Position numbers and translations under genes: made by a program. The notes beneath the pieces were generated by a model that made no database searches, was not told where the DNA came from, and saw only the letters and a program-made list of their open reading frames with translations. A stretch of DNA of 64,000 nucleotides from Pisaster brevispinus (lineage: Eukaryota > Echinodermata > Asteroidea > Forcipulatida > Asteriidae), in contig JAMKCF010000001.1 in assembly GCA_023634235.1 (NCBI GenBank), forward strand, positions 17,060,258 through 17,124,257. Reading direction: 5' to 3'. Below are positions 1 to 64,000 of this stretch, piece by piece; the stretch's first letter is position 1, and the number at the start of each line of letters is the position of its first letter.

Positions 1-28
1 AAGTGCTCATTTTTGATGAGTAAATCAA

Positions 29-250
29 GTGGCCCCACTTAAGCAAGTAACAATCCCGAGAATGGAGCTGACAGCTGCAACAGTAGCAATTCGAGTTGAT
101 CATAAATGATCAAAAGGGAACTTGCAGTTGAAGTGGATGACACCTACTTTTGGACTGATAGTACATCAGTGCTGTGGTATATCAACAGTGGAACAACACG
201 CTTTAAGACATTTGTAGCTAACAGATTAGCAGTTAGGCGAAGTAAAACAA
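29..250 (+). pseudogene. BEL/Pao retrotransposon RNase H fragment
   Basis: Translation from about 29 gives a stretch containing PRMELTAAT, and from 106 a second stretch containing TDSTSVLWYI and FKTFVANRL. These are typical of the RNase H region of BEL/Pao polyproteins. The two parts lie in different frames: the first runs into a TGA at 107-109, so a frameshift separates them. Similarity stops at about 240 (after LAVRR) and unrelated sequence follows. It is a broken internal piece of pol on the plus strand, cut by the window edge on the left. It has the same orientation as the BEL integrase piece at 20905. Confidence 0.8.
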
Positions 251-666
251 AAATTATGTTGAGTGTCCCCGCCCGCTTCCTTTTTGGGGGCCGCATGGAT
301 TTTATTTTTATTTTTACCAATTCCAATTGAGACTTAAAAAACGTAAAATGTCAGCCGAGCCATCAGAAAATAAAATACTTGCAAGTCAGAAATTCCAATT
401 TATAGGTTATCAGTCCAGTTGACCTAAGTATGTACGATCCATTCGGGTATTTTTTTCCTGCAATCCTTTGGTATTAGCAGTAGCACTAACGAGTATTAAA
501 CGTTTGTCTTTTTCACGAGGACCGGATACGTCAATTTTTTATCGTCGTTGCTACATGTAAAGACGGGGTACAGACTCATTGACTCATTGATATGACTAGT
601 ATGAGCTTATGCAACTCCGAGTACACACGCTAACGTATTTAATACTAAACTCGGACAAGTCGGTTA
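251..666. other. stretch without recognisable gene
   Basis: Unique-looking flank between the BEL scrap and the Polinton left end. No ORF with family resemblance was seen. Confidence 0.5.
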
Positions 667-672
667 GACAGT
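667..672. other. Polinton target-site duplication, left copy
   Basis: GACAGT directly abuts the left terminal inverted repeat. The same six bases follow the right repeat at 12811-12816. Six-base duplications are the rule for Polintons/Mavericks, so this fixes both element ends. Confidence 0.9.
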
Positions 673-2910
673 AGTAGTGCAACTCGTCTGTTCAGGTAAT
701 TCCGCCAATGGATTAAGGGCCTCTCGACCAATCAGAAGGCTGCATTTGGGTCACGTGATACCTAATTTGCATATTTTTTGAGGAGCTGTTGGACTGAAAC
801 ATTTAATCTAGGGAGGGGTGTACAAAAAAGGCGTGAGGGATGTACTATTAATAGTTTAATATTAAAAATTATATGAAAGTAATGTAAAATTATCTAACCA
901 ATACACAAACAATTTTGAGTTATGTTTATTAAGGTAATATTGATTAATAAATAAGACCTGCTCAATTTAGTGATATGGACAAGCTTTACCTTCGTGAATG
1001 GTGTACGCCAATCGGAAAGTCATACGGGTCTATGTACGTGTGAATGCTGTTACGGCGTCGCCATACGTATAACGAAAGGGTCTAGTGCCCAACCAAAAAA
1101 TGTAGTTATAATAGTGTTCCCCACTCAGGGTGAAAGACTAAGCACACTTCGACAATAACAACACAACGTTCGTGTTGAGACAAGTTGTGAGGATTAATTC
1201 CAACAAGTCTTACAAACACGGTCCGATGGTATCTACGCTGGAAATAATATTTGAAAGCTGATTTTGTTTTGTTCCAAAAACCTATGGTCGGTTTGCATGA
1301 AAATAAACTCACCAAATTCACCGGCGTGTGTGCATGAAATCATGGAGGAATGAAACTCCCCACAGTGTATACATGTAATCTTGCATGTTTCTCTATGTTT
1401 GAAGGCATCGTCGAAGTAGATCATTAGGAAATCTATGATCTCTGTCAATATTTAATCCAATCGTTGCAATAACTGTACATTTGAAAAGAGTATGCTTCAT
1501 TTCGGAAACGAAAACGCGTAGACCTAATGTACCGCCATGAGTGAATACAAGTAGGCCCATACACAACAATTAGGTGTACACATGGGGCTATAGCTCCATG
1601 GTGTACGTGTGTATACTAATTTTCTTTTTGATCATTGATCCGAGGGGGTTGAACGAGCATAATCGATCGGTGGTCAGTACCCTTTTATGTAAAGGATTTA
1701 GCGCACGAGTTTAGATTTACGCGTCAGCAGTGGGCAGTTTATGGCTCGTGGGCCATTTTGTTGTTTTATTTACACAAACACACGCGACTGAAACATCCAA
1801 TGGCAATGATGTAAATTTAACCGTACTTTGAATGCTTCGATATAACCAGACAATGATTTAGTTAATGAGAAGGTCTGTGTTTTCTGTAATAAAACTTAAC
1901 TGCATCTTCAGCTATCAATATTTAGAGACGATCCAGTCGTCGAATTGCTTCGAATCCGTTCTCTAGATACATCACCGCCTAACGTGTTGGTATTTTGGTT
2001 GCCTTTAATATTATTGAGACTTAACCATAACCCGGTTTATAAACAGCGTTTCTTTACATTGACAATGGAGATCATTTATTACAACAGCTAAAAGCATCAA
2101 ACACACGATCAAGAATAAGAATATTTAAAAAAAAATTATAATAACGTTGTAATTATTTGTAATTAGTATTTCATAGTTATAGCTCTTAGCGTTATTATTA
2201 GTATTATTATGTTAAAGTTTTGATCTTTTTAGGAAATGGTGGGTGGTATAGGCCTATATATGATATATACATATGTATTTATAACCAATAGTATATAATA
2301 ATAATAATTATACATAATACAATACATACATACAACGTGGTCTTGCAACATAAATCAAATTAAATCAACAATAAACAAACAAATGTACACGTAATACATG
2401 TTGAAACACATCACCAAAACGAGAAATGGATAAAAAAAAAATCCATGTAAACCAAATGTATTAAACAAACAAAATCATACAAACATGTATCAAACACCAA
2501 AATATAAATAATTAAACCAAAAAAACACACCAAAAAACAACACCAAAGCATCAAAACAACAATTAATTTTAAAAATCAATACATTAATGATTTGCGATCG
2601 TTGTGTATATTTTAAAGCATTAACAACAACAACAAATTAACTTTTTAAAAATTATTTAGTTCTTTTATTTAATGGGCTTTGCAAACACTATAAGTGCAAT
2701 GCTTTCTATATTTTCCTGCAGATCAAATGTTTAAGTTGGTTTCGTTTATTGCCTTTTGGGTTAAACTGCAATGCATGTAAACAAGTGTTTTGTAAAGGTT
2801 CGGCATGGATGAAGATTCCTTTTATCACTCAACAAAGAAGTTAATGTACATTGAACTCGTTGTGGTTGAAGAGGCAAAAGACGGTTACTTATACGTGTTG
2901 CATTTTGCCC
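673..2910 (+). repeat. left terminal inverted repeat of Polinton
   Basis: Matches the reverse complement of 10593-12810 from the terminus to about 2910 with only scattered substitutions and small indels (by eye roughly 95-97% identical). Matching open frames at 1106-1321 and 12168-12377 are consequences of this identity. The similarity drops abruptly after the ATTTTGCCC at about 2910. Much of the repeat is AT-rich and non-coding. Confidence 0.9.
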
Positions 2911-3442
2911 ATTCTAGAAGAAAGACAATGCGATTCCCACTTCATCAAATAACACGCATTATCAATTAATGCGATACATACTACACACGTTTAACAAGTA
3001 TGGATCAGCGCTTGTGATCTACACTTCTTCTTGTAAAGGAGTGTATTCATCGACAAAGTAAACGCAAGCTCTCCAACAACGTCTCTTTCAGTGGATGATT
3101 TTCTAGTCATTTCCTAACACGTTGAAATTTGTTTTGAAAATGAACATAATTTGATTGATGAAAACTAAGTTCACCGCATAATAAACGGGTATTGGGATCA
3201 GTATGTTGTATTCCATTGACTGAGCTTATCAACTAAACTGTCTAAACGTTTTCAATCGATATCCTTGTTATGTAAATCCTAATTAAGCTTGTTTGCCCCG
3301 TAGGTTCTTGTTTTTACTCAACGAACACGACGGTGCCGTAAGGGGTGCCTGTATCAGTCCGTCAATGAACGGGCATTTCACGTGCACTCGTAAACAAGCT
3401 AGTGACGTCATAAGTCAACAATATGGTTGAATGACCAGCATG
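2911..3442 (+). repeat. diverged inner extension of left inverted repeat
   Basis: Beyond the sharp identity edge, a patchy and much weaker similarity to the reverse complement of 9961-10592 persists. Shared blocks include TTCTTGTAAAGGAGTG and a CAGTATGTTGTA block. It suggests an older, longer repeat of which only the outer part has been kept identical. Confidence 0.65.
3389..3437 (+). promoter_or_regulatory. conserved CRE-containing block, left
   Basis: A block of about 45 bases is far better conserved with its inverted partner than the sequence around it. It holds the palindromic CRE/ATF core TGACGTCA (3403-3410) within AGCTAGTGACGTCATAAGTC. The match to the other end is visible; the promoter role is inference. 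It sits just inside the inverted repeat, where Polinton genes would begin. Confidence 0.45.
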
Positions 3443-6006
3443 TGCATGGAAAGGACTCTTTATTTTAGAGCGTGGAGGCCTTCCTCCATAGTCATAGCAT
3501 AGAGCAAGGAAGTAAAAGTATTTCACGCTTTGTTTTTGTCAGTACAGTACGTTATTTACAACAATAAGGTTTATCGGACATTGGACTAAAACAAGAAAGG
3601 TATACTTAAGGTGTACTTAAAGACTAACTAGTTACATAAAAAAAACCTGCTCGAGCTTTCTTAGCAACAACTACTTCATGCGTCAGATGACTTTGGAATG
3701 TAAGCACAAATAAATGCATTTTAATTGGTGTAGATGTGCCTCAATTAAAGTTGTTGGCCTATTAAATTATCATTAACCGCAGATAGGCCTACACATGGTT
3801 CACATTTGTAGTTTTGAAACATCCCATGTCTCAATGATTGAGAAAAACTAAAGTGCAACAAAACAAATTATTTGATATGACTTTATTGACTGTAATGAAT
3901 GTATTTACTCCCTTGTAAAAGCCACGTAAGGATCAAGTATAAAATGCAGTAGAGAAATTTACAACGTACGGAAAAATTTACGGAAAACTTTATCCCTGTT
4001 TTGTGCAGAAAATCCGCCACACCACCACTGTGTGTGTGCTGACCATGATCAGGCTGAGTTTACAGCCAGAAATGGATTAATCCATTTACATTATAGGGGA
4101 CAAAACTCTACTTTATTTTACAGAGTGGCAGGAAGCAAGAGGTTTATATATAAACAAAATACACAAGAAATTAAGAATGATAAATGAATTGATTATATTT
4201 CCAAGTCTCACAAGTATAGAGTAGGTTATAATTAGTATGCAAGAAATATGTAACTTAATTTAATTTGATGACAAGACAAGCTTGCACAAAAACGTGATTC
4301 GTCATATAGGCCTACTCATTGACACGTGTCTCAACACATTTTTAGAATGATTGGCATCCAACACATCTGAAAAACACCTCTATCAGTCACAGTCGTGTCA
4401 AAGAGAACTTAAAATACCCCAAATAAAATAGACTATGGGCATTAAAACACGGTATATGTTGAACCGAGAGGCTTTTTAAATATAAAATTATTGAGGCAAA
4501 AAGAATGACGACTTAAAACAGCGAAAAGCTTTGCCAAACGAAGAATTCTTCAAATGCACCTTGTTTCAATCAAAAAGTGCCCCCCTTGGCTGGTTCCTAA
4601 TGAAATAGAAATTGTATTTTTAGGAAGAGGAATATGTACATACATGTATATACATATTTATTGTTATACACATGTACATGTACTACACAAAGCAGAGCGA
4701 CTTAGCATGTTAAACAAAATCACTTTTCCAAAACAGAGGAAAACGTCTCCTGAGCGTGTGAATTTTAAGGGAATTGATCGCTTTGAACAGATCGACGTGA
4801 AAGGCGTTGAGCAGATGCACGCTAGTTTTTCATATGTTGATATGAAAATCAAATGATGTTAATAATGAGTTAAAGAAATTAAAGATAATCACACTTCTGA
4901 AACAAAATAAAGAAACAACACGGGTGCCTAAAATCAACCGGAATTTATGTAGTGAATTTTTCGTCACTAAATTTCTTAAGTGATCAAAGGGCGATATAGA
5001 GTACGAAGTATTTTAATCACAATCAATAACTAAAACCAATATACAAATTACTGTCTTGCAAATAACTGTTGTTTAAACACTTATTCGAAATAATTGCAGT
5101 AAAATAGCATTTAGCAAAGTTGATTAGATGAAAATATAATGATAACTAATTGAACATAATAAGGTCTAATAATGACATTCAGAAAATGGAGCAGTTATCA
5201 TCAACGCCGTATCATCTCCGCCTCCTATATATTTACCGAGTGATGTTATCATAGCTGTTTTTTCCTAAGACATTGTTAAAATGAAAGTATTACTAAATTT
5301 GAAAAAAATAATAACAAAATATACCTACTCGGCGTATGTTACGATAAACGTCTTGATATTATGATACTACAAAAAAAAAACCCCAAAAAACCAAACAATA
5401 TTTAGAAAAAGTTACATCTTACAAGTATTACTCTTTCATTGCAGTTAGTTAATTTAAAATCAAAAGGTAACTGTTAAATTAAAAGATATGTGCAAGATAT
5501 ACTTGTAAAATTCTGTAAATTTTATCTCGTACAAGATCAAGATATTTAACTTCAAAAGCACAAACTAATTGATATAATTCAAAACAAGAATGAGATAATG
5601 CATCATGTTTTCATCTTTCACATTATAAATTGCACATGCCTTACACAAGAAGGAACATTGATAAATGTTCAGCACAACAAGTCGTTATAAACAAAGAAAA
5701 AATAATAAAACGGTATCAAATTGAAATGTTCAAACACAAAGTGCCGGATGTATGTAGAAAATATATCCGAACAGTTACAAAAATGATACAAAGAGGTCAT
5801 CTTGAGTTTGACGGTAAAATTTTAAAGCAAAAGAAGCATGCAATGTCCTGCATGGCAGTTGAAAAATAAATCAACCTCCTAATTCAAGCAAATGTCAAGT
5901 TTTAAACAAAGATAGTCAAATTAACATGGAATATACAATTTCATCATAAGCGGTTATTATGATATTAATGCTTTGCAGTCGAATGTCTTTAACGTCACGA
6001 TAGTGT
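3443..6006. other. Polinton interior without a recognised gene
   Basis: About 2.5 kb of AT-rich sequence where other Polinton genes would be expected. Two short plus-strand open frames occur: 4554-4856 (100 codons, no recognised motif) and 5630-5869 (see separate entry). No integrase, ATPase or capsid motifs were seen in any frame by eye. Confidence 0.5.
5630..5869 (+). CDS. hypothetical 79-aa basic protein inside Polinton
   Basis: ATG-initiated open frame, lysine- and arginine-rich, with runs such as NKEKIIKRYQ and KILKQKKH. I do not recognise the family. It lies inside the Polinton, oriented away from the polymerase gene, and has a more protein-like composition than surrounding AT-rich frames. 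It could be a small accessory ORF or chance. Confidence 0.2.
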   Translation: MHMPYTRRNIDKCSAQQVVINKEKIIKRYQIEMFKHKVPDVCRKYIRTVTKMIQRGHLEFDGKILKQKKHAMSCMAVEK

Positions 6007-9000
6007 TCAATAACCGTAGGGAACAGTGTCAAAATTTTCAATTTGTAACCTTTTCGTGTACACAACTTGGTAATTCTTTTTTTTCTTCTTTGGTCTTTAT
6101 TGCCATATCTTTTTTATTTCTGCAGATTTCATAAGGATCAGTCACTTGTACTTTTTCCGGACCCTCTTTATGAACCATTCTAAACATTGTGTCAAAATTA
6201 ACAATGACCTCGTTGCGATAATTTAATGTGATGCCTCGTACTTAACATATTGTTGAGTATCCATTTCTATCCGGTTTGGCTAATTTGTATGCGTAGTTCT
6301 TTGGCCCACCGGAAACAAACTCAACGATGTGATTATCCGAATCAATTTCATTCGTCAACTCCCCTAAAAAATCCCCAGTTTCTGGTTCCCATTCATCGTT
6401 CGACTGACATAAATCACACTATCTGTGTCGTAATACAACACTCGACTGCCTAGACCTTCTAATAGTTCATATAGTTTAAGCCGGGCGTGAGCTGTCGTGT
6501 ATGCTGCAATAATGACGTTTGTACGGCCTGATGGTTCAACGAATTCTTCGGAGTTTTGCCAGTGGACTTCTACTATCTCATCGTTGATGAAGTTGATGCT
6601 ATTGACGTCGACGTTATCACTGGTCATCATGTCGAAAAATTCCACAGGATCCGTCACGTGTGTTGTCTTAGCCATGTTTGTCCTCTGCCCAAATTTCCCC
6701 CAAAAACTGTTTAGCATTAGTTTGGCCAGCGCTCTCAACCCTGGGTTCCTCTTAATGTTGTCCCAATCAAGACGAATCCCTTCCTTCTCATAGTACTGTT
6801 CGATGTATCGATTTTTATCTTCATCTGTTTGGCACCATTGAGGCCAATCGCTTGCTTCTTGTTTCACCTTCAGGAAGGCATTGACGTAGGAAGCGAACAG
6901 ACCACCTGCCTTCGTGTCTGGGTCATACACCGACACATCGTCGAAATGCCAGACTTCGTAAATCTTTAGTAGAATGTAACCCATCGAGAGGGCTTTCTGC
7001 AACTCCATGGTGACCCAGGTACCAGTCAAAGCACGTTCTTCATCAGTATGTAAACACGGGGACAGTTGTTGGGATTCGCTGCATGTTGAACACAATGGAA
7101 ACATTAGGCGACTTGATGCAAGTAGCCATGCAAGTATGCCCATGATGCAGACAGCCATGAAACTCCAAGACAGTTCCGACTCCATCCTCGACGTAGAAGC
7201 CATCTGCCTTGTACTTGCCGATGACCATCTCCCCATTATTAGCAGCGTGTTGGATGTGTTGACCGGTTTGATGAGACATCCATTTCAGCCATTTTAGAGC
7301 TTTGATGGATTGTCTGTCATTGGATCGATAACCCTGTGGTGGAATGATACCTATGGTGGTGGGTTCGAGGTATTTAGTCCTGTACACCAGGTTACACGCT
7401 GAAGCTATGGTGATGCAGTGTTCAAAGGGATCAATGCCGGGTGTGTTGTCATCAGCCGTCATCTCCATAAAGAGAGATCTGAACCGTAGACAGCAACGAC
7501 GGAGAATATCCACATCTGACTGGCAGTATTTCAGGATCTCCTCCTTCAAGTCAAATGAATCTTGCTGATGTTCAGTGTACCATTCGATAAACTTTTGTCT
7601 GTCAACCGATTTCATGCTATCAGGGTTGTAACATTTAATATCCGGCAAATGGGGAAGTACTTTATCTTGGTTGGCCCTTGTATTGAACAAATGCGGGAAA
7701 TAACCTTTGGCCAGCTCAGTCAGGCCAAACGCACCGGGAAGCTTGGACAAGACCATGGGTAAAATATTCATGGAATCGATAAATTTCATGTCATTTGCGG
7801 CAACATCAATACTCATGACTTTAGCACCATTCAGGATGACCTGGGGTAAGATGGCGTTATCATACAGATATCTGAGAATAAAGTTTGAGTCGTATCCTCT
7901 GAAATTATGACAGATTACTATTGACCCTGCATTGTTCTCCCTAAACAGCCATTCGCAGAATTCTTTAGTGGTGTTCGGACCGTAGCAAGTGCGTTGTCGT
8001 TCACCGCATCTCTGACAAGCTTTGCCATCTTCATGATCTAGACACTCACTACATACTTTGTGTGCAATACACAGATTTGGTTCGTGGACTCCCGTTTCCT
8101 GCATACACTCAAAGTCGAAGAAGATGTATGAGGGTGATGCGTCATCTTCTTTTGTCTGTACATCTTTATCGAGAGTGTCTTCCATTGACTGGACTTTACT
8201 GTGCAAGTTGTCCGGTATCGGCAGACTGGTGGCAGGTTGCATGTAACAAAGATGGTCCTGGGTACGTATTCTTTACAAGTGGCGCAATACTTTTCACCGC
8301 AAACATGTTCTTTTCCTCGGTGACGTCTTCTGCTAACAAACTGACTGCAAATCTGACATCTGTAATGCGTTTTGCATACCGACTTGCCCGGACTGGTTTC
8401 TTTTTGATGATTTTTAAAGCACGAAAAGCTTTTGAAAGACCTGTTGCAGTCGCTGCAGTATACCCAGTCCTCCTCAATGCAGTTGGCCTGAAAGCACAGC
8501 TTGCATGAATTCTCACAACGATGATCTTCTTTGTGATCGTAGCCTTTAAAACAGTTTGGGCAAAAGTAACTTCGGTTCAGGAAAGAGGGCATACTGGTGA
8601 TGTCATAATGCCCGTGATGAAAATAAACTGAAATTCGTTTGTCCGCTGGTGGGCCTTTGTATATGATGGCGTTGAAGTGCTCCTTAGAAACAACCAGTAT
8701 CTGGTAACCAGTCAACACGTTTTGAAATTGCTTTATTTCATCAATACCGCAAACAGTTAAAGGTATCCCAGCCTGCCTATGAAGATCTTCTGCAAGTATT
8801 CGCTGTAGACTGCATCCATGACGTATGGCTTCCCATTTCTCGTGGTCATCGACGTTTGCTTTGCCTGTTACAATGGCTCTAGCGCAGCACAGGTCGTCTT
8901 TGTTTTTGATTTGTATGATACACTTTTTCTCCTTGAGAAAACGCTCAATGTTAACGTACCGTTTCTTCTTGATTTTACCACCTAAGGGCATACAGACGTG

Positions 9001-9582
9001 GGTCATGTGTATTTCCAGACTACTGTCTATGGAAAATTCCTCATACGACTGCAGGACTTGCTCAACTCTAGCCAAGAAACGTTCAGCTGTCAGTTTATTC
9101 TTAGGAATGAATGGAAGTTGAATGGGATAGTCCAGTTCAGCACATGTGACTATTATGCGGATGAGATCTTGGTGTTCAGCGCCGGTTGTTAACGTGTCGA
9201 AAAGACTATCAAACACCCTGTGTAGGGTATCTAGGATAGCCGTTGGGTCTTGGACGTCTAAGTTCTCATTGAATGTAACCTTATAAGTCGTCCCTTTGGT
9301 TTTAAACTTCTTCACAAGCACTTCATGCACCTTGTCGACGTGGTACAGATCGGTGACGTCATTGATCTTCTGTCGTTTTCAGGGATTACCATCACCGAGA
9401 CCAACTTGAGGAACATCCTTCTGATGCTGACTGCGCTGGTGTCTGATGTAATTATCAAGACGGGCAAACACCTTTCCACATACATCACATTGGTGTTGGT
9501 TAGTGTTGCTATGACGGGCTCGATGACGGACGTAGTTACTACGCTTGAAGAATGTTTTACGGCAAATCTCGCAGGAAAACAT
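6007..9582 (-). pseudogene. Polinton family-B DNA polymerase (broken)
   Basis: Reading from 9582: two C2H2 fingers (CEIC...HRARH, CDVC...HQRSQH), an in-frame TGA at 9379-9381, then a Polinton-type N-terminal region (DDLCCARAIVTGKA, cysteine-rich segment around 8350-8560), then the proofreading exonuclease with FFDFE (ExoI), HNFRGYDSNF (ExoII) and YCQSDVDIL (ExoIII). The palm keeps KLMLNSFWGKFGQ (motif B) and YYDTDS (motif C), and the C terminus ends at about 6007. Frames change near 8262, near 7115, at about 6370 and in an A-rich run near 6080. At about 7115 the exonuclease side runs straight into the region after palm motif A, so the motif-A aspartate segment is missing. The gene is inactive. 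The family copies element DNA by protein priming. Confidence 0.88.
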
Positions 9583-9960
9583 TTTGATCGCAGATCTGCA
9601 ATTAAAAAAAAACCAGTTCAGGTTAAATTACTGTACTCATTCAAAAGGTGTGAGGTTTAAAAACAAAATTATAGACGTCATGGATTGTACCGGTTGAAAG
9701 CGCAAAGCTAGGGAAATATAAGTTTGCCTCTTTTAAAGCTTTTGGGAAAAGGTCATGAATAGAGTTGTAAAAAGCTTATCAAACTGATCTTTATATACAA
9801 CGAGACAATTGATGCAATTCAATACACAATATGCGTCTTCTTTTAGTCTTCTTTTCTATTGTCTTCTTTTCTTCTTTTTTCTTTGAAAGATAATTCCTCC
9901 CTCTCTGAAAAAAATCATGTTCAGACACGTTGGACCATAAAGCAAGGACCACAAGTTGCC

Positions 9961-10009
9961 GGTCAGTCAACCATGTTGTTGACTTATGACGTCACTAGCT
10001 TGTTTACAA
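9961..10009 (-). promoter_or_regulatory. conserved CRE-containing block, right
   Basis: Inverted partner of 3389-3437 with the same TGACGTCA core (TGACGTCA at 9987-9994). It lies upstream of the minus-strand polymerase gene, which starts at 9582, so it is a plausible promoter element for that gene. Confidence 0.45.
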
Positions 10010-10592
10010 CATATACCCGTCTATGGACAAGCAAACGCTGTAGAGGTCGATTGCTGAACGGTGAAGTGTGGTGACATGTATTTGCGCAGTGCCCCTGGAT
10101 GTGTTTACATGTCTAGCTTAATATTGTAAATCGCATTTTGCCATCGCCCGTTATTACACAGGGCTATCGATCTGTTCCATAATACATCAGGATACCCTGT
10201 CCTAAAACATTTATAAACTTTAGATGGTAAGATCAGTCATTGAATTACAACATACTGACCTAAATACCCTTTTATTATGCGATGTACTTATTTTTCATAA
10301 ATCAAAGTACCTTCATGGTATATCTATAAAAACAGTTTTCACCATGTTGAGAAAGTATAGGACAATTCAGCTCCTGAAAGATCTTGTCTCGGGGAGATTG
10401 AGTTTACTATGCCGACGAACGCACTCCTTTACAAGAAAAAAAGTGGGGATAACGAGCACTGATCCGACTTTTATTACTAAATTCTGTTGAGAGTAGCGTT
10501 ATAATTTATATAAACAGAACAAAAAAGTATGGAGCTTGTTAAAATCAATACGGCCGAGAACTGCGATGACGGAATAAACGTTTATTCTATAA
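9961..10592 (-). repeat. diverged inner extension of right inverted repeat
   Basis: Partner of 2911-3442, in inverted orientation. Blocks of similarity are separated by unalignable stretches. Confidence 0.65.
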
Positions 10593-12810
10593 GGGGCAAA
10601 ATGCAACACGTATAAATAACTGTCTTTTGCCTCTTCAACCACAACGAGTTCAATGTACATTAACTTCTTTGTTGAGTGATAAAAGGAACCTTTACAAAAC
10701 ACTTGTTTACATGCATTGCAGTTTAACCCCAAAGGCAATAAACGAAACCAACTTAAACATTTGATCTGCAGGAAAATATAGAAAGCATTGCACTTATAGT
10801 GTTTGCAAAGCCCATTAAAAAAAAGAAGTAAATAATTTTTAAAAAGTTAATTTGTTGTTGTTGTTAATGCTTTAAAATATACACAACGATCGCAAATCAT
10901 TAATGTATTGATTTTTAAAATTAATTGTTGTTTTGATGCTTTGGTGTTGTTTTTTGGTGTGTTTTTTTGGTTTAATTATTTATATTTTGGTGTTTGATAC
11001 ATGTTTGTATGATTTTGTTTGTTTAATACATTTGGTTTACATGGATTTTTTTTTTATCCATTTCTCGTTTTGGTGATGTGTTTCAACATGTATTACGTGT
11101 ACATTTGTTTGTTTATTGTTGATTTAATTTGATTTATGTTGCAAGACCACGTTGTATGTATGTATTGTATTATGTATAATTATTATTATTATATACTATT
11201 GGTTATATATACATATGTATATATCATATATAGGCCTATACCACCCACCATTTCCTAAAAAGATCAAAACTTTAACATAATAATACTAATAATAACGCTA
11301 AGAGCTATAACTGTGAAATACTAATGACAAATAATTACAACGTTATTATAATTTTTTTTTAAATATTCTTATTCTTGATCGTGTGTTTGATGCTTTTAGC
11401 TGTTGTAATAAATGATCTCCATTGTCAATGTAAAGAAACGCTGTTTATAAACCGGGTTATGGTTAAGTCTCAATAATATTAAAGGCAACCAAAATACCAA
11501 CAAGTTAGGCGGTGATGTATCTAGAGAACGGATTCGAAGCAATTCGACGACTGGATCGTCTCTAAATATTGATAGCTGAAGATGCAGTTTAGTTTTATTA
11601 CAGAAAAAAACAGACCTCATTAACTAAATCATTGTCTGGTTATATCGAAGCATTCAAAGTACGGTTAAATTTACATCATTGCCATTGGATGTTTCAGTCG
11701 CGTGTTTTTGTGTAAATAAAACAACAAAATGGCCCACGAGCCATAAACTGCCCACTGCTGACGCGTAAATCTAAACTCGTGTGTTAAATCCTTTACATAA
11801 AAGGGTATTGACCACCGATCGATTATGCTCGTTCAACCCCCTCGGATCAATGATCAAAAAGAAAATTAGTATACACACGTACACCATGGAGCTATAGCCC
11901 CATGTGTACACCTAATTGTTGTGTATGGGCCTACTTGTATTCACTCATGGCGGTACATTAGGTCTACGCGTTTTCGTTTCCGAAATGAAGCATACTCTTT
12001 TCAAATGTACAGTTATTGCAACGATTGGATTAAATATTGACAGATCATAGATTTCCTAATGATCTACTTCGACGATGCCTTCAAACATAGAGAAACATGC
12101 AAGATTACATGTATACACTGTGGGGAGTTTCATTCCTCCATGATTTCATGCACACACGCCGGTCAATTTGGTGAGTTTATTTTCATGCAAACCGACCATA
12201 GGTTTTTGGAACAAAACTAAATCAGCTTTCAAATATTATTTCCAGCGTAGATACCATCGGACCGTGTTTGTAAGACTTGTTGGAATTAATCCTCACAACT
12301 TGTCTCAACACGAACGTTGTGTTGTTATTGTCGAAGTGTGCTTAGTCTGTCACCCTGAGTGGGGAACACTATTATAACTACATTTTTTGGTTGGGCACTA
12401 GACCCTTTCGTTATACGTATGACGACGCCATAACAGCATTCACACGTACATAGACCCGTATGACTTTCCGATTGGCGTACACCATTCACGAAGGTAAAGC
12501 TTGTCTATATCACTAAATTGAGCAGGTCTTATTTATTAATCAATATTACCTTAACAAACGTAACTCAAACTTGTTTGTGTATTGGTTAGATAATTTTACA
12601 TTACTTTCATATGATTTTTAATATTAAACTATTAATAGTACATCCCTCACGCCTTTATTGTACACCCCTCCCTAGATTAAATGTTACAGTCCAACAGCTC
12701 CTCAAAAAATATGCAAATTAGGTATCACGTGACCAAAATGCAGTCTTCTGATTGGTCGAGAGGCCCTTAATCCATTGGCGGAATTACCTGAACAGACGAG
12801 TTGCACTACT
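10593..12810 (-). repeat. right terminal inverted repeat of Polinton
   Basis: Inverted partner of 673-2910. It ends CGAGTTGCACTACT directly before the GACAGT target copy. Confidence 0.9.
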
Positions 12811-12816
12811 GACAGT
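12811..12816. other. Polinton target-site duplication, right copy
   Basis: GACAGT, identical to 667-672, immediately after the element terminus ending in ...GCACTACT. Confidence 0.9.
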
Positions 12817-13344
12817 CGTGTTTTCAGTAGGCGCCGCCGTATACGCACAAGTGCGGAACGCTTTTAAAGCTAGCGGCAACTAAACTCAGTTTGACTTGAT
12901 TTGAAGTCTAATTATCCATGAGTGGACAAACACCACATGCACTTTTGACAGCTAGCTGCATGTGATTGGCTGCCGATGTTTTTTTCCATGGGTTTTCTGT
13001 CTTGTTTAGTTTGAAAGTCTCAAGAAAGCAAGAAAATGGTGTTTGTGTGTACATTGATATGAACAAAAACGAAGGTAATAAAGCCGTGGTATGGACGTAG
13101 CGTGCTGGATGGAAAGATGACGCTCACCGATGTTTTTGTCTCGTTTGCAAGTGGAGTTTTTGACGAAGGGGACCCCATTGGCGATCAGTATCAAACTACG
13201 CAGGTCAGTACTCAAGTCTCGTTTACTAAACGAAGTTTTTGTATTTTGGTTTAAAATATGTATGTCAAAATTTATCCAAAAATTCAGCTTTATTTATGGG
13301 GTACATGTGATGTTGGGTACATTTGGCTTGATTTGACAAGTTTG
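12817..13344. other. flank without recognisable gene
   Basis: Right flank of the Polinton. Short open frames only; nothing recognisable. Confidence 0.4.
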
Positions 13345-13660
13345 TTTACTTTTTTTAGAATGGGGGGGGGGGTCGGGGTGAAACCGTTTTGGGTACATGA
13401 CACGCTTTTTTTTTTTTTTAGAATGGCGTGTCGGGTAGATGACCCACGCCATTTCTTCTTTTTGTGTAGCACGGCTTGTCGGGTATATGATCCAGGTGTT
13501 TTTACTTGTCCTTTTTTGTAGCATGGATGTTGGGTAGATGACCCAGTCTTTTTTGCTATTTTTTGTAGCATCCTGTGTCGGGGTTGAAATGACCCATGAC
13601 TTTTTCCTCTGTTGGGGAGATGACCCACGTCTATTTCCCTCTTTTTTCCCCTTGGCATAA
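13345..13660 (+). repeat. T-rich minisatellite, roughly 50-60 bp units
   Basis: About six imperfect units of the form T-run, TAGAATGG or TAGCATGG, GTCGGGTAGATGACCCA. The GGGTAGATGACCC core is itself an imperfect palindrome. The minus-strand frame at 13290-13658 is a by-product of the repeat. Confidence 0.75.
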
Positions 13661-14184
13661 TGGCACCAATCCTTTTAATACAGCTGGAATAACATTTAAG
13701 ATTAACAAATATGGAATGTTCATTTTGTGTTTGACAATTTTATTTTCCTAGTGTGGAGAATGCCTCAAGTGGAGAGTGTGCTATTCAGCACGAGTTCTAA
13801 AACCTGAGCAAAGACGGCAACTTGAGCGGGAACTGGAATTGTTAATAATAATAATAATATTTAAAATTTATATTGCGCCCCTTACATACAAAATGATCAA
13901 AGGCGCAGAACACATGTTAAAAAGCACAGAGTGGAAGAAAATAACAAAGAAAAAAGACTGGTCACCAGGCCAGTGCCCAAACAAAAGTATGGGGAGACGT
14001 CTGTCCCGCCAACAGAGAACTAATAGTTACTTATTACATAGGCCTATCCCTGCTGGCATCGGTAATGTTTTGACCTTTTCAGGAGACAGACGCCTCTAAC
14101 CCTATCTATGCTAAAATTCAAACTAACTGGCAAGGTGACCATAGAAGAAGACACACTAAAAAGCGGTTTTAAAAAGGTGGGTTT

Positions 14185-15180
14185 TTATATTACATTTAAA
14201 AGAGATGAGTTTCTGTTCGCTACGTATGTGAAACGGTAGCGCATTCCAAAGCTGGGGGCTGCCACAGAAAAAGCCCCATCACCAAATGTAGTCAACATTT
14301 TACCAGAAGGATGCTCCAAGAAAATACCATTATTTCCTGACCTTATTTTATATGAAGATACTTTCCGGATGGAAACAAGATCCTGTAAGTACTTTGGAGA
14401 AAGACCATGAAGAGCTTTGAATGTCAACAACAGGATTTTAAAATTAATCCTGTACGAAACAGGCAGCCAATGTAATTGACGAATTATAGGTGTGATGTGT
14501 TCAAATCGGTGTGTGTTGGTAACAATTCTGGCAGCTGCGTTTTGAACCCTTTGTAGTTTAGCAATCTGTGACTTTGGCAGACCATACAAAAGGCTATTAC
14601 AATAATCAAGTCGACTGGTCACAAATGCATGAATTAGTTTTAAAACAGAGTCTTGTGTAAGGAATTGACTAATGCGTTTGATGTTGTGAAGATGAAAAAA
14701 GGCTGCAGAGCAAGCTTTATTGATGTGGGTGTTCATTGTAAGTTCAGAATCGAACCAAGACCCCAAGTAACGAACACATGTTGTAGGAAAAACAGTAGCT
14801 TCACCTATCATTATATCGGAAATATTAATTTTCTTCAACTGCTGCTTTGATCCGATAATCAAAAATTCACTTTTAGCATCATTAATTAAAAGCCGGTCAT
14901 GTAACATCCATTGCCTGATGTCCCTAATGCAATCTTCGATTATAGTCACAGCAGCTTGACAAGATTTGTCGTCGTCGGGTCTAAAAGATAGATACAGCTG
15001 AGTGTCATCGGCATAGCAATGAACATCAGGCAGATGATGCTCAACGATGTCAAACAATTTAGAGGCATAGACAATAAATATAAATGGTCCTAAGCAGGAT
15101 CCCTGAGGAACACCACAGTTGATGTTAAACTTCTCTGATAAGGTACCTTGAATGGATACACGTTGACTTCTATCTGACAA
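14185..15180 (-). pseudogene. LINE reverse transcriptase, palm and C-terminal domain
   Basis: Continues with GVPQGSCLGP (motif B), CYADDTQLY (motif C, YADD catalytic pair intact), then the thumb and C-terminal region (RLDYCNSLLYGLP, RVQNAAARIV, LHWLPVSYRINFKILLLTFKALHG) typical of CR1/L2 relatives. The last codons run into the 3' untranslated region. Confidence 0.85.
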
Positions 15181-15887
15181 ATAGGACGAAAACCAATCGA
15201 GGGCCTTGCCAGTGACTCCACATTTAGACTGAAGACGTTCAATAAAATTTCATGATCAACAGTATTGAACGCTGCACTCAGGTCTAAAAGGACAAGCAGA
15301 ATAACATGTTGGGAATTCATCCTCATCAGTAAATCATTTTTAACCTTAATAAGAGCCGTCTCTGTACTGTGATGCTTCCGGTAAGATGATTGGAGAACCG
15401 GAAACATGGAATGTTTTGACATGTGACTATAAAGTTGGTCACAAACAGCCCTCTCAGTTAATTTAGAAATAAATTGTAAGTTACTGATTGGTCGGTAGTT
15501 TTCTAAATTCATATCAAGATTGGTTTTTTTTAATAAAGGGCATATTAAAGCTTCTTTCCAGTCAGTAGGAAATGTACCAGAAACTAATGATGAGTTTATA
15601 ATGTTGGTAATTACTGGAAGCAAAACATCAAGGCACTCACCCACAAGGTTAGTAGGCATGGGATCCAGAGCGCATGATCCCTTAGAAGAATTGACAACTA
15701 GCTGTTTTATGTCATGTGACTCGGTTAATGGTGCGAAACTATCAAACAGGTTATTACTGGACATTGTTTCAGGTGTAAAATATAACGGTCTGTCAACAGA
15801 GGTTGAAACTTCCAAGTCATCAAGTTTAGCATGAATATTATATATTTTCTTTACAAAAAAGCTACCCATATCATTAGCAAGAGTCAT
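15090..15887 (-). pseudogene. LINE reverse transcriptase, N-terminal part
   Basis: Shows ICPLLKK, NYRPISNLQFISKL (RT motif 1-2 region), SSYRKHHSTETAL, and the palm motif A segment VLLDLSAAFNTVDH. The second acidic residue of motif A, Asp in the copy at 55553-56269, is Asn here. A frameshift near 15240 ends the true frame; the last 40 codons or so are out of frame. Confidence 0.85.
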
Positions 15888-16366
15888 TTTATCTTTAAAA
15901 GGTGGATAGAGGACGTCAACACTATGCCCAAGCAGCTTTTTAGATGCTCTAAATAATTTCCTCTGGTCGGAACTATTACTTTCGATAAAGTCTTGCAGCG
16001 AGCTTTATTAAGAAGAAAGGTAACCTTATTTCTTATAAGCTTATATTCTGAAAGATCAGAGACCATGTTTGTTCGTCGCCACTTCTTTTCTGCACGTCTC
16101 CTCATCCTCAAGGCAGAGTTGATTTCTTGACTAAACCAAGGTAGACGGGGCCTAGCGGTGACCATCTTAGACTTTAATGGGGCATGTGTATTGAAGGCAC
16201 CAGCTAGCGTAGAATTATAGCACTTCGTAAGCTCCTCAAGACCTTGAGAAGTGTCCCTGCACAGCCTAGAAGAGACTAAGTCACCTTTGAAGCAATTAAT
16301 GTCAATGGATTTAATATCCCTATAAACAATCTGTTTAGCAGGAAAAGCAGACTTGTTTTGTTGCAA
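15884..16366 (-). pseudogene. LINE region between endonuclease and RT
   Basis: Contains PRLPWFSQEINSALRMRRRAEKKWRR, the usual linker ahead of the reverse transcriptase in CR1/L2-type elements, and a K/R-rich helix. The frame is lost near 15998 compared with the second copy at 56474-56812, which keeps reading through the same place. Confidence 0.75.
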
Positions 16367-16940
16367 ATTGCAAATAACAGAAAAATGTTCAGAAAAAAGG
16401 GTGGTGAGGTGTCGGGGGGGGGGCTGTCAAGAACCATGTCCGATTTCCTGGTAATAACAAGATCTAGTGTGTGACCCATCTCATGAGTACGTTTGTTAAC
16501 ATGTTGCTGGAGACCCATGGATTCAAGAAGTGACAAAAAACGTATAGTGTTTGGATCATCAGAGATGTCAACATGGATGTTAAAGTCCCCAGTTATTAAA
16601 ACTGGTTCAGAAGGTAAAATAATGGATTCTAAATAATCAGCAAAATCATTGATAAACCGATTAACTGTTTTGCTTACCAAAACGGCCCCGTACTCTATTT
16701 ATTTATTTATGTTTACTCTTACTTAAAGATATGTTTTGCTTTACTCCGTAATACATGTAACTGTTGTAATTCTTTTATGAGAGTATGGAAATAAATGTAT
16801 TCTTGAATTGAATTGAATTGAAGGGTGGCTAGCTGAGTAAGGTGGCCTATAAATAATTACAAGTCGTAATTTACACGAATTAATCCCTACAGACCATTCT
16901 GAAAACTCAAATGAGTCTAATTCATCTCCAGCAATTTTCT
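16276..16940 (-). pseudogene. LINE endonuclease C-terminal half
   Basis: After the SINE, the endonuclease resumes at about 16935 with LRLVIIYRPPYSAS (the YRPP segment). It is split again by a short repeat at 16681-16822, then continues with VLITGDFNIHVD (catalytic GDFN) and LDLVITR. A poly-G run at about 16418-16426 marks the next frame break. Without the two insertions this would be one continuous APE domain. Confidence 0.8.
16681..16822 (+). repeat. short retroelement 3' end inserted in the LINE
   Basis: About 140 bases interrupt the endonuclease coding sequence and end in a TTGAATTGAATTGAA tail preceded by TATGGAAATAAA. It looks like a severely 5'-truncated retroelement on the plus strand. 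Family not identified. Confidence 0.5.
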
Positions 16941-17357
16941 TAATAATAATTATAATATATTGTATTTGTATAGCGCCTACTGCAGGCCAGCCTCTAAGCG
17001 CTTAACATTCATGTTTCCTGCAAGGTATTTGGAGCTACGTTTGAAGTATGAGACCTACTCCTTTACATAGCACCTTGTAATGGTTTACAAGGTGCTGTGG
17101 CGCAATATGCAGCCGATCAAACCAGGAACACCGGGGCGGACCCCTTCTCTTTTCGATAAGTGCACTGGGTTCTTTTTCGTGCGTTACACAACACACGGGA
17201 CCAACGGTTTTACGTCCCATCCGAAGGACGAAGCAATCATGGTTAAGTGTCTTGCTTAAGGACACAAGTGTCACGACCGGGGCTCAAACCCACACTCTGC
17301 TGATCAGAAACACCAGAGCTTGAGTCCAGTGATCTTATCCACTCGGCCACGACACGC
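16941..17357 (-). mobile_element. tRNA-derived SINE inserted in the LINE
   Basis: On the minus strand the head (from 17357) reads like a leucine/serine-type tRNA: A-box TGGCCGAGTGG (17339-17349), anticodon-like arm around TGGACTCAAG, long variable arm, and B-box GGGTTTGAGCC (17281-17291). A body of about 300 bases follows, with AGCGCTTAGAGG and GGCGCTATACAAATAC near the 3' end and an AT-rich TAA-type tail at 16941. The B-box deviates from GGTTCGANNCC. The tail resembles the 3' end of CR1/L2-type LINEs, which would supply retrotransposition. Confidence 0.75.
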
Positions 17358-18284
17358 CAAATTGACATTCAAATGATCACGAAAAAACAAAGCAGTGCCT
17401 CCCCCCACACGGTTTTTCTGGGGATGATCTAGCAATCTAAAACCAGGTGGAGTTGCTTCAACCTTGTGGGCAACATCCATATCTGTAAACCAAGTCTCTG
17501 TAAGGGCAAACAAATCAGCCTTACTATTAATAGCATAAGAAACAAAATTAGCTGCTTTATTTTTAAGAGATCTAGTATTTAAGCAGCAGAAATTAAATAG
17601 ATCATCAGAGGGATCGGCAGGATTTACAACAATGTGTTTAAGGACAGGATCAGTGCGGTTTTCCAATACCCTATTATGAACATAATCAAGCCGGTGACCA
17701 ATTTGAACAGGAATTTTACACTTAAAGTTACAATGACCCGCTCTATTACCCCTGAACCGAAGAATTCCATTCACTTTTAGAATAGAAAGCAATCCAGGCT
17801 GAATGGAGTGACAAGAAGTCTTACGGATGTTAAAAAGTTGACCACGGGAATACATTATAGTTGAATTACTAGACATAATAGAATGCGAACTATCTGTATG
17901 TATAAAATGCAACTCGTCATTACTAGTGGATCCGATACGAGGGCCTGGGTTAACAGAAATATCCATAAATATTGTTATGTCATGTGGAGGGTCATGACCA
18001 GGAATAACTAGAGTAGTTTGGCAATGTTTGGACCATTTGATTAATGGAACTTTTGAGACATTAAATCCAGTACGGCACAGCTGTAATGTTACCCCATGAC
18101 AGGGTGAAAATGGCACAACAAAATTAGTCAGACACATGTACTGGTCTGAAGACACAAAATACTCATTTCTGACAGTCTCAGCATCAGGAAAGATTTGAAC
18201 CTGTGACTTATGTATGATAAAAAGCAGATGTAAAAACACCAACAGACGAGAACGGGCACTAAAGGCAACAACCATGTTTAACAC
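17358..18284 (-). pseudogene. LINE ORF2 N-terminus: hydrophobic leader, 2A-like motif, endonuclease start
   Basis: The minus-strand frame starts with a signal-like hydrophobic stretch (LLVFLHLLFII). It contains DISVNPGP at about 17939-17963 and then the start of an APE endonuclease (NTRSLKNKAANF, LFALTETWF, GGGTALFFRDHLNV). DxExNPGP motifs cause ribosome skipping and are established in APE-type LINEs of marine invertebrates; here the usual Glu is Ser, so activity is uncertain. The frame is cut at about 17358 by the SINE and runs a few codons into it. Whether the leader is a true signal peptide is inference. Confidence 0.75.
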
Positions 18285-18535
18285 ACGTTACAAAATAGTG
18301 AACTCGACCGGAGATCAAAACCACATCAAAAACATCAAAATAACAAGCAATACTAATCGGATAAAGCACCAAAATATATCACACAAAAGCACAGAAAGCT
18401 TACTAAACACGTCAACAATAAATATAAAGACGATGCCAAAAACTCAGCAAAGATTAAACGGATAACAGTGATAAAAATAAGAAAACACTGGCAGAGAAAA
18501 TAAACAGTGGCGGCTACAGAACAGCGCCCTCAATC

Positions 18536-18856
18536 TTGGCCTTCTCTTGTGGCACATGCTTTCAAGATGTTTCTACTGATGGTGATGAAGAGTCTGTCTT
18601 CAATGTTGTCTACATCAACGATAAACTCACCTGTGACTTGCCAATAGAAGCACCATACTATGTTACTTTTGACGACCCTTTGTGCTTCTTTTGTGGCAGT
18701 GAACATGATCTTATCACTGGGAATGGGAACTACCCTCTGTGTAATGAGTGTAACCTCACAAGAAGAACACTAGGGCCTTTACTCCTCGAGCACAGTAGGT
18801 CATTTTACTGCATTTCTTCAGCAAGGAATGTAGTAAAGTTACCAAGTGTTGTATGA
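18536..18856 (+). CDS. hypothetical cysteine-rich ORF
   Basis: Open frame of about 106 codons beginning just beyond the LINE 5' end; the frame has no ATG at its start. Cysteine pairs CGTC, CFFC and CNEC suggest a zinc-binding fold, perhaps the C-terminal piece of a transposon- or host-encoded protein. Family not recognised. It may be a coding fragment into which the LINE inserted. Confidence 0.3.
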   Translation: MAFSCGTCFQDVSTDGDEESVFNVVYINDKLTCDLPIEAPYYVTFDDPLCFFCGSEHDLITGNGNYPLCNECNLTRRTLGPLLLEHSRSFYCISSARNVVKLPSVV

Positions 18857-19243
18857 TCTTTTAACTTATAAAGGTTCACAATGTTTGGAATATAAAAAAA
18901 AGCGCACAGAAAACAGATTAGAACCTCAAGTTCAATTTAGTTCTATTTTTCAACGTTAAATTGATTTTTGTCTGCATCTCCACAGTTTTAAGAAATAGTG
19001 TACTTTTTATCTGAAAGCATACTTGGACGTAGAAAGCATCCTACAAAATTATTTTGTCTAAAGTTGATAAAAAACAATAACAAATTATGTAGAAAACTTT
19101 GAGTCTCCAAAATGTGCAGATCACAAAAAGGACCAGACTGACTTCGACCTAGCGACGAGCCCCCGCCCGCGCGCCGCCGGATGTTATGACTGGAATATTC
19201 AGACTACTGGGCGTGGCTAAACACTCAATTTACATACAACACG
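18857..19243. other. stretch without gene; small GC-rich patch
   Basis: No recognisable gene. A short GC-rich run (CCCCCGCCCGCGCGCCGCCGG, about 19159-19179) stands out against AT-rich surroundings. Confidence 0.4.
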
Positions 19244-19940
19244 ATTATTTATATATAATGAAAGCGACGCGCAGTCATTATTTAGTATATCATAGCCTCG
19301 TTCACGTAGTTGTAAAAACAGTTTCCATTATATATATATAATTGTGTCGTGCAAAAACCATTATTTACAAATAAAATTTGTCAGTCACAGTAAGTAAAGT
19401 GATCCACAAAAATTATATGTATATAATGAAAGCTGACCAGCAATTATATATATATAAGTACAGTGTAAAAACTAATTATTTACATATAAATAGTGCCAGT
19501 CGTCATTATTTATATATAAGTCTAATGATCCACAAAATTATATGTATATAATGAAAGCTGCCAAGCATTTATATACATATAAGTGCATGGTGCAAAACTA
19601 ATTATTTACATATAAATTTGTCAGTCATCATTATTTATATAAAAGTATAATGATCCACAAAATTATATGTACATAATGAAAGTCGTCCAACAATTATATA
19701 TATATAATTGCAATAGCGAAATTATTTATTTACGTATAAAAAACTACCCGTCAACATTATTTGTAAATAATGAAATGGTGTGTAAGATTATATACAAAAA
19801 ATGAACGCGTTCATACAATTATATACATATAATTGTGTGGTGCAAACTGGATTATTTGTAAATAAAATTTAGATAATGGTCAAATAATGAATTATATATT
19901 ATATAATGATTTATTTGTAAATAATTGCGTTAAATAATAA
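19244..19940. repeat. array of AT-rich palindromes with distinct spacers
   Basis: At least 18 near-palindromic blocks of 14-17 bases (forms ATTATTTATATATAAT, ATTATATGTATATAAT, ATTATTTACATATAAAT) recur about every 31 bases, separated by GC-containing spacers of 12-18 bases. A higher-order unit of four blocks (about 125 bp) is visible from the spacing of GATCCACAAA at 19401, 19527 and 19652. This is a eukaryotic tandem structure, not a CRISPR array. Confidence 0.8.
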
Positions 19941-20904
19941 ATTTACACTTGGCGCCTCATAGACGTTAAGCTCCGATGTTTATCCACGCGTTTTAATAAG
20001 GTGGTGGCTTGTGTTGTTTGGAGATTCTTTTTATGATAGCATTAAGACTTTGTCAGCGAACATTGATTTTAATAATTGTTTTTGCAATTTAAGCCGTATT
20101 GTAGTTATTAATAATACAATATAAGTCCAGCATACATGTGTGTAGTAATGTTATGGGTCACATAAACTTCAAGCAAAGAAACCTACTATGTATTTTTTTG
20201 CTGTTAAATCTCGAGTGAGGATCCCCAACAACAAAAAATGTATGACACCACTTCTTTTGATTTACGATTAAGTAGAATTGTGTGATTGAGTCTGAAAACC
20301 ACGTATGAATCAGTTCTCCCTTATTTTAATTGCTGCATCAAAATAAGCTTCCAACACAAAATGTCCACTTGTTGTTCGTTAACGTTTTGCAGGTTGCAAA
20401 CAAACTCTTTCTAAAACCAAAAACGACAAAAACACTTTTTCTCGGGTGCTTGAAGTTGGCATTATTTTCTTCAGGACGGGATCAACTTGTGAAAGGCGGC
20501 GCACAAAGGAGAGAGTATGTAATACATTTCAACGGTATTAAAAGTCGGCAGCGAACGGGCTGTCAGTCATTTTGGCAGGTTAACTTTTTTCTCTCCGACA
20601 GACAGGACCGATAAAAAAAAACATTTGATGTAATATTCTAACATGCTTATCAAACAATTGACATGTAAGTAATATCAATTCTGATCAATTCGCAACATTT
20701 TTATTTGTGGAAAATTCTGTCTCAGTTATAATATTATATTCCTGTTTCATTGGAAATACTTGTCAAGTTCCCCGAGTTATACTTCCATGGTTATTTGTAA
20801 ATACTGTTTTTAATTGAAGTAGTTTGAGAATTATTGGCACAAAAACTACAGCCCCTTTCCTTGGAAATATCTGTAAAACTATTTATTTCTGTAGCGAAAA
20901 TGTT
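19941..20904. other. stretch without recognisable gene
   Basis: AT-rich. A plus-strand open frame at 20330-20614 has no recognisable features. BEL coding sequence starts at about 20905. Confidence 0.4.
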
Positions 20905-21477
20905 TTTGGTGTCTTCCCTAAGGAGCATTAAGTGGACCTTCAACCCACCTGCGGGGTCCCATCATGGCGGCATATGGGAAAGGCAGATAACAACTGTGAG
21001 AAAGGTGCTCTTCTCCCTGATGAATCAGCAAACATTGTCTGATGAGAGTTTGTATACGCTACTCTGTGAAGTAGAGAGTATAATCAATAGTAGACCTATC
21101 ACGAAAGTTTCCGATGATGTGAACGACCTGGAAGCATTGACCCCAAACCACCTGCTTCTTTTGAGGTCAGCCAGTCAGCCACCCCTGGTAGTCACCCGGG
21201 ATACGGACATCTATGCTCGGCGAAGATGGCGGCAGGTCCAGTACCTCGTGGATGTGTTTTGGCGAAGATGGGTGAAGGAATACTTACCACAGCTTCAGGA
21301 GAGACAGAAGTGGATTCATCCCAAGGTGAACATCAAGGTGGGAGATTTGGTGCTGGTAGTGGATGGACTATGCAGGTTAAGGATGGATTTGTGCGACGTG
21401 TTGAGGTGAGAACCAGCACGAATGTGTACACCAGACCGATTTCCAAGTTGTGTTTGTTATTGGAAGCAGACAATTGA
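20905..21477 (+). pseudogene. BEL/Pao integrase C-terminal half
   Basis: Contains [43 protein letters not shown] and [18 protein letters not shown], then [14 protein letters not shown]. These mark the end of the BEL/Pao integrase and its C-terminal domain. A deletion/frameshift near 21360 moves to another frame, which ends with TRPISKLCLLLEAD. The catalytic core upstream is missing, so the element is 5'-truncated. Confidence 0.88.
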
Positions 21478-23135
21478 GTGTGCAGACAAGCCATGCAAGG
21501 AGTACAATATCTGGATTCCGAGAGAAGAGTTTTTGCTTCATTTTTGAAAGTTTTGAATTTTTTATAGAGGTGCGAGCCAAGTGCCGCCTCATAAGTGTTT
21601 ATAAGTTTCGTCCATTGTAATTTTGTTTGGAGCAGAAGTGTTTCAAATTGTTCAGCCAAGGATCAACATACCGTATAATTAGTTTCAAAGATCTTCTTAT
21701 TGAGTATTGCGATTTGATAATGGGGTGTGAGCCAAGCGCCGCCTCTCTGCATTTGTGCATTATAAGAGTACTATGCTTTTTTGTTTGTCATACAAATGGA
21801 ATTTGTCTGTGGATCATGTCATAGGAAAGTCAAGCTACTCAAGGATGGGATGGATGGACTAGACCATTTACTGGATGAATCTTCAAATGAACAGATCGAA
21901 CCTTTTAGTAGTCGCAAGTCATGACGCTTTTATGAATTTATGTTGACTATAAGGAGTCTTACATGTAATTACATGCACAGTTGCATATGATTGTTTGATT
22001 AGGAGCATTGACACATGTGCCCAGTTATATTGAACAATAGTAGAATGTGTTTCAGTTAACCAGACAACTTTTGGTAAATCATCTGAGACATTGGGACAGT
22101 ATCAAGTTTGCTCAGGTGAATTGTTTTATTTTGTGTTTCTACCTGTTAGATCAAAGGTTAAAATTTTGCAGCAAATTGGACATTCAGATGATTACATGAA
22201 GTTTCTATACCCAGCTTTTCCAAGAAACACTTGTTTGGAAAGAAGATTTTGCCGTTTAAACACACACGAGCTGGTCTTACAAAAAGCAGAGTTGGAAAGT
22301 TCCCTCGTTTTTTCATGAAGACTATGAAGAGTGCATAGATAATGGTTTTGTTTTTTTATTATTTTTTTTTGGTGCAGAGAAATCATAAAATTACAAGTGC
22401 TAGTGTACATGTATACAGGACAGTGTATGTGTAACAAAAGGATGAAGGCACAGCAAAGGTTTTTGTTAAAATGTGGCTCAATACATATTTGTCAGAAGTC
22501 TGCAGGTGCAAGTAGAAAATTTAGCATGGGTTGGATATTTATTTGTTTTTTATTTATGTATCTTTATTTTGTGAGCTTTTAGTAACTTTCATTGTATAAA
22601 GTTTAACCATGGTGTATTAAAGACCAAGGGAGCATATTATTTGGCGAAGTGTTTATCAAAGGTTACAGGAATGAGCCAGTAAGGTCAAATTTTACTGTAG
22701 TTGTGCTCAAACTATGCATTGGTTTAGTACTGGTGGAAAAGAAGTTGTCAGATGTAAACAAAAGGTTTATTTGAGATATTGTCAGTGTACATGCAGGAAA
22801 GCTCAAAAAGGTTTTTTTGTGAGTAAGCGCTTCATGGGTTAACACACAAACACTAGACAACATTTTTTTTTTTTTTTATCCTCCCAGTTGTGTACAATGT
22901 AGTTGCAAACAGCAAAAAAAGTTGTTAATCACAACAGTACCAGGTGATAGTGATACAGGTTGATTTGCACAGGGTTAAAGGAACACTGTTGTATCGATAA
23001 GCTTGTTTAATCAGAAGGAGTTAGTTGACTTTTAGTCATGTTGTTGTTTAAAATGTTACAGTTGTTTATTGTTTAAGGTTTTGGTTTAAGTGGTAATTGT
23101 CCTTCACTGGAGTTTGTACAATTAAGGGGCCGGAA
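21478..23135 (+). other. 3' untranslated region of the BEL element (inferred)
   Basis: No recognisable gene between the integrase stop and the putative LTR. A near-identical 20-base direct repeat (GTGCGAGCCAAGTGCCGCCT at about 21570, GTGTGAGCCAAGCGCCGCCT at about 21725) occurs twice. A purine-rich tract (AAGGGGCCGGAA) lies just before 23136. Confidence 0.45.
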
Positions 23136-23464
23136 TGTTAGTGCCAAAATTATCTCATTTTTTGTGTATAGTGCCCTCTCTTGACAAGTAGCAGTTCCAG
23201 GGTGTCGAGACGGTGGTGGAAATACAGTTTTTTTCAACCTCTCTCTTAGATTGATACATCTTTACTCAGTTTCTCAAGGTAAATCATAAAGTTTGTTGTT
23301 TTAAAGTAGCAAAAGGTGAATGTAATATGCAAGGCATCATTTTAAGTGAATAATAAGGGTCTCGAATCACCAGAAAATTAAAACTGACTTAAGTGTATTA
23401 ATTTGTTGAGCGTTGGATACTCTTTTTCTCGGACCCATAGTCTCGCTACACAAGTACGGTGACA
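23136..23464 (+). repeat. putative BEL/Pao 3' LTR
   Basis: Begins TGTTAGTGCC directly after a polypurine tract (AAGGGGCCGGAA) and can be ended at TACGGTGACA, giving TG...CA ends and about 329 bases. No 5' LTR is in the window to confirm the limits. Confidence 0.4.
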
Positions 23465-23536
23465 GAGGGCGCTTTTCAAAATGGCGACGTATACAAACTT
23501 AGGAACCTGGAACTCGGCAGGAACACTCCATGACGT

Positions 23537-23863
23537 TTACTTGAAAAGCAGTCCACCCAGAGCGGTCAACACCCGTGTCAGCAAGGCACAAAGAAAACCT
23601 CCGTTCTGTTTCAAGGCCGCTGTCTTCTTCTGCAGGCTCTTCCTCCCGTTGGTCAGCACTCTCAGTTCTCGCTTGTGTCTTCTCAGTTTGGTTCTCTCAA
23701 CGGGTGTTAGGGAAACGTTACCAATTAAAACGTTGAGGGCGCACTCACAGAGACAGGTTATGAGGTCTTTGCCAGCTCCTTCAATCACTCCCTGGCGCTG
23801 TTTTGTTGAACCCTTTGCTAAAACGTGCAGGTAGGGAGCGTGCTTGTGCACGCCACGAGACAT
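23537..23863 (-). CDS. small basic protein of a Maverick/adintovirus-like element
   Basis: Intact 108-codon ORF with a good ATG. The N terminus is well ordered (MSRGVHKHAPYLHVLAKG), the middle is rich in Lys/Arg (RTKLRRHKRELRVL), and the C terminus is hydrophobic and Gly/Leu-rich (GGFLCALLTRVLTALGGLL). Proteins of this shape sit beside the ATPase and polymerase in animal Maverick/adintovirus-like elements, where they are suspected small virion or DNA-binding proteins; I cannot assign a precise role. It lies about 40 bases downstream of the ATPase fragment on the same strand and is the only unbroken gene of this remnant. Confidence 0.6.
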   Translation of the reverse strand: MSRGVHKHAPYLHVLAKGSTKQRQGVIEGAGKDLITCLCECALNVLIGNVSLTPVERTKLRRHKRELRVLTNGRKSLQKKTAALKQNGGFLCALLTRVLTALGGLLFK

Positions 23864-23901
23864 CTTGACAAATGAAACCTCAACGCCGGAGTGATTTTAT
23901 T

Positions 23902-24354
23902 TTATACTTTCGGAACGTAAACTGTGGGGTATTCACCCTGAAAGATGTTAGATCTGAGACGCATGTGCTCCTCGGTGTCCGGTTTCAAATCCACAAAGAA
24001 ATGAGAGTAGAGGGAACTCGTCACGTTGCGATAGGTCTCGACCAAGTGCGTAATCTGTGAAGCATTTCTGGGGTTTTTAAAGAGCACCATATAATGCGCG
24101 CTCAGACAGATTGTGCGCATTTCTTTACCCCAATAAAACAGATTCTGCAGTATGAGTATAACCGACAGATTGTTGTGGTGACTGCCCTTGGTGAAAAGTT
24201 TGGTAATCTTCTCATTATTACCCGATTCCGACATGAGGTCGTCGATCACAACCAGGTTTCTCTTTGTTCGGTCCAAGGAGGAGAGAAGGTCGTCGGGATA
24301 TCCCTCCACAAAACGAATGTCGTTGACGGTGTTAGACAACCTGTCATAAGCATC
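23902..24354 (-). pseudogene. DNA-packaging ATPase (FtsK/HerA-type), C-terminal part
   Basis: Shows NLVVIDDLMSE (Walker B), then LFTKGSHHNNLSVILILQNLFYWGK and HYMVLFKNPRNASQI, characteristic of the genome-packaging ATPase of Maverick/adintovirus-like elements. The Walker A half is missing: just upstream, at about 24350, the sequence passes directly into the polymerase exonuclease region. A deletion therefore removed the rest of PolB and the start of the ATPase. The surviving frame of about 145 codons has no internal stop. Confidence 0.85.
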
Positions 24355-26290
24355 CTAATTAGTCTGGAAGCATTCGTACGCCTTCAAAAACTTGGCGTAC
24401 GAGCATCCAGGGGCCAAATAATTGGAAATGTCGAGGAATATTAGTCTGTCCGTACTGATGGACACGTACGAGGCCGATTTTTGTATGATGTGCAGTTTCT
24501 CGTTCCCGTGTAATTGTTGGTATGGGTATCGTTTGATGACGTTCACGTCATACTTTTCGGAATTGAACCCCAAGACAGGAAACTTGTGGAGATAGTCTTC
24601 TAATTTGTCCTTGAGTTTTTCATCCTTGGTTTTGGGTGTTTGCGGATCCTCATCCTCAGACTCCTGAGTCGGAGGATCAGATCGCTGGCGCACAAGTACT
24701 GCTTCTTGTTCGTGTATTAGTATGCCGAGGTGATTGGTAACAGATTTAAACTTCTCTTTCAAAATAGAGTACGCTTCATCACCCGCCCCGTATAACCAGG
24801 CTATCATCTCAGACACTTGTTTGGCCAGATCTCCGTCGGTTACGAGACAAACGGGTGTGTCGTAACCGGGAACGTTACTAGTGAAACTAACACTCAGTAA
24901 CTCATGTTGCGCTTGGAGCCCCTTTATATCTTCGTACGCCTGCTCTACCGGTCTGAAATACTCTTCAAAATCGTAGGTGGCGCGATAAGGATAATACTTC
25001 ATGTCCTCATCTATCTCTACATCCGCTTCGACCAACATGTCGAACACAGATTCTGGTAGACAATAGCAACCACCCGGAAGCTTTTGTTTAAGGCCTTGGT
25101 CGCAGCGCGCTACGTGCTTTCTTAAGTTGTCTGATCTATTACACACCTGTTGGCATTTAGGACAAGGAAACACTTGACTGTACTGGTTCATATTCTTTAT
25201 GTACGAAAAATGGGATTCGTACAGGTTAACGTTTATGCTTCTTTGTGCTTATACAGGAATCTTCGCACCAAATAGGCTACTACTCTGTACTCCCCCTCTC
25301 CGGTCTCGTTCGCCCGAGATTCTTCAAGAACGAGGCTGAAAACTGTGACTTTCACTTAGAATATGCATTCAAAGTGATGCAGTTCGTCTAAACAGACACC
25401 TTCAGTAGGGCGCTTTTTCATTACTTCAGCGTATCTATCGACGAGGTGTTTGGTGCGCGTTTCTAGGGCGACCGAAGAGTACCCTTGATTTAGGGCGAGA
25501 CATCTAAACAAACAAAAATTATCCTTGTATATTGCACCGGATTTACGATTTCTGATTAGATTGTTAAAACCCACATTGTTTGAGATGTAATCGGGTAGTT
25601 GATGCGGCGCTGCACCTATGTAAAACGAGGGCATTTTGTTTGCATAAATGGTGACGTTACTGATATCGGCAACGACCCATTTTGTGTCTGGACGTGTATG
25701 CAGGGTGTGGTTGAAGCACGTCCGTATCGCGTACCTTTTGGAGGAAGCTTTCAAAATCATCTTCTGAAGCTAAGTGATAGGGGAGAATAAAAAAAGCCCA
25801 CTGTTAAAACTAGAATGTTAATAACGCAATCCGCCAGACTCTATATTTTGTGAAACAAACCCAAAAGACAGGTTCAGTTTTACTCTACATGAAAAAGTGG
25901 GAAAAGTGATACGCCATTGGTAAGCTTAACTCTGGCAATGGGTGGCTCCAACCGCGTGTCACGGTCGGAGCCACCGCCGATAGACCCTACCGGCCCAAAA
26001 TATAAATTGTACACATCTGACCGAGTCTGTCGGCCGTACAGGTATTGGGTCCTAATACTACCCCAGTTTCTACGATAAAGAAATATCATCTCATTATCCC
26101 TATTGTCATTATTTTGGGGAATCGGAAACGCGATCGAGTCTTCGGGAAATAGACTGGCGCCCTGGGGCGGCGCGGGTTGTGAACAATGTGAAAGGATGTC
26201 ATTTCTCTGGGGTTGGCGAGAGTCGTGTCTTTTAATGTCGCTTAAAACTTACTGAATTGCTAAATGTTTTTCCACATGTTGGACATTCCC
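24355..26290 (-). pseudogene. Maverick/adintovirus-like DNA polymerase B, N-terminal and exonuclease part
   Basis: Pieces in order on the minus strand: a C2H2-like segment (CPTCGKTF) at about 26270; IRTQYLYGRQTRSDVYNLYFGP (25880-26089); KDNFCLFRCLALNQGYS (25356-25760); and from 25230 VNLYESHFSYIK, a finger CPKCQQVCNRSDNLRKH, YYPYRATYDFEEYF (ExoI-like DFE), PVLGFNSEKYDVNVIK (ExoII) and LIFLDISNYLAPG. Several stops and frame changes occur (near 26240, 25800, 25705 and 25240). The polymerase palm is entirely deleted. It differs clearly from the Polinton polymerase at 6007-9582 and represents another lineage. Confidence 0.82.
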
Positions 26291-26562
26291 CCTTGTACCC
26301 CGAATGAACGCCGTGGTTTCCATTTCATTTATCTCCTTGACTTGACTCGCCGTGAAATCTGGGCTCCATTCAACCATCTGCAACGACGCTTCACTTTCCA
26401 TTCGGTCAATCCGCTCCATTTGAGTGGCCATAAAGTTAGGGCCCAATTCAATTTTTTTCTGGGACATGATACTAAAACTGTTTTTCGCCGAGGTTGTCAC
26501 TGTACAGCGCTGATGATGTGTGAGTGGACTATCGATCGACACCGCTGTTATATTCCAAATTT
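26291..26562. other. upstream region of the polymerase remnant
   Basis: A minus-strand open frame covers this stretch (part of 26249-26722). An internal ATG (about 26466) begins SQKKIELGPNFMATQMERID, followed by a second similar segment, VEWSPDFTASQVKEINEME. The repeat of (P)xFxAxQxxxIxxME suggests a real N-terminal coding segment. No known function. Confidence 0.3.
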
Positions 26563-27250
26563 TTTTAAAAACAAAACAACTAAAAACATAACGCGACTCT
26601 GTCCACCTTGTCAACGCATCCGTTGGCGTTAATTGCTTTAGTGCAAACATAAGCGACTTCCTCCGCGATAACAAATACACTCGATTCAAGGGGGACCCAG
26701 GCCTACATTGACGGGGAAGCACTAGCGAGATAGGGGGAAATATCTTTACTTTAAACTACATACACATACATTAACACATACTAATACTCGAAAACCCTTT
26801 TCATTCTTCCACAACGTCTTGACAAGACGTCGTGGAATCACCGCTTTGTTTTCATTTCGTGAAAATACAACCGAGATGTACACGGGGTAACAATAGGGAC
26901 TAGGTGCCTGCATCAGCAACAAAACAATTAAATTTTAAAAACAATAATACAACTAAATACATAACACTACTTTGTCCACCTTGTCAATGCATCCATTGAA
27001 GTTAATTGCTTAATAAGTGCAAACGTAAGCGACTTCCTCCACGATTAAAAATACACCCGATTCAAGGGTGACCCCGGCCTACATTGACGGGGAAGCACTA
27101 GCGAGATAGGGGGAAATATCTTTACTTTAAACTACATACACATACATTAACACATACTAATACTCGAAAACCCTTTTCATTCTTCCACAACGTCTGACAA
27201 GACGTCGTGGAATCACCGCTTTGTTTTCAAAATACAACCGAGATGTACAC
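26563..27250. repeat. tandem duplication, 373-bp period, with strong palindrome
   Basis: 26563-26935 is repeated at 26936-27250 with high similarity, for example GGGGAAGCACTAGCGAGATA in both. Each copy carries a palindrome with 12-13 base arms, CCACAACGTCTTG and CAAGACGTCGTGG (26809-26835; slightly shortened at 27185-27210), able to form a long hairpin. The position beside a Maverick remnant raises the possibility of a decayed terminal repeat, but no inverted partner was found. Confidence 0.75.
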
Positions 27251-27964
27251 GTGTCGTTTGTGCTGCCTGATTAAAAAAAAACACTTACGCACCGCCAACT
27301 GAGTGCAAACAATAACGGTTTGCCCTCAGTAACACTGTCTTGAGACAACTGCTTGCGGTGTCTTTTAGACACCATTCAACATGATGCCATGCATCATGTT
27401 TACTCCAAGATATCGGCCCTTCGGGCCTCCCGAACGCTGCCGTGGGCCGAACACCTCACAACTACGTGGCTCGCCCTTGCACCACTCAGTAGTGCACACC
27501 CACCCCCCCCCCCCACCATTGCCCGCTTGCAAAAATGACGTGTGTGTTCCTCCATATACACTACTTTTATTTAATCTTCAATGTTCTAACGTAATATAAT
27601 TAGGCGAACAAGGGCTAGGCAAAAGTCCGACTTGAGTCAAGTGTACGCTGGCCCACCATTCTAATACCATGGGTGAATGACACTAGCATAGGCTACTACT
27701 GCTATGTGCTTGCCTTGTATTTGTTTTATGTTGTTATTCACAAGTGGCTCAACATATTATCCCCGGTAAAATGTTCTTAATTTTGGTAAGTTCTAACCCC
27801 TTTCATTTTCCTCCCCCCCCCCTACCTCCTACCCCCACATCCCCCGCGGGGGAGCACACGCGGCATGTTTCGGATAGGACCGAGTATAAGTTGAATTTAT
27901 TTTTGTCGGATATTGCATACACTGACAAGCTCAAGGTATATTTTTTAGTTTTCAGAGTATTGAC
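27251..27964. other. stretch without recognisable gene
   Basis: Includes C-rich runs near 27505 and 27815. The short open frames look like chance. Confidence 0.4.
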
Positions 27965-28137
27965 CGTAGTTCTCGGTATTTTCCGGTGTTTCCGGTATTT
28001 TCCGGGGTTTTCCGGTATTTTCTGGTAGTTTTCGGGTAACTTCTTGTTTTTTCCGGTGTTTTCTGGTAGTTTTCTGGTAGTTTTCCGGTAAGTTTGCAGT
28101 GTTTTCTGGTAGTTTTTCGGTATTTTCCGGTATTTTC
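27965..28137 (+). repeat. minisatellite with TTTTCCGGTG-type units
   Basis: About 15 degenerate 10-11 base units such as TTTTCCGGTATTTTCTGGTAG in tandem. Confidence 0.8.
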
Positions 28138-28538
28138 AAGTGTATAGTATCACCCGTACGAATAAAATAATTTGATACTTGTTTTCACCCCATACATATA
28201 TATTCCTAGACGTCTAGGTGCTAAGCAGTTGTTGTAGGTGTAATACATTGATTGCTATATGTATATTGGTTGCTAAGGGTAATATACATAATTGTTTGCT
28301 GCACTTACAGTGCGTCACGTTCGCCTGGCTTTTTATTTAAAAATAACATTACCATGTGACGCGCTCTAAACCAATCAACAGTCAGAATCTTTGAAAGGGA
28401 TGTAAATTACTAGACAGCAACCACAGCCACCTTAATCTGAGCCTTTTATTATTGTAGCCTTTGAGGAAAACTCTGCTAGGGTTGAAACGTGTAAGGCCAT
28501 TAACATGGGTTTATTTATATATTATATATATATATAAT

Positions 28539-29520
28539 TAAAATTAGATGGGGAGATGGCCTTAGCTTTCGAACCAGACCGGACCTTCGTCAGAGGCATA
28601 AACAAGAACAAACACAAACATATCCATTTATAGCAAAAAGAGGAGCAAAGGATTAAGGGAGAGTATCCAGAAAAAAGCGGGAAAATATAGCCAATCAGAA
28701 TTGTAAATTTACTGGCTAAGGACCAATCAGAGTGAAGAGGTGAGGACAAAGGATGGTCAGTGTGAAAGGCTGGATCACTGGACCATAAAGGTGGTACTGC
28801 ATTGTGGGTATTACAATGCGGGCAGCAAGAAAGGGTAGGATTAGAGGGCAAGCCACATAAGAAAATGCAACTAACAATAGGAGGCAAGATCAAAGTAATT
28901 ACAGAATAAAAGAATCAGTGTAAGAAGTTAAAACTAGGCAAGAGGAACCTGCAGAGAGAGCAGGGTATTAATTCCTCTGCAGAGGGAATAGGTTATTGAC
29001 GGGTTGATTTTTAAAAACTTTTTGAGAGAGAGAAAAGAAGTGTAGGGAACATGTAAATGACAATAACTGTATCTATTTTGCCTCAATGAAGTAAGCAAGA
29101 GAAAAAGCGTAAAAATAGACTAGTGGAGAGAACTTGTTATTTACAGTTATTGTATTTATTTTATATCGAAGAAAAAAACAAGCAAAGGTGGAAGGAGTGT
29201 GATGGGAATTTATTTAACACCAGTGTTTACGTTGAGTCCAAAGGGTTGGACTGTCTTGAGTTGGTGAATCCAGTGTGATTCTCTGAGTTTGCGGTGTGTG
29301 TCGTCACCATTGCAAGCCTCAATCACGATGAGTTCAACATCTTTGACGCTGTGATTAAGGCTGTTGAAGTGGATGGAAACGGGGTACAGTTTCTTGGTCT
29401 TTATGGAAGAGACATGGTTCGCAAAGCGAAGACTGAGTTTGGTCTTAGTCTCTCCCACATTATATATAAAATTAGTAGGGGAGATGGCCTTAGCTTTCGA
29501 TCCAATCCGGACCTTCGTCA
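28539..29520 (-). mobile_element. Penelope-like element fragment
   Basis: A truncated body is bracketed by two direct copies of a 50-base sequence (28539-28592 and 29468-29520; minus strand GACGAAGGTCCGG...CGAAAGCTAAGGCC). That arrangement matches the pseudo-LTR ends of Penelope-like elements. Between them, on the minus strand, lie the end of a GIY-YIG endonuclease and about 650 bases of 3' untranslated sequence. The reverse transcriptase is absent. Confidence 0.75.
29213..29456 (-). pseudogene. GIY-YIG endonuclease C-terminal part of Penelope-like element
   Basis: Minus-strand translation gives VGETKTKLSLRFANH, PVSIHFNSLNHSVKDVELIV and RESHWIHQLKTVQPFGLN. This is the second half of the GIY-YIG nuclease at the end of Penelope-like polyproteins, with the VGET segment and the final WI.QL.T..P.GLN signature. 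The GIY strand and RT domain are lost; upstream the frame joins the terminal-repeat copy directly. Confidence 0.85.
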
Positions 29521-29974
29521 TATATATATATATTTTAAATTCTTTTTCAGTAATCTTATTCAATAAAATGTTAAGACACCTAAAATGTGTTACTTCTATT
29601 AAAGCAAATCATGAGAAAATAATAATCATTGAAATCACAAATACTTTCTAAAAATTTAATTTAAAATATTACCTGCTGGTTCTCTTGGATCCATACTGGG
29701 ACAAGTATTTTACGTTCACAGTTGATGGAGATGTTCGTTTACACGTGTACCTTGTATCTGCTGGTATACTGCACTGGCATTTTAATAAACTGAGCTACAA
29801 GTAGAAACCCATGGTCTCAATAAACAATGGAATTCAGGGAAGTGCGTAATACCGGATGTTCATGTCTTAGCAAACTGGGGCTGACCAGCTAAGTGGAACA
29901 ATTGTTTAATCAACACAGTTCTCCCATGGTTTGTTTGTAGTTGAACAGAAATAATTTGAAAGGCAGGCTACACT
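29521..29974. other. stretch without recognisable gene
   Basis: AT-rich. Nothing recognised. Confidence 0.4.
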
Positions 29975-31585
29975 GTTGCAAGACCAATCGTACCAGTAGT
30001 TCTTGAATATCTTGAACATCAAGGATGGGCGGCACATAGGCGAAGACGGTCAACTCAAACAAGTGTGGGAGCCAATCTCAAACAAATCCAAGAACATGCC
30101 CTGGAAAATGTTTGAGGTTTGAAAGAGCAAAGCATAAGCATCAGCATTGTATCTAGGATGTTCGATCCACCCCATAAGAAGAGAAAGGCATCAGCCACAT
30201 ACAAGGAGTTGATTCACGCCCGCGTATGCGTCAACAGAAATAGTGCGTCAAAGGCACATGATGACTCCCACTATTGCCGCGCACAGGTGAGCTACATTTT
30301 GGAAATGGCGGAATGTTTTAGAGATGAAGTCGGCTGTTGGTCGGCTGATGATAAAAATAAGTTTAACGTTGGCGGCTCTGGTAATCCAGCAGTCAGACGG
30401 TATTTAAAGCAGAGATCACTTTTTCTGACAGGAGAAGGCCCAAACTTTGCGGACCATAATTGATCAACGGGATTGAAAATAATCCCCTCAGGATATATGC
30501 GTCTCCAGAACAAGACTTCATCGTCCAAAAGTAGAAGAACAGTCAGAAGCAGATCAGCAAGTCCACCTCGTGTAAGTGGTCTCCCTCAGCCAGATGAACA
30601 GCCAGCTGTAGCTAGTCAAAAGGAAAAGGGGAAGTATCGGGGGGATACGAATAACAGAATCCGTTACAACTATCCTCACACAGGACCTGTGCACATCACA
30701 CTGAGGGGAAACAACTCTTTCAAAGCAACTTGTCAGAACCATTATGACGATCTAATGCCCCTCAAAGTAAAAGCAAAACAGGAAGAAGGAAAACAAACCG
30801 TTGTCTTGGTCACCGATAATGGGCCAGATTGGAAAAAGAACTCTGTCAAAACCCAAATCAGGATGGGTCGCCTTTGGAGAGATGTTGAACTTGATTATCT
30901 CTGCGTGACAGCATACTCCCCCGGTGACTCTAAATACAATATGATATAGCATGCATGGGCACCAGTGACAATTTGGCTTGCAGACGTATACGTCTACAAA
31001 GTATACTTCCCCCTGCACAACAGAACAAAAGTCGGAGAAAACTGATGAAGTGTTGGACAACGCCATCACAGAAATAATGTCATTTCTTGAGGGACGTCAG
31101 TACCACGGATTCCCAGGAACGACACAACCTGTTTATGCAACTGTAAACAGAGACTCAAATGACTTGTTTAATCAGTTACCTACTGCAGGGGTAGCAAAAA
31201 TTATGTGAAACCATGGATTAAGAGAGTTATGTTCAGAGTATAGTTTCTTCTCGGGACATTTAATTCAAAGGAAATACCAGATTGAGTTTATAAAATGCAG
31301 TGATCATGGTTGTAATTACTGCGTAGGTAAACCTATCGTGGCAAAGAAGCTCTAATCCTTCATCAATGACTGCTGTGGAGGGTACAGTCCTGGACCCATG
31401 CCCTCAACAGCACACACAGGACACTACAAAACTTGGCACAGCATTGCACTGGGAATTGTGTCTGGGCGTCAATCAAAACTTGGACTGGATGAAGGCACGC
31501 CTTCCCTTGGTGAGATTGCAGCACTGCAGCATGTCGAAAAGTTGTTATCAACAAGACTGACAAAGACCAACACAACCGATTAGTC
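29975..31585 (+). pseudogene. DDE transposase-like protein, decayed
   Basis: From about 29975 (VARPIVPVVLEYLEHQGW) through SISIVSRMFDPPHKKRKAS, HYCRAQVSYILEMAECF, WSADDKNKFNVGGSG (probable first catalytic Asp), KIIPSGYMRL, VLVTDNGPDW (second Asp) and LDYLCVTAYSPGDSKYNM. The codon after NMI is TAG (30947-30949), exactly where the Glu of an N-x-I-E-H-A-W signature is expected. Further in-frame stops lie at about 30113 and 30461, and a frameshift near 30990. The tail keeps cysteines (CSDHGCNYC) and GHYKT. The family resembles an IS630/Tc1-type DDE fold, but I cannot name the superfamily. No terminal repeats found. Confidence 0.7.
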
Positions 31586-32389
31586 TACACAGTCATTCAG
31601 GGGCTGTGATATTCTAGTTCAAATAGCTTTCATGAAATTGTTGTAAAACAAACTATAATCTCACGATAACTTTGTATGGAGCATTTTATATTTTGAAGAC
31701 AGTTGGTTTTAAATTACAAAATGTAGCACTAAATGAGCATTAGTGTAATTATCTTAATCGAAATACTTTTCACCTCACTCGCCACTCTTTCTGAAAATGA
31801 CGCTAAATCTTTACACCCATTAAAGTTTTGTCCCTTGGAACACCAAGCTGTGATTGAATTTTTTTATGGAGGCTTTTGTTGAGGTATGGACGCACTTTTG
31901 CATAGCTATTGTACACCTGTTTAGTAATATTTATAATGTTTAACTATTTTGTTTATTTGGTTGCAAATGCAAATGTTAGAATGTCGATGATTAATTTTAT
32001 ATGAAGTTTTTTTATTCGGTTACACTTTTTAATGTTATCGTGGGTAGCAGGGAACAACGATTAAAGTTTCCATTGGCTAGCTTTTACTAGTAAAACATAA
32101 TGAGCTCAAACGTCCCTTTGAAAAACAATATTTTTAAGTATCAATATAATTTTTTAAAAGTCATACACTTAGATAAAACCAGAAATGAAGAGTTAAGTTG
32201 ACATTATAACTCAAAGAATGTTTTTCTTAGACTGATTTATGTTCATCTTGTTATTGAAAAGTGATGTGTCGTGGCACATTGTGAAACAGTCAGGAACTCC
32301 TAAAAATCCCCACAATTCTTAGCTTGGCTTTCGGAATAATTCAAGAGGTACAATCTGCTTGTAGTTATCAGAGCGGGCACCTCACACTG
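31586..32389. other. stretch without recognisable gene
   Basis: AT-rich sequence following the transposase remnant; no recognised feature. Confidence 0.4.
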
Positions 32390-32770
32390 TGAATGGCCTG
32401 GATGTGATTTTACAACACAAATTGAAAGGCTATTTTGTTGGATGTGATTTTTGGGCTAGAATGTGATTTTATCAAAAAATCACATCCGAGCCAGAAATCA
32501 CATCCATGATAATTGCTCCTAGCCAAAATCACATCCACTGTCTGCATAACCAAATTCACATCCACTGTCTAGGCCCTTGCCAAAATCACATCCTTGGTTA
32601 ATTGCCACTATCCAAAATCACATCCACTTTCTGGCTTTATTACCAAAATCACATCTATTGTCTGGGTCCTAGCCAAATCATTTCCAGAGTTAATTGTGCA
32701 TTGCAAAAATTACATCCACTGTCTGCCTACAATACCAAAATCACGTGCGAGGCAGAAATCACATGGGTAT
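32390..32770. repeat. degenerate array of AAAATCACATCCA units with an inverted centre
   Basis: About 13 units containing AAAATCACATCC, often extended to CCAAAATCACATCCACTGTC, at 30-45 base spacing. At the left end (32400-32475) units lie in the opposite orientation (GGATGTGATTTT), so the two orientations meet at about 32475 and could form a hairpin. Confidence 0.75.
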
Positions 32771-32779
32771 GTTTCGCTG

Positions 32780-32900
32780 CTAACTACGCTGCTAGCTATA
32801 TTAGCTATATTAGCAAATATTTTTGCCCATGTAGCTATTCCTGCTGCTAACTTCGCTGCTAACTCCAAACTTTAGCAGCGAAAATTTCCGCTGCTAATAA
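32780..32900 (+). repeat. short GCTGCTAAC-type repeat
   Basis: Clustered GCTGCTAACT, GCTATATTA and TTAGCAGCGAAAATT motifs, several in inverted orientation. Confidence 0.5.
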
Positions 32901-33585
32901 CTCAACAAAGCAATGAAATTTGATACTTTGAACTTTTAAAGGAATTTTAGCAGTGTGTTTTTCTCCTGTGAACGCAACTGACCTTAACTAGCTGTAAACA
33001 TGATTTCAGCTTGATTTTTTGACGCTGTTTGTTTTTTTCTCCTTGTGTTGCACGTAGGCCTAGACATTTTCCCCTCACTTGCCGCCGAAATTACTAACGT
33101 TTTTACATCTAAGTTGACGTCATCTATATGCATCATAACGGTTAAATTATACTCATAACATAAACAGAGAATAAAGCTTAGACGAAAGAATCGGCCACTT
33201 TTAGGATCCATGTTGGTACATTATCAAATCGATCAAAAAATGTTTCCCACGGCCGCCGGAGGTGATCAACCTCCTTTTCATAGACAGGCAACGCACGTGC
33301 TGTGGTACGAAGACATCGCACACAAATGGGGACGAAATTGTAACACTGAACTTGGCTGATGATGCAATGTGTTCAGTGACAAGAACGGACCATATAAAAA
33401 AAATGTCTCATTCCGAATCACTGGGAACTTAAATAATACAATCACTGCAAACTTAGACAAAAACTATGGTACTTTTCATATAAGCTATTCTTCGAGCCAA
33501 CATGTAGATTTCTTCAACAAACATACTACAGTGGCAGAGAAAACTACCTGAAGCCGAACCACTCTGTGCTGGCTAAACTGCGACC

Positions 33586-33819
33586 ATGCCTCGTGTGAAC
33601 GCAAGGTACTTTTTAGCCAAGTCGTTCGATCAAGCGATCCCCAACTGTGAATATTTAGCAGTGAAGTTAGCTACTCGTGTGAACATCATACACCCCAATG
33701 TCACATCTTGGTTCCCCAAGCGGTTGCAGGCAAGCAAAAGACGCATTATGAACGAGTCCAGTAGACTTCAAAAACTACACAACGATCACAGCCAGCGTCT
33801 GTGGTTGACAACTAGTTAA
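33586..33819 (+). CDS. hypothetical 77-aa ORF
   Basis: ATG-initiated frame, basic C-terminal half (PKRLQASKRRIMNESSRLQKL). No recognised family, no splice context assessed, and neighbours are repeats. May be chance or a gene fragment. Confidence 0.2.
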   Translation: MPRVNARYFLAKSFDQAIPNCEYLAVKLATRVNIIHPNVTSWFPKRLQASKRRIMNESSRLQKLHNDHSQRLWLTTS

Positions 33820-34189
33820 AGTTGTGCATCTTATCAGCGTGGGAAGTGGACTGTGCTACATCTTTACGTACCGGCATGGTCAGAATTGCTAAATAGATTA
33901 TGTCAATAATCACTGCCCACAATGATTATAACTCAGAGAATCCTAATTAGTTTTCAGATGTGTTTTATCTTTCATGCAGGAGCAGTATTTATATTGGCAT
34001 ATTGTTTTTACAGTTGCTCAGTCACCGTAAAACACCATTAGAAGATACATGCGGTTTTTTTATCACGTAGTATTTATGTTAGTGACATGATGTGCCGACG
34101 TAATGTTCTGGTTGGACTATGTAGCTTATACGTTGTGTTCCCAACGCTTTTATAACAGTCTTTTGGTTTCATTATATAATGTAGTATTT
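33820..34189. other. stretch without recognisable gene
   Basis: Nothing recognised; weak similarity to the 60-bp units begins at about 34060. Confidence 0.4.
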
Positions 34190-34430
34190 ATGGTGTGTTT
34201 ATGACGTTGTGATGACGTAGTAAATTGGTTTCTACGTCACGTTTCATTTATTTTGTAGTTATCACGTTGCGATGACGTAGTGTTTTGGCTTCTTCATCAC
34301 GTCATATTAATGTTTGGTCATGACGTTTTGGTAACGTAGTGTATTGGTTTCTTCATGAAGTCGTATTGATGTTTTGTTCATGACGTCTTGATGACGTTTA
34401 TTTTTCTTCATCAAGTTGTATCATATGGAG
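34190..34430 (+). repeat. 60-bp tandem repeat with TGACGT motifs
   Basis: Four units with the GATGACGTAGT core at 34211, 34271, 34330 and 34390, each followed by TTGGTTTCTTCATCACGT. More decayed relatives appear to the left (from 34060) and at 34930-35215. Each unit carries one or two CRE half-sites. Confidence 0.8.
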
Positions 34431-35215
34431 GAAGGTTGTACTAATGTCTGTTTAGCCCGTAGCCCCACAGGCACACACACACAGTCCAACGCGTTTTATC
34501 GTTCCGACCTTTGGACTTCCATTCATGGTTTATCTAGATGGCAGGATGATGAACTTGTTTAGCGCCCTCTTGCTTGTAAGGGCTCTCGGAAGCGTTTGGG
34601 ATAATAAGGATGTGAAGACTATTAAATACGAAAGCGTTAATTAGGGGATATTTATAGCCCCACTTATATTCAACGAATTCGCCAACCACAATACATTTCA
34701 AGGTCTGTGTGGTATAGTTTTTTTTATGTCAGAGAGTTATAATCTTTGTACAATCTTGTCACTGAATTAAGGCACATGTGACTTCTTTTTTTTACATGTG
34801 ACCTTCATTCTTAACAATAAAACCGAAACCCCAGTTTTTGTTCGTAACAACTCTTGTCTAGTTGTAATTGTAGCTCTTTGCAATGTGCTGAATTAGTATT
34901 TGGATTTGACAATCACTCAGTATTTTAATTTTGTTTTCATATGTTGTGTCGACAAAATGTTTTGGTTTGCTCATCACACTGTTTTGAGTAAAATAAAATT
35001 GATCGCGTACACGTACGTTGTTGCCATGATGTTATGCCAAACGTAGATACTGGGTTTGGTCACCAAGTAATGTTTATATGTTGTTCCCATGAATTTGTGC
35101 GATATTGTATTTGACTTTGATCGCAATGATCCAGTCATCTCGTTGTGCCGACCTAGCATTTCTGGTTTGATCACTATACGTTTCCACCTGATGAGTAGCT
35201 GCATGGGTTTTGATC

Positions 35216-36689
35216 ACCATTTTAAATTAATGTTTCATATTTTGTAAACCCATCTATCACTCACAGTATTAATTATGCTCATACATTGCGATTGAGCAAT
35301 ACTGTAACCTAATTGTACCCATCACAAATAATCACAATGAACAACGCTTTCGTAAAGTATACAAGTTTATACAGTGCTTTAAACAAAAAATAAATGCAAA
35401 AATGAAGCTTAGAGGAGAAAGAGCGAACATTTAGGTGTCGTCAGTTGAAATTGACAGCATCTATCGCCATCTCCCTAAACAAATTCAATTTTATCAAAGT
35501 TGTTAATTGATCGTAAGAGATATTAATTTAATATGTATTTCTTTACTACAATCATTGCATTGTGGATTTCTTCTAAGCCTACGTTTGTATTTTGTTTATT
35601 GTACATGTATATATACGTTTTCATTATTATCATTATTTATATTTTGTTAAACTATAAAACAACTTTATTCAGTCGACAAAGGGAACCAACGCTCAAGAAA
35701 AATAATAATTACCCTCGATCCATCACATGAGCATCCATCACATTTACGCAAAAAATGTAGTTTGATTTACGCGAAAAAATTAAATTCACTGAACGTGTGT
35801 AATAATGATATTGTTATCGCTGTATTTTTTTTATTTTTTTATTTTAATGATAATGTTGACAACCGTTATCAGTCTGTAGGAATTTTAACAGTTATTCTAA
35901 TTGATTGATTAGTAGATAATGCAAACACCTACCAAAAGAGGGCGATATAAATGTAAAACCTCATCCTAAAGTGATTACGATTTTTGTGGATTTTATTTAA
36001 CAAAAACTTGCCTTATATGAAATATCTTTAACATAATTTACTTTGCACAACCTGGTTTAAACTGTAACAAAGGGAAAACTATTTTCCCCATTTTAGCTCA
36101 AAGTGAAATATTCAAAGACGCGTCGTTTTGAGATCACAATACGGTGCATGTTTGACAGTACGAGCCTCACACGCGTCATTTTGTATTTAAAAACTCTTAG
36201 ATTTCTAACTATAAAGGCCAGCTTACTACTAAGTTCCCTTTCTGCAGAGGTTACGCCCTACAATCTCATAAAAAAAGTGTCAAACGTCAGACATATTGCG
36301 TTAAATAATCAATTGTGTATTGAACTGTTTATTTTCAACTTCAGCCGTTTTCTTTTTTTGCTCATACTTGTATTAAGTAGCAAAGTAGCATTTTTCTGAA
36401 GCTGTTTTTATGCCTAATGGGAAAGATTTGATTTATTCCTTGTTCCTCATAACCAGCCGGCGAAAAGTCGAGGGGTCAATTTTGTTTTTCTTTGCTCCCC
36501 AAGCTAAAAAGAGGAGAGGGTAGAATTTTGCACCCTTTGTTCCTATAATTAATAGCTGTATTTTAATGTTTTTTTGGTCAGTATTTTGATAACGACAAAG
36601 AATTGCATTATTTTGTTAGCAAACAACTTGAAATCGTTCAAGTTACAATTATTAGCCTTAAGTTGCAAAATGAGATTTATTTGTAAAAA
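35216..36689. other. stretch without recognisable gene
   Basis: AT-rich. Short open frames (35533, 36103) show no recognisable protein features. Confidence 0.4.
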
Positions 36690-36945
36690 TTTGGAGCATG
36701 ATTTTTCACTTGTTGGCGGAGAAAATGGTAAACGAAATGTGTTGCTTTAAAATTCTGTTTTGATACAATATTATTGATAAAATTAAGCTGTAAAATTTGA
36801 CAAATAACCAAAAAATTTGGAAGATGTTTTTTCACTTGTTGGCGGAAAAAATGGTAAACGAAATGTGTTGTTTTAAAATTCTGTTTTGAAACAATATTAT
36901 CGATAAATTTAAGCTTTAAAATTTGACAAATAACCAAAAAATGAA
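36690..36945. repeat. tandem duplication, about 129 bp
   Basis: Two near-identical copies containing TTTTTCACTTGTTGGCGGA and GGTAAACGAAATGTGTTG. They generate the internally repeated minus-strand frame at 36677-36937. Confidence 0.85.
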
Positions 36946-37366
36946 GTTTGCAGTTAAAAATGAACCTGTTATTTATACTATTTTGGATCTATAATTGTAG
37001 TTTTCAGAATTCCTGCTGCGTGATAAAACGTAGAATACAAATTCAACAGAATTCTAAAAGTTCTTAGTTGACTATCAACATGTGAAAGCTTCTGTTTCAA
37101 AGTTTAAATCGCAGTTTGTAGTTTTGTGCGAGTTTTGAAACGTAACAAGATATTTCTATTCACATATTCCCTAAAAGACAAATTAATAAATAGACATTAG
37201 GTGTTTGTGAACAAACACAAAGCTGTTCCGTTCTGTTGACCTAAAAAAAAATTATCCAAAGATATGAACTGATTCTGTATTTTGTGTATATGGTTTAATC
37301 TTGTTCAAAATGAATGCTTGTTATCAAGAGTGACCACCACTGTGTATATAGTTTAACAAAATCAGG

Positions 37367-37650
37367 TCTGGTCTTAGACCGGAAGTAAAGGTCAAATTGG
37401 GGTCATCGTTTTTATTAAAATGTCTCAATTGTTGCCAGCTACAAGACAACACAAACAATACCACTTTATGACATGTAGTTCAGGAGATATGATTTGTTAA
37501 AGTTTTGAGCTTCCAGTTTAGACCGGAAAAAAAAGGTCAAAGTGAAGTCATCTTTAAAAATAAATTTGTCATTTGTTGTAAGCTACAAAACAACACAAAC
37601 TATACGAATTTACGACATGGGGTTCAGGAGATATGAATTTTTAAAGAAGT
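37367..37650. repeat. tandem duplication, about 135 bp
   Basis: Two diverged copies sharing TAGACCGGAA, AGGTCAAA, AGCTACAA, ACAACACAAAC and GTTCAGGAGATATGA. Confidence 0.75.
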
Positions 37651-38102
37651 AAGCTTTGATTTAATGTAATTCGATACCTGATGACGTCACAATGTTGTGG
37701 TTTTCATACTTATAAATTTTATAAAGAACACGATGGTAAACAAATTGTTCATCTAATGCAATGTCACGAAAACCCTAAACCTACGTAGGAATTACATGTG
37801 TTGCGCATGTACAAATCGATTGGGCTGTGCACAAAGCAATGGGTCCTCTACCGGTTAGGAATCGAATATCAAGGTAATCTCCAACGCCTTGGCGTGATTG
37901 TGCAATCATGGCGCAATCAGCAAGCTAGCAATGGTATCCGATTGGCTACTTACTCGCTAAATATTGGGGGAATACGTTGGTCTTTCATTAGTTTGAATGG
38001 CCATTAGTGTTTTTAAAATGGTTTGTGCATCATGGTGACGTCGTCCGGCATTTTAGGCCGGCAAACGCATCTACAGCATCCCATAAGTGAAAAACTGAAG
38101 AC

Positions 38103-38320
38103 ATTTCATGGCTCTGGTTACTGCCGAAATCCACGCTTACGGTCATCATTCTCTGCTTTTTTTGCAAGCGCCAAATTTCTGCGCTAGCTGTGTAAGCGAA
38201 GAATGCCTAGTAACGTGAAGTGCACGAGCCAAAATTCTCTAATCCCTGAAGCACGTAATTCTCTGCTTCCATAAGCGTTGATTCTTTGCTTTTGGTAAGC
38301 AGAGCCATGATCTTGGGCCC
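38103..38320. mobile_element. MITE, copy 1
   Basis: Starts ATTTCATGGCTCTGGTTACT and ends in an inverted version (GGTAAGCAGAGCCATGATCT then GGGCCC). The body is similar to 38379-38628. Non-coding; transposase family uncertain. Confidence 0.6.
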
Positions 38321-38378
38321 GGGCCTGGGCCTTACAACTTAGTGTATAAAATGAACTACCCCTCATTTAAACGAATGA

Positions 38379-38628
38379 GCCCAATTTCATGGCTCTGGTT
38401 ACTGCCGAAATCCCCGCTTACAGTCACCATTCTTCGCTTATTTTGCAAGCACCCAACTTCTGCGCTAGCTGTGTAAGCCAAAGAATGCCTAATTACGTGG
38501 AGTTCACACGCGCACAAGCAAAAATTCCCTGCTAACCCCTGAAATAGGCTTGACGTTAGCATGGTATTCTTTGCTTCCGTAAGCGTCGAGTCTTTGCTTA
38601 CGGTAAGCAAAGCCATGAAATTGGGCCC
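38379..38628. mobile_element. MITE, copy 2
   Basis: Terminal inverted repeats GCCCAATTTCATGGCT on the left and AGCCATGAAATTGGGC on the right. About 250 bases, non-coding. Both copies share GCGCTAGCTGTGTAAGC internally. No clear target duplication seen. Confidence 0.65.
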
Positions 38629-39169
38629 AGGTCTCACAATTTAGTACGTAAAGCAAACACACCACAGGTCTCGCAATTTAGTAAGTAAAGATTGGTCTAT
38701 TCTGTTGTATTAAAATCGTAAATGTAAAATTTTTCATACCGTGTATGTAATTTTTTTTGCGATAAAATAGTAAATGCGGTATAAGTTAGTACGTTACACG
38801 AACTACCACTCTTATCAAGGAATTATGAATTCGAAACGAATTATTAATCTGTTACTCTGCCTGCTTTCCGCTAATAACATCTCAGTGCATGCCACAACAG
38901 GGCTTTAGTAGCACATAATAATTTTGGTTAGACGATTTAAATGTTGGTCTATGCTATTGTACTAATATTTGTCGTGTCTTTAATACTGATAGTTTTTTGG
39001 GGGCTAAAATAGTTAATATTGGATATGACTTTATCGTTAATTTTGGCTCTTCACACCCATGAAAAATGTATTTTTTCTTTTCTACACCTTTCCCAATTCA
39101 GCTCTCTGCTTTCGTTTCGTACCTTCGTTGCTTCACGCAACCGGTACAACCAAGTCCGACGACCGCAGC

Positions 39170-39362
39170 TCGTCAAGGTGGGAGTCGCACCGCCGAAGCC
39201 TGGGCGTTGAAGGAACTCAAGGGAGAGAGAGACACAGCACACAGGATGGTTTCAGGAATACGACTGGCGTGGCCAGGGCTTGCATCGTGCTGGTGCGCGC
39301 CCCGGTCACGCCTGACTGGTTTATTCTTACTATTTCATGTTGCATAATCGCACATTACTACA
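39170..39362 (-). repeat. Gypsy 3' LTR, truncated
   Basis: 193 bases matching 46040-46232 with about six differences, starting TGTAGTAATG right after a polypurine tract. Similarity stops at 39170, about 65 bases short of the LTR end inferred from the 5' copy. Confidence 0.75.
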
Positions 39363-39432
39363 TTCCTTCCCGTGGAGATGTAAGGCACCTGTTGTGGAGC
39401 TTCGGCAGACCGATAGAGTTGTCGTAGGCATC

Positions 39433-39930
39433 TCAGACGTCAATTTCTTCGGGGTTAAACTCTGCATTTGTGTCGTCAAGGCGCCGAGAGCAGATCAATT
39501 GAAGGAGATCATCTGAGGAGACGACGTGCAAGGCATTACATATGTGATGAATAAACCCGTCTACCAATCTTACCAATTGTGGAAGGTGTTTGCTCGTCGA
39601 GAATGGACCATGTAGACGGCAATGACTCGCTATCTCCCACCTCCGACAGGCCCAACAAGACAACAACGGAAACAAAAACCACCATGGCCCGTTGCAGATG
39701 TGTTGTCGCACAACATGGCGTTTCATTTTGTTGGTCTTGAAACCACATCCTGGGTAGCAGTAGGTTGATTTGAAGGCTCTGGTTGATTTGTGAGGTTCTG
39801 GTCGCTGCCCCTCTGTACGTTCGTCCGGCTCCTTGGTGTCAGCGACGTCGGGGTCCTGGATGACTACCTCTTCTTGTTCGTCTTCTGATGAATGTTCATC
39901 ATAATCGGGTACGAAATCCATCTCCTCCAT
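39433..39930 (-). CDS. extra Gypsy ORF with C2H2-like finger
   Basis: 165 codons between pol and the 3' LTR, where an env-like or accessory gene would sit. ATG start; acidic N terminus (DEHSSEDEQEEVV), then CYPGCGFKTNKMKRHVVRQH, a C-x3-C...H-x4-H finger-like element. No signal peptide or membrane segment typical of an envelope, so an accessory nucleic-acid-binding protein is more likely. A frame change after the finger is possible, since the sequence after it loses character. Confidence 0.5.
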   Translation of the reverse strand: MEEMDFVPDYDEHSSEDEQEEVVIQDPDVADTKEPDERTEGQRPEPHKSTRAFKSTYCYPGCGFKTNKMKRHVVRQHICNGPWWFLFPLLSCWACRRWEIASHCRLHGPFSTSKHLPQLVRLVDGFIHHICNALHVVSSDDLLQLICSRRLDDTNAEFNPEEIDV

Positions 39931-40091
39931 CGTATTATATTCTGCTGAACTGGAAAATGTGTTAAAAGGGGGACATTGTCTTTAAATTATTTGTAATTTA
40001 AACTTTAACGAGTAAACAAATAACTCGAAGACTCAACCTGAAACTTGAGGGTCTTCTATTAAACTTTCAGAGTCCGCTTTCTTTGTTAACG

Positions 40092-40466
40092 TTAAGACTC
40101 ATCCCTGAAACTTATGGGGGGTCTAACTAGTCTACCACTCCTTTTGGTGTGCCTAATTAGATGATCCACCTTTTCATTAGGTGCTATCTTCTCTGTGGTA
40201 TCATATTCAACTTGGGGTTCCACCTGAGCAGCAAACGCCGCGTCGATGGTACTACTATCTGCTTGAAAAAGGGGATGGAGACCAACCTCATCTTCTTTGG
40301 GTTCATTCCCTACCAAACCGCAAACCGAAAAGAACTTGTTTCGAGCTTTACGGAGCCAAAGTGGAATTTCTTTGTTGTTGCAAAGTTTAATAAGATCATG
40401 GTGGACAATCTCGGTTCTCTTTCTACCTTGAATTTTGTACAGAACTGGTGACATAGCTTTGACCAC
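40092..40466 (-). pseudogene. Gypsy integrase C-terminal tail
   Basis: VLYKIQGRKRTEIVHHDLIKLC is the small C-terminal fold found after Gypsy integrases, followed by an unrecognised tail to 40092. Separated from the core by a frame break near 40720. Confidence 0.7.
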
Positions 40467-40719
40467 TAGTAAAGGATCACGCCATATTGGCTGCAGTTTC
40501 CGTGACTGACCAACTTTGGTAGCTTTGTTTAGTTTGTAAACCGAGTCACCTTCATTAAATGTGCTTTGATTGATGTTATGGTCATACTATTGCCTTTTTT
40601 GGTATTGTTGTGATTCACCAATTTTAGCTCTGGCTATGGCGTGAACTTTACGCATGCACTCTTTCAGATTCTGTACATATTGATGAGGAGGAGCATTTGG
40701 AGTATTAGCGTTTGAGATA

Positions 40720-41411
40720 TCAAAAGCAAGTTATTGGTTGCTTTACCTCCCGCCCGAGCATCATCAAATTCGATGTAAGCCCAGTACTGCGGTTTGGGAG
40801 AGAATGTATCGCTGCTGTAAGTAAAGGCAGGTCTTCATCCCATTTTGCTACACTACCCTTTAGATGACACCTAATAGCTTGAAGTAATATTCTATTGTAT
40901 CTTTCTATTTGACCATTAGAACATGGTCGGTAGGGGGTTGTCCTGGTTTTAGTTATCTCGAGTAGACTACATATTGCTTCAAAAAGAGAACTTGTGAAAT
41001 TTCTGCCCTGATCGGTGTAGATTTGTTCAGGGCATCCAAATCTGGATATGAAATTATTAACAACTACAATGGCAATGCTTTTTGCAGTTTGGTTTTCCAA
41101 TGGGTAGGCCTCGACCCACTTTGTAAATTGGCAAATAAGCATGAGAATGTATTTGTTTCCCGATTCCGATGGGATGAAAGCGCCCAAGATAGCCACGTGG
41201 ATACGTTCTACTGGTGCACCAGCATGAATTTAGTTAGTGGTGCTTTGTTTTTCCTTGATGGACCTTTGTGCATGTTACATTGAGGGCAGGTTTTGACAAA
41301 CAGTGAAATGTCTTCAGCAATCTTATACCAAAAAGTAGTTTGCTTCACTTTTTGGATGGTTCTTGTGATCTCAGGATGCCCAGACATATTTGGAATTGTG
41401 AGGAAGTTCAA
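40720..41411 (-). pseudogene. Gypsy integrase
   Basis: Zinc-binding part GHPEITRTIQKVKQTTFW...CPQCNMHKG (41208-41411), then the catalytic core. Where the first catalytic Asp is expected (before ILGAF) the codon is GCT, Ala. The second Asp (IYTDQGRNF) and the Glu (NGQIERYNR) are present. The enzyme would be dead even without the frame breaks. The core is followed by KWDEDLPLLTAAIHSLPNRSTG. Confidence 0.9.
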
Positions 41412-41511
41412 TGACCTCTAGTTTCAAGGCATAAGGCACCAGAAAAAGTAACCGTGGGGACGGTTTGCATTCCCACCGATAGAAAAGGACACCGTCTTGA
41501 ACGCACAAAAG

Positions 41512-41907
41512 TTAAACATTTAGCCAAAGGTATTTCACTGCTGGGGAACAAAGCTGCAGTTCGTTTTGTGGAGGGGAGATGTTATTTTCTTTCCATCTTA
41601 ATAATGGGCCCAAGTCATGGTCCTGCTGCTGCATTTCATTCAGTCGCTCGTGGCTGTATTTGCTCTGGAACGCCATGGATTTATCAATCGACTGAGTAGG
41701 CATCTCGCCACTGTTTTCTGGTAATTTGTCAACAGCGTGAACATCCTGATCAGCAACCAGCAAACGCTGGATTGGACTGTGCAAAGTGTTGTTGTTGCAC
41801 GCTGACATATTTTCATTCATAGGGGCAGCGGGTCCATGCACTTGTTCGTTAAGTTTGTACTCCAAATGACTTGGTATTAAGTTGACAGACCTTGTAATTT
41901 GACGCAC
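41512..41907 (-). pseudogene. Gypsy spacer between RNase H and integrase
   Basis: Minus-strand frame with no named motif except a short LNEMQQQDHDLGPLLRWKEN segment, typical of the region just before the integrase zinc finger. Confidence 0.55.
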
Positions 41908-41940
41908 AGCCAGTGGGACGACATCAACATCTTCGTTGAA

Positions 41941-42470
41941 TTATTCCCACTGGTCATGGATTCGCGTACAAAAGTGGCAACCACCGCATGGGAGATCTTC
42001 GACTTCACAACCCGCATAGTAGCAGTTACAAAATGGAGCGTCGCAAGGTACTCGTGAAAGAGAATCAGCGTTTGTATGTTTTATTCCCTTTCTATGAAGT
42101 ATAGCCATGTCATATTGACTTAATTCTTCAATCCACCTTGCAAGCAAACCTGAAATTAGTTTGAAACGCATAAGCCAGGCGAGACTGCTGTGGTCTGTCC
42201 TTACATAAAACTTACGCCCCAAAAGATAGTGACGAAATTGTCTGGTAAATTTAACTACCGCTAAAAGTTCTTTACGCGTCGTGCAATACTTTCTTTGTGA
42301 CGGGGAAAGTATGAAACTACCGTAACTGATAACTCGTTCGCAAGTACCTTGAACTTGAAGGAGCTCCGCCCGATGGCGAAGTCAGAGGCATCCGTATCTA
42401 AGATAAATGGCTTGTCACTATTATTCTTAGGAAATGCTAAAATTGGGCTAGTTGTCAATACACTAATCAA
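41941..42470 (-). pseudogene. Gypsy RNase H
   Basis: KPFILDTDASDFAIG supplies the first acidic residue, and FYVRTDHSSLAWLMRF with LARWIEELSQYD the later part. A frame change near 42270 separates them. Confidence 0.85.
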
Positions 42471-42492
42471 GTGGCGAAAGGACTGTTCGTGT

Positions 42493-43466
42493 TCATCCTG
42501 CCATATGAACTTGGTGTTTTTTCTTTGTGAGATCGTATAGTGGTCTGGCTAGTTTTGCAAAATCCTTGATGTGACTTCTGTGATAATTAGCAAGCCCCAT
42601 AAATCTTTCCACATCCTTTTTCGAGGCTAGCCTGGGCCAGTTTTGGACTACCTCTATGCTACTTGGGTTGGGTGCAATACCTATTTGACTCACTAGTTTT
42701 CCAAGGAAAACATGTTCTTGGAATAAAAGACATTTTGCTGCCTTTAGTTTCAAGTTATGTTGACAGAACCTATCTAGTACTTTGCCTAACGTACTCATAG
42801 TGTCGTCAAAATCCTTCTCTAACATAATTACATCGTCCAAATAGGACAGGACTTCCTTCCAAGTCATTCCCCTTAGTATCAAATTCATTGCCCGTTGAAA
42901 AGTGGCTGGAGCAATACATAGCCCAAAAGGCATACGACAGTATTCGAACAATCCATGCTGTTTTGTTTTTGTCGCTTTCATCAAGTTCTATTTGATAATA
43001 GCCACTGGTCATATCAAGGGTGCTAAAGAACATCTAAACATTCGTCAATGGTTGGTAAGGGGAAAGCATCTTTAGCAGTGACATTATTAAGAGCTCTGTA
43101 ATCAATACAGTAACGGATTTTTCCATTTTTTTTTCTGACGAGCACTGGGGGTGAAGCCCATCCTGAAGTTGAAGGTTCTATTACACCCATTTTTAATAAT
43201 GAATCCAGATGAGCTTTTTCCTCATTTTCAAAACCTATTGGGGTCCTCCGCATTTTTTGTTTGATTGGAGTAGCCGTGCCAGTAATGATTGGATGCTTTA
43301 TGTCTGAGAATTTACCCAAATCTAGATCATCCTTTGAGAATACATCAGAATATTCTGTGAGTAATTTTGCCACTTCACCAGATTCCTCTGGTGTAAGATG
43401 TACACATGATTTTTCCCATAATTTGTGAATGTGTTCTGGTACATCATGACAACCTATTCCTTTCAC
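42493..43466 (-). pseudogene. Gypsy reverse transcriptase
   Basis: In order: HPIITGTATPIKQKMRRTP, VIEPSTSGWASPPVLVRKKNG, RYCIDYRALNNVT, FPLPTIDECLDVL, FSTLDMTSGYYQIEL (motif A), CRMPFGLCIAPATFQRAMN (motif B), and SYLDDVIM (catalytic YLDD). Frames change near 43028 and near 42975, so the otherwise well preserved domain cannot be read through. Confidence 0.9.
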
Positions 43467-44299
43467 ACAAAATTGTGTTTAAGGGCTCTAGCAAATGCCG
43501 AGTTGCCCTTTCTTCTCGCAAAGAATTATAGGAATCCGTTTCTGGGATAACTTCATCTACCTCCTCAGCCCTACGTACAATGTGTCCCTTGTTTAAGTGT
43601 ATGTATCTATCGGTAACGTTACAAATACTTATAGTCGCCTCACTTTTCAATTGTTCTAAAAGAGTTTCACTGTCTGGTTTGACTAATAAATATGAAATAA
43701 GCAATCCTTTGTGATCTCTCTCTGGCGCATGAATTAAGAAAGTTTTGGTTGGGGAGGCGTCAAATTTTACTTTGGTTTGAAATACTGTATTTGGTGGTAC
43801 TACAACTTTTCTATCTAGCACTACTCGCTGTACAGTATAACTTTCGTCTTGATTTTTCCTAATTTTTGCTAGAACCTTGTCACCTCTTAACACTACCGTA
43901 TCATCTGCTAAATCAATCTGACCGTTTTGGGCCTTCAAAAAATCTAACCCAATGATGAAAGTGTCGACTATCGGGCAACTAGTAAATTCCACCAGTACTT
44001 ACATTTCCCTATAGCTATTGTTATATTGGTACACCTATCATCTTTTTAGCAACCATGTTACTTGACTTCTCTGCCCCTCTAAGGACTACCCTTTCGTTTG
44101 ATAACAATGACGGATTTAACTGTTTGGCCAAGTCCTCACTAATTACAGAAACTTGAGCAGCAGTATCAACTACAGCTTGGGTATGGACACTTTGTACCCG
44201 GACAGGCATTACAGGACTTATGCCGGTAAGGTTTGTTGAAAAATGAATTTCCCTTAGTCCCTGAGTGTTATCGCTGTTATCGCCTTCCCGAATGCACAT
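43444..44299 (-). pseudogene. Gypsy aspartic protease and linker
   Basis: AVVDTAAQVSVIS carries the catalytic D-T-A form of the retropepsin motif. The downstream frame (43444-43992) has the flap-side IIGLDFLKAQNGQIDL. The two parts are separated by a frame change near 44000. Confidence 0.8.
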
Positions 44300-44312
44300 A
44301 CGGCGCGTGTTG

Positions 44313-44738
44313 CTACCTGCCTACGCGCTGCCCAAATTCTTCAAGTGTTTCAAGCTCTCTTTGTCTTTGGGATCCCAGTTCGGCTCTATGAATCATAGGG
44401 TCTTTCATTTTTCCAAACATATCTAGTAGCTGAGATTTCACAAGTACGTAGTTGTTTCTTACTTCTGGCTCTTGCCAGGCATAGCAATCGAGTGCCTTGC
44501 CAGTTATTGCGCCAACTAAATGAAGTAATTTATGCTTTTCGTTCCATTGACAACACTGAGCAATGACTTCAAACTTTGCTGTAAATGCGTGAAAGTCTGT
44601 ACTCCCATCATATGGAGTGATCTTTGGGATTGACTGGCTCCGGGGCTTGCTCATACCAGTGAACGCCGGGTTCGAGTCAGACCCACGGGCTATTGATTGT
44701 TGACTAGCAGTACTGCTGTCATTGTCAGTGGTTGCCAT
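44313..44738 (-). pseudogene. Gypsy gag capsid region
   Basis: PYDGSTDFHAFTAKFEVIAQ followed by HLVGAITGKALDCY and LETLEEFGQRV is the typical retrotransposon gag core. It breaks off after GQRVGR, and no zinc knuckle is found before the protease. The C-terminal capsid and nucleocapsid portion has been deleted. Confidence 0.8.
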
Positions 44739-44757
44739 TGTTACTGGATTACCAATA

Positions 44758-45111
44758 CTAGGCTTTCCTTTGGAATGTGCTTTTTTTGGCTGGATTCAAT
44801 ATATGCGCTGGGAGAGGTGGGGCTTTTTCTTTAATCACCTTCAGATTAGCGTCGATAATGGCATCGCCTGTTTGCTCATTTGTAATGGGCTGGGGTGTAG
44901 GAATTTGGCTTTGTGGCATGCTAAGTTGGGGTTTTATATCCAGTGATTCAAGCTGTACAGCGGGAATTTCAATTTGTGCAGTCGCACCATGAGGCATTGT
45001 GTGAACCTTTATTAGATTGGCTAGATGAATTTCGGACTGCTGTGACTGAATTTTAAGGTCGTTAATGGCTCCCGTTATTGCTACAGTGTTTTCTTGCATG
45101 ATTTTTCCCAA
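44758..45111 (-). pseudogene. Gypsy gag middle segment
   Basis: Follows the HhH segment by about a dozen bases in another phase. Contains a predicted helix (AITGAINDLKIQSQQSEIHL) and a Pro/Gln-rich linker. No known motif; assigned by position between two gag pieces. Confidence 0.45.
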
Positions 45112-45124
45112 TTCACCAGTTTGT

Positions 45125-45382
45125 TTAATCAGAAGGTGGTTCAGTAACAGAACCGTTACTTGGGAGGTCTGATGGAAGAGTTGCGGTGTATTCGATTAAA
45201 ATCAAACCCTTTTCATGTAGCTCATTCAGTTTGGTTTGGAGTGCAGGAAATTCATGAAAGTCGTCAATTATCACAGTCCCCTTTTTAGATCTTATTGAAA
45301 CAATAATTTTGGCAAACTTTGCCCCAATACCCGGTAAGGAAGTTAATTGTTTTACAGATGCTTTGTTTATGTTCGTGGCCAT
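45125..45382 (-). CDS. Gypsy gag N-terminal segment with helix-hairpin-helix
   Basis: ATG-initiated 85-codon frame at the start of the internal region. Residues 3-45 (NINKASVKQLTSLPGIGAKF and onward) match the ComEA-type double helix-hairpin-helix DNA-binding fold, with the LPGIG hairpin intact. A nucleic-acid-binding HhH at the front of gag is unusual. The frame closes shortly before the next gag segment (44758-45111), which continues with a coiled, Gln- and Pro-rich stretch. Confidence 0.7.
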   Translation of the reverse strand: MATNINKASVKQLTSLPGIGAKFAKIIVSIRSKKGTVIIDDFHEFPALQTKLNELHEKGLILIEYTATLPSDLPSNGSVTEPPSD

Positions 45383-45974
45383 GGTGGGGCACTTAAAGTT
45401 ATATGAATAATAATACTTTACAAATTGTGTCGAAATCTGCTATAATTGAAAATGATTTACACCGTATCACTCGCTTGCTACTGCCAGCGCTATTGTCGGG
45501 AGTGATGCACGACAGTTTGACCTGACTAGCAGTAAAATGTTTAGGTAGTTAAAGACACGCCTTTTCAGTAAAACGCAAAGCTCTTTTCTTTTAAAAATGC
45601 CTGCCAAAGCTCACATAGGTTTATAGCGGACTTCAGTAAGATTTATACAATATAAAACAATTTATAGTGTTACCACCAAAGATAGCAAGCATAAAAAACC
45701 TAGCTACAAATGTATCGATGAAATTGCAAATTCAAGGAACGCCGGACTTGCTAAGATATGATGAAAATTGCCGAAAGTGAACATTAATTGTATACACAAT
45801 TTGGCTACAAAAGGCGGGGAGCTCACACGTTGGAATTTCCACCGTGTGGTATGCCACGCCCTTCGCAAAGCAAAAATAGAATTTGTCCTAGTCAAATTTG
45901 GACAAGGAGTATTCCGTAAATTTTTGAAAGATTTGTCTTTCTAATTGCACGCAACAAACAATTCTCGTCGCCAA

Positions 45975-46232
45975 TGTTGTAAATGTAGCTATATGGTTTA
46001 GCCTATAGCAGCATTCACTGAATATTACCAGAGACGTATTCGTCAAGGTGGGAGTCGCACCGCTGAAGCCTGGGCGTTGAAGGAACTCAAGGGAGAGAGA
46101 GACACAGCACACAGGATGGTTTCAGGAATACGACTGGCGTGGCCAGGGCTTGCATCGTGCTGTCGCGCGCCCCTGTCACGCCTGACTGGTTTATTCTAAC
46201 TATTTCATGTTGCATAATCGCACATTACTACA
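45975..46232 (-). repeat. Gypsy 5' LTR
   Basis: On the minus strand it begins TGTAGTAATG (46232) and ends ATTTACAACA (45975), followed at once by a primer-binding-like TTGGCGACGAG. 46040-46232 is repeated at 39170-39362; the last 65 bases are not. Confidence 0.7.
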
Positions 46233-46373
46233 CATGTAATTCAAAACAGTTTAAATGGAATGTAGGCAACATCCTCTATAAGCATCAGACCACCTTCTGA
46301 TCTTGCTTGTGTAGACACTCAGTAAAACACAAGGTTTCTATAAATGTCTTGTCTCAATCATAGATTTTACCTG

Positions 46374-46479
46374 ATTCATCACTGGACAAATGGAGGGTGA
46401 AGTTTATGCTGGCATCATTCCCACTATCGATCTCAGTAAAATACAAGGTTTCTGTAGGTTTTTCTTCACCAGGATCTGG
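46374..46479 (-). other. candidate exon with FTEID motif
   Basis: On the minus strand a pyrimidine-rich tract ending CAG (about 46480) precedes an open stretch encoding ETLYFTEIDSGNDASINF. It ends with a CAG/GTAAAA donor-like site at about 46374. The YFTEI(D/E)S motif recurs at 47213-47675, suggesting an exon of the same gene. A weak second copy (ETLCFTE) lies at about 46310-46345. Confidence 0.4.
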
Positions 46480-47212
46480 GAAAGAAAAAAAGAAGAAAAT
46501 AAGTAGGGGTAAAGAAATACCCAATTTGGGGGCTATTGATGCTTTGAACCATTTAATTAAAAACAAATTTCTTCGATCTCGCATGCGTAACAATTTAGTC
46601 TCGATCCTGATTGGTCAAAGGGATGTGGTATAATTTTATACATGTATTGTAAGCTGCAAACCCATATACCACGGAACAAAATATGAAGACACACGTCAGC
46701 TGGAGGATAACATTTGTGTTAAAACATGTGCGCTCATGAAATACAAACATAGGGTATCTGTGACCCATAATCAAGTTCCAACTAAGCCTTGGGCCTCGTT
46801 GGATATGGGTCGCAGAAGCGCAACATTATATTTTTCCATATTCCACTCATGCTTGTGTGACAACTATAGTATTGATGATAAAAATTAGTCACGGCAAGTG
46901 TAACAAGGAAATTACCCATCTATGTTCCTTTGTCAATAGGTGTTTGTAATACAAAGCCAACACTCGGCACACAAGGGACACAAAAACATTCTCACCTTAC
47001 ACTTTGTGTGCAGATGTGTACCCCTTTTCACAAAATTACACTCGGTCAACACATTGATGTACCACATCACAGCCAAGATCGAGTATTACTTTATAATGGG
47101 ACATTGAGCTGAGGCTCTCGGCCAGTAGGATAATTGTTTTAAGAACCTTTTGTAGAACATTAAGGTATTGTTTTAGGGTAGGTTTATATAATAGGGGGTT
47201 AAAAGTTACATA

Positions 47213-47675
47213 CCTTCATGTAGCTCATTACTCTCTATCTCCGTTAGTCATGTCTCACTTTTGTTTGGATGAGTTTTAGATTCAATGTTCCTACATCTTG
47301 CATCAGTCCATCTTGAGACCCCTTGTTTGGCAGGGCTGTTCACATCGCTTTCAATCTCAGTGAAATAAGGCAACTGTGTATTGCAGTTAGATTCAACCTT
47401 CCTACATCTCGCATCAGTCCATCTTGAGACCCCTTGTTTGGCAGGGCTGTTCACATCGCTTTCAATCTCAGTGAAGTAAGGCAACTGTGTGTTGCAGTTA
47501 GATTCAACCTTCCTACATCTCGCGTCAGTCCTTCTTGAGACCCCTTGTTTGTCAGGGCTGTTCACTTCGCTTTCAATCTCAGGGAAAATAAGGCAACTTT
47601 GCACGGCGTGTTGGGGAAAGAATGGGGAATGTCACTGTCGTCACTCTCAATCTCTGTAAAAAGTGGCTGATCCAT
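47213..47675 (-). pseudogene. possible repeat-rich host gene or pseudogene (FTEIES repeats)
   Basis: Minus-strand ATG at 47675 begins MDQPLFTEIESDDSD. After a frame change, three 37-residue repeats follow (QLPYFTEIESDVNSPAKQG...DARCRKVESN). An in-frame TGA and then LTEIESNELHE end at a splice-donor-like G/GTATGT at about 47213. Repeats are 111 bp and so preserve frame. The ending at a donor and the related candidate exon at 46374 favour a real multi-exon gene, but the frameshift and stop suggest decay. Confidence 0.4.
47277..47609. repeat. 111-bp tandem repeat, three copies
   Basis: TAGATTCAA starts at 47278, 47389 and 47500; copies are nearly identical. It encodes the 37-residue repeats on the minus strand. 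Confidence 0.9.
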
Positions 47676-49224
47676 TGTTCAACCCAACAAAAAGACACCA
47701 TGCCATACATATCTGAAACAAAAATGATAAAGATTAGTAAATTTGTCAAAACTTATAATCAATACAGTCAAAGCAGGAAACAGTCTAATGGAAGCCAGTC
47801 ATCTTGCCTCTAGCAAGCTCGCCCCCAACAAAGTCACCCCAAATAATTTTGCTCAAACAAGCTCACCTTGGGTATTAAAAGTCTCATCCCTTACACAGTC
47901 TCCCCCTTGGAAGCCTGCCGAACACCCTAATTATTTCTGAAAACTTTAACTTTATACCAAGTTTCCAGGATAAATGTCATGAGCTTTCCAGATTGTTCAT
48001 TACAAAAAGCTTGCTAGGGGCATTTTTTTGTGTGTGTGTGTGTGGGGGGGGGGGGGGGAATTGTTACAGGGTGAGCTTGTTTGGATGGGGAACCATGGAG
48101 GGGGAACTTTCGTTTGGGGCGACATTCTTGGGGGGCTAGGGGGTGAGATGACCAGCATTCCTGCTAATTTTATTCTGTTTCACATTAAAGCAAGTCTCAT
48201 GTGATCAAAACAAAACTGATAATTTGTGTCTTAAACATTGAGGTTTTCATCAAAATGCCTTGTTATTACATGTACAGTCGACTCCCGTTAATACGAGGTC
48301 CGCCGGACTGGCCCATTTTCCTCGTATTATCCGAACCTCGTCTTAAACGCAGCGCGCTAAATATAGACCATGCCGTCATAGTGCGTGCACATCACACGTG
48401 TATGCACTTGTATGCTCGTACAGTACACGTGCAGTGCTTTACAGATTACATGTACATATTACATGTATTGTGCTAGCCTACCACGGAATGGTTTGCTTCC
48501 CAGAACAGATATAACGAGCATCCTGTACTCAAGAATATCAATAATAAATGCATTTTATTGACTGATTAATCATATAAATTTAATTTTTTGTACAATTCAT
48601 GATAACAAAATAGCAAAGAGGTGTCAAACTTGCCGTTCATGTGACAGATTCGGTACCCTGCGTAGCGCATGGCACGCTAGGCTGATCTAATCGTTCGTTT
48701 TCGTTGGTAACCGCCATAGTGTGTACGATAAGTAGCATTTCAAGCGTAGGATACCAGCGACATTTTTCTGGCGTTACGTTGCGCAAGGACGAAGTGTTTG
48801 TAACCAAATATTAAGCAGGCGACCGTTTTTAAAATGTTCATCCTCTTCTCAAGTTTTCTGATTGTATACATGTAAAAGAACTTGTTTTGGGGGTTCTTCT
48901 TTGCAGTTTTCCTTAATATTGTTTTAATAAAGAATGCATGAGTGTCAGCTAATATTTTGAAGATTATTTATCAAAACTATTTTGGAAATGTGGGTATGGT
49001 TTAAATTTATCTTTTTAAATGATTGAATTAAAGAAACATTGCTTCTTAGGGAAGAAGGGAAACCTTTCTTTTATGATATAAGATCTATCTTTTGATTCAA
49101 ATAAATAAAATTTTGTATTAGATATTCGGAAAGGGCAACCTTTGTTTTCTCTTTCTTTTTTCTTTTTAATACATTTTCGGGACGGGGGGAACCTTTATTA
49201 ACAGGACAAGACATCGCATGTAAG

Positions 49225-49237
49225 TAATCTCTTTTGT
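49225..49237 (-). promoter_or_regulatory. histone downstream element-like sequence (Tigger)
   Basis: Minus-strand ACAAAAGAGATTA, about 20 bases past the stem-loop. Purine-rich AAAGAGA sequences at this spacing are the U7 snRNP pairing site in histone genes. Confidence 0.6.
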
Positions 49238-49257
49238 AATTGTGGTGGCTGTGAGGT

Positions 49258-49273
49258 GGCTCTGAAAAGAGCC
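49258..49273 (-). promoter_or_regulatory. histone-type 3' stem-loop after Tigger transposase
   Basis: Minus-strand GGCTCTTTTCAGAGCC is a perfect match to the replication-dependent histone mRNA stem-loop (6-bp stem, TTTC loop). The flanks also fit: CCAAC before, ACC after. It starts 20 bases after the transposase stop. It would bind SLBP and give a non-polyadenylated, S-phase-limited mRNA. An AATAAA on the same strand about 60 bases further (49194-49199) could be an alternative end. Confidence 0.85.
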
Positions 49274-49293
49274 GGTTGGATTAATATTTTCTT

Positions 49294-50886
49294 CTACTTC
49301 TGGAAGAAATCGGTGATCTTTCGCTGGGACTTGACTCTCTCCAGCTTCTGGGCAAGGAAGGCACTCAGCACAGCCTGGGCAGCAAAGACTTCGCTGCTGG
49401 TGTCTTTTACGATGTACAAAAGATCCTGAAGTTTTGGCATGATGTCATGTGCCTGTTGATGGGATAATGATGGCTGTTGGGCACCATCCTCCTCCTCTTC
49501 CTCCTCCATCTCCTCTTCCTCATCTTCACCATTCATCGCCACTGCCACTTGTTCTGCAATCTCCCTCTCCGTTGGCTCATCGGTGCACTGTAGGTCGGTG
49601 TCTGCATTGGCGTAATCTTGGAAAGAGATGGCGGGTAGATCCAGGTGCCTGGCCATACGCTCCCAGATGTTGTCAGGTTGACTTTCGACCTCGTCATCTT
49701 CACCGGCGTCATCGCTTCCGATTTCCCCATCGTCGTCGTCTCCCTTGTCTTCCACGAACCCCGCTTTGGCGAAACACTTCTCAATAGACACCGGTTTGAC
49801 ATTTTTCCAGGCCTCAAAAAGTATGGAAATTGCCTGCTTCACGTCGATGGGCTTGGGAATCTCGCCAGAATCGTAGCTATGGAGAAGAGTTTGGACGAGA
49901 TGTTTGCGGTAATGAACCTTCATGTTCATGATGACTCCTTGGTCCATCGGCTGAAGATGAGATGTTGTGTTCGGAGGAAGGAATTGGAGAGTGATGGCCT
50001 GAAGGTTGGGTACTTTGGGATGAGCTGCACAGTTGTCCACGAACAGAAGAACCTTGCGACGCTGGCGGGAAAACTTTCGGTCCAAACGCCGTACCCATTC
50101 GTTGAAAAGATCCGAAACCATCCAGGCTTTTCTGTTGGCTTGATAGGTCACTGGGAGAGAACGGACATTCTTGAAGCACCGTGGATTCTGGAATTTCCCG
50201 ATGACAAGTGGCTTCAATTTCTCGGACCCATCCATGTTGGAACATAGCATGACAGTCATCCGTTCCTTACTCTGTTTGCCACCATGACACTGTTCACCAC
50301 CATGACACTGTTCACCTTTAAAGGCCAGCGTCTTGTCGGGGGTGAGGCGGTAAAACAGACCAGTTTCGTCGGCGTTGAAAATATCCTTGGCTTCGTAGCC
50401 GCGGATGATGCCAGGAAGGGTTTCTTTCAACCAGTGCGTGAGGGATGTCGGATCAACACTAGCACTTTCGCCGCAGATCTGCTTGTGTAGAATGCCATTT
50501 CGCTCTTTAAATCGGGAAAACCAACCAGAGCTTGCTTGGAAGTTCTCGTGTCCCAACATCTCGGCCAACTGCTGGGCTTTTTCGCGAAGGAGAGGTCCAT
50601 TCACAGGAAGATTTTTGGCTCGCATGCTTTAAAACCAACGCAGAAGTGCTTCCTCAACATCCTCGAGCAAAGCAGTGCGGCATTTTTTTCTTGACGGTTG
50701 GTACTTCGAAGACTCAAATCTAGACTGGATATCGACCCGATTCTTTAAAATGGTTGAAAGCGTGCTGGAGACGATGCTGTACTGGCGACCGACCTCTGCT
50801 TTCTTTGCCCCCACATCCACAGCTCGGATGATCTCCATCTTGGTCTCGAGGGTAAGGCACTTACGTTTGATTTTGATGCTAGCCAT
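49294..50886 (-). pseudogene. Tigger/pogo transposase, one premature stop
   Basis: ATG at 50886. N-terminal CENP-B-like helix-turn-helix (KRKCLTLETKMEIIRAVDVG), in-frame TAA at 50632-50634, then the second CENP-B-type domain (FQASSGWFSRFKERNGI). The DDD catalytic core is intact: NADETGLFYR, LLFVDNCAAHP, QPMDQGVI. The C-terminal part is strongly acidic and ends QRKITDFFQK, a textbook PCNA-binding PIP-box; a PIP-box is established for pogo transposase. Apart from the one stop the 530-codon frame is open, so a recent insertion is likely. A five-codon duplication (GEQCHGGEQCHGG) lies at about 50275-50305. Confidence 0.93.
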
Positions 50887-51634
50887 TTTCTTTCTCGAGT
50901 ATGGCAGTTACAATTACGATGAACGTATGAGAGGTGGTCCCAAAATGTACCCCTTTTTATAATCATTTGATGCGGCAAATTGTTGGAAGTGCAGGTCATT
51001 CAGGAGTGGGTTTAAAAAAATCTTTGTTTGGCGCTATTTTAAGTTGAAAAAGGCTCTACCAAAATGCCCCTAGAACAGCGGTTACGTTTTTGAAGTTTTG
51101 ACATGGAGGATACGAGCAAGGATTAGGAGTCAATAAACTCAAAAATTCTGCCGAGCACTATCGCCGACATAAATTTTAAATAAGCGGAATCTGTTGGAAA
51201 TTGAGAAGGACTGTAACTGACTAACTTTTTTGTGTTTTTGAGCCACGCACGTGACTTAAGCCCTCTATTGTCTGTTTGGGTAAACCCAGTCCGTTGAATA
51301 GACTGGTGGCACTATTGGCATGTCATCGCACAATTATCACCTCTATTAATACATTGTACCAGGCTTTGAGTGAGGGCTTCATGTCATTTCACAACTTTGA
51401 CGAAGGTAAGCTTTTCTTGTACAGTTATTCCAGGTCTCGCTATAAATGTCTGAAAAACAATACATTTTGTCTTCAAGGGGCCGCAAAATTACCTCGTATT
51501 AACCGTGTTCTCGTTACGACCGTGCTCGTTTTTTTAGACGTAGAAACACGCATGGGACAGTTCGGGACTGGTAAATAACCTCGTATTAACCGGCGTCTCG
51601 TATCTTCCGAGCTCGTATTAACGGGAGTCGACTG

Positions 51635-52257
51635 TAGTTTTTATTGTAACTTGATCTATCTACAAAGTTAGACATATTTAACCTGAGTGTATAAACCTTT
51701 GCAAAATGCAACACATTTGTTCATGTTCAAAGTACTTAATCCCCAAGGGGAGTGTTTATCACTTGTAGTAATCCTTCCCCTGACAGCGCTGAAATAAATA
51801 CCTTGAGAGTCTGTACCCTTTCAGGCACCTGTGGTGCAACAGGATGTCAATAAACAGTGCTTAATGCATTGTAAACCTGGAGAGAGGAATTACATGGTTG
51901 AAAGCACAGACAAGAAAGCCTGTACATTGCAATTGCACATACAAGAGTGGAGCTCTTTCTATTGCTCCATGATGGTACAAAGCTTTTTGCTATTGTGAAT
52001 GACAAATAATCTGCACTGATATTACATGGTGAGGCGGGGTGGGCAGCCTCCCCCACTTTGTAGTAAAACAAAGTTTGTCAGTGGGGTGTTTCAAAATAAT
52101 GTGAAATTTCAAGTAAAGCCCTTGTAACAGGCATCCACAGACTAACTGTGCCCATCTAGCTGTATGTTTTATGCATTTTTTCCTTCTTGTGCATTGTTTA
52201 GGTTGTGCGCACTTCAAAAATTCATCTCAGAATGGAGTTTCTCAAAATATCCCCAGA
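51635..52257. other. stretch without recognisable gene
   Basis: No recognised gene or repeat. Confidence 0.4.
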
Positions 52258-53565
52258 TGTGTCCCATACATAACGCTTTTTGGGCTTTTTTGTGTCAACC
52301 AGGAAGGTGATCACAATTTCTACTGAGCATTTCCCAAATACAGCAGAGGAAGAGGGAGATGTTTCTAATTTATTATTTCGAAGAAAGGTCTCAACTTTAT
52401 GTCAAAAGCAGCCTTTGACTTATTATGTTTTTTGGAAGACAGTGAACTTTGAGTGTTTTCGTAACACTTTTCTTGCAATTTCTACAAATTCTTCATAGTT
52501 CAAAATAAGGAGGGTTGTTAAATAAATAAAGTTACTTAAAGTGTTTGGGAGACTGTTACATACCTCCACTTTGATTTAAAAAAATGTACATGGGTGAGCA
52601 TACCACTAATTGCCAGCAGTCATCAAGTATAGTTTGCCTTGGAACATGTCCCATGCGTAACGCAAATTTAGCTGTTTTTACATTTTTACATTTTACGTCT
52701 TCTACTGAGACCATCTGTTTAACCTGGTCCTGTTTGTCCCATGCGTAACGCCAGAAATCTACAAATGGCAAACGTTTTGGACATCATTCTAAGATCTAGT
52801 CAGAATATAAGCAGTTCTGAGTACCAGCTAAATACCTGTATTTTATTTTTATAGGCATTTATTATTTGATTTAAATTGAAATCACAAGGTGCCCAAATTG
52901 TCATGCCCTATTTTAGGAAAAAAACGATTTGTCCCATGCATAACACTATCTTTCAATAACAGGTAGGAACTTCTGAATGAAATGTGATTTTACTATAATG
53001 TACCACAATGGTATTGGAATAGAAAAGAAATACTAACTTGGTTTAATACCATTCAGGTTGTTGGTGAGGGATGATGCAAAACTGGTGTCCCACGCATAAC
53101 GCTCTCAGCCTTAAGCGTTACGTGTGGGACAAAATTTTAAAAACTTTAGATTTCAGTCTTGTTTTGGGGTCAGTGGTGTGCATTTAGTGTACATTAGGAA
53201 TAGTAAAGCAATACTTACTTGGTTTGATACAATGCAGCTTGCTTGTGAGACATGGTTCAAAATGAGTGTTCTTGCCACTGTCCCATGCATAACGCTATAC
53301 AAGGTCTTATGTTTTTCATCTACACAGTGAAAAGTATTAGTCGTACACTAACATGATTTGTGTGATTTATTTAAATGTGGTATTCCTAATAGTGTTTAGT
53401 TAATATTTGGTGAGATAGTGAGCCTTCTGATTATTTTGTAGGAATGGTCACTGGAGTGAATCTTTCATAGCACCATGCAGCATGTCTAAATGTGGTGTAG
53501 ATGAATCCAGCCATTGCTTAAAAAATCTTTTTATATGGCAACAATAACCATTATCCCATGCGTAA
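52258..53565. repeat. degenerate repeat region marked by TGTCCCATGCGTAACGC
   Basis: The 15-17 base core (TGTCCCATGCGTAACGC and variants) occurs at about 52258, 52644, 52732, 52928, 53086, 53276 and 53549, and once inverted (AGCGTTACGTGTGGGACA, 53114). Segments around 53030-53090 and 53215-53290 also share TACTTACTTGGTTT-type sequence. This suggests an ancient tandem repeat of about 160-190 bp in which only the core is well kept. Confidence 0.7.
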
Positions 53566-54039
53566 CAGCAGTGAGGTTGCTATTTTCAACGTCTCGCTGA
53601 CAGTTAACCTGAGGGAGCATTAGAATTTCCTCTTGGGTTCAAGAAATATGACATCTGGCAATGAAAAAAATGTGAACAAATGCTTATTTAAGCATACTTG
53701 AAATTTTTACCCTTTGGTTGACACATATTTCACGTTATTTTGAAACACCTCCAGTGTACTTGGCAAACCTTGCCTTCATTTTAAATAAAAACCAAAGCAT
53801 ACAGGAAAAAACTAGAAAAAAGGACCTTGTAAAATTGGATTGGCAAGGTGCAAAGATTGAGTTGAAGTGTTTATACGGGGTACTTCAAATTAAAATGCCC
53901 AAAAAGAAAAGAAACTAACAGTTTTTTATCGGATATATTAACACAAAAAAAGGCCTGACCCCTCCCTGCAAAAATTCCTGGATCCACCACTGACAAGTTG
54001 TAACAGGTTGATTAAAATGGGCCCGGAACCTGTGTTTAC

Positions 54040-54200
54040 GCTGAACCCACGGGGCTCATACACCCGAGTTTTGCATGGAAAACACGGTATCAATGCACCC
54101 CGCACACACGGGGCTCACTCACCCGAGGTTTGCGTGCAAGCACGGCATCAATGTGCTGGAACACACGGGCCTTATTATCCACTTGAGGTTTGCATGGGAT
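54040..54200 (+). repeat. three degenerate 55-bp units
   Basis: Units contain ACACGGGGCTCA, ACCCGAGGTTTGC and GCACGGCATCAATG. Confidence 0.7.
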
Positions 54201-54297
54201 GCCACTCCCCTATTAAAAATTACTAAACCCTATTACAAATTATTACAACAAATGGCATGCTTCAGACTTACAAATAAAATTCCTTGCGTGAAAGAAC

Positions 54298-54440
54298 AGG
54301 TGCCGAGATTGCTTTATAGTGCCGAGTATGTTGGTCAAAATTAAGTCATGCCGAGTTGGCTTTGTGCCGACTTTCTTGGTGCCGAGTGGGTGCCGAGATC
54401 GTGTGCCGAGTATGCTAGTGCTTCATGTAGGTAGGTGCCG
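54298..54440 (+). repeat. GTGCCGAGT short repeat
   Basis: Eight or so copies of (G)TGCCGA(G/C)T at 15-25 base spacing. Confidence 0.75.
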
Positions 54441-54472
54441 AAGTGATTGGGTTCCACCAAATCAATATTAAG

Positions 54473-56852
54473 AAATAATAATATTTAGAATTTATATTCG
54501 CCCCTTACATACAAAATGATCAAAGGCGCATAACAAATGTTAAAATGCACAGAATGGAACAAAAAGACAAAGAATAAAGACTGGTCACCAGGCCAGTGCC
54601 CAAACCACAGTATGGGGATACGTCTGTCCCGCCAATAGAGAACTAAAAGTTACTTATTACAATTACATATAGGCCTATCCCTGCTGGCATCGGTAATGTT
54701 TTGATCTTTTCAGGAGGCAGAAGCCTCTAACCCTACCTATGTAAAAAATCTAAACTAACTGGCAAGGCGACCATAGAAGAGAGACAAACAAGACACAAAA
54801 GAACAAGACCCCCCAAAAACACTAAAAAGCGGCTTTAAAAAGATGGGTTTTTTTATATTACATTTAAAAGAGGTAAGTTTCCGTTCGCTACGTATATGCA
54901 ACGGTAGCGCATTCCAAAGCTTAGGGGCTGCCACAGAAAAAGCACTATCACCAAATGTAGCCAACATTTTACCAGTGGGATAATCTAAGAATAGACCATT
55001 ATTCCCAGACCTAAGTCGATATGTAGGTACTTTCCGGATGGAAACAAGATCCTGTACAAAGTACTTTGGAGAAAGGCCATGAAGAGCTTTAAATGTCAAC
55101 AAAAGGATTTTAAAATTAATCCTGTACGAAACAGGCGGCCAATGTAATTGACGAAGTACAGGTGTAATGTGCTCAAACCGGTGTGTATTAGTAACAATTC
55201 TGGCTGCGGCATTTTGAACCCTTTGGCAGACCATACAAAAGGCTATTACAATAATCAAGGCAACTGGTCACAAATGCATGAACTAGTTTTAAAAGAGTCT
55301 TGTGTTAGGAATCGACTAATGCGTCTGATGTTGTGAATATGGAAGAAAGCTGCTGAGCAAGCCTTGTTGATGTGGGTGTTCATTGTAAGTTCAGAATCAA
55401 ACCATGACCCCAAATTACGAACACGTTGTAGGAAGAACTTTAGCATCGCCTATCATGATGTTGGAAATTTTAACTTTCTTCAACTGCTGCTTTGATCCGG
55501 TGATCAAACATTCACTCTTAGCATCATTCATCAGAAGCCGGTCGTGCAACATTCATTGCCTGATGTCCCTGATGCAATTTTCCATTACAGTTACAGCAGC
55601 TTGACAATATGTATCGCCACGTCTAAAAGATAGATATAGCTGAGTGTCATCAGCATAACAATGAACATCGGGCAGATGATGCTCAATAATGTCAAACAAT
55701 TCAGAGGCATAGACAATGAACAAAAATGGTCCTAAGCAGGATCCCTGAGGAACAACACCACAGTTGATAATGAATTTGTCTGATACGGTACCTTGAATAG
55801 ATACGCGTTGACTTCTATCTGACAAATAAGACGAAAACCAGTCAAGGGCCTTGCCAGTGATTCCAAATTTAGACTGCAGACGTTTCAATAAAATGACGTG
55901 ATCAACAGTATCGAACGCTGCACTCGGGTCTAAAAGGACAAGCAGAATAACATGCTGGGAATTCATCCTCATCAATATATCAGTTTTAACCTTGATAAGA
56001 GCCGTCTCTGTACTGTGATGCTTCCGGTAAGATGATTGGAAAACCGGAAACATGGAATGTTTTGACATGTGACAATAAAGTTGGTCACAAACAGCCCTCT
56101 CAGTTAATTTAGAAATAAATTGTAAGTTACTGATTGGTCGGTAGTTTTCTAATTTCATATCGAGATTGTCTTTTTTTAATAAAGGGCATATTAAAGCTTC
56201 TTTCCAGTCGTCAGGAAATGTGCCATATACTAAAGATGAGCTTATAATTTTAGTAAGTACAGGAAGCAAAACATCAAGGCCACAAGGTTAGTAGGCATGG
56301 GATCCAGAGCGCATGATCCCTTAGAAGAATTGACAACAAGCTGTTTTACCTGTGACTCGGTCAATGGTATGAAACTATCAAACAAGATGCCACTGGACAA
56401 TGTTTCAGATGTAAAAGAGAATGTTCTGTCAACAGAGGTTGAAACTTCCAAGTCATCAAGTTTAGCATGAATATTAGATATTTTCTTTACAAAAAAAGCT
56501 ACCCATATCGTTAGCAAGAGTCAGTTTATCTTTAAAAGGTGGAAAAAGGACGTCATCACTATGCCCTAGCAGCTTTTTAGATGCTCTAAATAATTTCCTC
56601 TGGTCGGAACTATTACTTTCGATAAAAGCTTTGTAAAAATTGCAGCGAGCTTTGTTGAGAAGAAAGGTTACCTTATTTCTTATAAGCTTATATTCTGAAA
56701 GATCAGAGACCATGTTAATTCGTCGCCACTTCTTTTCTGCATGTCTCCTCATCCTTAAGGCAGAGTTGATTTCTTGATTAAACCAAGGTAGACGGGGCCT
56801 AGCGGTGACCATCTTGGACTTTAATGGGGCATGTGTGTTGAAGGTGCCAGCT
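54473..56852 (-). mobile_element. 5'-truncated copy of the CR1/L2-like LINE
   Basis: Same family as 13843-18510, aligning from a GATGGTCACC/CATTAAAGTCC region at about 56812-56852 down to the TAA-type tail at 54473. Minus-strand frames: 56474-56812 (linker), 56242-56517, 55553-56269 (RT with VLLDPSAAFDTVDH and CYADDTQLY), 55255-55446 and 54755-55258 (C-terminal domain). Frameshifts lie near 56500, 56270, 55550, 55440 and 55250. One extra codon is inserted in the GVPQGS motif (GVVPQGS). Endonuclease and N terminus are absent, typical of incomplete reverse transcription. Confidence 0.88.
55553..56269 (-). pseudogene. LINE copy 2 reverse transcriptase
   Basis: Best-preserved RT frame of the two LINE copies: NYRPISNLQFISKLTERAVC, SAAFDTVDH, LDWFSSYLSDRSQRVSIQG, QGSCLGPFLFIVYASELFDI, CYADDTQLYLSF. 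It ends at a stop after IRDIRQ. Catalytic YADD present; the motif-B valine insertion and flanking frame breaks make it non-functional. Confidence 0.85.
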
Positions 56853-57464
56853 TACATTATAAATAACACACGTCCCTGAACTGAACGCCTTCCTCTGTTC
56901 GGGTTTCAAGCACAATTCATTGGCTTGAGTACTATATCCCTTGAGTTGAGGTAAAATATTTTGGGTTTGACAGGGCTTGGTGGCAGGCAGTCAAGTCGAG
57001 TATAAACTCGGGGGGGGGGGAATAAATTATTTGGGGAGCTTTTGATGTATCAAATTCAAACCATTCATTTGTGAATTTGTTTTTGTTTAATCTCATCTGC
57101 TTACGCCACCGGTTGGTGCAAGTTGTTAAGGACTACACTACGGTTCCTTAAAAAAACCCGAAACTAACGTTTTTAGGCCTAACACGTTAAACGTTACACA
57201 AAGTTCAACTCTCTGATGCATTATTATTTCTTTCAATTTAACAATTTTTGCTTGTGCTTGTGATCTATTGCACTAGTTGATTAATGCACAGAAAAACATA
57301 GTTAAAAAGGTTAGTGCTGAGCTATCCCTTACTTCTGTATAAAAGTTCTAACATTAGAAAAGAAGGCACCGAGCAAGCATGCAGTCACGACGACTATCCA
57401 CACCAAGCGCACACACACAATTCCACACGCACACGCATGCAGCACGGATGTCGGACACTTCTTA

Positions 57465-57605
57465 CCTTTGCCACTTTGTACCCAGGACACTTCGTACCTT
57501 CGGGACACTTCGTACCGTAACCAAGTTGGTCACTTCGTACCGCGGGCAAGGTACGAAGTGACCACCAGCTGAGTCACTTCGTACCTTCAGCCGAGTCACT
57601 TCGTA
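57465..57605 (+). repeat. CACTTCGTACC minisatellite
   Basis: Seven direct copies of (G)(A/T)CACTTCGTACC, plus one inverted (GGTACGAAGTGAC at about 57550), at 17-25 base spacing. Confidence 0.8.
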
Positions 57606-57754
57606 CCGTCAGTAAAATGTGTAATTCCTAAGGATATAATTTTCGTTGAGATACAAAATAATACTTAATGAATTGTCATTTTGTTTAATTATTTGAATGT
57701 CCTTTTTATTGTGAAATGTGATTACTGTTATTATCTAACTAAAAATATCTTTAA

Positions 57755-58205
57755 AATACCTTTATTTTGTCCGTATTTTGTATATTTTTGTTCTTATGTA
57801 CCATTATCTCGGCACACAATATTTTCTACCCCATACCTTTATTCTGTCCGTATTTTGTAAATTTTGTGTTTGTATGTATCATTATCTCGGCACGCAAATT
57901 GGATATGGAATACTTTCCAGCTTTAGCTTTTTATGAAATTGATGTAAAAGTGTATTGGTTGTTTTTGTATTTAATTTGGTTCATTCTCTCGGCATGTAAA
58001 TATGCTATTGGATACTATCCATTTTTTTATATTTTTATACATAATGAATTGTCATCTTGTGTAATTGTGAAAATGTTTTTATTGTGAAATGTGAATATTT
58101 TTTATTTAAAATACATTTGTTTTGTTCGTATTTTGTAAACTCAAATATTGTGTTTCTTACGTCTCATTATCTCTGCACGTAAAAATGATATTGAATATTT
58201 TGTTC
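57755..58205 (+). repeat. degenerate tandem repeat, 80-150 bp units
   Basis: Units share GTCCGTATTTTGTA, ATGTATCATTATCTCGGCACG and AATATTT. At least three copies (starting at about 57765, 57845 and 58115), with a partial one near 57970. Confidence 0.65.
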
Positions 58206-58369
58206 CAGCGGTAGGTAACATTTGAAATGATTTTAAAATGTTTCTTTTCACTGATTTTTTTAGAAACTGGTTTTTATAAAATTGATTAAAAATATGTGTA
58301 TTTTTTATAAGTAATGCACTTTATTAAGAAGAATTAAACTTTATTAACTTTCTTGACAAGTCACAGATT

Positions 58370-58383
58370 ATTATCTCTTTGTG
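58370..58383 (-). promoter_or_regulatory. histone downstream element-like sequence (MULE-like)
   Basis: Minus-strand CACAAAGAGATAAT about 12 bases past the stem-loop, sharing AAAGAGAT with 49225-49237. AATAAA signals follow at about 58322-58345. Confidence 0.55.
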
Positions 58384-58394
58384 AATATGTGTGT

Positions 58395-58410
58395 GGCTCT
58401 GAGAAGAGCC
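58395..58410 (-). promoter_or_regulatory. histone-type 3' stem-loop after MULE-like transposase
   Basis: Minus-strand GGCTCTTCTCAGAGCC: 6-bp perfect stem, TCTC loop keeping U1 and U3 of the histone UUUC loop, flanks AAAAC and ACAC. It begins 48 bases after the stop codon. Upstream and downstream context matches the stem-loop at 49258-49273 in an unrelated transposon. Confidence 0.75.
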
Positions 58411-58458
58411 GTTTTGTTTGTGGTGTTTCTCACCAGGCCTTGACTACACATGGACCGT

Positions 58459-59242
58459 TCAGATGGCAGGACTATTGAGATGACTGCATGCTGACAGGAG
58501 GGCTGAAGTTGTTAGGTGGCCTGACTCATACTGATCCCAAAGTGCAAACACCCGCCCTTGGAGCCTCTGATATCTCTGTCTCTGGTGTCGCCGCAGCTTA
58601 GACTCCTTCACCAGCCTGATCTGGAGGGTGACGAGTGACGACTCCCGATGCAAAAGTTGGATCAACTTGTAGAAATGTACTCCATGGTTTCCTGCCTTCT
58701 GGTTAATGCGGTGATGCCAGCCTTCGACGTCGTTGTTGGTCCTGATGCTCCTCATGAAGGCTGACCATGATGCAGGATCCCACTGCTTGCTGGCCAGCCA
58801 GGTGCGCTCGATGTACTCCCAAAGCTGAACCAGTGCTGGTGCCTTGGCCTTGTCTTGAATGTTCTGGAACGCTTGAGGAATGTGCTCTGCGGACAGGAAT
58901 GGTAGAGCCATGAGCTTCTTGATGAAAGCATGTAATGTAGCGTTGGACTTAACGGGTACCACCAGACCCAGGGCTTGGCACTGGCGCCAAACCGCTTGAG
59001 TCCAGTGGAAGAGGCACCCCTTCACAGATGCATGAGGAAAAACTCGGCGCACAGCTGACCAAACCGCCTTCTCGAAGTCAACTACCACCTCTGCCAGGTT
59101 CTGAACCCCGGATGGCAGCCGCCGCTTGAATGTCTTGAGTATCTGCATGTAGTCCTTCTTGGTCCGACTTCCCATAAAGCAGTATGCTAATGGCACCTGC
59201 TTCTGTTCACCGGAGTCACCCTTGGCAAAGGCATGGATGGCT
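58459..59242 (-). CDS. MULE-like transposase, last exon
   Basis: Reads AIHAFAKGDSGEQKQ, PLAYCFMGSRTKKDYMQILK, AEVVVDFEKAVWSAVRRVFP, KGCLFHWTQAVWRQCQALGL and RTNNDVEGWHHRINQKAG. These are hallmarks of the MULE transposase core: the second acidic residue in VVDFE, the CxxH in GCLFHW, and a late NNDVEGWH. The open frame of about 260 codons is uninterrupted and starts near 59242 after a pyrimidine tract and AAAG, suggesting an upstream exon that I could not find. No terminal inverted repeats recognised. It could be an active transposase gene or a domesticated one. Confidence 0.8.
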
Positions 59243-62200
59243 TTAAAAGGGGGGGAATAAATAAATTACAAATTAATAATAATATTTTTAAAAACATGGT
59301 CTTCAACCAAATTATACTTTGTTACGGAGGTTGGGTTCAGGACTTCTTCGACCAAAAATCAATATTTTTTGAATAAAGAAGAAAGATAAAGAAATCCTTC
59401 TCAGAAAAAAAGTACATATTCTTAACCGGTAGCCATCAGTGGTGAAAACGTGATTTCGAAATTAGCGCCCGCCTCCCCTTGATCGGTGCATGAAATACTT
59501 TCAGAGATTAAAAATAAATAGTTTATGATTCCGTTTGTTTTGTAAAGTAAATCTCGTATTCTTTTGAGTCATAAGTGCCTTTTGAATAATGCAAGGGGGG
59601 TTCCTATAAAAGAAAAACAACAAACAAGCAAAATGGATGTAAGCCTCTATATACTTTGTGTTTTTTTAAAGTAAAATGTATTTTGGGATCTGCTCGTATA
59701 TAGAGGACCTCACATACGGAGGGGCGGGGGGGGGGTAAAACAGTTTAAGATTTCAGGACCAAAAGTTATCATTTTTTTGTGAAGACAATACTTGCTTTTT
59801 GGTTGTTTTTAAAATATTATTATAGCCACTTATCAGAGCCTTTTACATGAATGTTGAACAAGTGATTGCCTAAACAAACAGACCACTTTCTCTGTTCTAC
59901 AAAGATTGTATCGATGACATCCAAGACCAAAAATGTAGATCTTCGGTCAAAAACTTTGGATTTATTATGTCAGCGCTCATTAAACAGGAGAGTTTCTCAG
60001 TTTGGCCGGCCGACCACCGTGACGACTCACTGATCGGTTAGCTATTGTATATCCCACCTATGATGCGGCACCCCCGGCCATACCAGTTGTTTTCCTACCC
60101 CAAATCAAACTTTTTTTTTTTTTCCGACGTGAAGGGCGGGGGGCGGTGAGGGGGCCACAGTTAACGACAGATTTTATGAAATTTACCACAAATCTTTTGC
60201 ACACGACTTCCAACTTAGAGATTTCTTCCTACATGATCCAATGGATGGATATCCACGAACTTATATTGTTTTTTCACAATTACATTTTTGGCAAAACTTA
60301 TGGATTTAATCTTGTATTTAATTTAAAAAGTAAACGAAAGAGGGCGCGTTTTTCCTGTGACCCTTGTTATCGATTACGTACGAATGAATAAACTTACGTC
60401 TAGGAATAAGATATCAGAGAGCAGACGACGTTGCGATGATAAAAAAAGAGTCTTAGTACGGATAGCTCAATCGTGGAGGAAAAATATTTCAATGAACCAT
60501 ATCAGGACCTGGGCACAGTGTGCCACCTACCATTGCTCGGAACTTTTTAAAGCTACACCCAATCACTTTCTGACTTTTCTAAAACAAATGTGTCATAATT
60601 GTTTGTTGACTTCACTTTGACATTGGACAATTCAGACGTAGTTCAAAGTCATCATTCATCCAATATGAAGACAAGAGTTTTGAAAGCAGCCTGGCATTTT
60701 GCTTTTTTAAGAACAAAACGCAAGCAAAGGAGTTTTCATAAAAAGGAATGACGGACCCAGTTTTACCGAATCCTGCCTTGTCACTGGGCCAATTGGCCGA
60801 CCGTACGACCGGCCACTCACTACGCCCAATATATCACCTGTGCCGGCCAGCCCCGGACTCAGCGTGCAATTTTCTTACAAATTGTTGCATTAATTTGACT
60901 CATAACTTTGGTTTGATTTTACCAATATTGTTGCAAATTTCAGAAGTGTTTTACATGAAATAGTTTTTTTTTTTTAAGAAAAAAAAAAATCGGGGATAGT
61001 GGTAGCCTGTGATTTTTAAACAGGACTCGAGTATACAGCGCTTTCACTTGTTTTAATTTACTCGCTAATTTTATTTTTTTACGTGATGATTTCTGTCCAG
61101 CCATCTGTTTTGTTCGACGCAAGTGCAAGTCAGTCTATCGATGATGATGATGTCAACTTGGCTGTTTTGAGTTTGAACTGTTTTGAATTCTATTTCAATG
61201 GACTCTTTTTGTGTAATAGACTCCAGGCTTTTACAGATGCTTTTTAATAGATGTTAGATTGGCATCCGGGCAACAGATACTCTTAACTTGTATGATGTTA
61301 GTTCTTTGTTTCCCTTTCATTTCCCATAACTTTGGTACAAGCCGCTGAGCTCACAACACTTCGCAACAACATGGCAACAACAATCGCCGTTCTTAAAATC
61401 TCCTTCGTCTTATTAGGTCACGTAACAGTTTCCCATCCAGCCTTCTTTGGTTTATGGCCCTTGTGGCTTCTTTGTTTGCCAGGTGTTAATTGTTAGTGGA
61501 TTTTAAGGGCTAGACCTGTGTGCTCCATGCTTATGGTCCATGCTTATTTTCTTTAATTTGAATATTTGTATTGATCGTTGATCATTATTTAACTGTATGT
61601 TTGAAAGTATGAATGGAAATAAAACAAACAAACAAATAAACGCTAAAAAATAAATCCAGCTTCCCGCTTTTGTTGCGGGAGGGCCACTTGTGTGGAAGCT
61701 TTTGCTTGAGCAGAAGCGCCCATTGTGAAAGGTAATGATGCCAAGAAACTATCATGACCCAATAAATCAACATAATCATAGTTTTCTTGTTAAACGCTAA
61801 GACCCAAACTCGGCCATCTCCGACTCAAATGCTCACTTCTGTCCCCATTCACTGATTTTTCCCCGTCATTATCTTCCTCAAATTCAGGGGCAGATCCAGG
61901 AATTTTTACAGGGGGAAAGTCTTTCAGAATGTTTTTCATCCCCCCTGAAAAAGACCCTTGTAAAATGTTTTTTCTCTATGGCATCGGAGCGGGGGGGGGG
62001 ATCCTCCGGATCCATGCCTGGTTTAGCCTACGGTTAATTTTGATATTACTTGCAGTTGTGGACCCAGGAACTTTGCGGGCGGGGTGGGGGATCAGGCCTT
62101 CAGATGCGCATTGGCCACTCTTTGCACACTCGCTCACCATACACAAATAATAACCCCCGAAGAACGTCATCTTAAAAAACAAAAAAATTAACTGATTATT

Positions 62201-62804
62201 ATTACAATAATAAATATATGTTGTGTGTCAGAGCACGGAGGAAGGGTCAGAGCAGGAGGGGGGGGGGGAGGTTGACCCCACACCCCCTTTGTAGGCTCGC
62301 GCCTGCTATGTTATGGAAAGAATGGAAACATTTTTAATACATAGCCTTACCATGGTGCAACAAATGACTTTCAACGACTGTCGTAGTAGCACACAACTGG
62401 CTCAATGGAAAATCATAACCTTCTCATGTATGAACATAATAATGAATGACTATAGTACGTGGAAGAAGGAATTCCTTCCTCCATGAGTAGTAATAAGCCT
62501 TTTTATAGTAGGCGATTCCAAACCGAAGACGTCCGTCTGTAAATTCCTATACGGGAATTTGTCGTCAGTCAAAAAGCCAAATTGAGTGCCTAATTTTATC
62601 TGTTTCTAGCTCCATGTTTTGATTGAATATTATGGAGAATTGGAAATTAATTATAATTCCCCCGTAAAGTTGAGCCTTATTTTTGATCTGTGACATCATT
62701 GTTGTTTTTGTAAACAATGGCGTAGGAAGGGTTTCAAATAAAAAATAATGAAATTTTACACCTATTTTTTGATGATATAGACTGATTTGTTTTCATACTC
62801 ATAC
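59243..62804. other. long stretch without recognisable gene
   Basis: Contains poly-G, poly-T and poly-A runs (59722, 60108, 60965, 61990, 62258), and a possible retroelement 3' end at about 61440-61640 (TATGAATGGAAATAAAAC followed by CAAA repeats). I see no protein family in the short frames at 60146, 60357, 60748 and 61929. The expected upstream exon of the MULE-like gene was not found here. Confidence 0.45.
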
Positions 62805-62807
62805 TTA

Positions 62808-63853
62808 GACCGCGTTCACACTTGATCCAGCAAGGGCGATCAACGGAGGATCAGATCCTGCAAGGGCGATCAAACTGATCGCGGATGCGTTCACACTTGA
62901 GTCTGATCGCGCATTGATCCCCCTTTGCCCGACCGTCGGTTCAACGGAAGTTCCACACTACTCGTGTGACAGGTCAACTGAGCCACACCGCTCCTCTTGT
63001 TGTGGTCCACTATCTTCTTATAATCCCGTTTCATGTTTTTCATTTTGTTTTTTATTTCTTTCGGAGTTCTTTCGAAACCCATCTCTGACATCTTTGACGC
63101 TATGTTTTTGAACAAGGCAGTGTTTTTTGTGGTACCATCCAACTTACCACGAATCTCTTCGCTGGCCCAGATGTCCAAAAAACATGCCAGCTCCCCCTCC
63201 GACCACATTCGACCCCGTACAACAGCAGCAGCTTCAGCCATGTCGTACAAGAAATAACGTAAACAACCACCAACAACACTAAACCTTAAGTGTACTATAA
63301 CACTGCGACAAGAAAATACAAAATATGGATACACAAAATGGTTTTCAAATACTAATGAAAACCGTGGTATTATGATAAAAAAACACGAAAGCCTGATGAG
63401 AAGGAAACTGGTCGATGCATAGAGGTAGAAATTGTCGAAGCATGTGGTTCTTCACGCACGGTTGTTGCATGCAGAACAGGGATGCAAATGCCAAGTACCA
63501 TTCAATTCGTGTAATGTTCTTTTGTGCACAGAAATGCTGTGTTACTGTTACGTGTTGGAACCAGTGTAATAAAGGGACGCTCTCATTGCATTCTCTATGG
63601 CATAACCAACACTTGGTTGTTTACAAGCTTTCGCAGTTTATTTTAACTCGCGCTCCAGTCCGTTCACACGAAGTTTTTGATCCACCTTGCAGGATCAGAT
63701 CCTCCTTTGATCCCGCAATAAAGGGGGATCAAAAAGGAGGATCAGATCCTGATCGCTCTTGCGTTCACACTAGCTGTTGATCGCCCTTTGATCGCCCTTA
63801 CAGGATCTGATCCTCCTTTGATCGCCCTTGCCGGATCAAGTGTGAACGCGGTC
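62808..63853 (-). mobile_element. PIF/Harbinger-type element, internally deleted
   Basis: Long inverted repeats start GACCGCGTTCACACTTGATC on the left and end with the inverse on the right (63853). Both sides are flanked by TTA (62805-62807, 63854-63856), the 3-bp duplication of PIF/Harbinger elements. The 1,046-base element encodes a Myb/SANT-like protein but no DDE nuclease. Subterminal regions are packed with GATCGCCCTT and GGATCAGATCC units. Confidence 0.85.
62891..63241 (-). CDS. Myb/SANT-like DNA-binding protein of PIF/Harbinger element, truncated
   Basis: Start chosen at the ATG at 63241 (MAEAAAVVRGRMWSEGE); the frame also stays open upstream. The trihelix/SANT-like domain has WSEGELACFLDIWASEEIRG, TALFKNIASKMSEMGFERTP and IKNKMKNMKRDYKKI, with the regularly spaced Trp/hydrophobic residues. 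PIF/Harbinger elements carry such a second protein, which binds the ends and imports the transposase. After HNKRSG the sequence leaves the family pattern and runs into the terminal repeat, so the C-terminal half has been deleted. Confidence 0.8.
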   Translation of the reverse strand: MAEAAAVVRGRMWSEGELACFLDIWASEEIRGKLDGTTKNTALFKNIASKMSEMGFERTPKEIKNKMKNMKRDYKKIVDHNKRSGVAQLTCHTSSVELPLNRRSGKGGSMRDQTQV

Positions 63854-64000
63854 TTAGGAAACTAAGTTTGACCAGTTAGAGGCCCCCTCTTAAATGTATA
63901 ACTCAAGTAAAATTGTTTACCAAATATGTTTAAAAGCCCTAGTTGGTAAGTAATTATTATTATTTTGTATTATTATTTTATTATTATTATAAAACTGTAG

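Follow-up and report, generated by a model that had tools for sequence, protein, structure and literature searches.

Histone-type 3' ends on mobile-element genes of the starfish Pisaster brevispinus and their possible processing by the SLBP/U7 pathway

INTRODUCTION

Why would a transposase gene end like a histone gene? Polyadenylated ends are what one would normally expect for the genes of pogo/Tigger and Tc1/mariner elements, and a 4-nt loop of the UUUC/UYUN type characterizes the histone stem-loop. Histone mRNAs are described as the only animal protein-coding mRNAs in which a stem-loop replaces the poly(A) tail (PMC6303110), and SLBP and the U7 snRNP are reported to need the stem-loop and the histone downstream element (HDE) of histone pre-mRNA. 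Among the matches listed by a literature search that covered few subscription papers, the excerpts returned mention no transposons with histone-type 3' ends. The question was raised by a 64,000-nt stretch of the P. brevispinus genome (the window), in which a sequence-only reading had noticed such an end downstream of a pogo/Tigger transposase gene.

RESULTS

The Tigger element of the window

The element is a pogo/Tigger DNA transposon (48275..51634, minus strand) bounded by 28-nt arms that include the flanking TA; these terminal inverted repeats (TIRs; 48273-48300 and 51609-51636, TA-CAGTCGACTCCCGTTAATACGAGG) are 96% complementary, and their outer two bases point to a TA duplication. Along with the TIRs and the TA, the classification is supported by the CENP-B_N, HTH_Tnp_Tc5, and DDE_1 domains of its transposase reading frame (49294..50886, minus strand), which carries one in-frame stop in its N-terminal region, a defect missing from the sequence-only reading, and which ends with a TAG at 49296-49294. 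The perfect histone stem-loop that this reading had placed 20 nt past the stop is indeed found there, at 49273-49258 of the minus strand (GGCTCTTTTCAGAGCC), with a 6-bp stem and a 4-nt loop flanked by CCAACC and ACC. It scores 33.9 bits against Rfam family RF00032 (E 5.2e-6 when the window is searched against all families), which misses the Rfam gathering score of 34 by 0.1 bits.

The purine-rich, U7-target-like stretch reported downstream of the stem, the HDE of this gene, was also recovered (AAAAGAGAT, 49235-49227, minus strand), at an offset from the stem of 22 nt versus 12 to 13 nt in 13 histone 3' ends of the genome. Because a sister copy, L087 (C11:17184321), lacks about 11 of the bases between stem and HDE and has an offset of 11, the longer spacing of the window copy probably reflects damage; the sister hairpin scores 39.6 bits, above the gathering score of 34. 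An AATAAA, a possible back-up polyadenylation signal, does follow the gene on the minus strand, at 49193 to 49198, one base away from the position first given (49194-49199). Almost 1 kb separates the hairpin from the nearer TIR (that of the element's 3' end); since the TIR arms enclose it, it lies within the element and is no remnant of a flanking histone gene.

A second histone-type 3' end in the window

The window contains a further case that the sequence-only reading had missed. An open frame assigned to a MULE transposase by its PF10551 domain (58459..59265, minus strand), probably a last exon, ends with a TGA at 58461-58459, and a stem-loop, GGCTCTTCTCAGAGCC, starts 48 nt past this stop (58395..58410, minus strand) and scores 41.7 bits against RF00032, in excess of the gathering score of 34. 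It is followed on the same strand by an HDE (AAAGAGAT, 58373..58380) and by an AATAAA (58340..58345) with a second copy at 58325-58320. Among named relatives of the MULE protein, the best comes from Asterias amurensis (84%), followed by one from Patiria miniata.

The Tigger and MULE stem-loops are the only RF00032 matches within the 64 kb, the gypsy-like, LINE-like, and Polinton-like genes of the window having none. A stem-loop pattern allowing up to 2 mismatches gave 2 matches, both exact, versus 0.39 expected, and a count of at least 2 was reached in 6 of 100 shuffles. The stretches 6364-9378 and 23902-24354 (both minus strand) contain Polinton-like DNA polymerase B frames (DNA_pol_B_2 at 6364-7284) and a weak Pox_A32-like match under the cut-off (E 0.06), with no histone stem-loop. 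Viral contigs yielded nothing when scanned with the Tigger protein, the MULE protein, and a single hairpin pattern, and phages searched with the Tigger protein gave no match.

Genome-wide distribution of the hairpin

All of our counts refer to one genome of 549.7 Mb in 512 contigs. The genome-wide RF00032 search that the sequence-only reading had called for returned at least 75 scored matches from 115,802 first-look candidates, which were assigned to histone genes (24), to mobile-element open reading frames (ORFs; 24), and to a short noncoding repeat (26), with 1, L025, unclassified. The histone matches comprise 12 separate sites and a further 12 within the C15 array; of the array matches, 5 were read, and the other 7 were assigned by identical score and spacing. 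The 24 that follow mobile-element ORFs belong to MULE (7) and ORFX (9) genes, part of these being broken copies placed by DNA similarity, to Tc1 (4), to Tigger (1), to the L005/L088 family (2), which matches nothing in Pfam and counts as mobile solely for its dispersed near-identical copies, and to a LINE (1), a case that rests on one locus, L007, with RVT_1 in one frame. Upstream ORFs were sought solely on the strand of the hairpin, so that their orientation is not a result of this survey.

The exact pattern GGCTCTTYTCAGAGCCAC occurs at 822 places genome-wide, and its reversed form at 0. Among the approximately 100 places listed, 33 with GGCTCTTTTCAGAGCCAC fall outside both the 75 matches and the window, and 20 of them were read (19 dispersed and 1 from an 11-place array). 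Four follow histone genes (H4, H3, and two H1), and three lie near element-like ORFs: L136, which belongs to the L005 family, and L134 and L145, which we tentatively regard as pogo-like, the L134 fragment matching DDE_1 at E 0.005, below the cut-off and not as its top match. About 9 resemble old copies of the noncoding repeat (with BLAST support at the hairpin in 4), and 4 are unclassified; L150 resembles L025. Histone genes are the only host genes that we recognized in the 75 matches and the 20 places read; another might be hidden among the unclassified sites or in the unnamed families.

The short noncoding repeat is dispersed and consists of GAAGACGGTCAGAGCACACTGATCGAAACGTCGAGCAG followed by the hairpin and an HDE (L008, L014, L016, L024, L026-L030, L069, and others). 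Some copies form inverted pairs with the hairpins pointing outward (L030, L069, and a decayed one, L029), and further close pairs occur among the GGCTCTTYTCAGAGCCAC places listed.

Gene ends chosen by protein homology

Copies of the Tc1 transposase were chosen without reference to the hairpin, through a homology search that gave 23 matches. Within the clade at 55 to 100% identity, all 10 copies read to the gene end, four of which (L071 and L079-L081) were already known from the RF00032 search, have a stem-loop and an HDE-like stretch; the remaining clade matches stop short of the gene end and are outside this count. Seven stems are fully paired (L071, L079, L080, L081, L109, L112, and, with one G-U, L111) and three are damaged, by one mismatch in L108 and by small insertions in L110 and L117. 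For one of the remaining matches, C1:14760960, GGTCCTTTTCAGGACCAC occurs 112 nt beyond the match end. Three Tc1 copies keep the module intact at 98.2 to 99.6% DNA identity over at least 2.1 kb, one of them with a further 651 nt at 93.1%. The module is present in none of four copies of a distant Tc1 family (L113-L116; 30% identity, 371-aa frames), a fifth distant match being outside this count. The L106 family of Tc1 matches DDE_3 and HTH_32 over the cut-off and HTH_Tnp_Tc3_2 under it, in stretches that stop before the element ends.

These counts bear on the simplest explanation, that the combination arose by chance or that a histone gene neighborhood was misread as a transposon feature. Histone arrays do exist elsewhere in the genome (C14, C15), and yet tblastn with the genome's own H2A, H2B, H3, H4, and H1 proteins found no match in the window at E 1. 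Chance is set aside by the 822 exact places against 0 for the reversed pattern and by the 10 of 10 Tc1-clade gene ends. We consider the probability of either version to be close to nil.

A protein search with ORFX gave 56 matches, from which 14 further gene ends were read: a hairpin or a damaged form of it is present in all 14 and an HDE-like stretch in 13. Nine have the hairpin GGCTCT-TTC-AGAGCC, with a 3-nt loop, together with an HDE; L130 has the same hairpin and no HDE, L123 and L126 have one stem mismatch (with an altered HDE in L126), and L131 and L132 have damaged hairpins. A 6-bp stem with a 4-nt loop of the UUUC/UYUN type is found across the elements, with this one ORFX clade as the exception. 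The 3-nt-loop clade (L120-L122, L124, L125, L127-L130, and L133) is otherwise normal in flank and HDE, and its hairpin is a candidate for an unusual SLBP target. ORFX has no Pfam match over the cut-off. At one locus, L105, it adjoins opposite-strand frames with DNA_pol_B_2 (E 1.6e-14 and 2.1e-21); its association with Polintons comes from this locus, where polymerase frames alone were seen beside it.

The Tigger protein gave 8 matches, none of them an intact full-length second copy, and the gene ends read were those of the window copy and of a tandem duplicate, L032 and L033, in which the stem is decayed at the matching place and the HDE intact. With L087, a gene remnant found through its hairpin (by RF00032) that has an intact hairpin and the flanks of the window copy, the stem-loop is intact in 2 of 4 Tigger gene ends and decayed in 2.

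The MULE results are mixed. From 37 protein matches at 30 loci, 19 reach the last ten residues and 18 were read; a hairpin lies within 300 nt downstream in 7 and is missing in 10, and the remaining one, L054, enters a long minisatellite at its C-terminal end, with a hairpin, L009, 3.5 kb further on (C18:12.594-12.599 Mb). Seven of the 10 hairpin-less matches are only 30 to 48% identical to the query; the closer relatives without a hairpin are L051 (73%), L045 (54%, rearranged), and L066 (47%). In a MULE family represented by L040 and L044, a second, 15-nt hairpin, GGTCCTTTCAGGACC, lies just upstream of the main one. Together, the Tc1 and ORFX copies and, less uniformly, the MULE copies support the view that the histone-type 3' end is a feature that the element genes have kept, and with it the interpretation of the sequence-only reading.

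The hairpin might instead act as DNA, for instance by binding the transposase or forming a cruciform, and this would suit its perfect palindromic arms and the inverted, outward-pointing pairs formed by some copies of the noncoding repeat. We nevertheless regard such a role as very improbable, given that the Tigger hairpin is nearly 1 kb away from the nearer TIR, that loop, flank, and HDE are kept together and in the sense orientation in each protein-selected copy with a hairpin, and that they are common to different transposases and to the LINE locus.

Paired changes and conservation of the core

We aligned 11 sequences from Tc1, MULE, and Tigger, excluding L110, L117, L032, and L033 for their insertions or deletions; one row, L020, came from RF00032, although the protein search recovered its gene as well, as locus L063. 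In this alignment, 98.3% of cells pair, two pairs are changed on both sides, and the fraction of pairing falls to 3 to 62% when the partner is slid. Covariation is 0.285 versus a shuffled mean of 0.151, and the observed value was reached in 1 of 500 shuffles, which overstate independence as the copies are related. Two of the five measures are no better than chance in these 11 sequences, namely, the number of pairs with changes on both sides, which 158 of 500 shuffles matched or exceeded, and that of further pair types (437 of 500). When the alignment is widened to 18 sequences by including those found through RF00032, a set biased toward the canonical stem, 100% of cells pair and covariation is 0.157 versus 0.080, with 0 of 500 shuffles reaching it.

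Variant patterns were also counted. The form GGYCCTTYTCAGGRCCAC, in which pair 4 is C-G, occurs at 55 places genome-wide (reversed control, 0), and in 54 of them pair 3, left free in the pattern, is able to pair too: it is C-G in 25, U-A in 25, U-G in 4 (one tandem array), and mismatched in 1. The one-sided C/A form, GGYCCTTYTCAGARCCAC, occurs at 12 places (reversed control, 0). Among 14 of the 55 places that were read, 7 are MULE-derived, 6 either belong to another ORF family, whose ends are TKRKRD-like, or have the 3' end of that family, and 1 is unclassified; being related, these copies do not count as independent. L163-L165 and L167 represent a further dispersed ORF family for which no name was found, with a stop 11 to 25 nt before GGTCCTTYTCAGGACC.

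In 16 of 16 copy pairs, identity is higher over a 43-nt core (0.44 to 0.95) than over the 62 nt that follow it (0.26 to 0.49, with 0.82 in one close pair). Identity over the next 62 nt, the part that the shuffled control covered, is within 0.10 of the shuffled mean in 12 of the 16 pairs, and all six MULE pairs are somewhat above it. The stem and the HDE persist across Tc1, MULE, and ORFX copies with approximately 50 to 65% protein identity.

Resemblance to the histone 3' ends of the host

The element ends have the same flank as the host histone 3' ends, and their HDEs resemble those of the host histone genes. The HDE starts 12 to 13 nt from the stem in 13 of 13 histone ends and 10 to 15 nt from it in 15 of 16 element ends. 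The distance from stop to stem is 24 to 37 nt in 11 histone genes and 14 to 52 nt in the element genes measured (Tc1, 14 to 20; Tigger, 20; ORFX, 21; MULE, 26 to 52; L005/L088, 29; and LINE, 36 nt). A search of the genome for U7 snRNA gave no RF00066 match, with 65 of 132,739 candidates scored; CAAAAAAGAGAT is a putative U7 pairing stretch. Past the HDE, a loose TGTC-like pattern, counted with no chance control, occurs in 11 of the 13 histone ends and in 13 of the 16 element ends (for example, L001, L006, L097-L099, L020, L079, and L121) and is possibly a third element of the signal.

An AATAAA or ATTAAA lies within 140 nt past the stem in 14 of 16 element ends, in 13 of these at 49 to 67 nt. 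The stem-loop might then be a mere SLBP site, serving export, storage, or translation of maternal mRNA, with the 3' end formed at the AATAAA and little or no U7 cleavage, and the copies of the noncoding repeat, which run on beyond the expected cleavage site, are compatible with this. The polyadenylation signals do not discriminate, however, as one is also found near 10 of 13 histone ends, and the HDE, whose role is in U7 cleavage rather than in SLBP binding, has retained a spacing like that of histone genes. We therefore give this explanation a small, though real, chance of being correct.

Some of the resemblance extends to shared sequence. From the stem through the spacer to the HDE, the MULE family of L020 does not differ from the host H1 gene L003; ORFX shares 88 to 97 nt at 78 to 81% with Tc1 and MULE around the module (L010, L018, L022, L075, and L079-L081); and the H2A gene L006 and the Tc1 copy L071 have 70 nt in common at 84%. 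The 3' ends may therefore have originated in histone genes, by capture, or have moved from one element to another, and because different families share 70 to 97 nt around the module, the idea that they are functionless products of such recombination gains a little. Many of the element copies are also broken. Such exchange or capture bears on origin more than on function, and against a functionless end stand the persistence of stem and HDE at approximately 50 to 65% protein identity while the sequence downstream is near the shuffled level in 12 of 16 pairs, the paired changes in the stem, and the three Tc1 copies with an intact module at 98.2 to 99.6% DNA identity. Loss of function after capture thus appears improbable to us.

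DISCUSSION

A complete module, composed of the stem-loop, an ACCA-like flank, and a U7-target-like HDE 10 to 15 nt further on, is found in pogo/Tigger, Tc1, and MULE elements, in a gene beside Polinton-like polymerase frames, at one LINE locus, and in two unnamed ORF families. It is positioned past the stop codon, persists and shows paired changes in diverged copies, and matches the signals of the host histone genes. From this, we infer that the SLBP/U7 pathway processes the mRNAs of these elements, or did so until recently, an explanation that we consider likely.

Our working model is as follows. The host SLBP and U7 snRNP would recognize the element transcript, and CPSF73 would cleave it just past the stem-loop, yielding an mRNA without a poly(A) tail. 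Such an mRNA would accumulate and be translated alongside histone mRNAs, in S phase, in oocytes, and in cleaving embryos, so that the transposase would be present during DNA replication, when cut-and-paste elements can gain copies. The downstream AATAAA or ATTAAA could act as a back-up, which leaves room for polyadenylated ends. The S-phase timing of element expression, and a benefit from it, are more speculative parts of this model than the processing itself.

In a broader form, our proposal is that at least five kinds of element, including the virus-like Polinton, depend on host histone 3' processing, with an expression tied to replication and the early embryo that has been kept through long divergence, even with a three-base loop. 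We lean toward this view with modest confidence. Since pogo and Tc1 are both members of a single broad superfamily, these two do not represent fully independent kinds.

If transposon genes do make use of this ending, the SLBP/U7 pathway is not confined to histones, and transposition has a simple route to S phase and the early embryo. Transposase mRNAs of this kind would be overlooked by poly(A)-selected RNA-seq. The element 3' ends would also make up a naturally diverged collection of candidate substrates for SLBP and U7.

How do these ends compare with known systems? The window element has the CENP-B_N, Tc5-type HTH, and DDE_1 domains, the TIRs, and the TA of pogo/Tigger elements, and the Tc1 copies have the DDE_3 domain of Tc1/mariner; they differ from these in the histone-type module past the stop, which the distant Tc1 family L113-L116 lacks. 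The MULE genes share the PF10551 transposase domain with other MULE elements and have named relatives in starfish, molluscs, a nemertean, and a coral; the module is found on part of the MULEs of this genome (7 of 18 gene ends). With Polinton/Maverick elements, ORFX has in common the DNA_pol_B_2 frames on the opposite strand at L105, and it is distinguished from them by a product without a Pfam match over the cut-off and by its histone-type 3' end. Compared with the replication-dependent histone 3' end represented by RF00032, the stem, the type of loop, the ACCA-like flank, the HDE, the spacing, and the distance from the stop are the same, and the difference is in the genes that the module follows, which here are those of mobile elements.
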